A stretch of 58,212 nt of DNA from IMG/VR virus record IMGVR_UViG_3300030103_003525, positions 1-58,212 of that record. The stretch is one strand, 5' to 3'. Under the pieces are notes generated by a model. The model made no database searches. It was given only the letters and a program-made list of their open reading frames with translations, and was not told the origin of the DNA. The number at the start of each line of letters is the position of its first letter. Position 1 is the stretch's first letter. The translations under genes and the position numbers were made by a program. This document shows, in pieces, positions 1-58,212 of the stretch. The DNA comes from a virus.

Positions 1-92
1 CTAGTATTATTAGGTCTGTGAACTAATAGTGGTACGGATGCAGATTGATTTACTTGTAAAGCAACATTAGGAGTTGAAGTTCCAATTCCTAC
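1..92. repeat. Direct repeat copy A (92 bp, window edge)
   Basis: The first 92 bases recur exactly at 57905-57996. The next base differs (g here, t there) and a few more match. On the minus strand both copies read in frame as a fibre repeat that begins VGIGTSTPNVALQVNQ. The repeat may reflect real internal repetition of the fibre gene, or an assembly break inside a repetitive gene. Confidence 0.95.
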
Positions 93-3000
93 GTTTCCAC
101 TACTTGACTGAACAAAAAACGCAGATAAAGCATTATCTCCAACTACGTTAAAATCTACATCAAAAGCATCTTTATTTATTCTTACCTCTGAAGTTGATAT
201 ATAAACTTGATTTCTAGCAGCAGCTATTAAACTAATTTGATCGTTACCTAAAGTAGTTCCGTTTCCAAAAACTATAGCTGCTGGCCCTGACCCTGTTTCA
301 GAAAAATTAGTTATAAACTTAGTATATATTCCTCCATTAACAGAAAGCTTTGGATTTTCTATGAAGCCACTAGCTCTTTCTGATGTATGATTAACCATCA
401 CTTGACCACCACTTCCTATACGCATTTTTTCATTACTATCTGTGAAAAAGAGCAATGGATGGGCTGAATAAGTACCAATAACCGCATTAGTATTTTGAGC
501 GTATACTAATAGTGTTGCGCTGTTTGTAGTGTCAACAATTCTTAATGTCGGACTCGAAGCACTTTCTAAATGTAATAAACTACTTGGATTATTAGTACCA
601 ATTCCTAATTTACCTGCGCTAGTAAGTCGCATTTTTTCTGAACCAGCAACTTCATAGGCTTGATCGGATGCTGAATTAACCACTAATCCACCACCAGCAG
701 ATGAGAAAACAATATTGCTTGAATTATCTGTATCTGTTAAAGTAAGAGCTGGTGTAGCATTTGAAATTGTAATATCACCCTTAAAAGTTGCGGTTTTATC
801 GTGATTTAGCGTTAAAGCAGTTCCTAGTCCTGAATTAAATACTAGGTTAGAATTACTCCCTGTATCAGTATTTTTAATTGCACTCCAATTATTACTTGAG
901 CCATTTGTATCATTTTTTATTGCTAAACCAGTTCCATCTATATTTAAAGAATGTGAAGCAGTATATAATCCTGTTCCACCTAAACCAATATCTCCCGCAA
1001 AAGTTGCGTTACCACCAGAAGCTAGTGTAATTGCGTTTACAGAACCACCACCAGTTTGTAACGTCATACCCGCATCGGCAACTATTCCTGAACCACTAAA
1101 AGTAAAATTCCCAACATCAAGTGAGCCTGCAAAAGTTGCATTTTGTGATGTGTTTATTGTTAAAGCTCTTGTATTTCCAGTTTTTAATGAAAATGAATGT
1201 GATGTTGATGTTCCTAAAGACATATCAGTAGTAGCATCATCATAACTCCAATCACTTGCTACTGCACCACCACTCCTTTGCGCCCAGAAAATTGGCGCAC
1301 TATTACCTGCTGTATAAACACCATTTGCTGTTACATCTCCTGAAAAAGTTGAGTTTCCTGAACCATTTATAATTAAAGCACTTCTAGCATCAGTTTCATC
1401 TCTAATAATAAAATCATCATTACTTCCAACATATTGAATCCAACTTTGAGAGCCTGTAGTATTAGTTAATCTTAATATTGGCGCACTAGCACTAGTAATG
1501 GTAACATCTCCTGCAAAATTTGCGTTACTTAAAACAGAAAATTGCTCAGTTGCAGCTATAAAGTTAGTTGGTTCAGTTGATGAAGAAGTGCTTGTAGATT
1601 CTGGGTAAATGTTACCCCTTGATATACTTGCTGTTATAGCTAATTCTGCAAATGTACCTAGCTTTACATATAAGTCTGTACTAAGGTTGTCTACATCAAC
1701 TTGACCAAAACCTAAAACTGGACTACCTGTTTGACCACTTTTTTCAAGTTGGTAAAATATTAAATCATAGTTGTTGTCATTATTTAACTGGCCGTAAGCA
1801 TTAATTTCACTTGAAAATATACCATCGCTATAAGAATGTCCACCTACCATTTGTAGTTTAAATCTTGCAGATTGAGCAGATGTTACTCTAGCTATTTTAT
1901 ACCAATGACCGTTATTAGAAACTGTGTTTGGAACTGCCCAAGTATAAGACTTTGCAGTACCATCTGATCCTATACCTCCTGCAAAAGTTGCATTTTGTGA
2001 TGAGTCTATTGTTAGAGCAGTTGTACCACTTGTATTAACAATAAAAGTGTCATTTCCACTAAAACCAAAAAGAGTATTAGAATCTCCTACGTGAGCAATA
2101 TATTCTGGTATGTATACTCTAGCACCAAATTCTGCTGCACCAGCATCTGACATATCTAAGGTTAGAGCTGTTACCGAGCTGCCATTATCATTGCCAAAAA
2201 ACTTTATATCACCATCTTGCCTAGCAGCAACTATATGGAAATTATTTCCATTTTTTGTAAATCTGCCAAATTCAGTTCCAGCTACTTTTAGTCTAACATC
2301 ACTACCACCAGCATCTAAAATAATATCATCTGCGGAATCAATAATTATATTTTCACTAGCTGAACCTTGTATTAATAAATTATCATCTGCATCATCACCA
2401 ATGAAATGACTATCTCCAAATGTAATATCTCCTGTTACAGTAACCCCCGTGCTTGTAGTTGCAATCTTTTTAGAGTTGTTGTAATAAAGCTCTACTTGAG
2501 CATTACCTCTTGCAATTATAGCATCTTCACCACCTTGAGTATATATAAAAATATCATCAGCTGATTGCAATACTAAATCATCGCTACCTGACTTTATATA
2601 TAAATCTCCTGTTGCCCCAGATATTGATTCAACATAACTATGAGTTCCATCGTGATAAATCTGAAGGTCTTTTCCTGAACCTAAAGCTATTCTCGACTTG
2701 TCTGGCCACTTAGTAAATGCAGCTGTTGTTGCTCCACCAGAGTAAGTTGCACTACCGCCATCTACTACAAAATAATCAAATGAACCACCATTGCCATCGT
2801 CATTTGTAAAAACTATATTACCATCATTTGCTTTTTGTACTATATCAAAAGAGCCTGTGAAATTTTGTAAAGTAGTTTTAGATCCATTAAAAAACATATT
2901 AAAATTTGCTGACGTGCCAAGTTGTAATTTTTTATTGTCTGCTAAACTTACATCTCCTGCAAAAGTTGCGTTACCCGAAGTGTCTACTCTAAGTAATTGT

Positions 3001-6000
3001 AAATTTGTTCCTGACCTATCTAAATTAAAAGAATTAGTTGCTTGGTCTATGCGGAAGCCATAATGTATTGTGCTATCAGTTGGTTGTATACTTAAAGCAA
3101 CATCTCCAGCTGTATTACTTCTTGGTCTTCTTGCTTGAACATCACCATCTGAACTTATCTCAAACCTATGACCCGCTGTTCCGCCAGCTGTTGCGTCATA
3201 TACATAAAACGCACTAGCAGCGTTAGCACCTGTAGCACTACCGCCAGTACCTATTCTAAATTCTCTTGCTGCCTTAACCGCTAGTTCTGCATAACTATTA
3301 GTAACAGTTTTTTCAATCATTAAACCTCTAGTATCGCCAGATGTGCTTTTTATGTGAAGCTGTAGCGAGGGAGAGGTAGTACCAATTCCTAATCTACCTG
3401 CGCTAGTAACAGTAAGAACTGTTGATCCAGCGTTTTGAACAGCTATTCCTTCGCTATTTATACTATTTAATATTATCTTACCCGTTGTGTCAGTGTTTAT
3501 TTCTGATCTAGTTCCGTTGTTTGCTCTATTTAAAATAAGCTTGTTTCCAGATAGAAGTCTAATATCACCATCAACTGTTACGCGATCAAAAGGATTATTA
3601 GTTCCAATTCCTAACCTATTATTAGTGTTATCCCAATAAAGATTAGCACTACTACTTATTGAATTTGTTCCATCCCAAAATGCTACCCTAGTAGCAACAC
3701 CACTTCCATTTACTCCAAGAGTTCTTTCTATTACATTACCTGAAGAGTCAACAGCTAGTGCTTTTACTGGAGTTCCTGTTACTGTACCACTTCCGTAAGC
3801 ACTTAACTTTAATGCTCCAGAAGAAGATATACGCATTTTTTCTGTTCCTGCGCCAGTAGAACCTGCACTACCTGTATGAAATCTTATATTAGTGGCAGGC
3901 TCTCCAAGACCTGTTCCTCCACCTAAATAAAGTTGATTTTCTCCATTTACTCCATCATACAAAATTGCGGTTGCTTTGTTTCCAGTATAAGCACCGCCCA
4001 TAAACCTCAAGCTAGAATTTGTATTAGAACTAGAACTTGAACGACCAGTAATTAATCCATTTGTATTTATAACTTCAACTTCTCCTGAAAAAGTTGCATT
4101 ATTATTTCCATCTAATCTTAATGCTGTTGAAGCACCACTACCATCATATGTTTGAAATGATAAACTATAATTATTAACTAAACCTTCTATAATACGCGCA
4201 TCTCCGTTTGCCCAATCAAGCATACCACCTGAAGGAAGATCAAACTCTGGAGCAGAAACATTTCCTGAAAAAGTTGCATTTTGTGATGAGTCTAATAATA
4301 ATGCTCTTGTTAATGCTGATCCTGTTTCTGTAAAAAATCCTAAACTGCTTATTGCACCACTGCCTCGTAATGCTTGTATTCTTGCCATAAACCTATTGGC
4401 AGTGTCATTAGAACTTGATTTAAAATCAATATTGTAACCTCCACCGTTATCAATATTATCGTTATCAAAAAGAAGCTGAGTAGTGGGAGAAGTTTGAGAT
4501 CCTGATTCGTGTGATATTGTTACAGTCCCACTAACTTCCAACTTAGCAGTAGGGTTAGTATTTCCAATACCCACATCACCTCCATTAAAGTAACTATCTC
4601 CAGCAGTAGATATTTGTACTTGTGCTTGCTCTCCATTAGAGTACATCTTATAAACAGCATTATCACTACTGTCTATCTCCATCTTAAAAGATAAAGTGTC
4701 ATCAGTATCTTCTTTTATGATAAAAGCATTTGAGTTTGTAGCTGAATGTATTTCAAGTTTTGCAGCAGGATTATTAGTGCCAATTCCTACGTTGCCGTCA
4801 CTTTTAATACGCATTTTTTCTGAACGTGTCCCATTGTGGCGTGTACTAAAAACTAAGTTTCCAGAACTAACATTACTTGTTTGAACTACACCTATAGAAG
4901 CCTCTGCTGTTGTCTGTCCACTATAACCTGTTACACTAAATCTAATATTAGCAAACTGATTACTTCCACTAGTGTTTTTCTTTTCTATTCTAAAAGTTTT
5001 TTGATATGCAGATGCATCATAAACTACGCTAGAATCATCTTTAACAACAAGTTTAGAATCAACCGAAGATCCTGTACCAATTCCTACGTTACGACTACTA
5101 TTAATACGCATTGCTTCGCCACCATTTGTTTCAAATAGAATATTTTTATTTGCGTCTTCTGCATATAATTTTAAGTCTCCATCTGTTTTTATTGTAGCTG
5201 TTCCCGTACCTACATTTCTAAAAAGAATTTCTTTAGATCCATTAGCTGCGCTATCTAGCCTTAAAGTATTTCCTGTACCAAATATTTCTAATGGCGCACC
5301 CGGCACGTCAGTCCCTATACCTAACCTATCATTAGTGTTGTCCCAATAAAGATTTGCGTTGCTTGATAATGCTGAAGTGCTTGACCAAAAAGCAACTCTT
5401 GTAGCTACACCTGTTCCAGTTACAGTTCCAGATCCACCACCAGAACCTTCTATGATATTACCTGAAGAATCTACTTGTAACGTATATGCGGCTGTGCCTG
5501 TATGCGTTCCGGATCCATAAGAATTTAACTGAACTTTACCACCAGATTTAATACGCATTCTTTCTGAACCAGCAGTAGAAAAACCTATCTCATCTGTTGC
5601 TGGATGAAAAAATCCTGTGTCTGTATTTCCTTCGAATATTATAGATGGAGCAGCAGCATTTCCTCCTCCTGTATTAACTGTTCCTGAAACAGTAACACCT
5701 GTGCTTGTTGTTTCAATCTTATTTACATTATTATGTCTAAGATTAACTCCACCATCACCTACGGCTTGTATTGCTAATTCAGTGCCTTGAACATAAAGTA
5801 AAAAGTCATCAGCGGATTTTAGTATTAAATCATCTCCAGTATTGCTAATTGTAAAGTCTCCATTAGTATTAGTGATATAGCTGTCAGTAGAATCGTGAGA
5901 TATACTGAGATCATTATCAGCACCAAATGTTACTCTTTTATTATCTGCTAAACCTACGTTTCCTGCGAAAGTTGCTGTTGTGGGCGTTAATGAAAATTGC

Positions 6001-7586
6001 TCACCACTTACTGAACCTGAAGGAAACATTCTTATGGTAGTTCCAACTGCCGCTAGTGTGGGTTTACCAGCACTATATCCACCGTCCCAGCCAATGTCAT
6101 TATTGTTAGGTAAAAGAATACCTCCTGTTACTGTAACTCCCGCACTTGTAGTTTCAAACTTTTTAGAATTGTTATGAAAAAACTCTACAGCCCCACCATT
6201 ATTAGCATTAATGAATTGACCACTCCCATCTGCATTTGCTAAACGTAAATTGTTAGCTCTTATGTATAAATCTCCTGTTCCTGCATCGTCTATATAACTA
6301 TTAGAACCATCGTGATAAATCTGTAAATCAGACCCTACTCCAAAAACAGCTTTACCCGTTGTAGCAGAGCTTGAGTCTCCAAGATATAAGCTTGCAGAAT
6401 TACCAATATTAATATCTCCACTTGTGGTTAAAACATTTCCAGCAAATGTGATTGGTGTGTTACCTAGTGTTGAAGATACACCAGATCCTTGCCATCCAGC
6501 TACCGTGCCTCCTGTACCTGTACCCGTATGTAAAGCAACAGTTTCATTCTTCCATTTACTACTAGCTGAATCGTAAACAAGGAATTGATTGTCAGCTATA
6601 GATGTTATAGTTACATCATCAATATTATTAACTCCTAAAACGACAGTACCGGTTAATCCATTTACTGAAGTAACAGCATCTGTAGAGTCAGACTTTTGCC
6701 AAACAGCACCATCATATATACATAGATCTCCTATTTCAAAAGATATACTTCCACTACCTAAGTTTTGAGTACCCGCAACACTTACACGATATACATCTCC
6801 TGATGTTCCTGTGCCATCAGCAAGGGTTGGAGTATTAGTACTTGCGTTCCACGTTCCTAAGTAAAGAAATACGCTAGATGGTAATTGTGAAGTTGGAATT
6901 TTACCACCACCATCAAGAGTAGCAACACCATTAGCAGCGGCTCTTTGACTAAGAGGAATAAATCTTCCATCTATATCTACAGTTATAGTATTTGTATCTC
7001 TTTTAGTAAGAGTAATAACTCCGTTTGCTGTATCAAAAGCAGCAGAGGTAATAGTCTCATTATATGCTGCCGTCCAAGTAGCTTGAGTGGCATCTGTAGG
7101 TAGACTGTAACCAGTATCAAATCCTAAAGCTAGTGTTCCTGATGTTGTTACTGGATTACCACTTATATCAAAACCCGTAGGAACAGACATATTTACACTA
7201 GTAACAGTTCCAGTTGTAGAGTTTATAGTTATAGTATCTGTAGTAGCATTTGTAGTTATAGTTACTCCAGTTCCTCCAACGAAGGTAAGTGAGTTCGTTA
7301 ATGAAGAGGCGACAACGTCTGTTTGGCCAGAGACGATAAGTCGATTAAATATACCTACAGTTCTATTCTCCCATTGATCTTCTTGAGAGTTATATACTAT
7401 TAACTGATTATCTAAAGGGTTTGTTATAGATGGAGAAAATACATCATCAACAGTGCTACCACCTACAGACCCACGTATCTTAGCGAGTAAGGTGAAATAA
7501 GTAACTGTTTTATTTTTCTTTGTGCTTGGATCAAATAATGTAAACTGATCCTCTGGAGCTATTCTAAAATCTACTTGTACGGCCAT
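1..7586 (-). CDS. Giant tail-fibre protein, N-terminal part (runs off the window edge)
   Basis: An open minus-strand frame starts at ATG 7586 (begins MAVQVDFRIAPEDQFTLFDP) and stays open for 2528 codons to the window edge. I spot-checked the frame near 1010, 2972 and 5978. The body is a low-complexity beta-rich repeat array. A NATFAGD-like motif occurs about ten times, alternating with VGIGTxxP and GSEKMR blocks. A longer unit beginning GVATRVAFW and ending RLGIGT occurs at least twice. This is typical of long phage side fibres that bind host surface glycans. The start follows a -7 box by 4 nt, directly downstream of the portal gene. The rest of the protein is very probably the frame at 58212-55120, which carries the chaperone domain. 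A direct circular join of base 1 to base 58212 is out of frame, so some sequence is missing or the link runs through the 92-bp repeat. Host receptor is not predictable. Confidence 0.85.
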   Translation of the reverse strand, partial: MAVQVDFRIAPEDQFTLFDPSTKKNKTVTYFTLLAKIRGSVGGSTVDDVFSPSITNPLDNQLIVYNSQEDQWENRTVGIFNRLIVSGQTDVVASSLTNSLTFVGGTGVTITTNATTDTITINSTTGTVTSVNMSVPTGFDISGNPVTTSGTLALGFDTGYSLPTDATQATWTAAYNETITSAAFDTANGVITLTKRDTNTITVDIDGRFIPLSQRAAANGVATLDGGGKIPTSQLPSSVFLYLGTWNASTNTPTLADGTGTSGDVYRVSVAGTQNLGSGSISFEIGDLCIYDGAVWQKSDSTDAVTSVNGLTGTVVLGVNNIDDVTITSIADNQFLVYDSASSKWKNETVALHTGTGTGGTVAGWQGSGVSSTLGNTPITFAGNVLTTSGDINIGNSASLYLGDSSSATTGKAVFGVGSDLQIYHDGSNSYIDDAGTGDLYIRANNLRLANADGSGQFINANNGGAVEFFHNNSKKFETTSAGVTVTGGILLPNNNDIGWDGGYSAGKPTLAAVGTTIRMFPSGSVSGEQFSLTPTTATFAGNVGLADNKRVTFGADNDLSISHDSTDSYITNTNGDFTISNTGDDLILKSADDFLLYVQGTELAIQAVGDGGVNLRHNNVNKIETTSTGVTVSGTVNTGGGNAAAPSIIFEGNTDTGFFHPATDEIGFSTAGSERMRIKSGGKVQLNSYGSGTHTGTAAYTLQVDSSGNIIEGSGGGSGTVTGTGVATRVAFWSSTSALSSNANLYWDNTNDRLGIGTDVPGAPLEIFGTGNTLRLDSAANGSKEILFRNVGTGTATIKTDGDLKLYAEDANKNILFETNGGEAMRINSSRNVGIGTGSSVDSKLVVKDDSSVVYDASAYQKTFRIEKKNTSGSNQFANIRFSVTGYSGQTTAEASIGVVQTSNVSSGNLVFSTRHNGTRSEKMRIKSDGNVGIGTNNPAAKLEIHSATNSNAFIIKEDTDDTLSFKMEIDSSDNAVYKMYSNGEQAQVQISTAGDSYFNGGDVGIGNTNPTAKLEVSGTVTISHESGSQTSPTTQLLFDNDNIDNGGGYNIDFKSSSNDTANRFMARIQALRGSGAISSLGFFTETGSALTRALLLDSSQNATFSGNVSAPEFDLPSGGMLDWANGDARIIEGLVNNYSLSFQTYDGSGASTALRLDGNNNATFSGEVEVINTNGLITGRSSSSSNTNSSLRFMGGAYTGNKATAILYDGVNGENQLYLGGGTGLGEPATNIRFHTGSAGSTGAGTEKMRISSSGALKLSAYGSGTVTGTPVKALAVDSSGNVIERTLGVNGSGVATRVAFWDGTNSISSSANLYWDNTNNRLGIGTNNPFDRVTVDGDIRLLSGNKLILNRANNGTRSEINTDTTGKIILNSINSEGIAVQNAGSTVLTVTSAGRLGIGTTSPSLQLHIKSTSGDTRGLMIEKTVTNSYAELAVKAAREFRIGTGGSATGANAASAFYVYDATAGGTAGHRFEISSDGDVQARRPRSNTAGDVALSIQPTDSTIHYGFRIDQATNSFNLDRSGTNLQLLRVDTSGNATFAGDVSLADNKKLQLGTSANFNMFFNGSKTTLQNFTGSFDIVQKANDGNIVFTNDDGNGGSFDYFVVDGGSATYSGGATTAAFTKWPDKSRIALGSGKDLQIYHDGTHSYVESISGATGDLYIKSGSDDLVLQSADDIFIYTQGGEDAIIARGNAQVELYYNNSKKIATTSTGVTVTGDITFGDSHFIGDDADDNLLIQGSASENIIIDSADDIILDAGGSDVRLKVAGTEFGRFTKNGNNFHIVAARQDGDIKFFGNDNGSSVTALTLDMSDAGAAEFGARVYIPEYIAHVGDSNTLFGFSGNDTFIVNTSGTTALTIDSSQNATFAGGIGSDGTAKSYTWAVPNTVSNNGHWYKIARVTSAQSARFKLQMVGGHSYSDGIFSSEINAYGQLNNDNNYDLIFYQLEKSGQTGSPVLGFGQVDVDNLSTDLYVKLGTFAELAITASISRGNIYPESTSTSSSTEPTNFIAATEQFSVLSNANFAGDVTITSASAPILRLTNTTGSQSWIQYVGSNDDFIIRDETDARSALIINGSGNSTFSGDVTANGVYTAGNSAPIFWAQRSGGAVASDWSYDDATTDMSLGTSTSHSFSLKTGNTRALTINTSQNATFAGSLDVGNFTFSGSGIVADAGMTLQTGGGSVNAITLASGGNATFAGDIGLGGTGLYTASHSLNIDGTGLAIKNDTNGSSNNWSAIKNTDTGSNSNLVFNSGLGTALTLNHDKTATFKGDITISNATPALTLTDTDNSSNIVFSSAGGGLVVNSASDQAYEVAGSEKMRLTSAGKLGIGTNNPSSLLHLESASSPTLRIVDTTNSATLLVYAQNTNAVIGTYSAHPLLFFTDSNEKMRIGSGGQVMVNHTSERASGFIENPKLSVNGGIYTKFITNFSETGSGPAAIVFGNGTTLGNDQISLIAAARNQVYISTSEVRINKDAFDVDFNVVGDNALSAFFVQSSSGNVGIGTSTPNVALQVNQSASVPLLVHRPNNT

Positions 7587-7590
7587 AGCA

Positions 7591-7598
7591 CAAATTTA
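7591..7598 (-). promoter_or_regulatory. Bacteroidetes-type -7 box before the fibre gene
   Basis: The minus strand reads TAAATTTG, a match to TAnnTTTG, then TGCT and the ATG at 7586. Transcription would start at or next to the ATG, giving a leaderless mRNA. No clear -33 TTTG is visible. Confidence 0.5.
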
Positions 7599-7627
7599 CA
7601 AAAAGAAAGGGGGCGGGTTACCTTCGC

Positions 7628-10075
7628 CTATTGCTGTTCTTCATTGAGAAGAACGTCTACAATATTCTCTTCATCCTCAAGCTCAGACCTTTCTCCTTTT
7701 CTTTGGGAGATTAACTTGCTTTGCTGAACAGCTTGCTTTTTGACACGCTCGTCTTTGCGGTCTTCTTTCTCGCTTTCTAAGGTTTGTTTAACGCCAGACT
7801 CTATCCTTTGCTCGGCAATACCGAAGTTACCTTTTAAGTTTTCAAGCTGCATCTTTAACTCATACTCCAATTGCATAAGTTGAGCTTTTGCCTGAGTCTC
7901 TATCTGTATTCTTTGAGCGTCAATCTGAGCTTTCATCTGCTCCTCTTGCATTTTTCCTTGAGAGCTAGCCATCGCTGTTTGCTGATTCATCTGTGCTTGC
8001 ATCTGAGAATTCATAGCAGCAGTTTCTTGTTGCTGTTTAATCCTCTTTTTTCTACGAACAACTAGTAGTCTTTCCGCTTGGTCAATATCTCTTAGTTGCC
8101 TAATTGCAATTGCGTCTTCTAAGTCAATCTCTTTCTGAGCTAAAGCTACTTGAATATTTTGCTCTAAGTAAGCCTTGTCTACATCATTCATATCACTAAC
8201 GACACGAACACCAAAATTATACATAGGTAGCTTAGAGAAAGAACTAAGAACACTCATATTCTCTTTACCTATAGCCTTTTCATACGCTTGATACAATATA
8301 GTCTTAGGAGGAATTATTTGTAAGCATTTAACTATATCTTCGCAAACCCTTCTGTATAAAACTAAAGAGGCGTTTGTTATATCATATAAAGCATTATTTC
8401 CTGCCGCTAATTGCTGTTGTCTAACACCTACTAGCTGATCTCCCTTTGGAGATGTGCCATCCATAACCTCATTGATACCCGTAGCATCACGAATCATCCT
8501 TAAATAATGATTGTATAAAGCTATAAGCTCATTGATATTTCTGATGGTATTGTCTAAAGGACGAACGGGTGGGTTTTGAAATCCTCCTTCCGGGTTCTTA
8601 CTCCTATAGTAGAAGACACCTGTCTGTTCGTAGATGTCTTGAATATCTAGTGGTTGCAACTCTCCTCCCCGACCTAATTGGACATTTTCTAGTCCTTCGA
8701 TATCGACAAGAAGACCGTCTGGCTTTGCCTTAGCAATTGCTTGCTGAATCTTGAGGTGAGACAATTGTAGCTGATCTGCGAATCCTATTACTCCAGAAAC
8801 TATGGATTTAGGGATCATTCTTCGGATGTTTGTTGCAATCGCACTATAGCTCATACGTGTACGGCTTAGGTCGTGTACATTCTTTGGTACATTCTTTTTT
8901 AAGCCATAATTATATATGTGTTCTGTTCCTATGATAAAGCAACCACCATATAGCGTAGAGTTCTGCATATAAACAGCCTCTCTATCATAAACACTATTTG
9001 TTGGTGCTGAGTACTTATTTCCTTTATGGTAAAAACCAATATTTCCATAAGCAGATTCTTTCTTTTCGAATATAACATTGTCTACACTCACGAACTCAAA
9101 GTCCATAACCTGTATAGTGTACTCGTCATATCCATAGTTATATCTATCAAGGTTACCATCGTATGTTGAAGAGCCTATTATGTTAGGGTTATTACCATAT
9201 CGGTTCATAACCGTCTTAGCCATATTCTTATACTGCTCTTCTGTAAACTGATTTCCAGCGACTCTCTTCAACTCAGATATAGACATCCTTTCAATATGTC
9301 CAGCATAAACGATATCAGAGAAGTTAGGATCGTCAGTATAGCTATGAATAAAGTAAGCGGGATCTACATACTTAGTTACAATTCCATAGTTAGGGTCATT
9401 CTCTCTCTTGACAACAGCCATACCTACATTAACTAAATCTTCTACATTCCTTCTGTAGATACGCTCATCAAAATCATTCCAAGAAAGAGTTAGGTTAATG
9501 CCTATCTGTGATGCGACTTCAGCAGCAGTTTTTAGGTTAGACTCTAGGAATATCTCTACCTCCTCTGGCGTTTCGGGAAGTTGTGATGGGTCTACTCTTA
9601 CTTTTAATCCAGAAGCTTTTGCTTCTTCAATGCTTTCTCTTTCTTCAACTCGAATCTTAATTTTATTTTTCTCAATGTCTTTTTCACTCCTAGATAAAGG
9701 GTCTATAGCCTCTACATTAGGATACATCTTAGAAGAAAGAATTTTATTTACTACAATTTTTACAAACTTAGGAACGATTGGCACTGGAGTCCAATCTAGT
9801 GACAGCATAGATCCATCACCGTTATTCGGGTCTAAAGAAGACAGTATTTGTTTATATATTGAGGTATCTTGAGTCCCGTTTGCATAATCCCTTGACACTT
9901 CAAATTCCCTCCACCTTTTGGAGTATAGAGAGCCATCAATATCTACGCCCCCCCATTGAGAGTATATTGCTTTAGCATACTGTAACCCATATTGCTTTGT
10001 TAGCTTTTTGGGCTGCTCCGCTAACGGATCAGGAAAAATAGACTCATAATTTGATGAGCTTCCAGTGTAATTCAT
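7628..10075 (-). CDS. Portal protein (crAss-like/podoviral type)
   Basis: This 815-residue protein would form the dodecameric ring at the DNA-packaging vertex. It follows the large terminase, as portals usually do. The N-terminal half is mixed alpha/beta with a portal-like core. From about residue 680 to the end it is a long Gln/Glu/Lys-rich helix (repeated QAQ/KAQ segments), like the helical barrel or C-terminal extension of large podoviral and crAss-like portals. The length fits that group and exceeds most siphoviral portals. It has its own -7 box (10095-10102) and a leader of about 19 nt. Assignment rests on order, size and general resemblance, not on a catalytic motif. Confidence 0.8.
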   Translation of the reverse strand: MNYTGSSSNYESIFPDPLAEQPKKLTKQYGLQYAKAIYSQWGGVDIDGSLYSKRWREFEVSRDYANGTQDTSIYKQILSSLDPNNGDGSMLSLDWTPVPIVPKFVKIVVNKILSSKMYPNVEAIDPLSRSEKDIEKNKIKIRVEERESIEEAKASGLKVRVDPSQLPETPEEVEIFLESNLKTAAEVASQIGINLTLSWNDFDERIYRRNVEDLVNVGMAVVKRENDPNYGIVTKYVDPAYFIHSYTDDPNFSDIVYAGHIERMSISELKRVAGNQFTEEQYKNMAKTVMNRYGNNPNIIGSSTYDGNLDRYNYGYDEYTIQVMDFEFVSVDNVIFEKKESAYGNIGFYHKGNKYSAPTNSVYDREAVYMQNSTLYGGCFIIGTEHIYNYGLKKNVPKNVHDLSRTRMSYSAIATNIRRMIPKSIVSGVIGFADQLQLSHLKIQQAIAKAKPDGLLVDIEGLENVQLGRGGELQPLDIQDIYEQTGVFYYRSKNPEGGFQNPPVRPLDNTIRNINELIALYNHYLRMIRDATGINEVMDGTSPKGDQLVGVRQQQLAAGNNALYDITNASLVLYRRVCEDIVKCLQIIPPKTILYQAYEKAIGKENMSVLSSFSKLPMYNFGVRVVSDMNDVDKAYLEQNIQVALAQKEIDLEDAIAIRQLRDIDQAERLLVVRRKKRIKQQQETAAMNSQMQAQMNQQTAMASSQGKMQEEQMKAQIDAQRIQIETQAKAQLMQLEYELKMQLENLKGNFGIAEQRIESGVKQTLESEKEDRKDERVKKQAVQQSKLISQRKGERSELEDEENIVDVLLNEEQQ

Positions 10076-10094
10076 TTAGTAAATGCTTTGTGTA

Positions 10095-10102
10095 CAAAGA
10101 TA
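10095..10102 (-). promoter_or_regulatory. -7 box TATCTTTG before the portal gene
   Basis: The minus strand reads TATCTTTGTACA between the terminase stop and the portal ATG (10075). The same extended box recurs at 14638-14645, and TATCTTTG also occurs at 16779-16786 and 45703-45710. It matches the Bacteroidetes -7 consensus TAnnTTTG. Confidence 0.5.
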
Positions 10103-10112
10103 CAGATAAGAA

Positions 10113-12233
10113 TTAACGCTTAATTGGGCGTACTTTCCTAAAAAACACCTTGCTTTCAAAGTCTGTTTTAATTTTTTGTTTAACATTTTTTTGTGCTGCC
10201 ATAAGAGCTAATCCACTAGATATTGATAAGTCAAATTTAGTACGATCATCTATCTTAAAGTTAATCCAATCTTCTAAAGTTCTATTAAAATACATATTTC
10301 CATAGTTCCCAGTCTCGTGATGTACACCTACGTGGTCGTGAATATACGCCTCAATCGCCTGAGCGTGAGCCTGTATGATATCTTGAGAGTTAGAAGGTAT
10401 GCCTTTTGTCTTTGTCTTTATGTGGTTTGACGCTACGCCTAGATGAGCGGGCCTATCCATAAGATATCCATCATAACCCCTTGACTCAAAATATCTTGCA
10501 ATACCATATTTATTATTCTCTATGAGTATTGGATAACCATAAAACTTAGCAGCCATAAGAATATCTTCATAGAATATTTTTGCTAATGGAGGTCTACTTG
10601 CATACTCAGCAACGAACATATTTGAAGGATGTTGTATAGAAAATTTATTGTAAATATGACAAGCTCCTTTTGAAGATCTGTAGTCAACAGTAGTATCTAT
10701 ATCATATGAGTCAACACCTCCACACCCTAACGTTTGATTGGGAGGGACAATCTTGTTGTTTTCTACTTTTCTTAAATTTCTCAGATCTGCTGGAGGTAAC
10801 CAGCTTATTCTCCATCGACCATTAACATCAGGTTTAAATAGAACCTTTGTGTCTTGCTTGCCGTTCTCCCAAACAAAGTTACCTACGACAATTGGATTTG
10901 GATACAGATCATCGTTATACTGAGTCTGCTCATAAATCTTTTGTATGTTAAACAAGCTACTCTTTGTAGAATCTCTAAACGCCTCCTCTTCAGTAAAAGG
11001 AAACTGTCTGATTATTTCGTTAAGTTCATAGCTGTTATGTTGTTGGCCCTTGCGTTCATTTTTCAAAAAAGTCTTAGCACCTATCTCCGTAGGAGTTCCA
11101 TCTTCGGTAAGAACCATAGACTCTGGGTCATCGATTATAGGATTACCGTACTGATCAAAGAATCCTTCTAGTGCCTCATAAGCGGGAATGAATATTGAGT
11201 AAAGACCACTCTTTGTTCTTCCGTTTTCGTTTCTATCTAAAGGATCTGAATCTTTATATAAGTCTCTGTATTCACGACCCCCTTTATCTAACGGATTTAC
11301 TGTAGATCCTACTAACGATTTACCTATAACTCTTCTACCTACCAAAAGACAAGTTCTGTGTATTCTCCACACCTCTCGTATATCAATGCCTTTCTCAAAC
11401 TTACCCGCCTCATCTAAGAATAAAAGGTGAGTCTTTGATCCGTCATATGCATTACTAACAGTATTCTTCCAATTTATTATTGTATCTAAAGCTTCGCCCT
11501 TTTGAACACTCTTGTTCTTTTTTGTAATCCTCTTTGAAGGCTCTCTGAATGCTAACTCTTGACGAGGATTTGTTGTACCATCAAGAATAGGCTGAAAGAA
11601 AAATGGATAAGACTTGTATATAGGGATCACCTTACTTGAGAATACTGCCGACTGAGCATCCGTTCCAGTTTTACTCATTATACCTAACAGCTTTTCTTTT
11701 ACCTGAGTAGCTTCGTTTACCATTATGCTAGAACTCATATTTGTGTACCCGGATCTTCTACACTTAGTGTATATCTGACCCATACATCTTGGATCAGCCT
11801 CGCAAGCAGAGAAGTGAATAAACAGCCTTCTTTGAAATTCTAAATAACTAGGATATCCGATATCTATCTTACTCCATTGCAAAAACATATAGTGATGACC
11901 AGTAATGTATGTTGGAACACCATTATTGTAAAACCAAACACCTTCTCTTCGTCTTCTAAACTCTTGCTCTATGTATGGAGCATACTTTTGTTGGAATTCT
12001 TTAGGAGCTGAATACCAATCTTCCATAGAAGTTACAGTATTTAAATCTTTAGGCATATCATACCTTCTCCAATGCTGATCTTTTTTTGGGAGGTCGTGAA
12101 ATAGTATGTCTTTCTTTTTAGGTTTCTTTGGTAATTGTATGTTTAAACAAGCAATTTCTTCTATGTCTCCTTCCGTATCATTGAAACATACATTAACAAT
12201 AGCTTGATCGTCTATAATTTTAAGACCCGCCAT
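10113..12233 (-). CDS. terL: Terminase large subunit (TerL), crAss-like
   Basis: This is the 706-residue packaging motor. It should carry an N-terminal ATPase and a C-terminal RNase H-fold nuclease. A Walker-B-like segment LLFLDEAGKF is visible near residues 270-285, preceded by an atypical Walker A region (CRRSGYTNMSSS). Acidic residues in the GCGGVDSYDID region are candidate nuclease metal ligands. An early GHHYMFLQW motif resembles crAss-like and related Bacteroidetes-phage terminases. The gene overlaps the upstream small gene by one base (TAATG) and precedes the portal gene, the normal packaging order. The P-loop sequence is non-canonical, so the exact ATPase motif needs alignment. Confidence 0.88.
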   Translation of the reverse strand: MAGLKIIDDQAIVNVCFNDTEGDIEEIACLNIQLPKKPKKKDILFHDLPKKDQHWRRYDMPKDLNTVTSMEDWYSAPKEFQQKYAPYIEQEFRRRREGVWFYNNGVPTYITGHHYMFLQWSKIDIGYPSYLEFQRRLFIHFSACEADPRCMGQIYTKCRRSGYTNMSSSIMVNEATQVKEKLLGIMSKTGTDAQSAVFSSKVIPIYKSYPFFFQPILDGTTNPRQELAFREPSKRITKKNKSVQKGEALDTIINWKNTVSNAYDGSKTHLLFLDEAGKFEKGIDIREVWRIHRTCLLVGRRVIGKSLVGSTVNPLDKGGREYRDLYKDSDPLDRNENGRTKSGLYSIFIPAYEALEGFFDQYGNPIIDDPESMVLTEDGTPTEIGAKTFLKNERKGQQHNSYELNEIIRQFPFTEEEAFRDSTKSSLFNIQKIYEQTQYNDDLYPNPIVVGNFVWENGKQDTKVLFKPDVNGRWRISWLPPADLRNLRKVENNKIVPPNQTLGCGGVDSYDIDTTVDYRSSKGACHIYNKFSIQHPSNMFVAEYASRPPLAKIFYEDILMAAKFYGYPILIENNKYGIARYFESRGYDGYLMDRPAHLGVASNHIKTKTKGIPSNSQDIIQAHAQAIEAYIHDHVGVHHETGNYGNMYFNRTLEDWINFKIDDRTKFDLSISSGLALMAAQKNVKQKIKTDFESKVFFRKVRPIKR

Positions 12234-12556
12234 TATTTTTTAACGAATTTTTCTGCAAAGCCACCTCGATAATCTATCTCTTTAGATATTTCACCATTAT
12301 CTCCTAATGATGACACTAATTCCTCTAACTTTTGACGCTCTATAATTAACTCCTTACAAGCCAATGCAGTATCCTTGATGGCTTGAAGTTCTGCTTTACG
12401 TGCAGACCCCGTAAGATCTTGATCTACAGGCTTTTGTATTTCTGAAGTCATATTCTTAATTGCTGACTCCATAGCTTTAATTAAATCTACTGATGCTTTA
12501 GCTGTTGTAAATTTTACTTTTCTACTATTGTTAGATTTTGAATTAGCACTCTCCAT
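12233..12556 (-). CDS. Candidate small terminase subunit
   Basis: A 107-residue, mostly helical, charged protein sits immediately upstream of the large terminase, with stop and start overlapping as TAATG. Size, position and predicted helices (a coiled-coil segment around residues 60-90) suit a small terminase that recognises phage DNA and loads TerL. No helix-turn-helix is obvious by eye, so the call is positional. The start at 12556 overlaps the upstream gene by 43 nt. A later Met at 12472 would remove the overlap but would lose the basic N-terminus. Confidence 0.5.
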   Translation of the reverse strand: MESANSKSNNSRKVKFTTAKASVDLIKAMESAIKNMTSEIQKPVDQDLTGSARKAELQAIKDTALACKELIIERQKLEELVSSLGDNGEISKEIDYRGGFAEKFVKK

Positions 12557-13092
12557 AGTTTTTTATCATCAATTTGCATTTCATAGTCGGAGTTTTTCGT
12601 AAACCAAACGACATCTCCTATTTTTAACCCTAGCTCTTTTATCTTATCACTAGCGTACATAATTTTTCCTTTATAGTTTACCTCTTCTTCAAAAGATACA
12701 AGTTCAAGGATATCACTTTTTAGTTTAGGCTCTGGCTTTATAGGATCTAAAAATACCCAATCATCTAAAGCTATTATTTCATTGGTGTCTTTTTTCTTCA
12801 CAATATAAGATTGTGTAGAGTGACCACCGTCTGGACTGTAGTTAACCTGATACAAGTCATTCTTCTCATCAATAACTTGAGGTGTTATTACAACGTGATG
12901 ATGAAAGTAAAGTGTGTCTCCAACAGCTACCTGCGTTTTGTACTTCTCCGGGATGCCAACGACTTCACCTTCCATAACCCTATGCTCAAACTCATTGAAC
13001 TTAGTTTCGATATATATCTCAACGTCTCCTATCTTTTTAGTCTCGTTCACTTTCTTAGGAACGTAAACAACAAAATTACTTAGTGGTCTCAT
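12514..13092 (-). CDS. GroES-like co-chaperonin, duplicated domain
   Basis: This 192-residue protein looks like two GroES/Cpn10-type beta-barrels in tandem. The first half has EGEVVGIPEK followed by VAVGDTLYFHHHVV. The second half has LKIGDVVWFTKNSDYEMQID and ends in WRVLIQNLTIVEK. This is the Cpn10 pattern of a VGDxVxF strand, an aromatic-rich loop and a terminal strand returning to the first. Phage co-chaperonins such as T4 gp31 replace host GroES so that GroEL can fold the capsid protein. The gene lies with packaging and virion genes, which fits that role. The stretched linker (about residues 95-135) is unusual for GroES. It could instead be a virion protein using the same fold. Confidence 0.6.
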   Translation of the reverse strand: MRPLSNFVVYVPKKVNETKKIGDVEIYIETKFNEFEHRVMEGEVVGIPEKYKTQVAVGDTLYFHHHVVITPQVIDEKNDLYQVNYSPDGGHSTQSYIVKKKDTNEIIALDDWVFLDPIKPEPKLKSDILELVSFEEEVNYKGKIMYASDKIKELGLKIGDVVWFTKNSDYEMQIDDKKLWRVLIQNLTIVEK

Positions 13093-13328
13093 CAGAAGTT
13101 ACAATCAAATTCAAGTAATACGGGCGCGTTTTCTACAGCCTTCCATAAAGCTAAGTCTCCATTCTGATCTTTGATATAAATGACGTATCGTCTTTCTTTA
13201 TATCTGTCTAAATGTTTTCTATCTAATAAGATGGCGTTTACTTCGCCAGCTCCAGCTTTCTGACCTACATAGTAAGCCATCGCTTTAAGTGGGTCGTTAC
13301 CCACGATAATTTTACGAATGATTTCCAT
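13092..13328 (-). CDS. Small protein of unknown function
   Basis: This 78-residue protein overlaps the GroES-like gene by one base and is probably co-transcribed with it. It has a Lys/Arg-rich middle and alternating beta-like hydrophobic residues at both ends. No family was recognised. The block between the terminase and the appendage gene suggests a virion or assembly role (inference only). Confidence 0.7.
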   Translation of the reverse strand: MEIIRKIIVGNDPLKAMAYYVGQKAGAGEVNAILLDRKHLDRYKERRYVIYIKDQNGDLALWKAVENAPVLLEFDCNF

Positions 13329-13340
13329 TTCAATTTAAAT

Positions 13341-13646
13341 TTAAGCATCTCCACCTTCTCTGTTTAGCCAGTAGTCTATATTACTAAAGTCATCATCGCC
13401 TTTATCATATGAGCCTGCTATATGAGACATCAAAGAAGCTAATTCACTTTCATTATCGACAAAGATACTAGAAATAGCATTTACCTTATAGCGTAGTGGA
13501 GAAATGTCTTCTTCTATAATACCAACGCACATTACAGACATAAAGTCTTTCTTTAGACCGTAATCTTCAGCTAGGTCTTCTATATCCTCAAACTTCTCTC
13601 TAACCTTTATAAAAAATTCAAGCTTGTTTTCTTCTTCTTTATTCAT
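13341..13646 (-). CDS. Small acidic protein of unknown function
   Basis: This 101-residue protein is strongly acidic throughout (many Asp/Glu, for example EDIEDLAEDYG near residue 20 and GDDDFSNIDY near the end). It overlaps the upstream appendage gene by one base and lies 12 nt before the next gene, so it belongs to the same unit. No motif was recognised. Confidence 0.7.
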   Translation of the reverse strand: MNKEEENKLEFFIKVREKFEDIEDLAEDYGLKKDFMSVMCVGIIEEDISPLRYKVNAISSIFVDNESELASLMSHIAGSYDKGDDDFSNIDYWLNREGGDA

Positions 13647-14620
13647 TATGATGCATTCAAAAGCAATTTAACGCTTGCTCTAAAATACATAGTTTCTCCC
13701 ACTGAATTGCTTGCCCTAATATGAAACAAACCAGCATCATCAATATATACTACAGTAAAAGTAAATTCTGAAGTTGTAGATGTTCCTAATTGAACCAAAA
13801 CAGAATCTGAAAAAGCTGGATTTACAGTTGCATCTTGAGTATTCCATACAGCAGCTAATGTTCCTACTCTTTTTCTAGTTTCACCTGAATTATATATAAC
13901 ATAATCAATTATTGCTCCTCTAGTACTTAAGTTAGGAACTGTAAATAAACTTTGATTTGTTGCCGAATTTGCTATAGTTGCACTTTCAGAGCTTAAGGCT
14001 GTAGAGGCAGATCCTGAGCTTGGCTCTCTTATAACAAAACTATTACCACCATAAAACAAAGTTGATGTGCTAAATGTAAATAAAGAAGAACCACTAAGAG
14101 ATCCTGAATTATTAAACTGTATTTGAGTGTTGCTACCACCAGCGGCTGCTGTAACTCCTGTAGTTACATAATCTTTTAAGTCTTGAATGGTTATATACTT
14201 ATGAGCTGTTGCGCTTGCGTCATATATAAAGAAGCTATCAGCTATAGCTACAGTAGACTCTGTTAGTTGACTTAATGTTGTTGGAGCGTTTAGGGATATA
14301 ACATTACTTCCTGATACAGCAATGGGAGCTGTTCCAGAATTAGATTCTCCAGTAGTGAACGCAGCAGAACCTAAAGTTCTTTTTACAACATTGTTATTTG
14401 AATCTAACAGCAGAGCAGAAACTTCCGAACTCCCAGTAGAGGGCGCAGTTCCAAATTTTAATGTGCCAGCTACCTCAACGGTTGATGAAGATATTTTAAG
14501 AGCGGAATCGTTTCCCGCCCCATCTTCTACCACCTTAGTAGAAGTAGTTATCACACCACTCTCTAGTTTTAAGAGAGATGTGTAGGCATCTTTTACCTTT
14601 GTTCCTGCAAGTGTTCCCAT
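13646..14620 (-). CDS. Tail-appendage/virion structural protein
   Basis: This 324-residue protein is rich in Ser, Thr, Gly and Ala. It has beta-repeat motifs like those in the giant fibre: an IQFNNSGSLSGSS block, a LLLDSNNNVVKRTLG block and a C-terminal strand-rich domain ending in FRASVKLLLNAS. The early GTKVKDAYTSLLKLE motif is seen in marine-phage appendage proteins. It is probably a short fibre or fibre-associated subunit. It is the first gene of the minus-strand unit that starts at the overlapping promoter pair (14628-14645), with a leader of about 17 nt. Confidence 0.6.
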   Translation of the reverse strand: MGTLAGTKVKDAYTSLLKLESGVITTSTKVVEDGAGNDSALKISSSTVEVAGTLKFGTAPSTGSSEVSALLLDSNNNVVKRTLGSAAFTTGESNSGTAPIAVSGSNVISLNAPTTLSQLTESTVAIADSFFIYDASATAHKYITIQDLKDYVTTGVTAAAGGSNTQIQFNNSGSLSGSSLFTFSTSTLFYGGNSFVIREPSSGSASTALSSESATIANSATNQSLFTVPNLSTRGAIIDYVIYNSGETRKRVGTLAAVWNTQDATVNPAFSDSVLVQLGTSTTSEFTFTVVYIDDAGLFHIRASNSVGETMYFRASVKLLLNAS

Positions 14621-14627
14621 AATAAAG

Positions 14628-14645
14628 TACTTTTGTACAAAGATA
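14628..14645. promoter_or_regulatory. Face-to-face overlapping promoters
   Basis: TACTTTTGTACAAAGATA contains a plus-strand -7 box (TACTTTTG, 14628-14635) reading toward 14664 and a minus-strand -7 box (TATCTTTG, 14638-14645) reading toward 14620. Each predicted start point falls inside or beside the other box. The two polymerases could not melt this site together, so initiation should be mutually exclusive. Confidence 0.55.
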
Positions 14646-14663
14646 CATTTAATTCAATTCATT

Positions 14664-15287
14664 ATGGGATCTAAACGAATCCACAAAAAAGAAGACAAGA
14701 AGTTTCGTGATTTCTTATATCTGGACAATAAACCAGACTCTCCTGCTAAGTTTTACTATATAGCTATACGATGGGCTAGAAAAAACTCTACACTAAAGCC
14801 TAGACAGATAGAAGCCCTGTTCTTTATGCACGACCTAGAGTTCTTTACTTGCCAATGGTTAGGTAAACAGTTAAAGGTCAGTTACTTCCAAACTAAGGAT
14901 AAACTGATAGGCCCACTAGTGCGTGACGGCTACTTATTTAAGTACTTTGATAGAAGAGCTGTTGGGTATGAAGATGACAGTATGTGGTTTAGAGATGAGA
15001 ATAGATTTAACTATAGAGTAAGATACTCTCTGACTCAGAAGTCAAAGCTGTTCATTGCAAAGATGTATAGAATTATGGCTGGAGAAGTAAAGGTAGAAAC
15101 AGACTATAACGAATCCACCATTGCTAGGGACAGACCCGATAAATCAAAGGGTGGCCCTAGAAAGGTTAAGAAGAAAAGACTCAAAGGTTTTGAGGACTCT
15201 CCTTTAGGTAAAAAGATTATTTCGAATCAGAATGCTTATCGACAACACGAAAAGGCATCTCAAGAGCAGCACCCTTATGAGGAATAA
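14664..15287 (+). CDS. Winged-helix-like DNA-binding protein, candidate transcription regulator
   Basis: This 207-residue basic protein is the first plus-strand gene after the divergence point. Residues about 40-130 look like a MarR-type winged helix: helix RQIEALFFMHDL, a possible recognition region around LGKQLKVSYFQTKDKL, a GYLFKYFDRR wing and a helix ending YSLTQKSKLFIAKMYRI. The C-terminal tail is Lys/Arg-rich and probably flexible. Its position at the overlapping promoter pair suggests it may regulate one or both directions (inference). Its last 71 nt overlap a convergent small gene on the other strand. A DNA-binding virion or packaging protein is an alternative. Confidence 0.55.
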   Translation: MGSKRIHKKEDKKFRDFLYLDNKPDSPAKFYYIAIRWARKNSTLKPRQIEALFFMHDLEFFTCQWLGKQLKVSYFQTKDKLIGPLVRDGYLFKYFDRRAVGYEDDSMWFRDENRFNYRVRYSLTQKSKLFIAKMYRIMAGEVKVETDYNESTIARDRPDKSKGGPRKVKKKRLKGFEDSPLGKKIISNQNAYRQHEKASQEQHPYEE

Positions 15288-15393
15288 ACTTTCCCTTGTG
15301 CTTCATTAAAGAATATCTTCCGCCTTCTGACATCCAGTGGTATCCCTCTGGAGACTTTACCATTTTTTTAGTTTCTCTTTTTTTTGTTTTCAT
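15217..15393 (-). CDS. Small conserved phage protein (GYHWM...KHKGKF type)
   Basis: An uninterrupted 58-codon frame starts at ATG 15393. It contains SPEGYHWMSEGGRYSLMK followed by HKGKFIPHKGA. The GYHxM...SLM...HKG pattern recurs in small proteins of marine phages, which supports a real gene; its function is unknown. It lies directly downstream of the 15396-15995 gene on the same strand. It overlaps the 3' end of the plus-strand 14664-15287 gene by 71 nt, tail to tail. Confidence 0.65.
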   Translation of the reverse strand: MKTKKRETKKMVKSPEGYHWMSEGGRYSLMKHKGKFIPHKGAALEMPFRVVDKHSDSK

Positions 15394-15395
15394 AA

Positions 15396-15995
15396 TTATC
15401 TAGTTGCGGCCCTAAACTCTCTAATATACTGTTCGGGCGTTTTGTTATCATATTCTGCATTTGCCCCATAAAAGGTAGGCAACGCTTCAGCCATAGACAT
15501 ACCATCTCTCATTACGTCTCCCATAAGAATCCTTGTTCCTTGCCTTCCAAGAAAATTACTTAATGCGGCAAGCTCTGTAGGGGTATAAGTTAATTTATCT
15601 CCAAGCTGAGGTTTGTATTCATTATATATATCTACACCGTCTTGAAGAAGTCCTGTTCTTTTTTTCCTAAACATATCTGGATTACCCATAAGTCTTTCTT
15701 CCCATACTCTATTTTGAAGCTCTATGTTTCTGGCAAAATCATCTCTAGTTACTCCTTTTAACATCTCAGAGTCCTTTATTTCTTTAAACAGCTGACCATA
15801 TAAACCTGTGGCAGAAGTTTGTGGGTTCTTCATAAGAATACCATTAAGACTTTCAACAGCCATCACTCCCTTTTGTAGCTTTTCTCTGTCTACTTCTATA
15901 TCAAATTTTGGAACATCAGGAATTTTTCCGCCATCAATATATCTTTTTATCTTAATACCCGGCAGAATTTTCCTTTTTTTCTTTTTAGTCTTCAT
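15396..15995 (-). CDS. Conserved phage protein, possibly virion-associated
   Basis: This 199-residue protein has a very basic N-terminus (MKTKKKKRKILPGIKIKRY) and then a helical body. Its C-terminal pattern FLGRQGTRILMGDVMRDG followed by YGANAEYDNKTPEQYI seems familiar from proteins of Bacteroidetes phages, but I cannot name a family. It overlaps the upstream gene by 11 nt and ends 2 nt before the next gene, so it is co-transcribed with the endolysin. Confidence 0.6.
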   Translation of the reverse strand: MKTKKKKRKILPGIKIKRYIDGGKIPDVPKFDIEVDREKLQKGVMAVESLNGILMKNPQTSATGLYGQLFKEIKDSEMLKGVTRDDFARNIELQNRVWEERLMGNPDMFRKKRTGLLQDGVDIYNEYKPQLGDKLTYTPTELAALSNFLGRQGTRILMGDVMRDGMSMAEALPTFYGANAEYDNKTPEQYIREFRAATR

Positions 15996-16311
15996 CTGCG
16001 TAGAAACAAGCCTTTACTTTATAATGGGTAGGTGTCATATTACCAGCTTTAACAGCGGCCTTTACAGCTTTAGTAGCCTCCTCTAATGTGTCAGCCTTTA
16101 CCATAACCATCTGCTCATTGCTCATATAACCTCCTTTGTCATACTCCATATAGCCACCGCCACCATACTCAACCATTCCTCCGCCTTCATATTCTTTAGA
16201 CAGCATCTTCTTTGCCATCTCTCTTTGCTTAGGATCTTCAAGTAAAGCTTTTAGCATACCACCAGAAGCATACTCCATCATTCCACCTTTTCCGTACTTC
16301 TTAATCTTCAT
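15985..16311 (-). CDS. Gly/Met/Tyr-rich small protein
   Basis: This 108-residue protein has an N-terminal half full of short GGxMxY repeats (GGMMEYASGG, GGGGYMEYDKGGYM). Such segments are common at the N-termini of virion proteins in marine and crAss-like phages. The C-terminal half (TLEEATKAVKAAVKAG then YKVKACFYAD) looks like a small globular domain. It overlaps the endolysin gene by 11 nt. Function unknown. Confidence 0.6.
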   Translation of the reverse strand: MKIKKYGKGGMMEYASGGMLKALLEDPKQREMAKKMLSKEYEGGGMVEYGGGGYMEYDKGGYMSNEQMVMVKADTLEEATKAVKAAVKAGNMTPTHYKVKACFYADED

Positions 16312-16771
16312 AATTCAAATATTTAGTTTTTCCGTTTTTCTTTACTGCCTTAAGTATTTGTTTTCTGTTCTTACCATAGTTATATGATACGTGTACCCAA
16401 TCGGGGCATTCCTCCGAACCGAATTCCCAAATTAATTGATCAAACACAAAATTATCTTTTATATTATGAAATACTTCAGCATTCTTATAATCACACTCCC
16501 CTGTGCATATATCTATATCAGCCGCAGCTCCCTTGATAGCACAATGCTGTGAGGTAGCACTTCCACCTATTGCAGTATTCAAAGCAGGACTTCTATATCC
16601 ACTTGTAATAACAATAGGCCCCATAAGATCTCTTAAGGGTTGTAATACTTTTTCACATAGTTCTGCTAGGTTTTCTATTTGCTGTTCATCGGGTGTATTA
16701 TCTATGTCTCTACGCTTAGCCGTAACAGACCTAGTCATCTCCTTTAATGTAAAGTTTTTACTTAGCTTCAT
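16301..16771 (-). CDS. Peptidase M15-type endolysin
   Basis: This 156-residue protein is a D-Ala-D-Ala carboxypeptidase-like (M15/VanY-fold) zinc peptidase, a common phage endolysin that cuts peptidoglycan stem peptides. The expected zinc ligands are visible: His76 (SQHCAIKGAAADID), Asp85 and His127 (DWVHVSY). The preceding TSGYRSPALNTAIGG motif is characteristic. No signal peptide is present, so export through a holin is expected. It starts a small minus-strand unit from a -7 box 7 nt upstream of ATG (leaderless). The candidate holin (53087-53311) and spanin (28453-28899) lie far away, so lysis genes are dispersed. Confidence 0.85.
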   Translation of the reverse strand: MKLSKNFTLKEMTRSVTAKRRDIDNTPDEQQIENLAELCEKVLQPLRDLMGPIVITSGYRSPALNTAIGGSATSQHCAIKGAAADIDICTGECDYKNAEVFHNIKDNFVFDQLIWEFGSEECPDWVHVSYNYGKNRKQILKAVKKNGKTKYLNYED

Positions 16772-16778
16772 AATAAGA

Positions 16779-16798
16779 CAAAGATAAACCTATATTTG
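16779..16798. promoter_or_regulatory. Back-to-back divergent promoters, both near-leaderless
   Basis: The minus-strand box TATCTTTG (16779-16786) reads toward the endolysin ATG at 16771. The plus-strand box TATATTTG (16791-16798) reads toward the HNH ATG at 16804. Gaps to ATG are 7 and 5 nt, so transcripts should begin at or beside the start codon. Confidence 0.5.
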
Positions 16799-16803
16799 CT
16801 TTG

Positions 16804-17082
16804 ATGGGAGACCAACAAGAAACAAGTAATGATAAAAGAAGAAGGGTTAAGCGGGAATATAGAAACAGAAAGAGAAAAAGATTAGAGAATTATAAAAAGA
16901 CATTGAAGTGTGAGATCTGTGGAGAGAGCCATACTCGATGTTTAGAATTCCACCACATAGACCCTTCCACTAAAAGAGGACACATAGCCGACTTAATTAA
17001 AGACTGTTCTTTTGATTTAGTTATGGATGAGATAAGTAAGTGCAGAGTTCTCTGCGCTAACTGCCATAGAAAGGAGCATTAA
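16804..17082 (+). CDS. HNH endonuclease
   Basis: This 92-residue protein has a complete HNH fold signature: Cys36-x2-Cys39, the His50-His51 pair followed by an Asp (FHHIDP), and a C-terminal CANCH (Cys84, Cys87, His88). The N-terminus is very basic and probably binds DNA. HNH proteins nick or cut DNA and in phages serve as packaging-associated or homing nucleases. It is not next to the terminase here; it lies just before a 0.7-kb gene-free, hairpin-rich region. The ATG at 16804 is chosen over the TTG one codon earlier because it sits 5 nt after a -7 box. Confidence 0.85.
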   Translation: MGDQQETSNDKRRRVKREYRNRKRKRLENYKKTLKCEICGESHTRCLEFHHIDPSTKRGHIADLIKDCSFDLVMDEISKCRVLCANCHRKEH

Positions 17083-17110
17083 GAGATTTACTTAAAGTAT
17101 TACTTTAGGG

Positions 17111-17141
17111 TTGCATCTTAACTTTTTTTGTTGTAACTTCG
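17111..17141 (+). promoter_or_regulatory. Promoter-like element TTG-N20-TAACTTCG
   Basis: The -7-like box TAACTTCG (17134-17141) differs from TAnnTTTG at one base. A TTG lies 20 nt upstream. The same ten bases TGTAACTTCG recur before the small gene at 21197. It would transcribe the hairpin-rich region. Confidence 0.4.
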
Positions 17142-17743
17142 TCTAAGTACTGCGAGGTATCAACGATACTCAATACTTCACGTAATGAACTATTTCGTCT
17201 CGCCATACGAAACTCTCAACTTAAATACTACTGAAGTGCGGGGTTCTCAAAACCCCAAGCACGAAAGGACAGAACACTAAGTGAGACTCCATTCCAATTT
17301 GTATACGGGCGTATTATATTCATAATTTTGCTGTTAACCCATTGATATTTAACAGCTCTATCACAAGAAATATCTGGCCTTTTGCCGTTCCCCGAAAATT
17401 TTCTGAGAAATGTTTAGAAGGGGGATTATATGGGTATTGCAGCGGCTTCGATTGCAAACCGAAACTGTTTTCCAGACCCCACCCCTTTCGCCTTAATCCA
17501 AATGCGTCAAAATATCCTAAGTTTTTGATAGATCATCAGTCTGCAACTGACTACTATCTGTACTAACTAGTTCTTGCTATTTGAAATAATTTATTAGTCA
17601 GCAAAGCTCACGTAATAATCCCTCCACTAATTACCCCTATATATATATTACAGCTCAAGGGATACTATCGGATGCACTTGTGTAAATCTGTTGCAATATG
17701 TAAGCTGTTGATTATCAAGTTGCGATACATATGTTGTTAACAA

Positions 17744-17775
17744 TTTGTTTATTAAATTACATTTAGTTATATTAG
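17744..17775 (+). promoter_or_regulatory. Candidate promoter TTTG-N20-TATATTAG
   Basis: TTTG (17744-17747) is followed after 20 nt by TATATTAG (17768-17775), one mismatch from TAnnTTTG. It would start the transcript for 17807-18151 and the downstream ribozyme. Confidence 0.35.
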
Positions 17776-17806
17776 CAAGATATTAATCAAACAAACAACA
17801 CAAATT

Positions 17807-18151
17807 ATGAAAATTCTAAATAACGATCAGAAAATAAGAAAAGGACACAAAAACGTTCAGAACTTAGGAAATTTAGCTAGTACTGCTTTAATTGTAGAGC
17901 TTGAAAACATAATTAAAAAGAGAATTGAAGAGGTTAAATCTGTTATTAAAAACAATGAATCGGCAACTACAAAAGAGCCTTATAAAACAGAGTGGGTAGA
18001 TTTTGATGGTGGAAAGATTTTAAAATCTACAAGGACTGATTTCAAATGCTGTAATGATCTTGTTAGAATAGGTATGTCAAGCAATGAGGAAACACTTGAG
18101 GTTTTAGATACGTTTTTACGAGCAATAAACCTTGAAAAAGGGCCATTTTAA
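17807..18151 (+). CDS. Early-region protein of unknown function
   Basis: This 114-residue Lys/Glu-rich protein has a helical middle (ELENIIKKRIEEVKSVIKNN). No family was recognised. Its ATG follows a leader ending ACAACACAAATT. Nearly the same leader stands before 18237 and 18705. The hammerhead ribozyme lies 7 nt after its stop, so its mRNA would be separated from the next gene by self-cleavage. Confidence 0.7.
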   Translation: MKILNNDQKIRKGHKNVQNLGNLASTALIVELENIIKKRIEEVKSVIKNNESATTKEPYKTEWVDFDGGKILKSTRTDFKCCNDLVRIGMSSNEETLEVLDTFLRAINLEKGPF

Positions 18152-18158
18152 ATGCGTA

Positions 18159-18209
18159 GACTAACTGATGAGGATTTAATATCCGAAACGCTGTGACAGC
18201 GTCTTAGTC
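18159..18209 (+). ncRNA. Hammerhead ribozyme (type I topology)
   Basis: All core elements are present in order. Stem I 5' strand GACTAA (18159-18164). CTGATGA (18165-18171). Stem II GGAT/ATCC with a 5-nt loop (18172-18184). GAAA (18185-18188). Stem III CGCTG/CAGCG with a TGA loop (18189-18201), with A18188 pairing T18202. The cleavage triplet GTC ends at C18203. Stem I 3' strand TTAGTC (18204-18209) pairs perfectly with the 5' strand. Stem I is the open helix. Cleavage after C18203 would cut the mRNA between two small genes and leave a downstream message with a short A-rich leader for 18237. The fold is perfect by inspection; activity is inferred from the known motif. Confidence 0.92.
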
Positions 18210-18236
18210 AAACAAATAAAGTAAAACAACACAATT

Positions 18237-18569
18237 ATGAAGTACACTTGGAACGATCACACTTTAGAATCATTCAAAGAAATGATCCCAAAAATAAATG
18301 TAGGAGAAATGATTATTAATATAATTTTCTTTGTAAAAAATCACTGTCAATTAGAAGATGGAGACACTAATGAAATGTTAGTGGCAGATTTACTAAATCA
18401 AGTCTATAATGGAGAAATAGATGAAGATTATGTAGATTTTGTATTTGAGGATTCAGTAATTAAAAATCCATATTATGATGAAAGCGGAAGGTTTAATGTA
18501 AATCCAATAGAATATTATGGTGAATATTATTTGAATGCAATAAACCGATTAACTCGCCTTCTAACGTAG
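18237..18569 (+). CDS. Early-region protein of unknown function
   Basis: This 110-residue acidic protein (MKYTWNDHTLESFKEMIPKI start) is helical and has Asp/Glu-rich stretches. No family was recognised. It starts 27 nt downstream of the hammerhead, after a leader containing AAACAAATAA and ending ACAACACAATT. That leader nearly repeats before 18705. Its mRNA probably begins at the ribozyme cleavage product. Confidence 0.7.
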   Translation: MKYTWNDHTLESFKEMIPKINVGEMIINIIFFVKNHCQLEDGDTNEMLVADLLNQVYNGEIDEDYVDFVFEDSVIKNPYYDESGRFNVNPIEYYGEYYLNAINRLTRLLT

Positions 18570-18584
18570 TTTTTTGTTTGGTTC

Positions 18585-18670
18585 TGCCATCAGTCTGCAT
18601 AGAGATATGCGGACTTTTGGTGGTAAATGGTGACCGGGTAGCAAATCACTGGATGGTCCAGAGTCCCCGG
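18585..18670 (+). ncRNA. Pseudoknotted intergenic RNA of unrecognised class
   Basis: Domain 1 is a long hairpin: TGCCATCA (18585) with TGGTGGTA (18618-18625), continuing into GTCTGCATA / TATGCGGAC around a GAGA tetraloop, with a 3-nt TTT bulge. Domain 2 is an H-type pseudoknot: GTGA (18630-18633) with TCAC (18646-18649), and CCGGG (18634-18638) with CCCGG (18666-18670), with a TGGA-TGG-TCCA hairpin inside. It occupies the same slot as the hammerhead, just before the shared A-rich leader of the next gene. It may be another ribozyme or a regulatory RNA. I could not match it to twister, HDV-like, pistol or hatchet consensus features by eye. Confidence 0.6.
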
Positions 18671-18704
18671 AAATTATAAACTAAAACAAATAAGCAACAC
18701 AATT

Positions 18705-19067
18705 ATGTACGACACAAAAGATTTAATATGGGACTCTATTATAGAGTTAGATGTAGCAACTGTAGAAGAATTAAGATTGGTTTGTAGTATTAATGGATTT
18801 AATATTTCAACCTTAGAATCTGTTATTTATTCAAGAGTGGGTTATCGAAGTTTAAAACAATGGATTGAATGCGAATCTGAAAGGTTTGTTGATTCTAGAA
18901 CAAAAGAAATTTATGTTAGTCATTTAGCTTTAGAAATAATGCACGATTTAGATTATAAATACAAAATGAGTAACACGTTATCCCTTGATGAATACCTATA
19001 TGAATATAAAAATATTTTGAATGAATCTGAAGTAGAAAAAATAAACTCAATTATTAACCTTTATTAA
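18705..19067 (+). CDS. Early-region protein of unknown function
   Basis: This 120-residue helical protein (starts MYDTKDLIWDSIIELDVAT) contains ELRLVCSINGFNISTLESVIYSRVGYRSLKQWI, which could be a helix-turn-helix-like segment but is not convincing. It follows the pseudoknotted RNA and the shared leader ending AGCAACACAATT. No family was recognised. Confidence 0.7.
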   Translation: MYDTKDLIWDSIIELDVATVEELRLVCSINGFNISTLESVIYSRVGYRSLKQWIECESERFVDSRTKEIYVSHLALEIMHDLDYKYKMSNTLSLDEYLYEYKNILNESEVEKINSIINLY

Positions 19068-19076
19068 TCATTTAAA

Positions 19077-19190
19077 ATGACAAAGTATTTTGAAAAATCA
19101 ATAGCTCTATTTGTAGCTCTTATGTTAATGGTTTTAACATTCGTTATACCGCTATATATATGTTCTGTAATAGAGTCAATTATAAGTTGA
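19077..19190 (+). CDS. Tiny single-span membrane peptide
   Basis: A 37-residue ORF starts MTKYFEKSIALF. One hydrophobic segment spans about residues 9-33 (ALFVALMLMVLTFVIPLYI core). It starts 9 nt after the previous stop and is followed 2 nt later by a second membrane peptide gene. Function unknown; the pair may act on the host membrane early in infection. Confidence 0.5.
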   Translation: MTKYFEKSIALFVALMLMVLTFVIPLYICSVIESIIS

Positions 19191-19192
19191 GT

Positions 19193-19315
19193 ATGAAACC
19201 ATACAGCAACTTGGTCACAATGGCAATAGGAGTGTTCTTTTTGCTGTTAACAATCTTCGTATACATCGTGATGACCTACACAATAATAGATGTATTAATT
19301 TCATTAATTAAATAA
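19193..19315 (+). CDS. Tiny single-span membrane peptide
   Basis: A 40-residue ORF (MKPYSNLVTM start) has one long hydrophobic stretch, about residues 9-38 (IGVFFLLLTIFVYIV core). It is the second of two adjacent membrane peptides and lies 2 nt after the first stop. No family was recognised. Confidence 0.5.
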   Translation: MKPYSNLVTMAIGVFFLLLTIFVYIVMTYTIIDVLISLIK

Positions 19316-19326
19316 ACATTTTAAAT

Positions 19327-19482
19327 ATGGATAGCGTAAATAAAATAAAGCGATCATTACTTGAAAATCATAAACTAGAAATTGTCGAATTTGACATTGA
19401 AAAAGCTAAGGAAGAACTTAGGATGTTAAAAATGCTTTTGCACTACGATAAGCAACCGAAAACTAAAAATAAATGGAAATGA
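19327..19482 (+). CDS. Small charged helical protein
   Basis: A 51-residue ORF, rich in Lys and Glu, is predicted as one long helix (EFDIEKAKEELRMLKMLL). Its TGA overlaps the start region of the next gene as ATGA, a sign of translational coupling and of a real gene. Function unknown. Confidence 0.5.
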   Translation: MDSVNKIKRSLLENHKLEIVEFDIEKAKEELRMLKMLLHYDKQPKTKNKWK

Positions 19483-19757
19483 ATTATATTTTAAGATCAG
19501 GAAAGTACAAGGGTAAAAAGTGGACAGATGTCCAGACCTATGATAGAGGTTATATTGAGTGGGTTCGAGAGAATCGACCTGAGATGTTAAAACCTTTAAA
19601 AAAGAAAGCTGTTAAAAGCAAACCCGGTAACGATAAGGTTAAATTTATTCCTTTAAATAATGACGATATTGTCAAAAAGGATATAGAGACAATGAAAAAC
19701 AAGAAGAAATTTAGGCAGTTCGCATCTAAAGTTCATAAACACCATAAAAATCTTTAA
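19479..19757 (+). CDS. Protein with ExoX C-terminal-like GKYKGK motif
   Basis: This 92-residue protein begins MNYILRSGKYKGKKW and continues with VQTYDRGYIEWVRENRP. The pattern GKYKGKxxxxV...D.GYIxWV matches a small domain found at the C-terminus of ExoX-like exonucleases and as a free protein in Bacteroidetes and their phages. The remainder is Lys-rich and probably binds nucleic acid. The ATG at 19479 overlaps the upstream stop (ATGA); an in-frame ATG at 19473 is the alternative. It has no exonuclease catalytic domain. Confidence 0.6.
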   Translation: MNYILRSGKYKGKKWTDVQTYDRGYIEWVRENRPEMLKPLKKKAVKSKPGNDKVKFIPLNNDDIVKKDIETMKNKKKFRQFASKVHKHHKNL

Positions 19758-19761
19758 TAAA

Positions 19762-19977
19762 ATGACATACAAAGAATTCAAATCAAAACACAACTTGAGT
19801 AACGACTCAATAGACAGCTTAAAAATGCTTAGTAACTGTGAGGTTTATTCAATAAATTATGAGGATACAGTTTATGTTTCCTTTGCAGATGTTATTTCTC
19901 AAGGAGAAGTAATTGATTGCTTAGATACAAACGAAAAAATATCTGAGCTGTTTGAAGAATATTACAAAAATTGTTAA
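19762..19977 (+). CDS. Small acidic protein of unknown function
   Basis: This 71-residue acidic protein (MTYKEFKSKHNLSNDSIDSL start) starts 4 nt after the previous stop. A mixed alpha/beta pattern with EDTVYVSFADVISQGEVIDCLD in the centre suggests a small globular fold. No family was recognised. Confidence 0.6.
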   Translation: MTYKEFKSKHNLSNDSIDSLKMLSNCEVYSINYEDTVYVSFADVISQGEVIDCLDTNEKISELFEEYYKNC

Positions 19978-19993
19978 ATTTAAATTAATAGAA

Positions 19994-20155
19994 ATGAGAA
20001 CACAAGAAGACGAGTATAACGAGAAAAAGAAAAATCTCAATATGTCAATACATTATTGCGAAAGAACTTTAGGATTAACTAAAGATGATCCAATGTTGAA
20101 ATACTACATTGACGAGAGAGATAAAGTAATTGATTTTTTAAATAACATACGATGA
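19994..20155 (+). CDS. Small helical protein of unknown function
   Basis: This 53-residue charged protein (MRTQEDEYNEKKKNL start) is predicted as two helices. Its TGA overlaps the methyltransferase ATG (ATGA). The open frame extends back to 19952, but ATG 19994 avoids overlap with the upstream gene and follows an A-rich leader, so it is preferred. Confidence 0.55.
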   Translation: MRTQEDEYNEKKKNLNMSIHYCERTLGLTKDDPMLKYYIDERDKVIDFLNNIR

Positions 20156-20790
20156 GAATTTTAAATTTATACGCTTGTTTAGGTGGCAACAGATACAAGT
20201 GGGGGGATGACCACGAAATTACTGCGGTAGAATTAGACCGGGATTTAGCAAAACTATATCAAGAAAGGTTTCCTGATGACAAAGTAATAGTTGAAGATGC
20301 ACACCAGTATCTGTTAAAAAACTACAATCAATTTGACTTTATCTGGAGTAGTCCACCTTGTCCTACTCATTCAAGAGCTAGGTATTGGGGAATTGGTGCT
20401 AATGGTAAAGATCCTGTTTACCCGGATATGAAGCTTTATCAAGAAGTTATTTTTTTAGATTATCATTTTAAAGGTAAGTATGTGGTTGAAAACGTAATAC
20501 CATACTACAAACCTTTTTTAAATCCTAAAAAAAGAGGCAGGCATTTATATTGGACAAACTTTAATTTGCCTAATGATTTAAAAGACAGAAGAATTGCTAT
20601 AAGTCAAGTAAAAAATGAAGTTGACGCACTATGTGAGTTTCACGACTATGACTTTAAATTATATAAGGGTAAACAACGTATAACTAAAATTGCAAGAAAC
20701 CTAGTAGACTATCAAGCTGGTAAAACTATACTAGAAACTGCAATTGGCGTTCTTGAAAGTAATGATACAACACAAACTAAATTATTCTAA
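20152..20790 (+). CDS. DNA cytosine-C5 methyltransferase, short form
   Basis: This 212-residue protein transfers a methyl group from SAM to cytosine C5. Motif I is degenerate but clear (NLYACLGGNRYKWG, residues 5-18). Motif IV is SSPPCPTHSRAR with the catalytic nucleophile Cys70. Motif VI is VVENVIPYY (ENV 113-115). It is shorter than typical restriction-modification C5 enzymes of about 330 residues, so the target-recognition region is small. No partner restriction enzyme is adjacent. It probably protects phage DNA from host restriction. It overlaps the upstream gene by 4 nt. Confidence 0.85.
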   Translation: MRILNLYACLGGNRYKWGDDHEITAVELDRDLAKLYQERFPDDKVIVEDAHQYLLKNYNQFDFIWSSPPCPTHSRARYWGIGANGKDPVYPDMKLYQEVIFLDYHFKGKYVVENVIPYYKPFLNPKKRGRHLYWTNFNLPNDLKDRRIAISQVKNEVDALCEFHDYDFKLYKGKQRITKIARNLVDYQAGKTILETAIGVLESNDTTQTKLF

Positions 20791-20795
20791 ATACT

Positions 20796-20951
20796 ATGAA
20801 CTACGATGAAAGTTTAGATCAAAACAATCCATACACTATGGATGTCTCAGAGTACTGCGAAGAATGCGGTGAACATAATGGTAGCCATCCAACAGAAGAT
20901 ATTTTCTGTTCTGAGGAATGTTACAAAAAGTATAACTATATAATAGATTAA
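20796..20951 (+). CDS. Tiny zinc-ribbon-like protein
   Basis: A 51-residue ORF has two Cys pairs, CEEC at residues 21-24 and CSEEC at 38-42, separated by 13 residues. This spacing can bind one zinc ion in a ribbon or treble-clef fold. It lies 5 nt after the methyltransferase and 4 nt before the next small gene. It may bind nucleic acid or protein; no family was named. Confidence 0.6.
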   Translation: MNYDESLDQNNPYTMDVSEYCEECGEHNGSHPTEDIFCSEECYKKYNYIID

Positions 20952-20955
20952 AACT

Positions 20956-21117
20956 ATGCCAACACACACCAGAAAAACGTTTTATGTAGACTACGTTCCC
21001 AGAAAGAAGGAATGGGTAATAAGAAATCTGTCAAGTAAATTAATATTATTTTCTTTTAAGACAGAAAATGACGCTAAATCCTTTAAGCGCAAACTAGATA
21101 AATACCCAATGGGATAA
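20956..21117 (+). CDS. Small basic protein of unknown function
   Basis: A 53-residue Lys/Arg-rich ORF shows a beta-beta-alpha pattern: TFYVDYVPRKKEWVIRN strands, a LILFSFKT strand, then helix NDAKSFKRKLDKY. This looks like small proteins of the DUF2188-type fold, but the resemblance is weak. It follows the zinc-ribbon ORF by 4 nt. Confidence 0.5.
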   Translation: MPTHTRKTFYVDYVPRKKEWVIRNLSSKLILFSFKTENDAKSFKRKLDKYPMG

Positions 21118-21150
21118 TTATTTAGAATCAATATAAATTAACAGAAAAAC

Positions 21151-21182
21151 TTGATTATGTGGTCAAAAGTAGTGTAACTTCG
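21151..21182 (+). promoter_or_regulatory. Promoter-like element TTG-N21-TAACTTCG
   Basis: TAACTTCG (21175-21182) lies 14 nt before ATG 21197, with a TTG 21 nt upstream. It shares TGTAACTTCG with the element at 17132-17141, which suggests co-regulated early promoters. Confidence 0.4.
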
Positions 21183-21196
21183 CAACAACAAATATT

Positions 21197-21325
21197 ATGA
21201 ACAGCAACACAGAAGAACTAATATCGTTTCTAACTTACAGAATTCAAGCTCTTGAACGTGAGTTAGAAGAAAGCAAAAAGATTAACAGCAAACAGGGTTT
21301 AGCGGAAAAAGTAACGAACGTTTAA
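21197..21325 (+). CDS. Tiny helical protein of unknown function
   Basis: A 42-residue ORF (MNSNTEELISFLTYRIQ start) forms one amphipathic helix with heptad-like leucines. The leader CAACAACAAATATT resembles those of 17807, 18237 and 18705. It has its own promoter-like element. After its stop, 156 bases hold no gene, only a GAATAG/CTATTC hairpin near 21415-21433 and the promoter for the recombination genes. Confidence 0.45.
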   Translation: MNSNTEELISFLTYRIQALERELEESKKINSKQGLAEKVTNV

Positions 21326-21424
21326 TTTTTATTCATTAAGAATTAAATAACAACGCTAAACGAAATATAAGTGATTTGGGGATGCTTCTGCACTATCTGG
21401 AAATCTTATAAATAAGAATAGTGT

Positions 21425-21455
21425 TTTGCTATTCATCTAATAATCAGTAACTTTA
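21425..21455 (+). promoter_or_regulatory. Promoter TTTG-N19-TAACTTTA for the recombination/replication genes
   Basis: TTTG (21425-21428), exactly 19 nt, then TAACTTTA (21448-21455). This is one base from the Bacteroidetes consensus TTTG-N19-TAnnTTTG, at the canonical spacing. The ATG of the annealing protein gene is 26 nt downstream, after an AT-rich leader. Confidence 0.55.
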
Positions 21456-21481
21456 TATCAATTAAATTTTAAATTCAAATT

Positions 21482-22093
21482 ATGGCAACTAAAACAACCA
21501 CTAAGAAGAAATCTGTATTCGAAACATTGAATGCGATTAATGTCAACGAACACACCGAGAATAAAAACGGACTAACATATCTGTCTTGGGCGTGGGCTTG
21601 GCAAGTAACTAAGGAGAACTATCCAACAGCTATATATACTATATACGAAAGCGCAGAAGGAATGTTCTATCATACCGATGGCAAGACAGCTTGGGTAAAG
21701 ACAGGAGTAACTATTGAAGATGTAGAACACATTGAGTACCTCCCGGTAATGGACTATAGAAATAAGTCTATATCTATGAGTAACATAACATCTACCGATG
21801 TAAACAAGACCATACAGCGTAGCTTGACTAAGGCTATTGCTAGACACGGACTTGGACTTTACGTTTATGCAGGTGAAGATTTACCTTCTAAAGATGATGG
21901 TAAAACTACAGCTCCAAAAAAGGTAGAAAAGAAAGTTGTTAAGAAGGAAGATACTAGCGAAGAAAAGTTTGCTTTAGCTAAAGAGTATATTGGTAATCAC
22001 GGAAACAAAAAAGAGGCAGTCCAAATGTCTTTGAAATGGTATGGTGATATATTTACAGATGCACAAAAGAATGAGTTAAACGCTTTAGTCTAA
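21482..22093 (+). CDS. DUF1071/Sak3-type single-strand annealing protein
   Basis: This 203-residue protein matches the DUF1071 (Sak3-like) recombinase family: LTYLSWAWAW near residue 30, YHTDGKTAWVKTGVTI, EYLPVMDYRNKS, and a conserved DVNKTIQRSLTKAIARHGLG block with YAGEDLP. Such proteins coat single strands and anneal complementary DNA. The C-terminal part (about 140-203) is a Lys-rich linker plus a small helical domain. It overlaps the next gene, a predicted exonuclease, at the TAATG junction. Together they form a RecT/RecE-like two-gene recombination system for repair and concatemer formation. Confidence 0.88.
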   Translation: MATKTTTKKKSVFETLNAINVNEHTENKNGLTYLSWAWAWQVTKENYPTAIYTIYESAEGMFYHTDGKTAWVKTGVTIEDVEHIEYLPVMDYRNKSISMSNITSTDVNKTIQRSLTKAIARHGLGLYVYAGEDLPSKDDGKTTAPKKVEKKVVKKEDTSEEKFALAKEYIGNHGNKKEAVQMSLKWYGDIFTDAQKNELNALV

Positions 22094-22857
22094 TGCAGTT
22101 TGCTGTTGATTTACAAAAGAAAACAGGAAAGAGCTGGTTATCTTACAGCTCTATTAAACTAGCTGTTGAAGATTTAGTTAGCTTTGAGGCTTATTGTGCA
22201 GGGACTTACTACAAGGATTCTGATGCATTAACTTTTGGTTCTGCATACGATTGTCTCTTATTTGAAAAGGATAAGTTTAAAGATCGGTTTGCTGTTATGG
22301 ACGATAGAGAAATTGTAGATGAGATTGGCGGAAAGAATCCTAGAGTTACCAAAAAATATAGAGATTGGAAACAGAAATTTTCTGAAGGGGTAGAAGGTAA
22401 AAAACTTTTATCTGGAGAAGATTATCATAAGGCTTTAGATATGATCAAAAGATTGAAATCTACAAATATGTATGATATGTATTTAGCCGATGCTGAATAT
22501 CAGTATGAAGCTTCCGGGTTTATAAAAGATGTCCCTGTTCACGGATTTTTAGATGCTAAGGGTAAAGACTACATAGTGGACGTTAAGAGTGCTAGATCAG
22601 TAAATTCCTTCCGGGGTTCCGTATTTAACTTCTCTTATGATTTACAAGCATATGTCTATTCGCAACTCACTGGTATTAAAGATTATATGTGGGTTGTGCA
22701 AGAAACAACATATCCCTATACAATGGGATTATTTACGTGTTCTGAGCGAACATTAGAATCTGGCAAACGAAAGTTTGAAACAGGAGTGGACATTATCCGC
22801 TCATATCTTGATGGAGATCTATCCAGTCAAGAGTATTTTATTCATAGAGAAATCTAA
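22093..22857 (+). CDS. PD-(D/E)XK exonuclease (RecE/exonuclease VIII-like)
   Basis: This 254-residue nuclease is the partner of the annealing protein. The core signature is GFLDAKGKDYIVDVKSAR, with Asp154, Asp163 and Lys165 as catalytic residues, followed by a helix with YDLQAYVYSQL, the Q-x-x-x-Y pattern of RecB-like nucleases. It should degrade one strand of double-stranded ends to expose single strands. The start overlaps the previous stop (TAATG), indicating coupled translation. Confidence 0.85.
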   Translation: MQFAVDLQKKTGKSWLSYSSIKLAVEDLVSFEAYCAGTYYKDSDALTFGSAYDCLLFEKDKFKDRFAVMDDREIVDEIGGKNPRVTKKYRDWKQKFSEGVEGKKLLSGEDYHKALDMIKRLKSTNMYDMYLADAEYQYEASGFIKDVPVHGFLDAKGKDYIVDVKSARSVNSFRGSVFNFSYDLQAYVYSQLTGIKDYMWVVQETTYPYTMGLFTCSERTLESGKRKFETGVDIIRSYLDGDLSSQEYFIHREI

Positions 22858-22872
22858 AAATCAATTATAATT

Positions 22873-23115
22873 ATGGAAGCAACACCTGAAAAAAAGAAAC
22901 GTTATGGTTTTGTAGCTGCCCCTGAATATCCAGAGGGCGGTAAAATTAGAATGAAATGTCGTGTGGCATTCAAAGTAGAACAGCTTGAAGAGCTTAAGCA
23001 GTTTGCTACTGAGAAGGGCAACATTAACATTAACATTACTGAGTGGAGAGAAGGATACCCATCATTGAGTGTCTACGACCCTAGAGAACAGAGAAAAGAA
23101 GATTTGCCGTTCTAG
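22873..23115 (+). CDS. Small protein with SSB-like C-terminal tip
   Basis: This 80-residue protein lies 15 nt after the exonuclease gene. It has beta-type segments (KIRMKCRVAFKV, NININITEW) and ends in KEDLPF, an acidic tip resembling the DDDIPF tail that bacterial SSB uses to recruit partners. It may be a minimal ssDNA-binding protein for the recombination and replication genes around it. The body is shorter than a full OB-fold SSB (about 105 residues), so this is a hypothesis. Confidence 0.5.
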   Translation: MEATPEKKKRYGFVAAPEYPEGGKIRMKCRVAFKVEQLEELKQFATEKGNININITEWREGYPSLSVYDPREQRKEDLPF

Positions 23116-23507
23116 TGATAGACAAGGCGATCATATCATTGATCTCTTTAGAATGGGGGAGGGAACTGACAAACGTCAACCCTCCCTTTTTTCTACTTAA
23201 AAGCAACGATGATAAAAGAGAAGAGGACTATAAGTTTGCCCTGCTTCACTGCACTATGCAAGGAAAGTATATGATCTTTGAACCTTTCAGTGATCAGGTA
23301 GATTATGTAGTATTTTTTATCGATGGTAGAAAAGATAAAGACAACTGCGTAACGTCTTATTGGTTTCCGATAAGGGAGCAGTTAAAACAAGGAAAGCTAG
23401 ATTCATTTTATGCTGTTAAGCATCTAATTCATAAGATTAAAATTAATGTTGGGAAGCCCGATTTATTATATGCAAGTAACAATATCTTATCAAAAGAAAA
23501 AGATTAA
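23115..23507 (+). CDS. Protein of unknown function (GTG start)
   Basis: This 130-residue protein starts at GTG 23115, overlapping the preceding TAG (TAGTG), so it is probably translated by coupling. It has mixed alpha/beta composition with aromatic-rich segments (YMIFEPFSDQVDYVVFFIDG). No catalytic motif was recognised. Its 3' end overlaps the next gene by 38 nt. Confidence 0.6.
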   Translation: MIDKAIISLISLEWGRELTNVNPPFFLLKSNDDKREEDYKFALLHCTMQGKYMIFEPFSDQVDYVVFFIDGRKDKDNCVTSYWFPIREQLKQGKLDSFYAVKHLIHKIKINVGKPDLLYASNNILSKEKD

Positions 23508-23682
23508 ACTTAAAAAGAAATCTTGGATTGTTACAACAAGAGAAACAGCTAGAGATATAATGTTACACGACAAGAAGTCTATGACAAATCTAGAAAACAG
23601 AGTTTATGGAGCAGCTGCTAAAAAAGGAGTAGTTATTATTAAGATAGATAGCAAGAAAGTAATTGGAGAAACAAACCATTAG
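23470..23682 (+). CDS. Small basic protein of unknown function
   Basis: This 70-residue Lys-rich protein (MQVTISYQKKKIKLKKK start) has beta-like N-terminal strands and TRETARDIMLHDKKSM in the middle. The frame also has an ATG at 23446, which would lengthen the overlap with the upstream gene; 23470 is preferred. Possibly nucleic-acid binding from its charge. Confidence 0.5.
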   Translation: MQVTISYQKKKIKLKKKSWIVTTRETARDIMLHDKKSMTNLENRVYGAAAKKGVVIIKIDSKKVIGETNH

Positions 23683-23684
23683 TT

Positions 23685-23816
23685 ATGAGAGATCAGTTTA
23701 TAAGAATAGCATTAGCCAAGCTAAAAAAAACATATAAGTTTTATCCTCAGAGGTTAGCTGTTGCGGCTAAGATGTATAGCAGATGGATTGAACGAAAAAA
23801 TATTAAAAAGAAATGA
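23685..23816 (+). CDS. Tiny basic helical protein
   Basis: A 43-residue ORF (MRDQFIRIALAKLKKTYKF start) with 12 Lys/Arg lies 2 nt after the previous stop. Its TGA overlaps the next start as ATGA. Tight packing on both sides supports expression. Function unknown. Confidence 0.5.
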   Translation: MRDQFIRIALAKLKKTYKFYPQRLAVAAKMYSRWIERKNIKKK

Positions 23817-24079
23817 AAATAGTAATTACAAGCAAAAATGCTTATTGGTCGCGTTGTAGATTATCTCTATTACCAAGTTTGGATTTAGAGTATGCTACAG
23901 GATTAAAAGACAACCTAGAAAAAGGCATTGTTCAAAGATCGTTAGAAATAGATGTGTATTTTGCTTTCTTGTTTTTTAATGCATCTATAGAAACATTATC
24001 AATGTGGGGTAATGAGGGAAAAATAGAAGATGTAGATTGTGAAGTTTACTCAATAAATGATTTCGATACAGAAGAATGA
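23813..24079 (+). CDS. Protein of unknown function
   Basis: This 88-residue protein (MKIVITSKNAYWSRCRLSLL start) has an acidic C-terminus. It overlaps both neighbours by 4 nt (ATGA at each end), typical of a compact early operon. No family was recognised. Confidence 0.6.
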   Translation: MKIVITSKNAYWSRCRLSLLPSLDLEYATGLKDNLEKGIVQRSLEIDVYFAFLFFNASIETLSMWGNEGKIEDVDCEVYSINDFDTEE

Positions 24080-24162
24080 AGAGTTTTATTTCTGATATAG
24101 TATTACTTTTAAGTTTTATATTATTAATAATTTGCATAATATCGTCCATCAAAGACCGTTAA
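24076..24162 (+). CDS. Tiny membrane peptide
   Basis: A 28-residue ORF (MKSFISDIVLL start) is almost entirely hydrophobic between residues 7 and 23 and ends in SSIKDR. It starts within the previous stop (ATGA). Third such membrane peptide in the early region. Function unknown. Confidence 0.45.
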   Translation: MKSFISDIVLLLSFILLIICIISSIKDR

Positions 24163-24167
24163 AGTAT

Positions 24168-24362
24168 ATGATACAGTTTAAGAATAAAAAAACTGGAGAA
24201 TTGATTACTATTTCAAGAGTAAGAACCTATATAAATGATGATGGTTCAAAAAGAAATGTTGATCTCTCTGGAGAGTATGACCTAAACGAATACGACCAAG
24301 TAGTTGATGACACTAACTATTCTAGTATTCATTGCACTAAAGCACCTAACGACAAACTATGA
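24168..24362 (+). CDS. Small protein of unknown function
   Basis: This 64-residue protein starts MIQFKNKKTGELITISR, with a beta-hairpin-like start and an acidic C-terminal half. The open frame extends upstream to 24132 inside the membrane peptide; ATG 24168, 5 nt after that stop, is preferred. Its stop overlaps the next start (ATGA). Confidence 0.55.
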   Translation: MIQFKNKKTGELITISRVRTYINDDGSKRNVDLSGEYDLNEYDQVVDDTNYSSIHCTKAPNDKL

Positions 24363-24739
24363 AAAAAACAGAAGATTATATTAAAGAAGTAGCAGAAGAA
24401 ATTATATCTTTATTGCTAAAGAAGAATAAGGCTTATGGGGATACAGCCAATAAACCTCCCCAAATATTTTCAAAGCTTTCACCAAAAGAAGCTATATTAG
24501 CTAGGCTAGACGATAAGTTAAGCCGAATTAAAACAGTAGGGTTAAATGATAAGACTGAAGACACTATGCTTGATCTTATAGGCTACCTTATTTTATATCG
24601 AGTTCAATTAAGAAAAGAACAACACACCAATGACACAAGTAACACTATTCAAGAACATAAAGGAGACGGACAACCCGATATACGTAGATATTCCTACAGC
24701 ACTGGAGAGGATACGAACTGGGTCTCGACATCGACTTAA
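24359..24739 (+). CDS. Nmad1/DUF1599-like protein
   Basis: This 126-residue protein carries the pattern LLLKKNKAYGDTANKPPQIF, LARLDDKLSRI and KTEDTMLDLIGYLILYRVQL. It matches the DUF1599 (nucleotide-modification-associated, all-alpha MazG-like) family. The family is linked to phage nucleotide metabolism, and acidic residues in such folds bind metal and nucleotide. The family-like part ends near residue 83. The remaining 40 residues are encoded in a 110-nt overlap with the primase-helicase frame and look unstructured. Confidence 0.7.
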   Translation: MKKTEDYIKEVAEEIISLLLKKNKAYGDTANKPPQIFSKLSPKEAILARLDDKLSRIKTVGLNDKTEDTMLDLIGYLILYRVQLRKEQHTNDTSNTIQEHKGDGQPDIRRYSYSTGEDTNWVSTST

Positions 24740-26438
24740 GATACAGAAGATAAGAGAGGGGCATAAGGAGGAGAAAAAAGAACTACCCATTGCCCTTTGG
24801 TCTGGAAAGTTTAAAGACAGAAAAGATGAGTCGTTATCAGAGCATAGCGGACTTATAGTATTAGACTTTGATCATATAGAAGTTATTGGCAGCAAGAGCA
24901 TATTAGCTACCGATGAATATGTTTATGCCTGTTGGATATCACCATCGGGTGAAGGCTTAAAGGCTTTAGTTAAAGTTAATAGTCCGTCTAACCATAGAGA
25001 TCATTTCCGTGCATTACAAGCATATTTTGACAGAACATATGGGCTAGAAGTTGACCCCTCTGGAATCAACGAATCAAGAGCTTGTTTTGAAAGCTATGAT
25101 AAGGATATAGTAATCAAAGAAGCTTCATCTGTTTTTACTAAACTAATATCCGAAAAAGCATTAAGTCAAAAAGCTGAACATAAAGAAACATATACCGACT
25201 ACAACAAGTTGGCTATTGTAAGCTCTATGCTTCGCAAGGCTGATGATGGAGAGAAACATTCTGTATTACTTAGAGCATCTATTCTTTGTGGTGGATATAT
25301 CTCTGCTGGAAGAATGGAAGAGGACGAGGCTATACGTATTCTTGAGAGAGAGTTGTCTAGGAGGGAGATTGACAGTCCAGAGGTGGCTAGAAACACAATC
25401 AGAGATGGCATAGAGAGAGGAAAAGCATTGCCTATAGGAGAGTTAATAAAAGGAGAAAGTCAGATAAAGCTAGAGATGCAGATCAATGATGGCGATATGT
25501 CTTTCGTTTCTTCTGATGATGAAGACTTTCGTTGGATACAAGATTTTATAGCAGGTAAATTAGAATTAGGCTTAGATACCGGTGATGAGTATTTAGATGA
25601 ATTCTTTAAATACAAAAGAGAATTCTTAGTTATAAATGGTATCAGTAATGTAGGTAAAACAACATTTGCATTGTATCTAATGGTTAATGTATCTATACGC
25701 CACGGATGGAAGTGGATAGTTTACTCTGCTGAGAATAAGACGGCAGCTATAAAAGCAAAGCTTATGTCATTTGCTGTTAATCTTCCATTAAGTGAGATGA
25801 GGAATTCTGAGATCAACGAGGCATATAAATGGGTTAATAAACACTTTAAAGTGGTAAGTAATAATCAAGTTTACAGCTATACAGACCTTATAGTCTTTGG
25901 AGAAAAGCTGTTGAGGCAGGGTAATTATGATGGGTTTTTTATTGATCCTTACAATGCTCTTAAGATAGAGATGAGTCAAGGTAACGCTTTGTCTACCCAC
26001 GAGTATCACTACGAAGCTGCTAGTGAACTTTTAACTTTCTCTAATAAACATACTATAGCTGTTTGGGTTAATGCTCACGCTGTTACGGAAGCACAAAGGA
26101 GAAAAGGCCCAGATGAATTGCCAATAGCTCCATATGCAGAGGACACTGAAGGCGGTGGCCGTACGGTGAATCGTAGCGATTGTTTTTTGACGTTTCACAG
26201 AAAAGTCCAGCACCCAGAATATGATATGCGAAGGACGATGGAGTTTCACGTTAGAAAGGTTCGGGAAACTGAAACAGGAGGTCAGCCAACAATGATAGAC
26301 AGTCCTGTGCTTTTTGAATTAGAGCAGTCTAACACTGCTTTTGTCAATAAAAAGACAAATAAACGCTTATTTGAGTCTATTTTAGCACAAAAAAACAAAA
26401 AAATGCAACTTCCATTAGGAGATGAGTCTGCTTTCTAA
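24630..26438 (+). CDS. Primase-helicase (BT4734/VirE-like N-terminus plus DnaB/RecA-type ATPase)
   Basis: This 602-residue replication protein has an N-terminal 170 residues matching the BT4734-like/VirE N domain, an archaeo-eukaryotic-primase relative: SGLIVLDFDH with paired Asp and ISPSGEGLKALVKV. A helical PriCT-like linker follows (about 190-275). The C-terminal half is a RecA-fold helicase: Walker A GISNVGKTTF near residue 337, Walker B-like GFFIDPYNAL near 433, and a VWVNAHAVTEAQR sensor segment near 475. It would unwind and prime phage DNA. It starts 110 nt inside the preceding gene. No phage DNA polymerase was found, so host polymerase is probably used. Confidence 0.82.
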   Translation: MTQVTLFKNIKETDNPIYVDIPTALERIRTGSRHRLKIQKIREGHKEEKKELPIALWSGKFKDRKDESLSEHSGLIVLDFDHIEVIGSKSILATDEYVYACWISPSGEGLKALVKVNSPSNHRDHFRALQAYFDRTYGLEVDPSGINESRACFESYDKDIVIKEASSVFTKLISEKALSQKAEHKETYTDYNKLAIVSSMLRKADDGEKHSVLLRASILCGGYISAGRMEEDEAIRILERELSRREIDSPEVARNTIRDGIERGKALPIGELIKGESQIKLEMQINDGDMSFVSSDDEDFRWIQDFIAGKLELGLDTGDEYLDEFFKYKREFLVINGISNVGKTTFALYLMVNVSIRHGWKWIVYSAENKTAAIKAKLMSFAVNLPLSEMRNSEINEAYKWVNKHFKVVSNNQVYSYTDLIVFGEKLLRQGNYDGFFIDPYNALKIEMSQGNALSTHEYHYEAASELLTFSNKHTIAVWVNAHAVTEAQRRKGPDELPIAPYAEDTEGGGRTVNRSDCFLTFHRKVQHPEYDMRRTMEFHVRKVRETETGGQPTMIDSPVLFELEQSNTAFVNKKTNKRLFESILAQKNKKMQLPLGDESAF

Positions 26439-26450
26439 TAACTTTACTAA

Positions 26451-26822
26451 ATGCTTGATTATAATGAAATCCAAATTAAATTACCAAAGCCCCCAAGCCT
26501 TAATCAATTTTATTCTGGAAGACACTGGACAGTCAGGTCGAAATTTAAAGAGTCGTATTGGAATGAAATTAAAGAGTCTCTTGATTCAATTGATCCGTTT
26601 ACTATGTTACGTTTTAGCATATACGTTCGCTATAACTGTAACTATGATGTGGATAATGCTATTATTTGTGCGAAATTTCTTGCTGATTATCTTAGAAAAA
26701 ATGGATATGTTAAGGATGATAGTCCTAGATACTTTTTCTCACAAAAAACGGAACACGACCAAGATGTAGAAAAGAATACCTTTGTAGCTAAGATCAAATG
26801 TTACGGATATCAAAAAATGTAA
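26451..26822 (+). CDS. RusA-like Holliday-junction resolvase
   Basis: This 123-residue protein has the RusA pattern: PPSLNQFYSGRHWTVR at the N-terminus, YDVDNAIICAKFLADYL with candidate metal-binding Asp residues, and GYVKDDSPRYF with the conserved paired Asp. RusA dimers cut four-way junctions made by recombination. It follows the primase-helicase by 12 nt and fits with the annealing protein and exonuclease upstream. A longer out-of-frame ORF across this region is a shadow. Confidence 0.82.
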   Translation: MLDYNEIQIKLPKPPSLNQFYSGRHWTVRSKFKESYWNEIKESLDSIDPFTMLRFSIYVRYNCNYDVDNAIICAKFLADYLRKNGYVKDDSPRYFFSQKTEHDQDVEKNTFVAKIKCYGYQKM

Positions 26823-26823
26823 T

Positions 26824-27039
26824 ATGAAAGAAAAAGAACTTAGCGATCTGTATCATAAAGCTACCGAAAGGATACATAAACTAACAACAAGCCTATACGA
26901 AGACTTACACACAATATCAGGTAAACCAAATGTTAGCACTGAAGAAATCGCAGCTATTACCAATAAGTATAGTAGGTGGTTCAGATCAGAGCTAGACTTC
27001 ATAAGATCAGCAATACAAGAGTATAAAGAACAGCAATGA
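26824..27039 (+). CDS. Small helical protein of unknown function
   Basis: This 71-residue protein is mostly helical (KELSDLYHKATERIHKLTTSL start region). It lies 1 nt after the RusA gene, and its stop overlaps the next start (ATGA). No motif was seen. Confidence 0.6.
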   Translation: MKEKELSDLYHKATERIHKLTTSLYEDLHTISGKPNVSTEEIAAITNKYSRWFRSELDFIRSAIQEYKEQQ

Positions 27040-27440
27040 TACACAATGAGAAGGAACTTTTTGATTTGATAAAAAAGAATATTATTCCAGATCTAAAGAA
27101 GTGCGAAGACCAAATGTCAAAGTATGATTGCTATTCTAAAGAACATAATATAGATATAGAATTAAAATGTCGAAGAACTCATTATGATGATCTGTTAATA
27201 GAAAGGATTAAGTATAATGCTTTAATTATGAGAGCAAAAAAGAACAACACAACAGCTATATACATAAACTCAACTCCAAAAGGTGTATGGTCATTTAAAG
27301 TGAATGATTTAAATTCGCCTTCTTGGGAGAACAGGTTTATGCCACAGACAACAGATTTTCATAAACAAAAAGATGTGTTAAAAGAAGTAGGTTACTATAA
27401 TATATCTGTTGGCAAAAACTTAACTAATATTTTAATATGA
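27036..27440 (+). CDS. Possible PD-(D/E)XK-fold nuclease-like protein
   Basis: This 134-residue protein has YDCYSKEHNIDIELKCRRTHYDDLLIE. The D...E-x-K arrangement in IDIELKCR, followed by a helix, is the usual core of PD-(D/E)XK nucleases and VRR-NUC-like phage enzymes. The C-terminal part has beta strands (TTAIYINSTPKGVWSFKVND). It could be a small structure-specific nuclease or an inactive relative. The motif is short and the call tentative. It overlaps both neighbours by 4 nt. Confidence 0.5.
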   Translation: MIHNEKELFDLIKKNIIPDLKKCEDQMSKYDCYSKEHNIDIELKCRRTHYDDLLIERIKYNALIMRAKKNNTTAIYINSTPKGVWSFKVNDLNSPSWENRFMPQTTDFHKQKDVLKEVGYYNISVGKNLTNILI

Positions 27441-27649
27441 AAGCAAACTACCATACTTGTAAAGGAAGAAAGCTTAGAATAGATAGGTTACTTCAGGAAG
27501 CCGCTAATCTTTTTACTGCTTGTGGTAAAGACTCAACGAAAGAAGAGAGATTAGAAGCTAAAGAAAAAGAGAAAGTTATTCTTAAGAAAATATCAGAAAT
27601 CGACCCAGTGTTCGCAGAAAGATGCGGATGGAAACCTAAATTAAATTAA
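27437..27649 (+). CDS. Small basic helical protein of unknown function
   Basis: This 70-residue Lys/Glu-rich protein (MKANYHTCKGRKLRIDRLL start) has a helix through KEERLEAKEKEKVILKKISEI. Its start overlaps the previous stop (ATGA). No family was recognised. Confidence 0.55.
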   Translation: MKANYHTCKGRKLRIDRLLQEAANLFTACGKDSTKEERLEAKEKEKVILKKISEIDPVFAERCGWKPKLN

Positions 27650-27654
27650 ATACA

Positions 27655-28131
27655 ATGAAACATACTCCACACTTATTTACAATGCCATTACTTTTAGAAG
27701 CAAAAGAAGCTTTTTTTGGCCCGAATGCAAGAATATCAAGGCATAGAAGAAACGTACTTATGCGTATGGCTTTTTCAAATGCCTTTCTTCCAAGAGCTAC
27801 AAAAACTAATATTGCTTCTGTTCTTAATAAAAACCACGCTACGATTGTTCACTATGCTAAAGGACACGAATGGCATTTAAAGTATTACCCTGAATATACA
27901 GACTTATACAATCTAGCAAAAGAAATATTTAGAAGATACGACATTCCTAAAATCTCTGAAAAAGAATTTAATGGTATAGACAATACTGCTTTATTAAATC
28001 AACTTGTTGAATTAAAAGATAAATTACATAAAAAAGATGTAGTTATAAAAAAGCAAGAAAAAGAGCTAAATACACTTAGGGTATATTATAGAAATGCTGA
28101 ACAGGCCAGAAAACTATTTCCTAGTATTTGA
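27655..28131 (+). CDS. DnaA domain-IV-like DNA-binding protein
   Basis: This 158-residue protein resembles the DnaA C-terminal DNA-binding domain. A helix-turn-helix spans about residues 36-72 (RHRRNVLMRMAFSN..., TNIASVLNKNHATIVHYAKGH), matching the DnaA pattern of IGxxxNRDHSTVxHA. There is no AAA+ ATPase. The C-terminal third is a coiled coil (QLVELKDKLHKKDVVIKKQ) that may dimerise. Such stand-alone domains may recognise a phage origin or act as regulators. It is the last plus-strand gene and meets the minus-strand genes tail to tail. Confidence 0.65.
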   Translation: MKHTPHLFTMPLLLEAKEAFFGPNARISRHRRNVLMRMAFSNAFLPRATKTNIASVLNKNHATIVHYAKGHEWHLKYYPEYTDLYNLAKEIFRRYDIPKISEKEFNGIDNTALLNQLVELKDKLHKKDVVIKKQEKELNTLRVYYRNAEQARKLFPSI

Positions 28132-28197
28132 TTTATTAGGACACTCGCCATTCTTACATTTACATTCTACGGGACGAAGAGAACACCAACCCTTCAT
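28114..28197 (-). CDS. Tiny Cys-rich peptide (candidate)
   Basis: A 27-residue frame (MKGWCSLRPVECKCKNGECP start) has four Cys. It begins at an ATG overlapping the preceding TAA (TAATG), which supports coupled translation. It runs 18 nt into the 3' end of the convergent plus-strand gene. It may bind zinc; it could also be a chance frame. Confidence 0.3.
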   Translation of the reverse strand: MKGWCSLRPVECKCKNGECPNKSNTRK

Positions 28198-28328
28198 TAC
28201 GAACCACAAGCTTCGCAGTCATCTGGACTATCTACGCTACAGCTTGGTTGGTTCTTTTGTTCTAGGTCTATTAGCCAATTATCAAATTGATTTTCTGTCT
28301 TGTATTCTTTGTTATTTTCCTTGTCCAC
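28197..28328 (-). CDS. Tiny acidic Cys-containing protein (GTG start, candidate)
   Basis: A 43-residue frame (begins DKENNKEYKTENQF after the start) ends in CSVDSPDDCEACGS, a compact three-Cys cluster. It starts at GTG 28328 inside the end of the small basic protein gene. It is the middle of three stacked tiny minus-strand frames downstream of the spanin candidate. No family was recognised. Confidence 0.35.
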   Translation of the reverse strand: MDKENNKEYKTENQFDNWLIDLEQKNQPSCSVDSPDDCEACGS

Positions 28329-28449
28329 GATATTTTTTTTTATAGAGTTTTGATGTTTTTAGATTACTTGATTTAGATTTAGCAACCACACCGGGTCGCC
28401 TCACCTTCGCCTTTTTCTTAAAAAAGGTTTGAACTTGAAGTCTAGCCAT
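28312..28449 (-). CDS. Small basic conserved phage protein (YKKKYRGQGK type)
   Basis: A 45-residue, strongly basic frame starts MARLQVQTFFKKKAKVRRPG and ends YKKKYRGQGK. The pattern RPGVxAKxKxSxLKxSKxYKKxYRGQG recurs in small proteins of marine Bacteroidetes phages, so I believe it is real despite its size. It begins 3 nt after the spanin-candidate stop. It may bind DNA or another polyanion. Function unknown. Confidence 0.6.
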   Translation of the reverse strand: MARLQVQTFFKKKAKVRRPGVVAKSKSSNLKTSKLYKKKYRGQGK

Positions 28450-28452
28450 TAT

Positions 28453-28899
28453 TTAAAACTTAATTGATTTCCTAACTGTTAGTACGCCAATAGCTACTAG
28501 TAGTATACTGATGAATCCCCAAAAGGTATATCGCTGAACTCGCTGAAGTCTAGACTCCTTAAACACGAGTTTAGGAACAACAACGCTAACAGTGCGTACG
28601 ACAGTATCAGCATCACAACCGCCATCGATTATAAGGGTGTCGAAGCTCCGCATAATTTTGACTCGGAAGTTGTTCTTTACTATCTCCACGGTATCCGTGT
28701 TTGAGATGGTGACCGTATCCAATACAGCAGTCGGCTCTGTCACAACCGTGTCCGTGACAGTTATCGTCTTCTGTTGGAGGATCGATGGATCTAGTTTTAC
28801 TGCTCTTTGCAGATGCCAATTTGCTCCGCAACTGGGAAACAAAATTGTAGCAAAAAACAACGTAACGCATAGTAAGTATCTGTTAATTTTTAGGGTCAT
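28453..28899 (-). CDS. Candidate unimolecular spanin (lipoprotein with C-terminal membrane span)
   Basis: This 148-residue protein has an N-terminal signal (NRYLLCVTLFFATILFPSC) with Cys24 as a likely lipidated residue. A Thr/Val-rich, beta-type periplasmic segment spans about 40-110. One C-terminal membrane span lies at about 126-143 (FWGFISILLVAIGVLTV). Outer-membrane lipid at one end and inner-membrane anchor at the other is the topology of u-spanins such as T1 gp11, which fuse the two membranes in the last step of lysis. The lipobox (FPS before C) is loose but acceptable for Bacteroidetes. Alternative: a structural or superinfection-exclusion lipoprotein. Confidence 0.55.
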   Translation of the reverse strand: MTLKINRYLLCVTLFFATILFPSCGANWHLQRAVKLDPSILQQKTITVTDTVVTEPTAVLDTVTISNTDTVEIVKNNFRVKIMRSFDTLIIDGGCDADTVVRTVSVVVPKLVFKESRLQRVQRYTFWGFISILLVAIGVLTVRKSIKF

Positions 28900-28977
28900 A
28901 TTTATATAAAAAAGTAAGCACTTTAGTCGGGTAAAGTTACGTTTTATTATGTATAAATTTTTACCTTTTTTACAGCT

Positions 28978-31900
28978 TTAAGACCCTTCTCTTTCCCTTC
29001 TCATTTTCTCATAAAAATCATTCATAGTCTTACTGCTTTTGCCTGATCCTCTCTTTTTTGGCCCTTCAATTTGATAATTAGAATAATTAAGAAGTCTTAG
29101 TATTATCGTGCCAACGTCAGACTCAGAACCCAATTCTCCGTAATTATCAAAGAACTTAGCAATGGTTGGCATTGGCAGTCCCACTAATGTAGAAAGTTCA
29201 TAGTATGCGTCTCTATAAGCCTTTGCTTTTTTCTCTTCATCTTTTAAGTTGCCAGCTTTAACTAAATCTTTTACAACACCGTTTGCTATCTGAATAAGAC
29301 CGACTGTTTTTGCTTGGCTTCCAGCCCAAGGCTTATCTGTGAAGTAATCACCTACTGTTTGGACAACCTCTCCAATAATAAATAGAGCGTTTAAGTTGCC
29401 TATAACTCCAGCCCTTAGTAAATCTTCATCGTCATCATCTCTCCATCCTCTAAGGATACCGGGTAGCCCCATAGAAACATATTGAAACAACATTGGCATA
29501 AAGGCGTGGTACATAGCAAAAGTTCTTATGTTCTGACCCACAGTCCCCTTATAATCTTTACCGCTTATTGCTCTATAAAGGTTTCTTATCGCTATAATTT
29601 CTTTTCTTAAATATTGTTTTGGAGTAGTGAGGAACATATTCATAGCCCTTGTTAGTGGATCACCTGTTTGTAAATAATCCTTATCCTGTAAGTCTGCTGA
29701 CTGCTGAGTTCTTTTTGTATCCCTCTCAAATTTTTTAATTGCAATCTTAATCGCCTCTTGCTCTGATTTACCCTCTTTTAAAGCTTTGTCTTTATAATAA
29801 GAGTAGTTTGGTAAGCCACCAAGCATAATAGCACCCCTATCACCAATTTTAGTCGTGTACATTGCAAAATTAACAAGCCAATTTTTAGCTGGGCCAGATA
29901 GAAAATCTTTAACTCTTGAATTAGGAAGAAACTCTTTCATTCTTGAGTCAGAATAAGTTTCAATGGCCGTCATAATGCTTTGATTGTTTCTGTCTTTCAT
30001 ATAAACAGAATTCTCTGTAACCTCTTTCCAGACTTTCATCTGTTGTAGTTTGTTTTTAGCTGCATACTTTAGCCAGTTTCTAAAACCAATGTCATTAGCA
30101 TAGGTGAATGTAGAGGTTAGCTGTTTTATTGTAATGACTGGACTTAACGCAAGCCTAGAAATAATAAATGCATTATTCATTCCGTTTATAACCTTTGCCT
30201 TAATCCCTGACTGTTGGCCTCTAGAAGCTATCTTTTGTATCATATCCTTAATAAAGGAGTATATTTCTTTACCGTGTATGTCTTCAATTGAAGATTTTAT
30301 ATACTTATTAGAAAAGAATTTATCTAGATCTCTAACTACTTCACCGTAAGCAGCAAAGTATTCCATATCATTAATGTACGTATTTAAAACGTCCATCTGA
30401 TTCATAGCTTTAATTGCAGACCTGCTGTTTTGACGAACCTTAGTAGCTCCAGCTCCAACAGCTGTTTTATACATATTCCCTTGTCCTAACAAATTAATTA
30501 TGTCAAGATCACTTTCTTGAGTTCCTTCTCTGTATACTGTACCTGCATAAAATTCACTCCACGGCAAATCAGTTCTATAAAGTTTTTTATAAACCCTGTT
30601 GTATTCTTCATATAGCTGAGGATATAAGACATCTACTTGCCAGTCGGCTAACGCTTTTACTTTAGGCTCTAGTTTTGCCTCAAGCTCTTTCATTACCCTG
30701 TCAGCATTTTGTTTATTAAGGTTTTGTTTTCTTTCTTTTTCTTCTGCGCTATCATTAGAGTTTATAACTTCAACACCCCACATTTCTGCATTTGCAAAAG
30801 AAGGTCTCAGTGCCGGGTCTTTATACATATTGTAGAAATAAGCTATTTCATCTTGACTAAGAGGCTCTAACATAACACCTTCTTGCAACTCAATACCTTG
30901 ATCTACTTGCTTTCTATTTAGTCTAGATACTTTTTTCCAATTTTTACCATAATTATCATAAAGAAATCCTGCGATCTGAGACTCAATTTCCATCATCCTC
31001 ATCTTAAATCTGATAGAAGCTTCATCTACTTTATCGGTAAACATTTCATTTAGTCTACCACCAAACATTTCACCGGGAAGTTTATCGATTCTTTCCATTA
31101 AACCATCCATCGCTTCAGATGATCCAAAAACAAAATTGTCAAACCTGCTAAATAAACCAGAGAAGAAACGCCTTACAACGTTTTGAGTCATTCTCCTTCT
31201 TTTCTCATCACCTTTTCTTTGTTTTCTTTTCTTGTTTAGTTCATTCTTAACATTTGGATCTGACATATCTATGTATTCACCAGTAATAGCCTCATTTCCT
31301 GCCTCAAGTTGTGCAAGATATGACTGATGGCTTTCAAGCAACTCTTGTTGTAGTAAAGACTTACCAAACGTAATCATCTCTCCAAGTGTAGAATAAATAG
31401 CGTCTAGTTCTGAAACTTTTTTAGGGTTATCGTTTTCTATCTGAATAGAATTATTGTACTTCATTGCTAACTCAAGGTCAACCATCTCTTCTCTCTGCTC
31501 AACTGTTTGTTCAATCTCTTGAGATAATTCGTTTATTCTTTTAAGAAGTGACTCATTGAACTGACCTATTTCTTCTGGAGTTGCTTTAGATCCAAGTAAA
31601 TTTGATTTTATTCTATCTATTCTTTTTCTAACAGCATCACTTATTTTCTTTGGCTTTAATCGTCCGTTTTCAACTACTTGATAAGTGCCATTTAAAACAC
31701 CATCTATATTTCTCTTTAGTGCTTTAATGTTTGTCTTAATCACAAAGGAAGTTACCTCATCTAATATGTTATTAATGTTTCCTTCAGTTGCTGCATTTAC
31801 TTTATCAATTAACTGAATTACATTTCCTTTAGTGTATATTTCTTTAGGTAAAGCTTTACGAATAAAATTTCTTACTTCTGTCTTAATCTTTTGTAAACTC

Positions 31901-34900
31901 CTTGCTCCCTTTGTTCTTTCACGAAGAGCTAATCTAGCTTGAGAAATTTTACTAGTTAAGTTTTGAGAAGGTCGAATTCCTACAGAGCTTTGCATATCAC
32001 TAAGCATTCTTGCTTGTTGTGTAGATATAGCTTTAGTTTTTGCATCAGCTGCATTTTTATATTCAGGTTGTTTTTCTAAAAACTCTACAGTCTTGTCAAG
32101 TATTTCTTGCTCAGTAAGAATAGGAGGCTTTGAATCATTAATCTCAGTTTGCTTTTGAGCATAATCTTGAATTTCTTTTTCAATTTTTGCTTTAAGTTTA
32201 ATGACCTCTTCGCTCATCTCAACAAACTCTACACCTTCTTCTTTTTTTATTTGTTCAATGTACTTTTTGTTATTTTTAAGCTCTTCTTGCTTTTTCTTTC
32301 TAAACTTGCTTATCTTTTTCTTAAGCTCAGTGGGTGTTAATTGATCTCTTTTTGCGTTTTCTTGAATAAGTTTTTCTCTAAAAGCTCTTATTCTGTTAAA
32401 CAATTTTAATCCTGCTTGCGCTCCACCATCTATATCACCAAAACTTTTTGGCATTGAGTCAAATACATCTATATTAATTGACATCAAGCTGTTTACAAGC
32501 TTTGCAGGAAATTTCTGTACCCTTACTAGGTAGTCTTTTATTACAGCGTCTCTGAAGTTGTTACGCCTAGCTTCCAAAATGTAAGACTCAATATTTTTTT
32601 GTTCTCTTCCTGTTATTTTTTGTTGACGAGCTTGCTGAGCTTTTGTTACAACAACTCCAGCCTTGCCAAATGTGTTATTTTTAGTCACAACAGCTCCAGT
32701 TCCTAGTAACTCTTGAACATAATCTACAAGCTCGTTACCATCAAAACCTTTTTGATATACATCTATAACTTTTCCTTTTTGTTTTCTTTTAACAATATAA
32801 CTTTTTTCTTCTGGCCCTTTTTCAAAGTTTTTAGTATTGCTTATGTCTCCTTTAAATCCTCTTGAGCTTATTATTGCTGTTCCCCCTTCGTTAAGTTTAG
32901 AAAAAATATCTTGAACTATAAAATCTCTGACATCTTTAGGAACTACATTCACTACATTGAGAGACACTACAGCATCATACTTTTTATTTATTTCTTTAGC
33001 ACTAGTGTAAGTGGGACTTGCTTTACCTTCCCATCTTTCAGTATTGAGTTCAAAAGAATCAACCTTACGCCCTAATCGTTTTGACATAACGTCTGTTCCA
33101 AGCCCAAGACCTGCCCCATAATCTAAGACATCTCCTTCAATATCAAATCCATTTATTATGTTGGCTGCTGTTGCGTAACTACCTCCAGTGGTTGCTACTT
33201 GCGTAGTGCCAGAAGCTTTAGATAAACCATCGTCTATTTTTTGTTGTCTAGCTTTAAAAGATATAGTAGGGTCTCCAGATAAATCAATTTCTTTAGGGAT
33301 TTTTGCTTCATATTGGCCGCCCATAGCTGAACGAGAAGCAGTTGTCTTGGATCTCTTTCCTATAGGTGTTTGATTTGCTTTTGGAGATTCAGGTTTAGAT
33401 TTTGGAAATACTTTTCTTACATCAACCGCATTATTAAATATCATTATTGGCTCACCTTGTAATACAAATGGGTATGAAGGATGAAAATTAGGATCACCTT
33501 CTCTTATCTCTAATATTTCAGCGTTCTTTTTAAATTGTATAGCAGAAACAATATCTCCATATCCTACTTTAGTTAGTGATGGATCGTTTACATAATCTAA
33601 TACACCCACATCACTTTTTGAAGTTTTATTAAGTGGTGGTATACCAAATTTTTTTAATGATTCTGCACTAAAAAATTGAGAAACAAAACTACCTCTCTGC
33701 TCATAGCTAAACCTATTACTACCTTCAGCTTGAGGCATTAATGTATTTTCAAATGGCATCAATGTATTTAATTGTTCTAGACTTGTAATTTCTGTAGGCA
33801 GACCAAGAGATTTTAACTTAGCTGCTTGTTTACCTACTTTTAATTTTGAATTTACATAAGATAGTAGCTCTTTTGGGTTTGCCCCTTTGTTAATTGCGTG
33901 AGTAATTTCGGCATTTAAGTATTGAAACATTCTAAAGCTCCCTGTAATTCCTTTATTGTCTTGCGACATCACTAATCCAACACCATCAGTATTGTCTATT
34001 TTGTTTTTTAACTTAGTAGCACTTTCCATATTAGTGGCTGCCCATCCAAGACCACTATTGTTGCCGTATGGATATAAAAATCCTCCAAAAAAATTAAATT
34101 TTAATCCAGTAGGGCTTTCTATCTCTCCATAAGTCGCCTTGTCACCAGCAAAAACAAATGCGTCTGCTCCAGATATATCATTTATTGAACCACGCTTTAT
34201 GGCACTAATGTCTATACCACCTCTATTGATTTGATATTTTTGTTGTCTTACCTCTAAGTCAATTGAAGGGCCGTCATCCTCTACATTTTCAGGAATAACT
34301 CCTTCAGCTCCTTCCACAACCTCTCCTTGTTCTAAAGATTGAATATCTGATTCTTCAATAACCTCACCCTTTTTGGTTTTTCTTGATATTACATTTAACA
34401 GATCTATAACATCAGCATCTTCTTTGCCAAAATCAACACCTATATCTATACCAAACTTCCTAGCTATACTCTTTAAAAATTCAACTATTACATTTTTAGA
34501 TGGTTTATCTAACTGTCTATATTCAGAAGAAAGAATTCCAACTAATTCAGCCAATCTCTCTTCGTTTTGGAATTGCCCTTCGTACTGTTTAGCAAACGCT
34601 TCAATACGCTTACTTAACTCGCTGTTTTTAGGAAGTGCCTTTTGAACAGATAAAACCATTCTTTCCGCTGCTTTTGCTATAGCCGGGTCAGTCTTGACCT
34701 TTTCCATTAAAACTGCGTGAAATATTTCGTGAGGAACAGTAGTGTTTGTAGCCTTAGAAAGATTAATATGAATAGTTGTGTTTTCAGGATTATATTCTGC
34801 ACGACCTTCACCAAGTTTAGCGTATTTTAAATATTGATCGTTTGTCTTATGCAATACAATCTTAACGTTAGGCAAAATTTTAGATATCGCCTTTGCTCCT

Positions 34901-36870
34901 AATTGGGCAATACTTTCCACACTACTTTTTAATGTAGACTCATCTTGTTCAACAGCACCTGTTTTGTTTATAGCAAGATTTTGTGACTTTACTTCTGTAC
35001 TTTCATTTGCTTCATCAAAGAATGAATCAATATCTCTTTGCTCTTCAGCTGTAACAGTAGATAGTTCTTGTTCAGATATTTCATCTAAGGCATCATCTTC
35101 TTTAGTCTCTACTTTTTCTTTTAATATTTCCTCTTGCTTTGTTGTTTCTTCAGTTTTAGCTTCAGCTGTTTCTTCTAACTCTAACGCATCTATTTTTTTC
35201 TGTATTTCAGAAATTACATTTTCTTGTTCTTTCTTACCAATTTCAGTTGACATTTTAGAATAATCTCTTCTTGCCTTACGTAGACTATTTTGAAGATCTA
35301 TTTTTGTAGCCTTCTGCTCTTCAGACATTTTATTAGCTGATTCATCAACCTTCTTTAATATATTATCTAAAGCTTTTTGAACTTCATTTCTTTTATTAGA
35401 AATTAAATCTTTTTCTTCTTTTGAAACTTCAGGGTTGTTTATTACCTCATCATATTGTTTTAAGGCTTCCTCAAATGCTTTTATTTTCTTTCTTTCTTCA
35501 GGACTTTTAATAGATGAAAATCCTCTAGAAATTAAGAAAGCTCCTCCACCCATTAGTGAACCAATAACTCCACCTTCAACAATCTCTATTGGGTCAATCT
35601 CATCATCAGCAATAAATTTACCTAACAAGCCTTGCGTAGAATTAGCAAGAACCTCTTCAAAACCTTCTTCGGTAACAGCTCTAGCTCCTTTTGGCAACCA
35701 ACCAAACATCAAGTCACCTAATTCTTTTGAAGTTAAATCTTTTATACCTTGCTTTTTAAATGTTTTTCTTAAGAGATTTACATCACCTAAAAACAATTTT
35801 TCTGTTAAGTATTCGATTCCTCCAACACCTAGAGAATATATCATTTTATCTGCTTGGCTTAGGTCATCTCTGTCTTGAACAGCTGCATACTGGCTACCAG
35901 CAGCGGAAGCTCCAAGAGTTGCGAGACCGTATGGCCCAAGCATTGCTGCTGTAAACAGCTGAGGAGTTTGTTGAATAAGTGTAGATCCTAGTTGAGCAAA
36001 ACCAGCCTTAATATTTCCATCTTGAAAATTTTCAATAAAGCCTTGAGATAGCTCTTCATCTGAAAGTCCATATGTTATTAAGGCATCTTCAGCTCTTTTC
36101 CCAGAGTCATCTAATAAAAGATCTCCAAGCTCTCCTGTTTTAGCCCCTAGAGCCTCAGCAAACTTTAAAACACCACCAATAATAGCCTCTCCTCCTGAAG
36201 TTAATTCACTAATAACTGGAACAGTATATCTCTCCTTGCCTCTTCTTTCTTTTCTTTTTTCTTCTTCCTTAAGGGTTTCTTTAATAAAAGAAATAGTTCC
36301 CTTTTTTAAAATAGGCATAATGCCTTCTTTAATTGCTCCTGACTCATCAAGTAAATCTAAAGGCAGCGACTGAGCTATAGGGTCTTTGGATAAAGATTTA
36401 TATACACGATAATTATCTTCAAGAATTGTATTTTTAAACCCAAATCGTCTAGCCATATTTGGATCTTTAACAGCCTCTTCAATATTTCCTTTAGAAAGAG
36501 CAATGCCAGTGTATAATTCAGCAGCAGCTGAGTTTGCTATTTCCTCTTGCTGTCTATCGTAAAACTCAGGGGAAGTTCCTTTAGGAACATATTCGCTACT
36601 TAAAGACTCCGATACAGAAGGTCGTGCTTGAGATAGAAAATCTGATTCCGTAGAACTGGATAGACTTTTTTTTTTAAGACCTTCGTCAAAGCCAACTAAG
36701 GCTTTAAAATCATCAATTTCTTTTTTATAACCTTCGCTTTTAGCAACAGAATACATATTACTTAAAGCTTTCTCATCAGAACTAATTAAAGTCTTGAACT
36801 CCTCAATAGATTTAGCATAGCCTTCTCCTTTTGCTAAAGAATATAATTGTTGTATCGCCTCTTCGTTCAT
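28978..36870 (-). CDS. Giant polyvalent virion protein (zincin, methyltransferase-like and LPD-type domains)
   Basis: This 2630-residue protein is probably packaged and injected with the DNA. The N-terminus has two tandem repeats of about 33 residues (QLYSLAKGEGYAKSIEEF and NMYSVAKSEGYKKEIDDF). Hydrophobic glycine-rich segments lie near 300-450, and a long coiled coil follows (about 460-640). A zincin motif HEIFH is at 714-718. A domain at about 880-1205 (GADAFVFAGDKATYGE...) resembles those of polyvalent proteins. A SAM-methyltransferase-like fold (VLDYGAGLGLGTDVM) lies near 1247. A long helical C-terminal half resembles internal or ejection proteins. An RQQK motif recurs at about 875, 1208 and 1415, at the domain borders. 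It is the third gene of a unit with two other internal-virion candidates. Confidence 0.75.
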   Translation of the reverse strand: MNEEAIQQLYSLAKGEGYAKSIEEFKTLISSDEKALSNMYSVAKSEGYKKEIDDFKALVGFDEGLKKKSLSSSTESDFLSQARPSVSESLSSEYVPKGTSPEFYDRQQEEIANSAAAELYTGIALSKGNIEEAVKDPNMARRFGFKNTILEDNYRVYKSLSKDPIAQSLPLDLLDESGAIKEGIMPILKKGTISFIKETLKEEEKRKERRGKERYTVPVISELTSGGEAIIGGVLKFAEALGAKTGELGDLLLDDSGKRAEDALITYGLSDEELSQGFIENFQDGNIKAGFAQLGSTLIQQTPQLFTAAMLGPYGLATLGASAAGSQYAAVQDRDDLSQADKMIYSLGVGGIEYLTEKLFLGDVNLLRKTFKKQGIKDLTSKELGDLMFGWLPKGARAVTEEGFEEVLANSTQGLLGKFIADDEIDPIEIVEGGVIGSLMGGGAFLISRGFSSIKSPEERKKIKAFEEALKQYDEVINNPEVSKEEKDLISNKRNEVQKALDNILKKVDESANKMSEEQKATKIDLQNSLRKARRDYSKMSTEIGKKEQENVISEIQKKIDALELEETAEAKTEETTKQEEILKEKVETKEDDALDEISEQELSTVTAEEQRDIDSFFDEANESTEVKSQNLAINKTGAVEQDESTLKSSVESIAQLGAKAISKILPNVKIVLHKTNDQYLKYAKLGEGRAEYNPENTTIHINLSKATNTTVPHEIFHAVLMEKVKTDPAIAKAAERMVLSVQKALPKNSELSKRIEAFAKQYEGQFQNEERLAELVGILSSEYRQLDKPSKNVIVEFLKSIARKFGIDIGVDFGKEDADVIDLLNVISRKTKKGEVIEESDIQSLEQGEVVEGAEGVIPENVEDDGPSIDLEVRQQKYQINRGGIDISAIKRGSINDISGADAFVFAGDKATYGEIESPTGLKFNFFGGFLYPYGNNSGLGWAATNMESATKLKNKIDNTDGVGLVMSQDNKGITGSFRMFQYLNAEITHAINKGANPKELLSYVNSKLKVGKQAAKLKSLGLPTEITSLEQLNTLMPFENTLMPQAEGSNRFSYEQRGSFVSQFFSAESLKKFGIPPLNKTSKSDVGVLDYVNDPSLTKVGYGDIVSAIQFKKNAEILEIREGDPNFHPSYPFVLQGEPIMIFNNAVDVRKVFPKSKPESPKANQTPIGKRSKTTASRSAMGGQYEAKIPKEIDLSGDPTISFKARQQKIDDGLSKASGTTQVATTGGSYATAANIINGFDIEGDVLDYGAGLGLGTDVMSKRLGRKVDSFELNTERWEGKASPTYTSAKEINKKYDAVVSLNVVNVVPKDVRDFIVQDIFSKLNEGGTAIISSRGFKGDISNTKNFEKGPEEKSYIVKRKQKGKVIDVYQKGFDGNELVDYVQELLGTGAVVTKNNTFGKAGVVVTKAQQARQQKITGREQKNIESYILEARRNNFRDAVIKDYLVRVQKFPAKLVNSLMSINIDVFDSMPKSFGDIDGGAQAGLKLFNRIRAFREKLIQENAKRDQLTPTELKKKISKFRKKKQEELKNNKKYIEQIKKEEGVEFVEMSEEVIKLKAKIEKEIQDYAQKQTEINDSKPPILTEQEILDKTVEFLEKQPEYKNAADAKTKAISTQQARMLSDMQSSVGIRPSQNLTSKISQARLALRERTKGARSLQKIKTEVRNFIRKALPKEIYTKGNVIQLIDKVNAATEGNINNILDEVTSFVIKTNIKALKRNIDGVLNGTYQVVENGRLKPKKISDAVRKRIDRIKSNLLGSKATPEEIGQFNESLLKRINELSQEIEQTVEQREEMVDLELAMKYNNSIQIENDNPKKVSELDAIYSTLGEMITFGKSLLQQELLESHQSYLAQLEAGNEAITGEYIDMSDPNVKNELNKKRKQRKGDEKRRRMTQNVVRRFFSGLFSRFDNFVFGSSEAMDGLMERIDKLPGEMFGGRLNEMFTDKVDEASIRFKMRMMEIESQIAGFLYDNYGKNWKKVSRLNRKQVDQGIELQEGVMLEPLSQDEIAYFYNMYKDPALRPSFANAEMWGVEVINSNDSAEEKERKQNLNKQNADRVMKELEAKLEPKVKALADWQVDVLYPQLYEEYNRVYKKLYRTDLPWSEFYAGTVYREGTQESDLDIINLLGQGNMYKTAVGAGATKVRQNSRSAIKAMNQMDVLNTYINDMEYFAAYGEVVRDLDKFFSNKYIKSSIEDIHGKEIYSFIKDMIQKIASRGQQSGIKAKVINGMNNAFIISRLALSPVITIKQLTSTFTYANDIGFRNWLKYAAKNKLQQMKVWKEVTENSVYMKDRNNQSIMTAIETYSDSRMKEFLPNSRVKDFLSGPAKNWLVNFAMYTTKIGDRGAIMLGGLPNYSYYKDKALKEGKSEQEAIKIAIKKFERDTKRTQQSADLQDKDYLQTGDPLTRAMNMFLTTPKQYLRKEIIAIRNLYRAISGKDYKGTVGQNIRTFAMYHAFMPMLFQYVSMGLPGILRGWRDDDDEDLLRAGVIGNLNALFIIGEVVQTVGDYFTDKPWAGSQAKTVGLIQIANGVVKDLVKAGNLKDEEKKAKAYRDAYYELSTLVGLPMPTIAKFFDNYGELGSESDVGTIILRLLNYSNYQIEGPKKRGSGKSSKTMNDFYEKMRREREGS

Positions 36871-36884
36871 TTGTCTTTTATTAG

Positions 36885-38474
36885 TTAAAATCCGCTCATT
36901 GAGTTTCCAGCTTTCTCTTCACGTAAAGCTATAAATCTTTCAACTGCAGCTGTATTAAGATTATCTGTAATAAAATTCATTAAAAGAACAGGATCTGACT
37001 CTTTTTCGCCTTTGCTGAATTTTGTTTTAAACGTTTTCTTTGAGCCATTAGGAGCTGTTATAATTACCCTTTCGCTAAATGGATTAGTAGGAACGGTAAC
37101 TGTAAATCCAAGAGCATTAAAATCTTTAGCAAATTTCTCCGCAAAGTCTTCTTCGTAAACTTTAGTTATATAGTCATCTGTAATTTTACTACGAATATAT
37201 TTAAGAGTTTCCATCATAGGCTTTCTAGTTTCATCCGATTTAACTGATGTACCAGTTAAGTCTTGCCACACAAAATCTTCAGGCACTGTAGAATATCCGC
37301 CTGCCGCTTTTTCTATTTGATTAGGGTCAGAAACTCCGTGTATTGCTACCCCTGCTATTGCCCAATCTTCTTGTGTTGGCTGCTCGCCTTTTTTAGCTAT
37401 AAAGATGCCATTATCACCCGTTTTATTTAGGCTCGGTTGTGAGTACATAAGTTCAAGAACCTGATCTCCACTGCTGTTTGTGCCAAATTCTATACTAGTA
37501 ATTCCTTTCTTAACGCTTGCCGGATCATTTAATATTGCTCCAAGAAGATTCTTACGCTTATCGTTATCTGTTTCTTTATATATGTTCATCCATTGAGACA
37601 CAGGGAATGCTTTTGTTTTAGATTCTTCGTCTCGAGCTTTAGCATAAGGACTAACACCTTGCCTTGCAACAAAATTAATTGCAGAATTAACAACACCGTC
37701 CATATAATCGTTAAATAGATTTGGGTTTTGTTCTTGGAATATAGGTTCGTTTATAAGATCAACATCTATTGGTCTAATTGGATTTCTTAAACTGCGATCT
37801 CCAATTAAGTCTTTTTCAAAAGCTTGATAAAGGATTGCCCCTTGTTTTTCTTCAGGCAAATAAGATCTGTTCTCCATTATCTTTTTAAAATCTTTTCTGA
37901 CCTTATCTAAATCATAATTACCTTCTGCGGTCATATAGTCGTTTTTCTTTCTATCAAAAGATTCTAGTAAAAGATTTACTGCTTTATTTGGATCTGCGAT
38001 ATCTGATTTATATGACATCCCAAACTCTAAAGGGTTTTGTCCTAATAAAATAATTTGCTCTGCTGTTCTTTTTACACTTCTGTCTTTTTCTAAAAGGTCA
38101 AATGCATCTATGCTAGTAATTGAATACTTATTAGGGTTAGCGTTATAGTCAGAAGATAAAGACCTATTGTTGTCTGCAAGAAATTTTGCTGTTCCTGCAA
38201 TTTTAGCGTAGTAAGAGTGAGCTTTTCTGAGGGCTTTTATGTAATCTACATTATTTGGATCTTGAGAGTATAAATCTCTAGCGTCTTCAACAGCATCATA
38301 CGCTCCTTGAACAGCATCTACATCAGCAGCTAAATAATTACCTTGAATCTCGTCAAACTGAGATGAGAATTCCTCTGCCCTTAGAGCGTCTTGAGTTTTT
38401 TGCCTCTTTAAATTATAACCAATCTCCGCAAAATTTGGCAACTTAATTACTCCTGATGGTATTACTTCAGCCAT
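36885..38474 (-). CDS. Internal virion/ejection protein candidate
   Basis: This 529-residue protein is largely helical in its first 240 residues (QGAYDAVEDARDLYSQDP region) and then mixed, with a beta-rich C-terminus (LGFTVTVPTNPFSERVIITAP). No named domain was recognised. It lies between two virion-protein genes, 14 nt before the polyvalent gene and overlapping the 309-residue gene by 1 nt. In podoviruses this slot holds proteins ejected with the DNA or filling the portal channel. Role is inferred from position. Confidence 0.55.
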   Translation of the reverse strand: MAEVIPSGVIKLPNFAEIGYNLKRQKTQDALRAEEFSSQFDEIQGNYLAADVDAVQGAYDAVEDARDLYSQDPNNVDYIKALRKAHSYYAKIAGTAKFLADNNRSLSSDYNANPNKYSITSIDAFDLLEKDRSVKRTAEQIILLGQNPLEFGMSYKSDIADPNKAVNLLLESFDRKKNDYMTAEGNYDLDKVRKDFKKIMENRSYLPEEKQGAILYQAFEKDLIGDRSLRNPIRPIDVDLINEPIFQEQNPNLFNDYMDGVVNSAINFVARQGVSPYAKARDEESKTKAFPVSQWMNIYKETDNDKRKNLLGAILNDPASVKKGITSIEFGTNSSGDQVLELMYSQPSLNKTGDNGIFIAKKGEQPTQEDWAIAGVAIHGVSDPNQIEKAAGGYSTVPEDFVWQDLTGTSVKSDETRKPMMETLKYIRSKITDDYITKVYEEDFAEKFAKDFNALGFTVTVPTNPFSERVIITAPNGSKKTFKTKFSKGEKESDPVLLMNFITDNLNTAAVERFIALREEKAGNSMSGF

Positions 38475-39403
38475 TACTTATTCTTATTAAATTTTTTCAA
38501 AAGACTTCTAAAATAAGAGCTTTCTTTACTTAGTTTAGCTTGCTGTTTAGGGTTAAGTATTACCTCTCCACCTGTCATCTCTCCCACCTTGACACCTTTC
38601 TGAACTATATCTATAGGGTTTGTGTCGTGATTAAACGCACCTTTGGTCATTTTACCTCCCTTTGCCATCCGTCTTACATTACTATTATATTGATTATCAT
38701 ATTGAAAATCTTTGTACTCATCGTCAGTATCAGGTCTTCTTACATATTTTCTTGGATCATCTATGTCTTTTAATCGATCTTCTTCTGCTTGTCTTTGTAT
38801 TTGATTTAAAGCTCCTCTTTGTTCTTCAGTCATCTCAAATTCAGGCTCATCATCAACAGCAACACTTTTCTTTTTAGGTTCTGAATATAAAGCCATTAAT
38901 CCTGCTTGACCTAACCCTCCAGCAATGTTTTGAATACCTCCTTCAATAGCTGCTTGAGCTGCACCTAAATCTCTTTGATAAGCAGCAATGTTTCTATTAA
39001 TTTCTCTTTCGCTACCCATAGCACCAATCTGTAATGCTCTCATTTGATCTGCTTGTCTCTTACCCATTAAGTTTATAGCTCCTTGATCACCAGCCCTTAC
39101 CATTCCCGGTAACGAACCTACCAATGCTCTACCACCACCCGCTTGAGCAGCTGCAATCCCTGTGGCTAAGTTTCTATTTAGTTCGTCTAATCGCCTTTCT
39201 TCAACCTCTCTATTTCTAGACAACTTAAGCATATCAGCGTATTCAGATGGTTTTTCAGTAGAAGGCTCTGCTAGTTGATTTGCCATTTTTTGACCTCTTG
39301 CCATTTGAGAAATTCCAAATATAGCTTGTGCTGCGGCAGGTATGTACGGCAATATTCCCCCTGCTACGTATTTTTTTGTTTTATCTTTTTTCTTTAAGCG
39401 CAT
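38474..39403 (-). CDS. Internal virion protein candidate, Ala/Gly-rich
   Basis: This 309-residue protein begins with a basic segment and a hydrophobic AGGILPYIPAAAQAIFGI stretch. It continues with Ala/Gly-rich amphipathic helices (about 85-175) and ends in a conserved-looking block (DPNTNPI-like DTNPIDIVQKG, VGEMTGGEVILNPKQQAKL). Similar Ala-rich helices plus a GGEVILNPxQ tail occur in virion proteins of marine and crAss-like phages. It leads the unit 39403-28978 from a near-leaderless promoter. Confidence 0.55.
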   Translation of the reverse strand: MRLKKKDKTKKYVAGGILPYIPAAAQAIFGISQMARGQKMANQLAEPSTEKPSEYADMLKLSRNREVEERRLDELNRNLATGIAAAQAGGGRALVGSLPGMVRAGDQGAINLMGKRQADQMRALQIGAMGSEREINRNIAAYQRDLGAAQAAIEGGIQNIAGGLGQAGLMALYSEPKKKSVAVDDEPEFEMTEEQRGALNQIQRQAEEDRLKDIDDPRKYVRRPDTDDEYKDFQYDNQYNSNVRRMAKGGKMTKGAFNHDTNPIDIVQKGVKVGEMTGGEVILNPKQQAKLSKESSYFRSLLKKFNKNK

Positions 39404-39407
39404 AATA

Positions 39408-39415
39408 CAAAGGTA
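39408..39415 (-). promoter_or_regulatory. -7 box TACCTTTG, leaderless spacing
   Basis: The minus strand reads TACCTTTG-TATT-ATG (39403). The box lies in the 16-nt gap after the muzzle-like gene and would drive the internal-virion-protein unit. The 4-nt spacing repeats that seen at 7586, 50099 and 53311. Confidence 0.5.
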
Positions 39416-39419
39416 ATTA

Positions 39420-42400
39420 TTATTGTCCTAATTGGTTAGCCAGATTAGATTTAGCATATACGGTGTTTACAGCGTATAATTCTATCTCTGAAGTAGAACT
39501 ATTGGTTAGTTTAATTTTTGCATAGTAATCACGAATCTGATCTCCCTCAACGGATCCCGTTGCTATTGCTACAACCTCGTCACCGTTAGCTAATCCAGAA
39601 ACAGTTGAAGCGCAAGTTATTTTAGTTCCTGTAGGTACAGAAGATATAGTGTTACTTATAGAAACAAGAGTTGTTCCACTTATTTTATAAAGAGCTGCAC
39701 CCATTGGGAATGTTATGTAGCTTATATCACTACTAAAAGTTATATCAGCACCTGTAATATTACTAACAGCTCCTAAAGCAAATACTTCTGAACTACCAGA
39801 TAATGCTGTTATTGTTGAACCTCCAGTATTAGCAGAATCATCTCTTGGTATTGAAGCATACCAGTTACGTTCACGCTTATCATAAGTTGCTTCTAATATA
39901 TTAGCACTCTGATCTGTGTTTGTAATTAAAGTAGTCCAAGCATTTGTGCCTTCTAAGCTTATAGATTCAAAGGTCTTAACCATAGATGCGTTGGCAGCTG
40001 AAATAATTTCTACAACAGAATTATATGCTGTTCCATAATACGTGTTTCTATTTGCATCAGCACTATGTTTCCACATAGCTCCAGCTTTAAATGTATATAA
40101 TAGAGAGTCTATGCTTATAATGTTTTCTGGATCAAAAGAATATAAAGTAGTCCACACATTAGAACCAGCATCGTATCCTGCGGTGAATCCACTAGCATCA
40201 TTTGAAGCAGTTCCAAAGGCAGCTGTAAAGTTTCCGCAATCTCCGGGAAAAGTAAATGTTCCTTTAGATACATTAATTAATACAGGAATAAAGAAGTTAT
40301 ATGATATATCTGTCGCTATCCCGTATAAAGCTGTTGGCGTAGTACCTATATACTCTTCTCCTAAAACAATTGGCTGACCATCTACAAGCCTGTCTAAGTA
40401 GATAACAGCATTTATGCTATCATCAAAATTATCACACACATTATCAAAAGCTCTAAACTCAGTGTCTGCTTTAAATATTTGATTGTCATCATAAATGATT
40501 GATCCAAATACAGTATTACCAGCACCGTTTGTTTGAAGATCAAATGAATAGCTACTGCCACCAGATTCAGAAATAGTAACTGTGTTTTTGTCTAAAGATT
40601 CAGTAGATATAATGTATTCATTGTTTTCTACGTCAAATCCACCAATAACTTTCTTTACAGAAGCATTCTGAACTAGGTTCTCAAACTTAGTCCAAAAGAA
40701 CGTATCCATCTTAGCATCACTAATAGCTGTTATACCGTCTCTTGATATTCTTATTACTGCACCATTTCTTATATCAGCAAAGTAAATACGGCCCTCATTA
40801 ACTGCTACAGACTCTGGATTATTATTTACACCATACTCTCCTTGATAATAAGAAGGATTGCCTACAACATTGGTTGAAACAGCTAAGTTCTTTTCGCCTG
40901 AAGAATACTCAACAAGATTTCTATTTACAGGAAATATTCCACACTTCTTATCTTGAATAAACACAACGCTGTCATCTCTATTTACCATATATCTAACAGA
41001 TCCGTGTATATAGTTTAAGTCATAAAAAGGTGCTAGTGTTGGATTGAATGAAGATAAACCAAGAGTGTTAACGTCAATCAAAAATGCGTCAGAATACGTA
41101 ACAGATCCTGTTCTATAAACTTGTTTAGCATCAGGAAGCACAGAGAAAGGTCTACCTATTGATGTATTTTTAGAAGTAAAGAAATCAGAAACAGCTGTTG
41201 ATTCTACATACCTTATTAAGAAATTAAAAGACTTTGCATTTTTTCCGTATCTAAGCTGTCTTAACCTAAAATAAATGTCTCCTTGATCAATGTTAATTAC
41301 TGTTTCTGAAGAGTTCTGTAAGTTAACAGTATATGTTTGTCCTTGAACAAATAAACCAAACTGAGGAACAGCTTGTATATAATAGTTATATATACCGCTA
41401 ACAAAAGGTATTGCGTTTGCAACAACAAATTCATTACCAGAAGAGTCTTTCATAACATCTCCGGGATACATAATATTATTACTTCTAAATTCAAGAGGTG
41501 TAACTGGATTATTAACACAAAGTATAGAATACTGAGGTATAGAAGTTCTGTCCCCTATCATTGATCCATTAGCTCCAACAGAATAAGACTTACCTACTTC
41601 GTAATAAACTTCGTCCTCTGCTTTTTTTCTTACTTTATATAGTTCAATAATAGCTTTATCATCCCAATTATCTGTTCCAGCAATAATGCTATCCTTATCC
41701 CATCCAGCTTGAGACTTATCTTTTAATACTAAAAATGATCCTGTTGTATTATATGTAGAATTATCACTTGTTGAATCTAATATTGGATTTGTAGCTGGAT
41801 CATCAGTAAAATCTTCATATCCAACAACATCAAATATTATATCAGCAGGAAATGTAGAACCTCCGTGAGAGACAACACGAAGTTTGTCGCCTTCTGTGAA
41901 AGAGTATTCTATATTAGCCCCTTTAGATTCTTTATATGAATCATTCTTGCTTTCTAATGATCTAAATGATAAATAGAAAATATCATTATTTTGAGATATG
42001 GCATTTGCTTTTAATGCTGATATATTACTAGCAAAGTAACCTCGTATTACGCTATACTCTAGCTTTTGATCTATTGTTCCTCCTCCATATACAGGACTCC
42101 ATCTTTTAGCCCAACTAGGAGCTTTGCTTTTGATACGCATAATAACATTAGCAACTCCTTTATTTTGCCTGTTACCGTACCAGTCTATAGTCACATTCCC
42201 AGCCTCTTGAACAGCAGAAGATCTATTTCTATCATCGTAAAAAACAACACCTAAAGAGTGGGTTGAACCTGACTTAAAACCTTTATGACCTTTTGTATCT
42301 CCCGTTACAAAAGTAGAAGACTCAATAACCTCGCTGTCAAAAGATGTTGAAGACCACTGTAATGATGATCCATTTCCAAAAGGAAGTATATCATCGGCAG

Positions 42401-44231
42401 AAGAAGACCAAAAAACAAAGTTATACCCTTTATAAGATATGCCATCACCTAAAATTAAAGGTGTTGATGAAGCAAAATTAACAGGATTATTGAAATCTTC
42501 TGCGCCACCTAAAGCGGTTGGTTTATATATATTTTTAATGTTTAATGTTGAAGATAAAAGATCTGCTCTAAAAGTTAAAATGTTTCCATTTAATCCAACT
42601 TTTGTTAGTCGAACAGAACCAAGTCCGTTAAATGTAAAAAATCTACGAATAGGAATTGGAGAAATTGTATTTCCTCCAAATTTAGTTCTTAATGCAGAAA
42701 TTGTATTTAAAGGCTGACTAAGCGTAAATGAAGGAGTTCCTGCTGCGTAATTTGAATTATTGTTTTTACAATCAAATACAACTTGATAAACTTTAGCTAT
42801 TGCAGAATTTATAAGGACTTCTAGTCCTTGAATAGTAGTCCCAGCTGGAAATTTTAAAGATTCAGTAACTCCTATTGGTGCAGTATCTACAGTAATTGTG
42901 TCTTCTAAAATTCCTCCAGCATTAGCTTGCAGTAAATCATCATCAAGTTCAACCCAATGAACAAACGCACCGTTTTGATTATTTAAAGTTCCAATTTGAA
43001 GTCTATCAAGAACAAATGAAAAGTCTATATTTAATAAAGAATCTTGAGGAACAGGAAAAGTTATTGAGCTTAAATCAAAAGTGAGAGTTTTTATCGCCCC
43101 ATTAGGATTAGCTCCATTATCTACTGTTATTGTTTGTATTCCGGGTCTTAAATAATAATTAGGAAGTAAAGCAATGTCGTTATCTTGATTTGCATAGCCT
43201 TCTAAATAATTACCTAAAAATAAACGACTTCCACTAATTGTCTGTGATTGCGCTTTTAAAGGAACAGCATCATATAATTTGTCTGAGTCCGTTGAAGGTA
43301 TGAAGTTATATAGCTGATTATTTTTAAAGTCAGTAAATAGTGTTGACGATGTAGATAATGAAGGATTGTTTATTTCATCAATCACAAATAGAGGCCCTTT
43401 ATTTCCCTCACGAGCCAAAACTTCAATGCGCTTAACGTCCGCCACACTAGTCTCTACAGAAACCCTTATTGTATTATTCTTTAGTTTCTCTGCATCAGTT
43501 ATTAAACCGTCCTTTAATTGCTGTTCACTAACTGCTAGTTCAGTATACTTAGATATAGCAGAAACTTCTCCGTCAAGATAAAAATAGCGATACGCAAACT
43601 GATATGTATTTTCAAATACGTTGTTTTCTTTTAAAGAAGAGTCTGTTATGAACTCAAAAGTAGGTGGGTCTAATGGTGGTTTTTTAGCTAATGTTATAAA
43701 TTCTAACTTCTCTGCATCAGATCCGCTGTTTAATACTGAAGAATAGCCCCCTCTTATCGCTCTAGAGACGTTTAATTTCTTTGGTGATGAAAGACCATCG
43801 GTAAAGTATAAAAGGCTGTCTTTGTCTAAGTTTCTAATAATGTCTGCTTGGACTAAAGTGTCTTTCTGAAATGATAAAACAGAATCTCTATACACCAACT
43901 CAGCCTTACCAACAGCAGTAGTAAATCTATATATGCTATGCTTTTGAGTTGAGTTCCAAACAAAGAAGATAACAATGCCATCTTGAAGGTCAGCTACAGA
44001 ACCAATAACCTTGTTATCTCCCGTAGGAAGAGCGTGTGTCTTAGCTTGCCAGTTATTGCCCGCTGCAAAAGAAACAGCCCCATTACCATATGCGTTCTTA
44101 ACAATACCTCCATCCCCATCTTGATCTGCTGATATACGCACATTTAGCGCATCAGTCATCTCTATGTTTTTGACTAAACGAGCATCGTCCTCTTTATTAA
44201 GGTATCTGGGAATTATCTTATCTATAGCCAT
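39420..44231 (-). CDS. Large tail protein, muzzle/nozzle-like
   Basis: This 1603-residue protein starts MAIDKIIPRYLNKEDDARLV and continues with many beta segments, including propeller-like blocks (GSVADLQDGIVIFFVW, ESVAVNEGRIYFADIRNGAV). Start and order match the large muzzle protein of crAss-like podoviruses and the T7 gp12-type nozzle, which closes the tail tip. It lies 3 nt after the adaptor gene, in the order ring, adaptor, muzzle. Domain limits cannot be set by eye. Alternative: a stabilisation protein with receptor-binding parts. Confidence 0.65.
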   Translation of the reverse strand: MAIDKIIPRYLNKEDDARLVKNIEMTDALNVRISADQDGDGGIVKNAYGNGAVSFAAGNNWQAKTHALPTGDNKVIGSVADLQDGIVIFFVWNSTQKHSIYRFTTAVGKAELVYRDSVLSFQKDTLVQADIIRNLDKDSLLYFTDGLSSPKKLNVSRAIRGGYSSVLNSGSDAEKLEFITLAKKPPLDPPTFEFITDSSLKENNVFENTYQFAYRYFYLDGEVSAISKYTELAVSEQQLKDGLITDAEKLKNNTIRVSVETSVADVKRIEVLAREGNKGPLFVIDEINNPSLSTSSTLFTDFKNNQLYNFIPSTDSDKLYDAVPLKAQSQTISGSRLFLGNYLEGYANQDNDIALLPNYYLRPGIQTITVDNGANPNGAIKTLTFDLSSITFPVPQDSLLNIDFSFVLDRLQIGTLNNQNGAFVHWVELDDDLLQANAGGILEDTITVDTAPIGVTESLKFPAGTTIQGLEVLINSAIAKVYQVVFDCKNNNSNYAAGTPSFTLSQPLNTISALRTKFGGNTISPIPIRRFFTFNGLGSVRLTKVGLNGNILTFRADLLSSTLNIKNIYKPTALGGAEDFNNPVNFASSTPLILGDGISYKGYNFVFWSSSADDILPFGNGSSLQWSSTSFDSEVIESSTFVTGDTKGHKGFKSGSTHSLGVVFYDDRNRSSAVQEAGNVTIDWYGNRQNKGVANVIMRIKSKAPSWAKRWSPVYGGGTIDQKLEYSVIRGYFASNISALKANAISQNNDIFYLSFRSLESKNDSYKESKGANIEYSFTEGDKLRVVSHGGSTFPADIIFDVVGYEDFTDDPATNPILDSTSDNSTYNTTGSFLVLKDKSQAGWDKDSIIAGTDNWDDKAIIELYKVRKKAEDEVYYEVGKSYSVGANGSMIGDRTSIPQYSILCVNNPVTPLEFRSNNIMYPGDVMKDSSGNEFVVANAIPFVSGIYNYYIQAVPQFGLFVQGQTYTVNLQNSSETVINIDQGDIYFRLRQLRYGKNAKSFNFLIRYVESTAVSDFFTSKNTSIGRPFSVLPDAKQVYRTGSVTYSDAFLIDVNTLGLSSFNPTLAPFYDLNYIHGSVRYMVNRDDSVVFIQDKKCGIFPVNRNLVEYSSGEKNLAVSTNVVGNPSYYQGEYGVNNNPESVAVNEGRIYFADIRNGAVIRISRDGITAISDAKMDTFFWTKFENLVQNASVKKVIGGFDVENNEYIISTESLDKNTVTISESGGSSYSFDLQTNGAGNTVFGSIIYDDNQIFKADTEFRAFDNVCDNFDDSINAVIYLDRLVDGQPIVLGEEYIGTTPTALYGIATDISYNFFIPVLINVSKGTFTFPGDCGNFTAAFGTASNDASGFTAGYDAGSNVWTTLYSFDPENIISIDSLLYTFKAGAMWKHSADANRNTYYGTAYNSVVEIISAANASMVKTFESISLEGTNAWTTLITNTDQSANILEATYDKRERNWYASIPRDDSANTGGSTITALSGSSEVFALGAVSNITGADITFSSDISYITFPMGAALYKISGTTLVSISNTISSVPTGTKITCASTVSGLANGDEVVAIATGSVEGDQIRDYYAKIKLTNSSTSEIELYAVNTVYAKSNLANQLGQ

Positions 44232-44234
44232 AGA

Positions 44235-44966
44235 TTAGTATTTCGGGCTTTGAACAAAGTTCTTTCTAATCGTCTTAAGAGCTTCTTCCTTAGAGAAAGC
44301 TTTTAGTCTTGAGTTTGCTAATCTGCGTTCATTATAGTATTCTTGTCTAGCTCTTTGCTTTTCCACAGCAGGAACATTACTCTTTCTCTCCACTAGTCTA
44401 TAGTATATGTACGCTCGAATAGCTTGCTCTGCATAAACGTGAACGCTTGGATTAGTAGCTCTAGCCTCATCAGCGATGTACTCCATATATACAGATGTTA
44501 CACTTGTGCCTAGAGTAAGCTCTATCCTATTCTCTTCTAAGTTAATCCTATACTCCCCATTGTACTTACCTCCACCGTATCCATAAATCCTTCCCTCTGC
44601 TCCTAGAAAGTTTCTGTAGATAAAGTCGCTATATCCTAACATATAGTCTGGCAAATCTCCAGAGCTGTTGGCTAATAGGTTTTTGTTATTGTTTTCTCCA
44701 AATATGTACACCAATCCATCCTCTCCTACAACACCTAGCTTAAGCATATCTACGTAATCGGTAGGTAGTGTAATGGTATCTGTTGCACTTACGGCTATAT
44801 CAACAGCTTTAATACGCTTCATTATATCAAACCCTAAGTCTCTTATCCCTCTAAGAGCTAAGTTTCTGATTGTTGTATCAGATGCGTTATTTACATAGTC
44901 ATCACTGTCAATTGAAAAAGTGAAGTCAGTTAGTATTTGTTCTAGGGATACTGTATTTCTAGCCAT
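44235..44966 (-). CDS. Tail adaptor/ring protein
   Basis: This 243-residue protein begins MARNTVSLEQILTDFTFSID. It has a helical N-terminus, a TITLPTDYVDMLKLGVV strand and a C-terminal helix rich in Arg/Lys. The TxTxxLPxDYxxxxKxxV pattern is typical of podoviral head-to-tail adaptors and crAss-like ring protein 2. It lies between the ring-protein-1-like gene and the muzzle gene. It would connect portal to tail. Confidence 0.65.
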   Translation of the reverse strand: MARNTVSLEQILTDFTFSIDSDDYVNNASDTTIRNLALRGIRDLGFDIMKRIKAVDIAVSATDTITLPTDYVDMLKLGVVGEDGLVYIFGENNNKNLLANSSGDLPDYMLGYSDFIYRNFLGAEGRIYGYGGGKYNGEYRINLEENRIELTLGTSVTSVYMEYIADEARATNPSVHVYAEQAIRAYIYYRLVERKSNVPAVEKQRARQEYYNERRLANSRLKAFSKEEALKTIRKNFVQSPKY

Positions 44967-44969
44967 CTC

Positions 44970-45683
44970 TTATGCTGTTTTTTCTTCGTTGAGACTAAAG
45001 GTATATACATCTTTATCTCTTAGGTTTATACCAATAAGTTTTGCCATTTCAATAACTAATTCAGCGAAGTAATAATCGGGTAGTTCAAAGTCAATGCTGT
45101 TCGCAGCACTATACTGCTCTTGACCTGCTACAACAGTATATCCAAACTTAGGCTGTATAGTTGATTTAGCTCCAGTAGTAGGAACAATTCCTTGAGGTAT
45201 CTTATAGTATCTCATAACTACACTTGTTAAGTTAGTAGGAAATACTTGAATATTAGAACTTACTAATACTACAGGGTGAGTTGCAGATGGAGCTGATAAA
45301 GTTGATCTTAATATATAATCAATTTTTTCTTCATCATAAACAATCTCTACGTTCTTTGCGGGATCATCTGTAGTCTTTATAGATATTACCCTCGCTAAGT
45401 CCGAAGGCTTGCTTCCAGCACCAGTTGATAATGATACTGTAGCTGTCTTTGAAAAAACAGATAGATCTTCACTTGCTTGCTTTACACGAGACTTATCTCT
45501 TCCCGCATCAGACTGTGCATTACGAATTCTTTTATTTAATGCAGCATCACTAAAGAGCTTATTAAATAGATTCATCTGAGCTACCGATGCAAAGCTGTTA
45601 AAAACAGCCGGAGTAACGAAGCCTCTTTGGTCTTTGTTGACCAAATTTTTAAGTGCTGAGTATACTTGATTTACGCTTGCCAT
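44970..45683 (-). CDS. Ring/head-tail connector protein
   Basis: This 237-residue protein (MASVNQVYSALKNLVNKDQRG start) has a helical N-terminus (FNSFASVAQMNLFNKLF), beta segments around ARVISIKT and VVMRYYKIPQG, and a C-terminal helix YYFAELVIEMAKLIG. Order and pattern fit ring protein 1 of crAss-like phages. The frame is open 25 codons further upstream, but ATG 45683 is chosen: it follows a -7 box by 19 nt, and the upstream codons run into a terminator hairpin. Confidence 0.6.
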   Translation of the reverse strand: MASVNQVYSALKNLVNKDQRGFVTPAVFNSFASVAQMNLFNKLFSDAALNKRIRNAQSDAGRDKSRVKQASEDLSVFSKTATVSLSTGAGSKPSDLARVISIKTTDDPAKNVEIVYDEEKIDYILRSTLSAPSATHPVVLVSSNIQVFPTNLTSVVMRYYKIPQGIVPTTGAKSTIQPKFGYTVVAGQEQYSAANSIDFELPDYYFAELVIEMAKLIGINLRDKDVYTFSLNEEKTA

Positions 45684-45702
45684 TGTTGCTAAACTATTTA
45701 TA

Positions 45703-45710
45703 CAAAGATA
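45703..45710 (-). promoter_or_regulatory. -7 box TATCTTTG before the ring-protein gene
   Basis: The minus strand reads TATCTTTGTATAAATAG, 19 nt before ATG 45683 and just after a terminator hairpin. It starts the ring-adaptor-muzzle unit. Confidence 0.5.
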
Positions 45711-45721
45711 GTAAATAGAAA

Positions 45722-45744
45722 GAGGCCACCTTTGGGGCAGCCTC
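45722..45744 (-). terminator. Terminator hairpin after 45797-46564
   Basis: On the minus strand GAGGCTGCC pairs with GGTGGCCTC across a 5-nt loop (9 pairs, two G-U), followed by TTTCTATTT. A second perfect hairpin (TAATCCC/GGGATTA, 45764-45782) lies between it and the upstream gene. Confidence 0.6.
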
Positions 45745-45796
45745 CTTCGTAACAACACACTATTAATCCCGATGTGGGATTACGTAAAGATACTAA

Positions 45797-46564
45797 TTAT
45801 GATTCAGCCTTATCGACCTCATTTTTAATAGTTTCCAACGTACCTGATCCTTTTTCTGTTAAACAAAACTGAGTCATAACTGAAACAGTGTCTTGACCAA
45901 CAGGTGTAGCGATAATAAATCTATTGCTATCAAACCAGTACATACCATCATCTTTAGCTTTTAATATCTGAAAGTCAACAGCTTTCTTGATAACTGACCT
46001 TGTTTGAACAGTAGGGTTATCAAATAAACCAATAAACTTTTTAGGATTAGATTTCGCTTCTAACAACAGTTCTCTTTTTATCTCAGCATTCTTTTGATCT
46101 GTTGCAACTCCTAAGTAGATAGCTACAGGAAGTAAATCACTTATTGATTTTGATCGAACTAAAGAAATAGCATCGTGTAAGATAAACTCTGTGTCTAAAT
46201 CGATTTCAGCCTCTTTTTCTGTATTTACTTCTTCAAATATAGTTCCTCCATTAGATTTATTAAAAGGATGTATATCTAAAAAGTCTTGAAGATTAGGCTG
46301 ATTTGGTTGTGTTCCAAGCATACCTTCTTCAAATAATATATGAGAGCGTATTGCGTTATCGCTTTGCTCATCAGCAAATATAGAAGGTTCATTTGGACAG
46401 TACCTTATCTGACGATTCTTACCTGTCTTTTTATCAAAGATAATAGCGTCACTTCTCATTCTAAAAAGAACGCCTCCGCCAGTTGGTATAGTATAAATTT
46501 TGGGTTTACGTACTTGTACGCTTTCTGATTTTTTAGCCGCAGGGGCTTTTGTGGACTTTGCCAT
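45797..46564 (-). CDS. Head-region protein of unknown function
   Basis: This 255-residue protein starts MAKSTKAPAAKKSESVQV. It has a Lys/Ala-rich flexible N-terminus, a beta-type domain (PTGGGVLFRMRSDAIIFD) and a helical C-terminal half. It lies between the capsid and ring genes with strong hairpins on both sides, so it seems to be its own unit. A head-decoration or completion role is possible from position. No family was recognised. Confidence 0.55.
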   Translation of the reverse strand: MAKSTKAPAAKKSESVQVRKPKIYTIPTGGGVLFRMRSDAIIFDKKTGKNRQIRYCPNEPSIFADEQSDNAIRSHILFEEGMLGTQPNQPNLQDFLDIHPFNKSNGGTIFEEVNTEKEAEIDLDTEFILHDAISLVRSKSISDLLPVAIYLGVATDQKNAEIKRELLLEAKSNPKKFIGLFDNPTVQTRSVIKKAVDFQILKAKDDGMYWFDSNRFIIATPVGQDTVSVMTQFCLTEKGSGTLETIKNEVDKAES

Positions 46565-46604
46565 AATTGAATATAATTAAATGTTTTATAAAAAAGAGAA
46601 TAGA

Positions 46605-46622
46605 GAGAGACCGAAGTCTCTC
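46605..46622 (-). terminator. Intrinsic terminator after the major capsid gene
   Basis: On the minus strand GAGAGAC-TTCG-GTCTCTC forms a perfect 7-bp stem with a UUCG tetraloop, followed by a T-rich tract (TCTATTCTCTTTTTTAT). It lies 20 nt after the capsid stop. Confidence 0.8.
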
Positions 46623-46641
46623 CCATCCCTTATAAAAAAGA

Positions 46642-48021
46642 TTACGCTTGCTTTAAGATAACGTGCTGGTTAGCAGCTCTAGTAACTAAGTTACACTCAG
46701 TACGGTAGTTAAACTGTAAAGAGTCATCGTTAGTGTTAGAAACGCCCAAGATAGAACCAGTCATCCAATGCTCCATCTCACGAGAGTAGCCATTGCTAGA
46801 CTTATAGTTCATCTCTAAAGCAGCAGCCTTAGTTCCTGTCTTTGGATCAGCAACAGTAGTCAAAGGAATCATAACTCCTTGATACTTAGATCCTGACAAC
46901 AAAGTAGGCTCGTTAAGAAGCTTCCAAGAGTGCTTATGGAAACCATAAGATCCTCTCATAAATGAAGCGAAACCTAATTTGATTGCCATATCCTTGTCAT
47001 TGTTAAATGATCCAAATTGAGTTGTAACACCAGCTGTAATATTAGCAGCAGTACTCATACCTGAAGCGATGAGGTCATCAAACTTAAGGTCTTGTGCGCG
47101 ATCACAATAAACAGCATATTCAGCAGCAGCTCCTTGCTTGTCTAAAGCAACGATCAAAGCGTCTAAATCAGCTAAATCGTGAATTGCTTGCTCAGCATTA
47201 GCAGCAGTAGTGACGATACCACGATTTTCAATAGCACTGAAGTAACCTTCAGATCCATCTCCAAATCCAGTAACACCAGCGTTAGTGATCTGTTGTCCTA
47301 ACAACATCATCATCTCTCTCTTATCGATAAAACGCTGACGAGTGTCATTCTCAGACTTGATGTACCAACGGTAATCACCATTTCCAAGATTAATCCAACC
47401 TACGTTTGTAGCTTGAGATCCAGTAACCTTATAAGTCTCTTTGATGATCATATAAGGGTTAGTTCTCTTGACCACGTTGCTTTCCAAGTAACCAGAGTTC
47501 TGACCACTTCCTTGAGCAAACAAGTTACCAACGATAGGAAAGTCAACAGCAGTATTAGCAAGGTTAGCACTTAAACCACCATCTAATAAAGACTTAGCAG
47601 TAGCAGTAGTCGCTCCAGCAAAAGTAGTTTCAGCTCCAGCAGCAACAGCTGTTACGATGAAACGATCTACTCCTCCAACAAGAATAATGTCATTAACACG
47701 AAGAGGCTTCTCTGTGTTAGCCTCTAATGCTAAAGTTATTGTCTTAGCAGCAGCATTTGCAGCAGTTGGTTTAGCCTTCTGAGCTGGGTGAAGACGAGTC
47801 TCTTCCCAGTATTGAACTTGATCAGCTGTTCCGTTAGACTTAACAGCTCCAGTTAGTTGAAGGAATCCGGTGATACCTTGATCACCATATGTTTTAACGA
47901 GTGCGTCCCTGTTATCAGGTGCGTTTATCTCGTCAATAAAGTCTCCTAAAGAGACATATTTTGCGGGGTCTAATCTACGAATAGTATTAGGGGCAAAATC
48001 AGTAGGGCTTACAGTTGCCAT
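46642..48021 (-). CDS. Major capsid protein
   Basis: This 459-residue protein follows a scaffold-like gene and ends at a strong terminator. It begins MATVSPTDFAPNTIRRLDP and has the mixed alpha/beta, Ala/Asn/Thr-rich composition of HK97-fold capsids. RFIDKREMMMLLGQQITNAG could be the spine helix. The length fits crAss-like and related podoviral capsids. I cannot name the fold from sequence alone, but position, size and a dedicated terminator support the call. Confidence 0.75.
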   Translation of the reverse strand: MATVSPTDFAPNTIRRLDPAKYVSLGDFIDEINAPDNRDALVKTYGDQGITGFLQLTGAVKSNGTADQVQYWEETRLHPAQKAKPTAANAAAKTITLALEANTEKPLRVNDIILVGGVDRFIVTAVAAGAETTFAGATTATAKSLLDGGLSANLANTAVDFPIVGNLFAQGSGQNSGYLESNVVKRTNPYMIIKETYKVTGSQATNVGWINLGNGDYRWYIKSENDTRQRFIDKREMMMLLGQQITNAGVTGFGDGSEGYFSAIENRGIVTTAANAEQAIHDLADLDALIVALDKQGAAAEYAVYCDRAQDLKFDDLIASGMSTAANITAGVTTQFGSFNNDKDMAIKLGFASFMRGSYGFHKHSWKLLNEPTLLSGSKYQGVMIPLTTVADPKTGTKAAALEMNYKSSNGYSREMEHWMTGSILGVSNTNDDSLQFNYRTECNLVTRAANQHVILKQA

Positions 48022-48047
48022 AATTATTTATTTTTTAGATATTATTA

Positions 48048-49271
48048 TTAGATTTTAAACTTCAAAGATGTATCCTTGCCCAAAGCATCTAAAATCTGCT
48101 GTCGGACATTATCAACATCGCTCTTATTGCCAGTCGGTTTCGGGCCTGAGACATCAACGTTCGCTGTCTTTTCAACTAACTTACGCTGTCCATCACTCAA
48201 TCCTTGATTGTAGATAGACTTTGCGATATCGTCAATGTTGTCAATAACTGTACGATGTGCGTTTAACTTCTCAAAATCCCAATCCCCGTCTTGGCTGACG
48301 TATTGGTCAAAAAACTGATCTAGATTTTCGTTCTTTTTCTTTAATTCATTACGGTATTCTGGTTTAATTCCAAAGTTGAATTCAGAGTCTCCTAATTCGA
48401 ACGTCAATGCATCCAAAGAGTCTACTTCATTCGACATAGTCTTAATCCATTCTTTTGTAATGGGGCTTTGAACTTCTTCTGTCTCAGCTTTTTCTTCCCT
48501 TACAGGAGCCTTGTACGAGTCTCTGACTTGTTCAATATCCTTCCGGGACTTTTGTGCATCAATCTTGAGCTGTAATTTAGAGAGCTTAATCTCATCTTCT
48601 GAGTGTAAGTCCTCGTCCATTTTGTACTTTGAACTCATTAACATATCTATTTCCGTCTGATCTAGATTCGGATACTCTACTGCCATTTGCAATTTGACAG
48701 CCGATAAATCGTCCATTTCGGAGGGATTTAACGATTGGTAAGTGAACCAGTCTTTAGGATCTCGACCTGTTTCTGATACAAAATCAGCGATTGCTTTTAC
48801 TCGCTCATCGATTTCTGCGGGTTGCTTCGAAGCACTTAGTAGCTCAGAAAGTTGATCTAGGCTGTCGAGTTCAATTCCTAGCTTTTCGCTAACAAACCCA
48901 GTCACACTAGTTTCAAATTCCTCCTGAGACATCTCAGGCTCCTCTGCGGATTTCAAAGAACTTTGAGGCACGGCTGCCTCTTCGTTGTTTAAAGCAGTTT
49001 CAGAGGCCGTCACCTCTTCAACTGTTTCTTTTTGCTCAACCTCAGCGGCTGGCTCTTCTGTAGGAACAGCAGTCTCCTGCTCTTCTTTAACTTCTGCCTC
49101 TTCAGAGACATTTTCTGTAACCTCTTCTGAAACAGTTTCTTCAGCTTGAGGTTCTGCATTTAAAGCACTAGCGTCAATTATCTCAGGTTGAGGCTCTTGT
49201 GTTTCACCATTAGGTGAGTCTTCAAGAGTGTAGCCACTATTCTTTAATGCTTCTTCTAAAGGGTTATCCAT
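48048..49271 (-). CDS. Scaffolding protein candidate, highly acidic
   Basis: This 407-residue protein has about 115 N-terminal residues that are a Glu/Ala/Val-rich, unstructured acidic tract (repeats of SEEV, EEQE, EEPAAEV). It continues with helical coiled-coil regions and ends in a basic helix (RQQILDALGKDTSLKFKI). It lies 26 nt upstream of the capsid gene. Acidic helical proteins in this slot usually act as scaffolds for procapsid assembly, with the basic C-terminus binding capsid subunits. No protease motif was found. Confidence 0.65.
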   Translation of the reverse strand: MDNPLEEALKNSGYTLEDSPNGETQEPQPEIIDASALNAEPQAEETVSEEVTENVSEEAEVKEEQETAVPTEEPAAEVEQKETVEEVTASETALNNEEAAVPQSSLKSAEEPEMSQEEFETSVTGFVSEKLGIELDSLDQLSELLSASKQPAEIDERVKAIADFVSETGRDPKDWFTYQSLNPSEMDDLSAVKLQMAVEYPNLDQTEIDMLMSSKYKMDEDLHSEDEIKLSKLQLKIDAQKSRKDIEQVRDSYKAPVREEKAETEEVQSPITKEWIKTMSNEVDSLDALTFELGDSEFNFGIKPEYRNELKKKNENLDQFFDQYVSQDGDWDFEKLNAHRTVIDNIDDIAKSIYNQGLSDGQRKLVEKTANVDVSGPKPTGNKSDVDNVRQQILDALGKDTSLKFKI

Positions 49272-49304
49272 ATCAAATAAAATTTAAATTACATATATTA
49301 TATG

Positions 49305-49312
49305 CAAAATTA
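49305..49312 (-). promoter_or_regulatory. -7 box TAATTTTG before scaffold and capsid genes
   Basis: The minus strand reads TAATTTTG, then a leader of about 33 nt to ATG 49271. The 86-nt gap before the scaffold holds no gene. Confidence 0.45.
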
Positions 49313-49357
49313 AATAATATACTTGTGTGTAATCAGACCGTCCTTGTTATAAGCTAG

Positions 49358-49597
49358 TTAACGATGTTTTTTGGTTTTTTTAGCAACTTTTTTTGGTTGC
49401 GGAACATATTGCTTTCCTTTTGCTGTTCCTTTTCTCTTTGCTCTTGATGTCGCTGCATATTCAGCAGAGCTGAGTTCTTTTATTGCTGCCGCTGGAAGAT
49501 ATCTCTCTCCAGTCTCTGATGACTTCTTTCCAGACTTAGTCCTCCAGTTTTGCTTAGTCCAGTCTCTTAATGATTGCTGTGGATTCTTTCGTGCCAT
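49358..49597 (-). CDS. Small basic conserved protein (TGERYLP type)
   Basis: This 79-residue protein is over 30 percent Lys/Arg. It contains WRTKSGKKSSETGERYLPAA and YAATSRAKRKGTAKGK. The pattern WxTKSG...GERYLPxxAIKxLxxxEYAATxRAKRK recurs in small proteins of marine phages and some bacteria, which supports a real gene. Function unknown; a nucleic-acid- or virion-DNA-binding role is plausible from charge. Its ATG overlaps the upstream stop by one base. Confidence 0.65.
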   Translation of the reverse strand: MARKNPQQSLRDWTKQNWRTKSGKKSSETGERYLPAAAIKELSSAEYAATSRAKRKGTAKGKQYVPQPKKVAKKTKKHR

Positions 49598-49815
49598 TAG
49601 CTTTTGTATCCGCCACCAGCGGCTTTATATGCTTTAGCTAACATCTGTGCCTTTCTCGCAGACCATTGTCCGGGTCTTCCACCTTTAGATCCAGCCATTA
49701 TTCTTTTGAATATTCTTTTTCTCATACCGGGCTTAGTGTAATTGCCAGCCTCGTTTACCCTAGACTTAACCTTACCTCCACCTTTGTATTCTTTCTTAAG
49801 TACTTTCATTACCAC
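49597..49815 (-). CDS. Small basic conserved protein (VNEAGNYTKP type)
   Basis: This 72-residue protein contains SRVNEAGNYTKPGMRKRIFKRI and GKGG-like KGGRPGQWSARKAQMLAK. The VNxxGNYTKPxxRKxxF...GGxPGQWSARKAQxLA pattern is familiar from cyanophages, pelagiphages and other marine phages. It is the middle of three adjacent basic genes and overlaps both neighbours. Function unknown. Confidence 0.7.
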   Translation of the reverse strand: MVMKVLKKEYKGGGKVKSRVNEAGNYTKPGMRKRIFKRIMAGSKGGRPGQWSARKAQMLAKAYKAAGGGYKS

Positions 49816-50099
49816 TTAACTTTATTAGCCCAATAAGCAGCAGACATTTTGCCTTTGGCTATGTTTCTTCTATGACGAGCTTTAAAAGACTTTCTTTTAG
49901 CTCTCATTCTATCTGACTCTCCAGCTTTAGGCTTACCAGCAGTACTAGCTCCCTGCTCTCCGAATCTAATTAATCTTATTTTGTCTCCCACTTTAGCAAG
50001 AACAATATGAGACTTTTTAGGATGAGAAGGTGTCCTCTTAGGTTTGTTAACCCCAGATAGACCATACCTTTTAAGCATATTCTTTACTCTATTATCCAT
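49809..50099 (-). CDS. Small basic conserved protein (SHPKKSH...MSAAYWANKVKW type)
   Basis: This 96-residue protein has PSHPKKSHIVLAKVGDKIRLIRFG and ends KSFKARHRRNIAKGKMSAAYWANKVKW. Both halves recur in proteins of T4-like cyanophages and other marine phages. Its role is not known; the charge suggests DNA contact. It starts 4 nt after a -7 box (leaderless) and heads a unit of three basic proteins. Confidence 0.7.
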   Translation of the reverse strand: MDNRVKNMLKRYGLSGVNKPKRTPSHPKKSHIVLAKVGDKIRLIRFGEQGASTAGKPKAGESDRMRAKRKSFKARHRRNIAKGKMSAAYWANKVKW

Positions 50100-50103
50100 A
50101 CTT

Positions 50104-50111
50104 CAAAATTA
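50104..50111 (-). promoter_or_regulatory. -7 box TAATTTTG, leaderless spacing
   Basis: The minus strand reads TAATTTTG-AAGT-ATG (50099). It lies in the 29-nt gap after the two-component operon. Confidence 0.5.
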
Positions 50112-50128
50112 ATGTATTTATCAATACG

Positions 50129-50662
50129 TTATTTATACTTATTAAAGTAGTCAAGTATTTCTTTTTCAAGCCTTGCGTCCATCAGATAATTACCATCATA
50201 CTCTACACTAGTGAATGTACCATCTCCTTCTTCTATTATCTCAATGACATAATCTATTTCATCATAAGTTATTGAGAAAGACTCTGACCTTTTTAAAAGA
50301 CTAATATTCCTAGATGATTGAAATCTATCTTGTATTGTGATATCGCTTATATCTGGGAGGTTATCTATTCTAGTTATTGATTTAGCATAACTTGTTCCTG
50401 TAGTATCTATAAAGTATACATTAGACAATGCTGTCATTAAGTAAAATTGCTGTTTACTACTTAACCCTCCATCTTTAAAGTTACCAGTAAACTTAACGAC
50501 AGGAAGTTTCATAACCTCTCTCTGCACTTCTCTATCTAGCCTTTTGTAGTCTATAAACGAAGTAACCTCGCTAACCTCCATAATATCTATATTACAAGGT
50601 ATCATTACTAATTTATAGTAAAGACTTGTGGTCATTTTATTTTTAGCTACATACTGCATCAT
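50129..50662 (-). CDS. Last gene of the two-component operon, unknown function
   Basis: This 177-residue protein has no recognised family. It is mixed alpha/beta with an acidic C-terminal half (SITYDEIDYVIEIIEEGDGT, then ARLEKEILDYFNKY). No membrane span or DNA-binding motif is visible. Its start overlaps the stop of the coiled-coil membrane protein (ATGA at 50659-50662), so it is co-translated with the kinase-receiver operon and may be an effector or accessory factor (inference). Later in-frame Met codons at residues 10 and 21 are possible starts. Confidence 0.65.
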   Translation of the reverse strand: MMQYVAKNKMTTSLYYKLVMIPCNIDIMEVSEVTSFIDYKRLDREVQREVMKLPVVKFTGNFKDGGLSSKQQFYLMTALSNVYFIDTTGTSYAKSITRIDNLPDISDITIQDRFQSSRNISLLKRSESFSITYDEIDYVIEIIEEGDGTFTSVEYDGNYLMDARLEKEILDYFNKYK

Positions 50663-51231
50663 TCATCTTTTTCAGTAGCATATTTAACGCCCATAATAGT
50701 TCCAACTATAGAAAATGCATTGGTTAACAGTATACCTAACATATTAGACCAAGTAGAACCAATTATTTGCGTATCGGTATTTGTGAATAAGGCAAAGACA
50801 TACATAGCAGTAGTTACGACACCAACACTTACAATAACAACTAAAGCAACTTTTACAATAGTTCCTATAAGCTCTGTCTGCGTTTTCTTCTGCATAACCT
50901 CTAGATCTTCTAGGGCTTTGTCCTTGCCTTTCTCAGCAGCGTCCTTTAACTTCTCAGATTCTTTTAATGTTAACTGAAGATCTTTAAGAAGTCTTTCGTT
51001 CTCCTCTGCGGCAACAGCTAACTTTTTATTTTGCTGTTGAACTTGCTTGGTTATAGTAAGCCTTTTCTTGCGAGAGCTACTATCTTTATTTATACAGTTC
51101 TTTAAATAGTCTTCAAATACAGTATCTCCAGATTTAGCTTTTAATACTTTAAGAATATTACCCTCAAGAAAAATGCGTTTGCTTTTTGCTAAAGCTAACA
51201 GCTCATCTCTTAATTTTTTATCTGGATCCAT
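50659..51231 (-). CDS. Coiled-coil protein with two C-terminal membrane spans
   Basis: This 190-residue protein has a basic N-terminal region (about 1-60) and a coiled coil (about 60-122, QQQNKKLAVAAEENERLLKD). Two hydrophobic spans follow, about 123-150 (IVKVALVVIVSVGVVTTAMY core) and 163-185 (MLGILLTNAFSIVGTIMGV), ending in YATEKDE. With both termini inside, the coiled coil lies in the cytoplasm where the receiver could contact it. It sits 11 nt after the receiver gene. It could be the membrane output of the phosphorelay or a holin/antiholin-like regulator. No family was recognised. Confidence 0.65.
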   Translation of the reverse strand: MDPDKKLRDELLALAKSKRIFLEGNILKVLKAKSGDTVFEDYLKNCINKDSSSRKKRLTITKQVQQQNKKLAVAAEENERLLKDLQLTLKESEKLKDAAEKGKDKALEDLEVMQKKTQTELIGTIVKVALVVIVSVGVVTTAMYVFALFTNTDTQIIGSTWSNMLGILLTNAFSIVGTIMGVKYATEKDE

Positions 51232-51242
51232 AATATTTTACA

Positions 51243-51680
51243 TTATCTGTAAACCTTAAAGGAATTCTTTTTTGATTTATAACCTTCGTAGTCTTTTCTG
51301 AATTCTTCAAGTCTTGGCTCTATGTCATCAGACTTTATAATCCAAAACTGCGCTCCAGCCTCTTTTGCTTTATCAATCTCTTGATGGTCATCAGAAGATG
51401 ATATTATACCTACAACACAACCATTGCCATAGTCGTAGTTAATCTTTCTTATCATCTCAATGCCGTCAAAGCTAGACCCTATAATATTAAGGTCTACAAA
51501 AACACACTCAGGTCGTTCCTCATTTAAATCATCAGGAAACCATTCCTTGAATTTAGCATCAGCTTCATCAGAAGAATTTAAAGCTTCTAAGGATAGAGTT
51601 ATATCCAATATGTTACAGGCATCTTCAAATACCAAGTGAAATAGATCCTCATCATCGATGAGCATAATAGAATTTATCAT
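51243..51680 (-). CDS. Stand-alone response-regulator receiver (CheY-like)
   Basis: This 145-residue protein is a single receiver domain. The metal-binding acidic pair is Asp9-Asp10 (MLIDDED). The phospho-acceptor is Asp63 (VFVDLNI). The Ser switch is Ser94/95 (GIISSSDD) and the conserved Lys is Lys116 (WIIKSDD). All residues needed for phosphorylation are present. There is no DNA-binding or enzymatic output domain, so it should act by protein contact, like CheY or Spo0F. It lies 10 nt after the kinase gene, which is almost certainly its partner. Confidence 0.9.
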   Translation of the reverse strand: MINSIMLIDDEDLFHLVFEDACNILDITLSLEALNSSDEADAKFKEWFPDDLNEERPECVFVDLNIIGSSFDGIEMIRKINYDYGNGCVVGIISSSDDHQEIDKAKEAGAQFWIIKSDDIEPRLEEFRKDYEGYKSKKNSFKVYR

Positions 51681-51690
51681 TTTTTTAGTT

Positions 51691-52929
51691 TTATATAGTA
51701 ATACACATTTTTGTTCCGTTACTTAATTTCTCCGCCCTCACTTCGAAACCGTGTTCTTTCAAAATAGCGATACATATGTTCAGACCTAAGCCCGTACCGC
51801 CTTCCGATTGACCCTCTTTCCTAGTGTAAGGTTTTGATAAATAAAGGAACTCTTCTTGACTCATACCTCTCCCATTATCTTGGACGTATATGCATCGTTT
51901 ATTATTGTCTATACTCATAAAAACTTTAACGATCTTCTTTGGACTGTCATTATACTTTAGTCCGTTTCTAATTAAATTATCAATTGCTGTACAAAACAAT
52001 GGCTCATTTACTTCTACTGTTGGCAATATGCCAATATCTACTTGCTTTATATATGATGTTGTTGCTAAATAACTCTTTAGTGAGTCACTTAGATTATGCG
52101 GAGCCATATCCAATTGCGCATCCTCTTTTACTAGGTTAGTAAATTCTTTAACTCCCTTAAATACTTTCTGCGTATGCTTAAGACCTTCTTCTAACATCTT
52201 AAGGGGAGCTTGTATTTTTAGCTGTTTTATCTTCTCTTCTGACAGCCTTCTTCTTAGCGAGGTTAACCCTCTAGGCATATAGGTATTAATACCCGAATGC
52301 ATATCGTGACGTAATATCTTAGCAGCGTGTTCCAAGTAAGTGTTTTTCTGTAACGCCTCTTGCTCTGCTAAGTGTTGAGATGTAATGTCTGTAGCTATTT
52401 TTAAAACAGTACTGTACTTACCATTCTCGTCTTTAATAGGTGTGTAGTGTCCAATTAAGAACTTTTTAGATTTGTTTTTTGCGTATCTCTCAAACTCTCC
52501 TTTTACAAGTTTTCCCTTTTCAAGAGATCTCCAAAAGTCTGTGTATGCATCGCTATATGCAAATTTCTTATCTAAGAATATTCTATGCGTTTTACCTACA
52601 AGCTCAGAGGCAGTATACCCCATAGCCTTACAGAAGGATTTATTTACATAGATAATCTTACCATCAGATTTAAACCTTACAATTAAGCTGGATTCATCTA
52701 TAGCCTTTAGCTGTAGGTCTACGTTATCTTCTTTGGTTCTAGTTACTCTTATAAAGTCATAAACGACATAAGCAAAGAAAGGACTAAATAATATTATACA
52801 ACCGTAAGCTACCTCTGCTAGTATGTAGCTTGGATCAAAGACCCTAAATACTACTAGAGTTTGTATGATGAAAAAAACAAACATTATAGCACTAGAAATG
52901 CCCAAACATATCTTGGCTAACTTACTCAT
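51691..52929 (-). CDS. Membrane PAS sensor histidine kinase
   Basis: This 412-residue kinase has two membrane spans (about 5-28 and 36-60) with only a short external loop. A PAS domain follows (about 72-185, with YVNKSFCKAMGYTASELVGK and the PAC-like KYSTVLKIATDIT). The dimerisation/phosphotransfer helix has LRHDMHSGI, with His208 the likely phosphorylated residue. The HATPase domain shows the N-box IDNLIRNGLKYN (Asn318), G1 DNGRGM (351-356) and G2 GGTGLGL (377-383). The enzyme looks intact. The signal is probably read by PAS in the cytoplasm or membrane (redox, ligand or energy state). It lies in one operon with a holin-like gene upstream and its receiver downstream. A full sensor kinase is rare in a phage. 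Confidence 0.93.
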   Translation of the reverse strand: MSKLAKICLGISSAIMFVFFIIQTLVVFRVFDPSYILAEVAYGCIILFSPFFAYVVYDFIRVTRTKEDNVDLQLKAIDESSLIVRFKSDGKIIYVNKSFCKAMGYTASELVGKTHRIFLDKKFAYSDAYTDFWRSLEKGKLVKGEFERYAKNKSKKFLIGHYTPIKDENGKYSTVLKIATDITSQHLAEQEALQKNTYLEHAAKILRHDMHSGINTYMPRGLTSLRRRLSEEKIKQLKIQAPLKMLEEGLKHTQKVFKGVKEFTNLVKEDAQLDMAPHNLSDSLKSYLATTSYIKQVDIGILPTVEVNEPLFCTAIDNLIRNGLKYNDSPKKIVKVFMSIDNNKRCIYVQDNGRGMSQEEFLYLSKPYTRKEGQSEGGTGLGLNICIAILKEHGFEVRAEKLSNGTKMCITI

Positions 52930-52937
52930 ATATTATT

Positions 52938-53090
52938 TCATTTTCCTTTTCTTAAAAGATACCACCTATGTAGTGTGTAACCAATAGATGCAGATAAGAG
53001 CAGTATTTTTAATGTTATCTCAATAGTTGACATACTAACACCCATTGCTGTGGTGTTTAGAAAAAACAGTTTGAGATCTTCTTGATTCAT
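52938..53090 (-). CDS. Small single-span membrane peptide between holin-like gene and kinase
   Basis: A 50-residue frame starts MNQEDLKLFFLNTTAMGVSM. It has one hydrophobic span (about 23-40, ITLKILLLSASIGYTL) and a basic C-terminus (HRWYLLRKGK). Its ATG overlaps the TGA of the holin-like gene (ATGA), and the kinase ATG follows its stop by 8 nt, so it is part of the operon. The membrane-plus-basic-tail form would suit a holin partner, antiholin or kinase accessory peptide. Function is inferred only from context. Confidence 0.6.
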   Translation of the reverse strand: MNQEDLKLFFLNTTAMGVSMSTIEITLKILLLSASIGYTLHRWYLLRKGK

Positions 53091-53311
53091 TTCTTTGCAA
53101 ACTTCTCTATAGCTGTTCCGAAAAACATAGCAATAGTAATGTACTCTACAGCCTCAACAAGTTCCTTACTTGGGGCTATGTCGATCTGAGAAAAGGAGTT
53201 TGCTATAAGTGTACCAAATAATACAATTGCGCCAATGACTCCAATGACTCGCTTACTACTCACGCTATCAGCGTTTCCGTTAGCTAGAAGTTTATTTATC
53301 CAATTTTTCAT
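53087..53311 (-). CDS. Holin-like small membrane protein
   Basis: This 74-residue protein has two hydrophobic segments, about 22-40 (VIGVIGAIVLFGTLIANSF) and 54-70 (VEYITIAMFFGTAIEKF), short polar ends and a basic tail. Size and topology suit a class II holin, and the SSKRxIGxxG start with a terminal EKF is common in small phage membrane proteins of Bacteroidetes. It would release the M15 endolysin (16301-16771). It heads the operon with the two-component genes, behind a promoter with leaderless spacing. Holins are diverse, so the call is based on topology and context. Confidence 0.6.
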   Translation of the reverse strand: MKNWINKLLANGNADSVSSKRVIGVIGAIVLFGTLIANSFSQIDIAPSKELVEAVEYITIAMFFGTAIEKFAKK

Positions 53312-53315
53312 ATAG

Positions 53316-53323
53316 CAAAGTTA
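53316..53323 (-). promoter_or_regulatory. -7 box TAACTTTG for the holin-like/two-component operon
   Basis: The minus strand reads TAACTTTG-CTAT-ATG (53311). It lies just after a terminator, so the operon 53311-50129 has its own start point. The spacing implies a leaderless message. Confidence 0.55.
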
Positions 53324-53334
53324 ATGCAAAAGAA

Positions 53335-53353
53335 AAGCCCCTCTAGGGGGCTT
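53335..53353 (-). terminator. Intrinsic terminator after 53377-53625
   Basis: AAGCCCC and GGGGCTT form a perfect 7-bp stem around a 5-nt loop, followed on the minus strand by TTCTTTTGC. It separates the coiled-coil gene from the holin-like/kinase operon. Confidence 0.8.
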
Positions 53354-53376
53354 ATCCAACCTTTGATATGAAGCTG

Positions 53377-53625
53377 TTACTTAACCTCCTCAGCTTCTAC
53401 AGGAGTAAATTCACCAGTGTCTAGATTGACAGTTCCATCACCGTGTTCTTCCAAGATAACCTTACGTGCTTCAGCCATCTTTTCTTCTAGTTCTGTATGA
53501 GAAGATATAAGGGTAGACTTTCTTGCTTCAAGCAAAGAAATAGCACCAAGTTCTTGTTGTATTTTATTCATATCAGTCTGAATAGACTTGATAGATTCTA
53601 AAGATTCTTTTTTTATTTTTTCCAT
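53377..53625 (-). CDS. Small coiled-coil protein of unknown function
   Basis: This 82-residue protein is one long helix, Lys/Glu-rich with heptads (about 1-62, starting MEKIKKESLESIKSIQTDMN), and a C-terminal tail with GDGTVNLDTGEFTPVEA. It is a single-gene unit with its own -7 box and terminator. A minor virion or assembly role is possible; no family was recognised. Confidence 0.65.
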   Translation of the reverse strand: MEKIKKESLESIKSIQTDMNKIQQELGAISLLEARKSTLISSHTELEEKMAEARKVILEEHGDGTVNLDTGEFTPVEAEEVK

Positions 53626-53645
53626 TGTAATGAATTTTTATATTG

Positions 53646-53653
53646 CAAATATA
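53646..53653 (-). promoter_or_regulatory. -7 box TATATTTG before 53377-53625
   Basis: The minus strand reads TATATTTG, then a leader of about 20 nt to ATG 53625. It matches TAnnTTTG. Confidence 0.45.
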
Positions 53654-53665
53654 GTTTATATCAAG

Positions 53666-54019
53666 TTAACTTTCAATAGTTAAAGTTACAACTTTTGGAG
53701 ATACCTTCTCTTCTATATCAGAAGCTATGTTTGCTTCTATCCTAGTAACCTCATCTGCTCCTAGAGCGGTTTTACACCAAGCTGTTACTTCAGTATTAGT
53801 TAGTTTATCAACAGCAATAAACTTTGAAGGATCTATTGATTCTGTTGAAATAGATATTGTACCAATACAGCTAGACATATATTCGACATCAGAAACAGTC
53901 TTAGTTCCTTGAACTGACCAATGTATGTTAAATACAACATCAGTTAATTCAGTTCCTGAAGCATCAAATTTTGTATAGCAGTCTAAGGTTCTGCAATTCC
54001 AAGTATAAGTAACAGCCAT
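53666..54019 (-). CDS. Small conserved phage protein (VTYTWN...HW type)
   Basis: This 117-residue protein has AVTYTWNCRTLDCYTK near the start, DVVFNIHWSVQGTK, and EVTAWCKTALGADEVTRIEANIASDIEEK near the end. The pattern TYTWN...VVxxxHWxxxG...W.K.ALG...V...EA.IA..I is shared with small proteins near tail-fibre genes in marine phages. It may be a fibre accessory or chaperone; function is unproven. Its stop and start are separated from neighbours by short gaps, and it has its own -7 box. Confidence 0.65.
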   Translation of the reverse strand: MAVTYTWNCRTLDCYTKFDASGTELTDVVFNIHWSVQGTKTVSDVEYMSSCIGTISISTESIDPSKFIAVDKLTNTEVTAWCKTALGADEVTRIEANIASDIEEKVSPKVVTLTIES

Positions 54020-54032
54020 AATAATTTTTTTA

Positions 54033-54040
54033 CAAAGTTA
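54033..54040 (-). promoter_or_regulatory. -7 box TAACTTTG before 53666-54019
   Basis: The minus strand reads TAACTTTGTAAAAAAATTATT and then ATG 54019. It lies in the 27-nt gap after the LamG-like gene and matches TAnnTTTG. Confidence 0.5.
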
Positions 54041-54046
54041 ATGAAT

Positions 54047-55123
54047 TTATGCGTGTTGAGTTGATGAAGCTGGAGTTCCAACTTGATTAGATAGATTGTA
54101 AGCACCATTCGTATCTAGCCCTAAGTCTCCCGCATCTTCAAACCTAAATAAAACATTAGTGTAAGTAAAACCATAATTGCTTTCATCTTGCGGTGCGCCA
54201 CTATTATATATTTCGTTAACCTCTGTTGAGCTTAAGCAGTTTTCATAAAAATATGTAACCTCATCCCAACAAAGTCCAGATCCAAGTTCTGATGAATATG
54301 AACCTCCAACAACTAAATATTGTTGATCCCAAGTGATATTATTTAATGTGTGAGTCCCGCCACTTGTTCTTGTTAAAGCTGTTCCATTCCAATAAACATT
54401 TAATCTAGAAGCTCCTGTTGCAGAAGAATCATATGTAATATCAAGCCGCATAAAGTTGTTTGCGTTAACATTTCCAAGAGTTAAAGGAATAGATATATTA
54501 TTGGCATATAAAGCTGTACCAACACCCCATTGTCTATTAGTAGCTATTCCCGTTGTGCTACTGTTAGCTGAATTATTTAACTCATATACCCAAGTTGTTG
54601 TGTTAGGGCCTCCGGGCGGAGATGACTCGTCTATCATTTGAAAATACAAAGTAGTTTTACCATCTGAAGTGTTAAATATATTTAAATTCCAACCACCTCC
54701 TACTGTACCGCCTCCTTGATTATTATAATTATGAAAAGCAGACATATAATAGTAAGTTGCACCTTCCGATCTAGGTAGTAACCAAGCACCATAACTAAAC
54801 CCTCCAGAGTCATCGTTAAATTTTGGCTGTTCTTCAGATACGCTACTCCAACCATCTCCGTAAAGCATAGATCCAGCATTTCCATCATCGGGAGGAAAAA
54901 AACAAGACTTAGTAGAATAACTACAAACAGCATTATGGTTATAATCATACCACTCAGATATCTTAGCGGGATTAGCACCATTTGGATAAGAAGGGCTACA
55001 GGTGTTTATAGTCCCGTAGTCTCCATTCTCAGCTTTGTCTAACTGTATAGCTGCTGTTCTAGAACGGCCTAGCTCTTCGTTTATGTCTCCTAGTGTTATC
55101 AGTCCTGATGCGGGTAGTGTCAT
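54047..55123 (-). CDS. Tail-associated protein with LamG/concanavalin-like domain
   Basis: This 358-residue protein begins MTLPASGLITLGDINEELGR, a start shared by many phage tail-region proteins. Residues about 90-300 look like a jelly-roll LamG/concanavalin-like lectin domain: GGGWNLNIFNTSDG, MRLDITYDSS, LNVYWNGTALTRTSGG and a CLSSTEVNEIYNSG segment. Such domains bind carbohydrates, so it may help recognise the cell surface. It overlaps the fibre stop (ATGA at 55120-55123) and is co-translated with the fibre. Confidence 0.7.
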   Translation of the reverse strand: MTLPASGLITLGDINEELGRSRTAAIQLDKAENGDYGTINTCSPSYPNGANPAKISEWYDYNHNAVCSYSTKSCFFPPDDGNAGSMLYGDGWSSVSEEQPKFNDDSGGFSYGAWLLPRSEGATYYYMSAFHNYNNQGGGTVGGGWNLNIFNTSDGKTTLYFQMIDESSPPGGPNTTTWVYELNNSANSSTTGIATNRQWGVGTALYANNISIPLTLGNVNANNFMRLDITYDSSATGASRLNVYWNGTALTRTSGGTHTLNNITWDQQYLVVGGSYSSELGSGLCWDEVTYFYENCLSSTEVNEIYNSGAPQDESNYGFTYTNVLFRFEDAGDLGLDTNGAYNLSNQVGTPASSTQHA

Positions 55124-58100
55124 TTAGATAGTTTTTTGACTTGTTCTTTTAATTCATCAATCTGCTCTTGCTGTTCTTTCATTCCTTCTATAAGTAGAGC
55201 TACCATATTCTGATAAGAAACAGAGTACATACCCTTATCGTCTTCGTGAACAACTTCGGGTACGTGAGGTAATACCTCTTGAGCTATGACACCCATAAAT
55301 CTCTTCTCTGAGTCTAAGTCTGTTCTTTGGTAAGTTACCCCACGAATAGCTTTTATCTTCTCTACAGGATCAGATATGCTAATTATATTATCTTTTACTC
55401 TAGCATCTGAAAATGCAGTAATGTCAGCAGAGGCATATATAGATACATTAGAAACAGCAGAGTTTACGTGTAGAGGGTATGAAGGAGTAGATCCGTTAGT
55501 AATACCAATTCCTACTTTAGCAGATGTTCCTAAATTAATAGTATCAGCACCTTGATTTGTTTGAACATTATCTACTATAGTAGGATCTGATATGTTAGTA
55601 CCTGTAGGGCTTGTATTTATATAAATTGCACCTTTAGTTGTAGATAAAGAATTAGTTGTAAGGTCTCTGTTAGTAGTAATTTTAGCTTCACATTGAGAAT
55701 AAAATCTAACTTCTGCATAAATAGGAAGATATCTAATGTCTCCACTTACTGTTGTCAATGGCCCTACCGTTAATTGAAAACTTTCAGTTTGAGAACCACC
55801 AGAAATTTCAACAAGATCCATATCTGCATAGTTGTTATATCCCGCTACAAGCTGATACTTTTTAGAAACACCTTGACCAAAATACGGTTCCATCAATTCT
55901 ATTTCTAAAACACCTGTATTTCCCCAATCGTTATAATCAAAAAATACTCTAGCTATTTCATATCTTTTTGCTTGAGTAGACTGTCCTGTATGAAAAGTAT
56001 CTGTAATTACTGTTGTGTAATTTTTTAAACTAAACTGATTATTAAAAACAGGGCCAACAGTGTTACCTTCTCCAGCTGATACTACCATAGAACCAGCAAC
56101 TGTTAATTTACCATTAGTAGTTAAGGACATTGCTCCTTGAGAACCGCTATGGCTAGTATCGCCCCACCAAAAACCTCTATTTGAATTATCATTCATTTGG
56201 AATGTCATAGCATACTCTGCACCAGAATTTCCAATACTACCAAAGGTGAAACCATTAGTCATACCTATAGCGTAAGCTGATGAACTCCAAACTCTAAGTT
56301 TATCTCTTGATAGAGCAGCATTACCACCAATGAATGCACCGTTAATTACATCAATGCTACCAGTCTCGCCACTAATTCTACAAAGCTCGCTAATTGTTCC
56401 AGTTCCTCCACCGTGACGACCTATCACAAAATCAGCACCTGAAGTGTTATTACTGTTAGAATCTAAGTTGACATAAACCGCACCGTAAGAATTAATTCTA
56501 ATATCGTCAGCTTCACCACCAGTATTACTTCTGCTGCTAATGCTATGGTTTGCGTTGCTATCTTCATAAAAGGTAATAAAACTTCCTCTGCTCATATTAA
56601 TGTCACCATTAGAAGAGCCAAAGTTTATATTTCCGTTCATAGAAAGGTTATCATCTATTGTTGTAGCACCATTAAAGTAAGCTGTACCTTGATTATAGAA
56701 ATCAAAACTTGCGTGAACACTAGTTATACCTACTGCAAATTTTGAAGTCACATTAGCATTACCACTAACAGTTAATTTTTCAGCGGGAGTAGAAGTGCCA
56801 ATTCCAACATTTAAACCATATGCCGTTAGAACATTGTGAGAACCGCCATTATACAAGTGAGTTCGCAAGTGAACTCTTTGAGAGTAATTTCCAGCATATG
56901 GAGATGCGTGGTTATATGACTCTATTACCAAACCAGAATCACCACTGCTTCCAAATGATCCATTATCTAGTCTACGAAGACCAACATAAGTGCTTCCTGC
57001 TTTTGTCCAGTTTCCTAATGAAATGTTACCAGATACATCAAGTTTTTGTAGCGGATTATTATTACCAATTCCCATATTACCCGAACTTCCATTTCCTGTA
57101 ACTACAACATTACCGTTTTGTTGTAATTCAAGAACGTGAGAAGCAACAGAATTATAAGCTGGGGTTGAAGCGGCTGGATAAAACTGTAAATTATATGAAG
57201 TGCCAGAGTTTCTCGCTGATATGTCCCATCTAGCTGCCCCGTTTACATCAAAAAATAATTCAGAAGGATTATCACCAATACTTCGTAAACGAGTTGTTGA
57301 TCTTCCAGTGCTTGCTTGGTTTATAAATCCACTAGTAGCATCTGTACCATAGCTACCATTTGAATAAACTAAGTGTAATTTTGGAACAGGAATAGTAGTC
57401 CCTGTACCTATTCCTACGTTACCACCTCCCGTTATAGTCATTAAGTTATCTGAAGCCCAATGACCTAAAATTAAGAGGTTATTGTTTGAACCAGCTGTAC
57501 CTGAATATCTATATCCAATATATGCAGAATTTTTTGTGCTACCAGCCTTACCAAAAACAAGTATATTGCTTTCACCAGATGTTAGATTAGGAGTAAAAGC
57601 ATTAATAGTATGATTAAACGTTATAGATGATGTGTTTATTACACTTATAGTGGGTGCTGTTGAAGTACCTCCACCAGAAATAGTAAGTTTTCCATTAGGA
57701 GAACCAGTCCCAATTGCAACGTTACCGTTTGATCCTTCTATGAATAATCTTGAAGAAGCTGTTGGATTTGAAGTTATACTGCTAGTGTTAGCGGCCAAAA
57801 ATAAATCTCCGTTATAATCTGAAAATATACCTGACCTTACATCACCTAAACCACCATTTACAGCATCAGACCTTGTACTAAAACCAATACCGTGAGGATC
57901 AAAACTAGTATTATTAGGTCTGTGAACTAATAGTGGTACGGATGCAGATTGATTTACTTGTAAAGCAACATTAGGAGTTGAAGTTCCAATTCCTACTTTT
58001 CCAGTTCCTTCATTAAGAATAAGATTACCATTTCCTCCATTACCACTGTTTATATATGAATTTGTTTCATCTACCCAAATTCTAATAGACCTGCCACCAT

Positions 58101-58212
58101 TTGCGGCTAGGATACCTATACCTTTTTCATCAGCGTTAGAAGTTTGGTTTACTTGCAAAGCACCAAATGAATTTGCATTAGCAGAACTACCTACTTGAAC
58201 ATTTCCGCTTAC
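55120..58212 (-). CDS. Giant tail-fibre protein, C-terminal part with S74 intramolecular chaperone
   Basis: The frame is open from the window edge at 58212, giving 1030 residues here. A TTG at 58158 is only an internal codon in this reading. The body repeats VGIGTxxPxxKLxVSG modules. The last 96 residues are a peptidase-S74/endosialidase-type chaperone domain (FSDARVKDNI, FMGVIAQEVLPHVPEVV, a coiled coil ending EQVKKLSK). The catalytic pair is conserved as Ser and Lys five residues apart in SDARVK, with the Ser codon at 55410. The chaperone should trimerise the fibre and then cut itself off. It is almost certainly the continuation of the 1-7586 gene. It is co-translated with the LamG-like gene. 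Confidence 0.88.
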   Translation of the reverse strand, partial: VSGNVQVGSSANANSFGALQVNQTSNADEKGIGILAANGGRSIRIWVDETNSYINSGNGGNGNLILNEGTGKVGIGTSTPNVALQVNQSASVPLLVHRPNNTSFDPHGIGFSTRSDAVNGGLGDVRSGIFSDYNGDLFLAANTSSITSNPTASSRLFIEGSNGNVAIGTGSPNGKLTISGGGTSTAPTISVINTSSITFNHTINAFTPNLTSGESNILVFGKAGSTKNSAYIGYRYSGTAGSNNNLLILGHWASDNLMTITGGGNVGIGTGTTIPVPKLHLVYSNGSYGTDATSGFINQASTGRSTTRLRSIGDNPSELFFDVNGAARWDISARNSGTSYNLQFYPAASTPAYNSVASHVLELQQNGNVVVTGNGSSGNMGIGNNNPLQKLDVSGNISLGNWTKAGSTYVGLRRLDNGSFGSSGDSGLVIESYNHASPYAGNYSQRVHLRTHLYNGGSHNVLTAYGLNVGIGTSTPAEKLTVSGNANVTSKFAVGITSVHASFDFYNQGTAYFNGATTIDDNLSMNGNINFGSSNGDINMSRGSFITFYEDSNANHSISSRSNTGGEADDIRINSYGAVYVNLDSNSNNTSGADFVIGRHGGGTGTISELCRISGETGSIDVINGAFIGGNAALSRDKLRVWSSSAYAIGMTNGFTFGSIGNSGAEYAMTFQMNDNSNRGFWWGDTSHSGSQGAMSLTTNGKLTVAGSMVVSAGEGNTVGPVFNNQFSLKNYTTVITDTFHTGQSTQAKRYEIARVFFDYNDWGNTGVLEIELMEPYFGQGVSKKYQLVAGYNNYADMDLVEISGGSQTESFQLTVGPLTTVSGDIRYLPIYAEVRFYSQCEAKITTNRDLTTNSLSTTKGAIYINTSPTGTNISDPTIVDNVQTNQGADTINLGTSAKVGIGITNGSTPSYPLHVNSAVSNVSIYASADITAFSDARVKDNIISISDPVEKIKAIRGVTYQRTDLDSEKRFMGVIAQEVLPHVPEVVHEDDKGMYSVSYQNMVALLIEGMKEQQEQIDELKEQVKKLSK
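57905..57996. repeat. Direct repeat copy B (92 bp)
   Basis: Exact match to bases 1-92, in frame in the fibre gene. After it the sequence continues for 216 bases (72 codons) to the window end with sequence not found after copy A. Confidence 0.95.

Follow-up and report, generated by a model that had tools for sequence, protein, structure and literature searches.

The window analyzed here, a viral DNA stretch of 58,212 nucleotides, carries a compact type I hammerhead ribozyme sequence at positions 18159–18209, in the sense orientation within the gap between two co-oriented genes, referred to below by their first positions as genes 17807 and 18237. The features of this junction are the following (MFE, minimum free energy).

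17744–17775, + strand: Bacteroidota-like promoter, TTTG-N20-TATATTAG (pattern scan, a match to the consensus only), the presumed origin of the transcript to be cut
17807–18151, + strand: upstream cistron, 114 aa, no family match (ORF and family searches)
18158, + strand: flanking A at position −1, near-invariant in the compact family (126/127 copies; 134/134 among copies with 5-nt loops)
18159–18209, + strand: compact type I hammerhead ribozyme, from stem I to stem I (direct sequence, MFE fold, and a covariance model built without the window)
18159–18164, + strand: stem I 5′ strand, GACUAA (DNA GACTAA), 6 bp with 18204–18209
18165–18171, + strand: catalytic core CUGAUGA, C3 to A9 (sequence and loose hammerhead search)
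18172–18184, + strand: stem II, 4 bp, with GGAT at 18172–18175, loop TTAAT (U-UAA-U), and ATCC at 18181–18184 (sequence, MFE fold)
18180, + strand: U, last base of loop II, predicted to contact A18210 (covariation)
18185–18188, + strand: GAAA, G12 to A15.1 (sequence)
18189–18201, + strand: stem III, 5 bp, CGCTG/CAGCG with loop TGA (sequence, MFE fold)
18202–18203, + strand: U16.1 and C17, with predicted cleavage 3′ of C18203 (hammerhead numbering on the sequence)
18204–18209, + strand: stem I 3′ strand, TTAGTC (pairing with 18159–18164)
18204–18236, + strand: 33-nt leader that the downstream mRNA would have once cleaved, comprising the stem I 3′ strand and an A-rich leader, and resembling the leader of gene 17807
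18210–18211, + strand: flanking AA at +1/+2, with +1 covarying with the last base of loop II (family comparison)
18237–18569, + strand: downstream cistron, 110 aa, no family match, with a relative at the same gene start in contig L002 (ORF and family searches)

The best cultured-phage matches of the large terminase were to Flavobacterium elemo phages (40%) and Cellulophaga phages (~35%), which supports a Bacteroidota host and upholds the assignment to a Bacteroidetes phage made in a first-pass annotation of the sequence. The early-gene setting proposed there also holds, since the rightward block following the ribozyme encodes recombination and replication proteins, namely, a methyltransferase, a Sak-like annealing protein, an exonuclease, a primase/helicase, and a RusA-like resolvase. 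A BLAST search of the 22 kb between positions 14000 and 36000 against cultured phages returned no close relative. The window contains no tRNA gene, and a tRNA or theta-ribozyme setting was rejected on that ground. The leaders of genes 17807, 18237, and 18705 are alike, so that after cleavage at the ribozyme the mRNA of gene 18237 would have a leader closely resembling that of gene 17807. Another intergenic RNA in the same type of position as the hammerhead, also strongly structured (z = −3.5), lies at 18590–18690 between genes 18237 and 18705; it had no Rfam match, and its sole other copy found was in the same-species contig L063.

Read directly as RNA, positions 18159–18209 consist of GACUAA, CUGAUGA, GGAU, UUAAU, AUCC, GAAA, CGCUG, UGA, CAGCG, UC, and UUAGUC, in this order. 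The conserved hammerhead core, CUGANGA...GAAA...UH, is thus present at 18165–18171, 18185–18188, and 18202–18203, and all elements occupy the positions and order originally described, including a fully paired 6-bp stem I. The hammerhead secondary structure is the MFE fold of the segment, with three helices joined at the core and an A15.1-U16.1 pair that extends stem III, an arrangement also reflected in the covariation of the family. Stem I is open and hairpin loops close stems II and III, which defines the molecule as type I. The spacing had likewise been given correctly, with stem I beginning 7 nt after the stop codon TAA (18149–18151) and ending 27 nt before the ATG at 18237, as had the predicted cleavage position, since C17 corresponds to C18203 by hammerhead numbering. 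With the core intact, the RNA is expected to cleave itself after C18203.

A loose hammerhead search yielded 1 match in the window, compared with a mean of 0.15 in base-shuffled copies. For an independent assessment, we used a covariance model, R1, constructed from 21 phage relatives with the window sequence left out. R1 matched the ribozyme over its full length with 69.2 bits (E = 2.1e-13 across 58 kb, both strands), the runner-up match having an E-value of 2.2, and found only one copy in this genome. A chance motif was rejected on the basis of the shuffled copies and the R1 E-value. The strong match to a type I covariance model that had been anticipated did not materialize in Rfam 15, whose search of the window gave no hammerhead above the gathering score; the Hammerhead_1 model (RF00163) run alone gave no match at E 0.001 and its gathering score of 34 bits was not reached. 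The best sub-threshold Rfam scores, obtained for a 66-nt stretch, were 19.1 bits for RAGATH-1 and 18.2 bits for Hammerhead_3, and the other families among the sub-threshold matches (snoRNAs, isrJ) were rejected as chance. Rfam also overlooks ~58 further structurally complete copies in 12 viral loci, as well as the copies in six loci drawn from cultured phages or bacterial genome contigs (L085, L089, L092, and L095–L097), but does detect a type II hammerhead in L098, which served as a positive control. Because complete copies in related phages are missed too and the type II control is found, the missing match reflects a gap in Rfam rather than counter-evidence. The control hammerhead itself (RF02276, 45.1 bits; L098 2999–3060, in the Manatee Spring podophage MW202801.1) is located just 3′ of a 66-aa gene, which in turn follows an antirestriction gene. 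That the window sequence is a chance resemblance or an inactive, degenerate hammerhead, as the lack of an Rfam 15 match over threshold could be taken to suggest, is thus extremely improbable, given the E-value of the independent model and a core, stems, and flanking A residues that fit a conserved family.

To delineate this family, we searched with the core and a GGAT/ATCC stem II as the sole fixed elements, broadening stem II for bacterial genome contigs. This pattern was found in 75 IMG/VR stretches, and the broader version in 13 stretches of bacterial genome contigs. Of the viral-contig matches to core plus stem II, 81 were distinct, and 76 of these additionally form a stem I of at least 4 bp and a stem III of at least 3 bp, which constitutes an unselected test, since neither stem was demanded by the scan. 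Changes on both sides were observed in 13 of the 16 helix pairs in 21 ungapped relatives, although this covariation is weak evidence on its own because the sequences were selected for pairing. Applied to 50 whole viral contigs, R1 gave 143 matches in 47 contigs, a proportion that is not a prevalence, given that the contigs were mostly picked by the pattern; 30 contigs carried two or more copies, with a maximum of 14. Besides the A at −1, the copies share a stem I that is usually 6 bp with nothing beyond it (no outer loop), an A or U immediately after stem I, and a loop II of the form U-NNN-U/A/G. The window sequence matches R1 and has all of these traits, and is a member of a coherent compact hammerhead subtype that is widespread in phages. 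Its hammerhead identity is further backed by the stem covariation and by the arrays formed in relatives.

The spacing between copies in arrays has a median of 462 nt, one called gene between copies being the commonest arrangement (39/89), and copies within one genome have diverged stems and an intact core. Such arrays could be read as ribozyme pairs that release circular or trimmed RNAs of the enclosed genes, as opposed to linear mRNAs. The probability of this is practically negligible, considering that the window contains a single copy and that circular or spliced products were sought by Perreault et al. without any being found (PMC3088659). Among the arrays, a 5.8-kb contig of an Aliivibrio MAG (L085, 534–4571), probably a misbinned phage contig, carries eight compact hammerheads in a row. 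Within each of two other phages (L044 and L056), the ribozymes have in common stem III hairpins that are long and alike (~11–13 bp, with a AGTCTGTT or AGTCCGTT core) and look as if they were spreading or being homogenized between copies.

Known fast hammerheads depend on a contact of loop II with a loop of stem I, either internal or terminal (PMC3088659), and ~40% use a pseudoknot. The window copy has no stem I loop that could engage in the usual contact with loop II. The final loop II base and the base that immediately follows stem I showed Watson–Crick covariation, with U/A in 128, A/U in 17, and other combinations in 7 of 152 copies, and this association persisted after close relatives had been collapsed to 43 clusters (Fisher p = 1e-6). 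The ungapped alignment of 21 relatives gave a similar distribution for the same pair (U/A 15, A/U 4, other 2), and in six of the nine loci that carry more than one pair class, both the U/A and A/U forms are present. None of the remaining 24 loop–tail combinations tested covaried, and more extended pseudoknot pairing of loop II with the 3′ tail was rejected, since only loop position 5 covaries with +1. The pattern points to a new form of tertiary contact, in which the compact subtype would make its activating contact through the bases flanking stem I; lengthening of both stems by one pair together would fit the same data.

Cultured carriers of the subtype, counted only when confirmed by R1 (weak BLAST matches in Streptomyces, Shigella, and Escherichia phages were not counted), include the Flavobacterium elemo phages, Methylophilales phage MEP301, Pelagibacter phage Jormungand, and Cellulophaga phage phi19:3. 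In near-identical elemo phages, the ribozyme varies only at N7 and in stem II. The latter is GACT/AGTC in elemoA_13-1A versus GGTT/AACC in some of the others, a double compensatory change that provides natural evidence of selection on the structure. In elemoD_13-5B, only one half of the stem II change is present, leaving two mismatches, and some copies may thus be weak. Taken with the conservation across the family, the comparative evidence strongly supports maintenance of 18159–18209 by selection as an RNA structure. In one record (L095, elemoB_14-3B, position 4035), the annotated CDS starts at a GTG inside stem III of the ribozyme, the true start probably being the ATG that follows the ribozyme; other elemo records have a small reverse-strand ORF at that site.

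The ribozyme is absent from the nearest relatives sharing the same genes (L002, L003, and L005) and from the closest terminase relative (MW202828.1), and hence is not essential. This patchy occurrence, together with neighboring genes that differ between phages, would be expected of a small element, neutral or selfish, that moves among phage intergenic regions and folds and cleaves with no benefit to the phage. We consider such an origin of the pattern quite unlikely, because it does not account for compensatory stem changes in otherwise near-identical elemo phages, for sense-strand placement, or for copies within one genome that have diverged stems and an intact core.

The contig L002 is 80% identical in DNA over ~176 nt to the start of gene 18237 and has no hammerhead there. 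At that junction, it instead carries a repeated promoter-like box and a GC hairpin that resembles a terminator and has a T run. The box, AARGTYACRAYYARAATACGA, is present in six copies before genes, all on one strand (1818, 2551, 2908, 3245, 3882, and 5176; 0.01 expected), and is followed by GGATAAT, with some copies coming after terminator-like hairpins. It is likely a phage promoter, and terminator plus promoter may be a different means of keeping the transcripts at this junction apart.

The placement of the family relative to genes was determined in the relatives by simple ORF calling. Ribozyme and downstream gene share a strand in 138 of 150 cases, ribozyme and upstream gene in 137 of 146, and the first ATG mostly lies 10–25 nt 3′ of the ribozyme. 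In 138 of 157 cases, the end of an ORF of 40 aa or more falls between −40 and +30 relative to stem I, so that the ribozyme and a short leader fill the intergenic gap. In 35 cases, the stop codon is the UAA of stem I, as for gp051 of phi19:3, and in 13 it is the UGA of the CUGA core. Placement alone proves no function, since compact genomes could pack any element tightly.

The position of the stop codons bears on the possibility that cleavage is regulatory, with the terminating ribosome blocking folding and the RNA being cut only if the upstream gene is poorly translated. In line with this, 73 of the 138 stops overlap the ribozyme, and the stop in the window ends 7 nt before stem I, inside the normal ribosome footprint. 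However, tight packing is also predicted by small intergenic spaces, and the other 65 stops end at or before stem I; we regard regulation of this kind as unlikely. A broader proposal, which we offer tentatively and to which we give slightly more credence, is that a compact subtype activated by the loop II/+1 base pair may be a standard intercistronic processing unit of phages. With the upstream stop often located within the ribozyme, termination and self-cleavage would be mutually exclusive, and the built-in stops would couple transcript splitting to translation of the upstream gene.

We favor as quite probable the reading that the sequence is a self-cleaving compact type I hammerhead, which cuts an early polycistronic message into units whose ends are defined. 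Transcription would begin upstream of gene 17807, and a single transcript presumably spans genes 17807 and 18237. Once the polymerase has passed position 18211, stems I–III could form, loop II would touch the bases flanking the short stem I, as the covariation suggests, and the RNA would cut itself after C18203. The ribozyme would stay on the upstream mRNA, forming a structured 3′ terminus that carries a 2′,3′-cyclic phosphate, whereas the downstream mRNA would start with a 5′-hydroxyl and the 33-nt A-rich leader. Splitting of the early message in this manner may give the units separate lifetimes and separate translation. Both the mRNA-dividing role and its benefit are deduced from placement: the role, which had been proposed at the outset, fits the positions of the ribozymes at well over a hundred junctions, but the idea is not new (PMC3088659).

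To the question of what role hammerheads have in bacteria and phages, the present analysis contributes a defined, recurring subtype missed by the database and a covariation-based hypothesis on its tertiary contact. Because the carriers include cultured phages with laboratory hosts, the mRNA-divider idea is directly testable, and the elemo variants with intact, swapped, and mismatched stem II offer a ready natural comparison.

Compared with known systems, the window sequence agrees with Hammerhead_1 (RF00163, clan CL00010) in all core residues, stem order, open stem I, and predicted cleavage after NUH, but differs in that its 6-bp stem I lacks an internal or terminal loop and the contact appears to be made through unpaired bases outside stem I. 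RAGATH-1 (RF03152) and Hammerhead_3 (RF00008), the models with the best sub-threshold scores, have the same catalytic core; however, the window is far below their gathering scores (56.3 and 48.5, respectively), the stem arrangement differs, and an alignment to RF00008 requires a poor, forced helix. The theta (HDV-like) ribozymes of gut phages (PMC10879173) are likewise self-cleaving RNAs in phage transcripts, but have another fold and are tied to tRNA-based recoding; the window has no tRNA gene. The prophage hammerhead clusters of Perreault et al. 2011 were proposed to split long transcripts; the arrays cleaved in vitro, and one cleaved when transcribed in E. coli (PMC3088659). There, as here, several hammerheads flank single genes or short blocks in phage genomes, but those clusters mix types I–III, many with a pseudoknot, whereas the relatives described here carry one compact type I form, with up to 14 copies per contig. 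Hammerheads in phage gene blocks and their transcript-splitting use had thus already been proposed in 2011, along with cleavage of other arrays (PMC3088659). What is new is a compact subtype undetected by Rfam 15, the covariation between loop II and +1, the stop codons lying within the ribozyme, and the carriers among cultured phages, although the subtype may be present, undescribed, in the supplementary alignments of Perreault et al. 2011.
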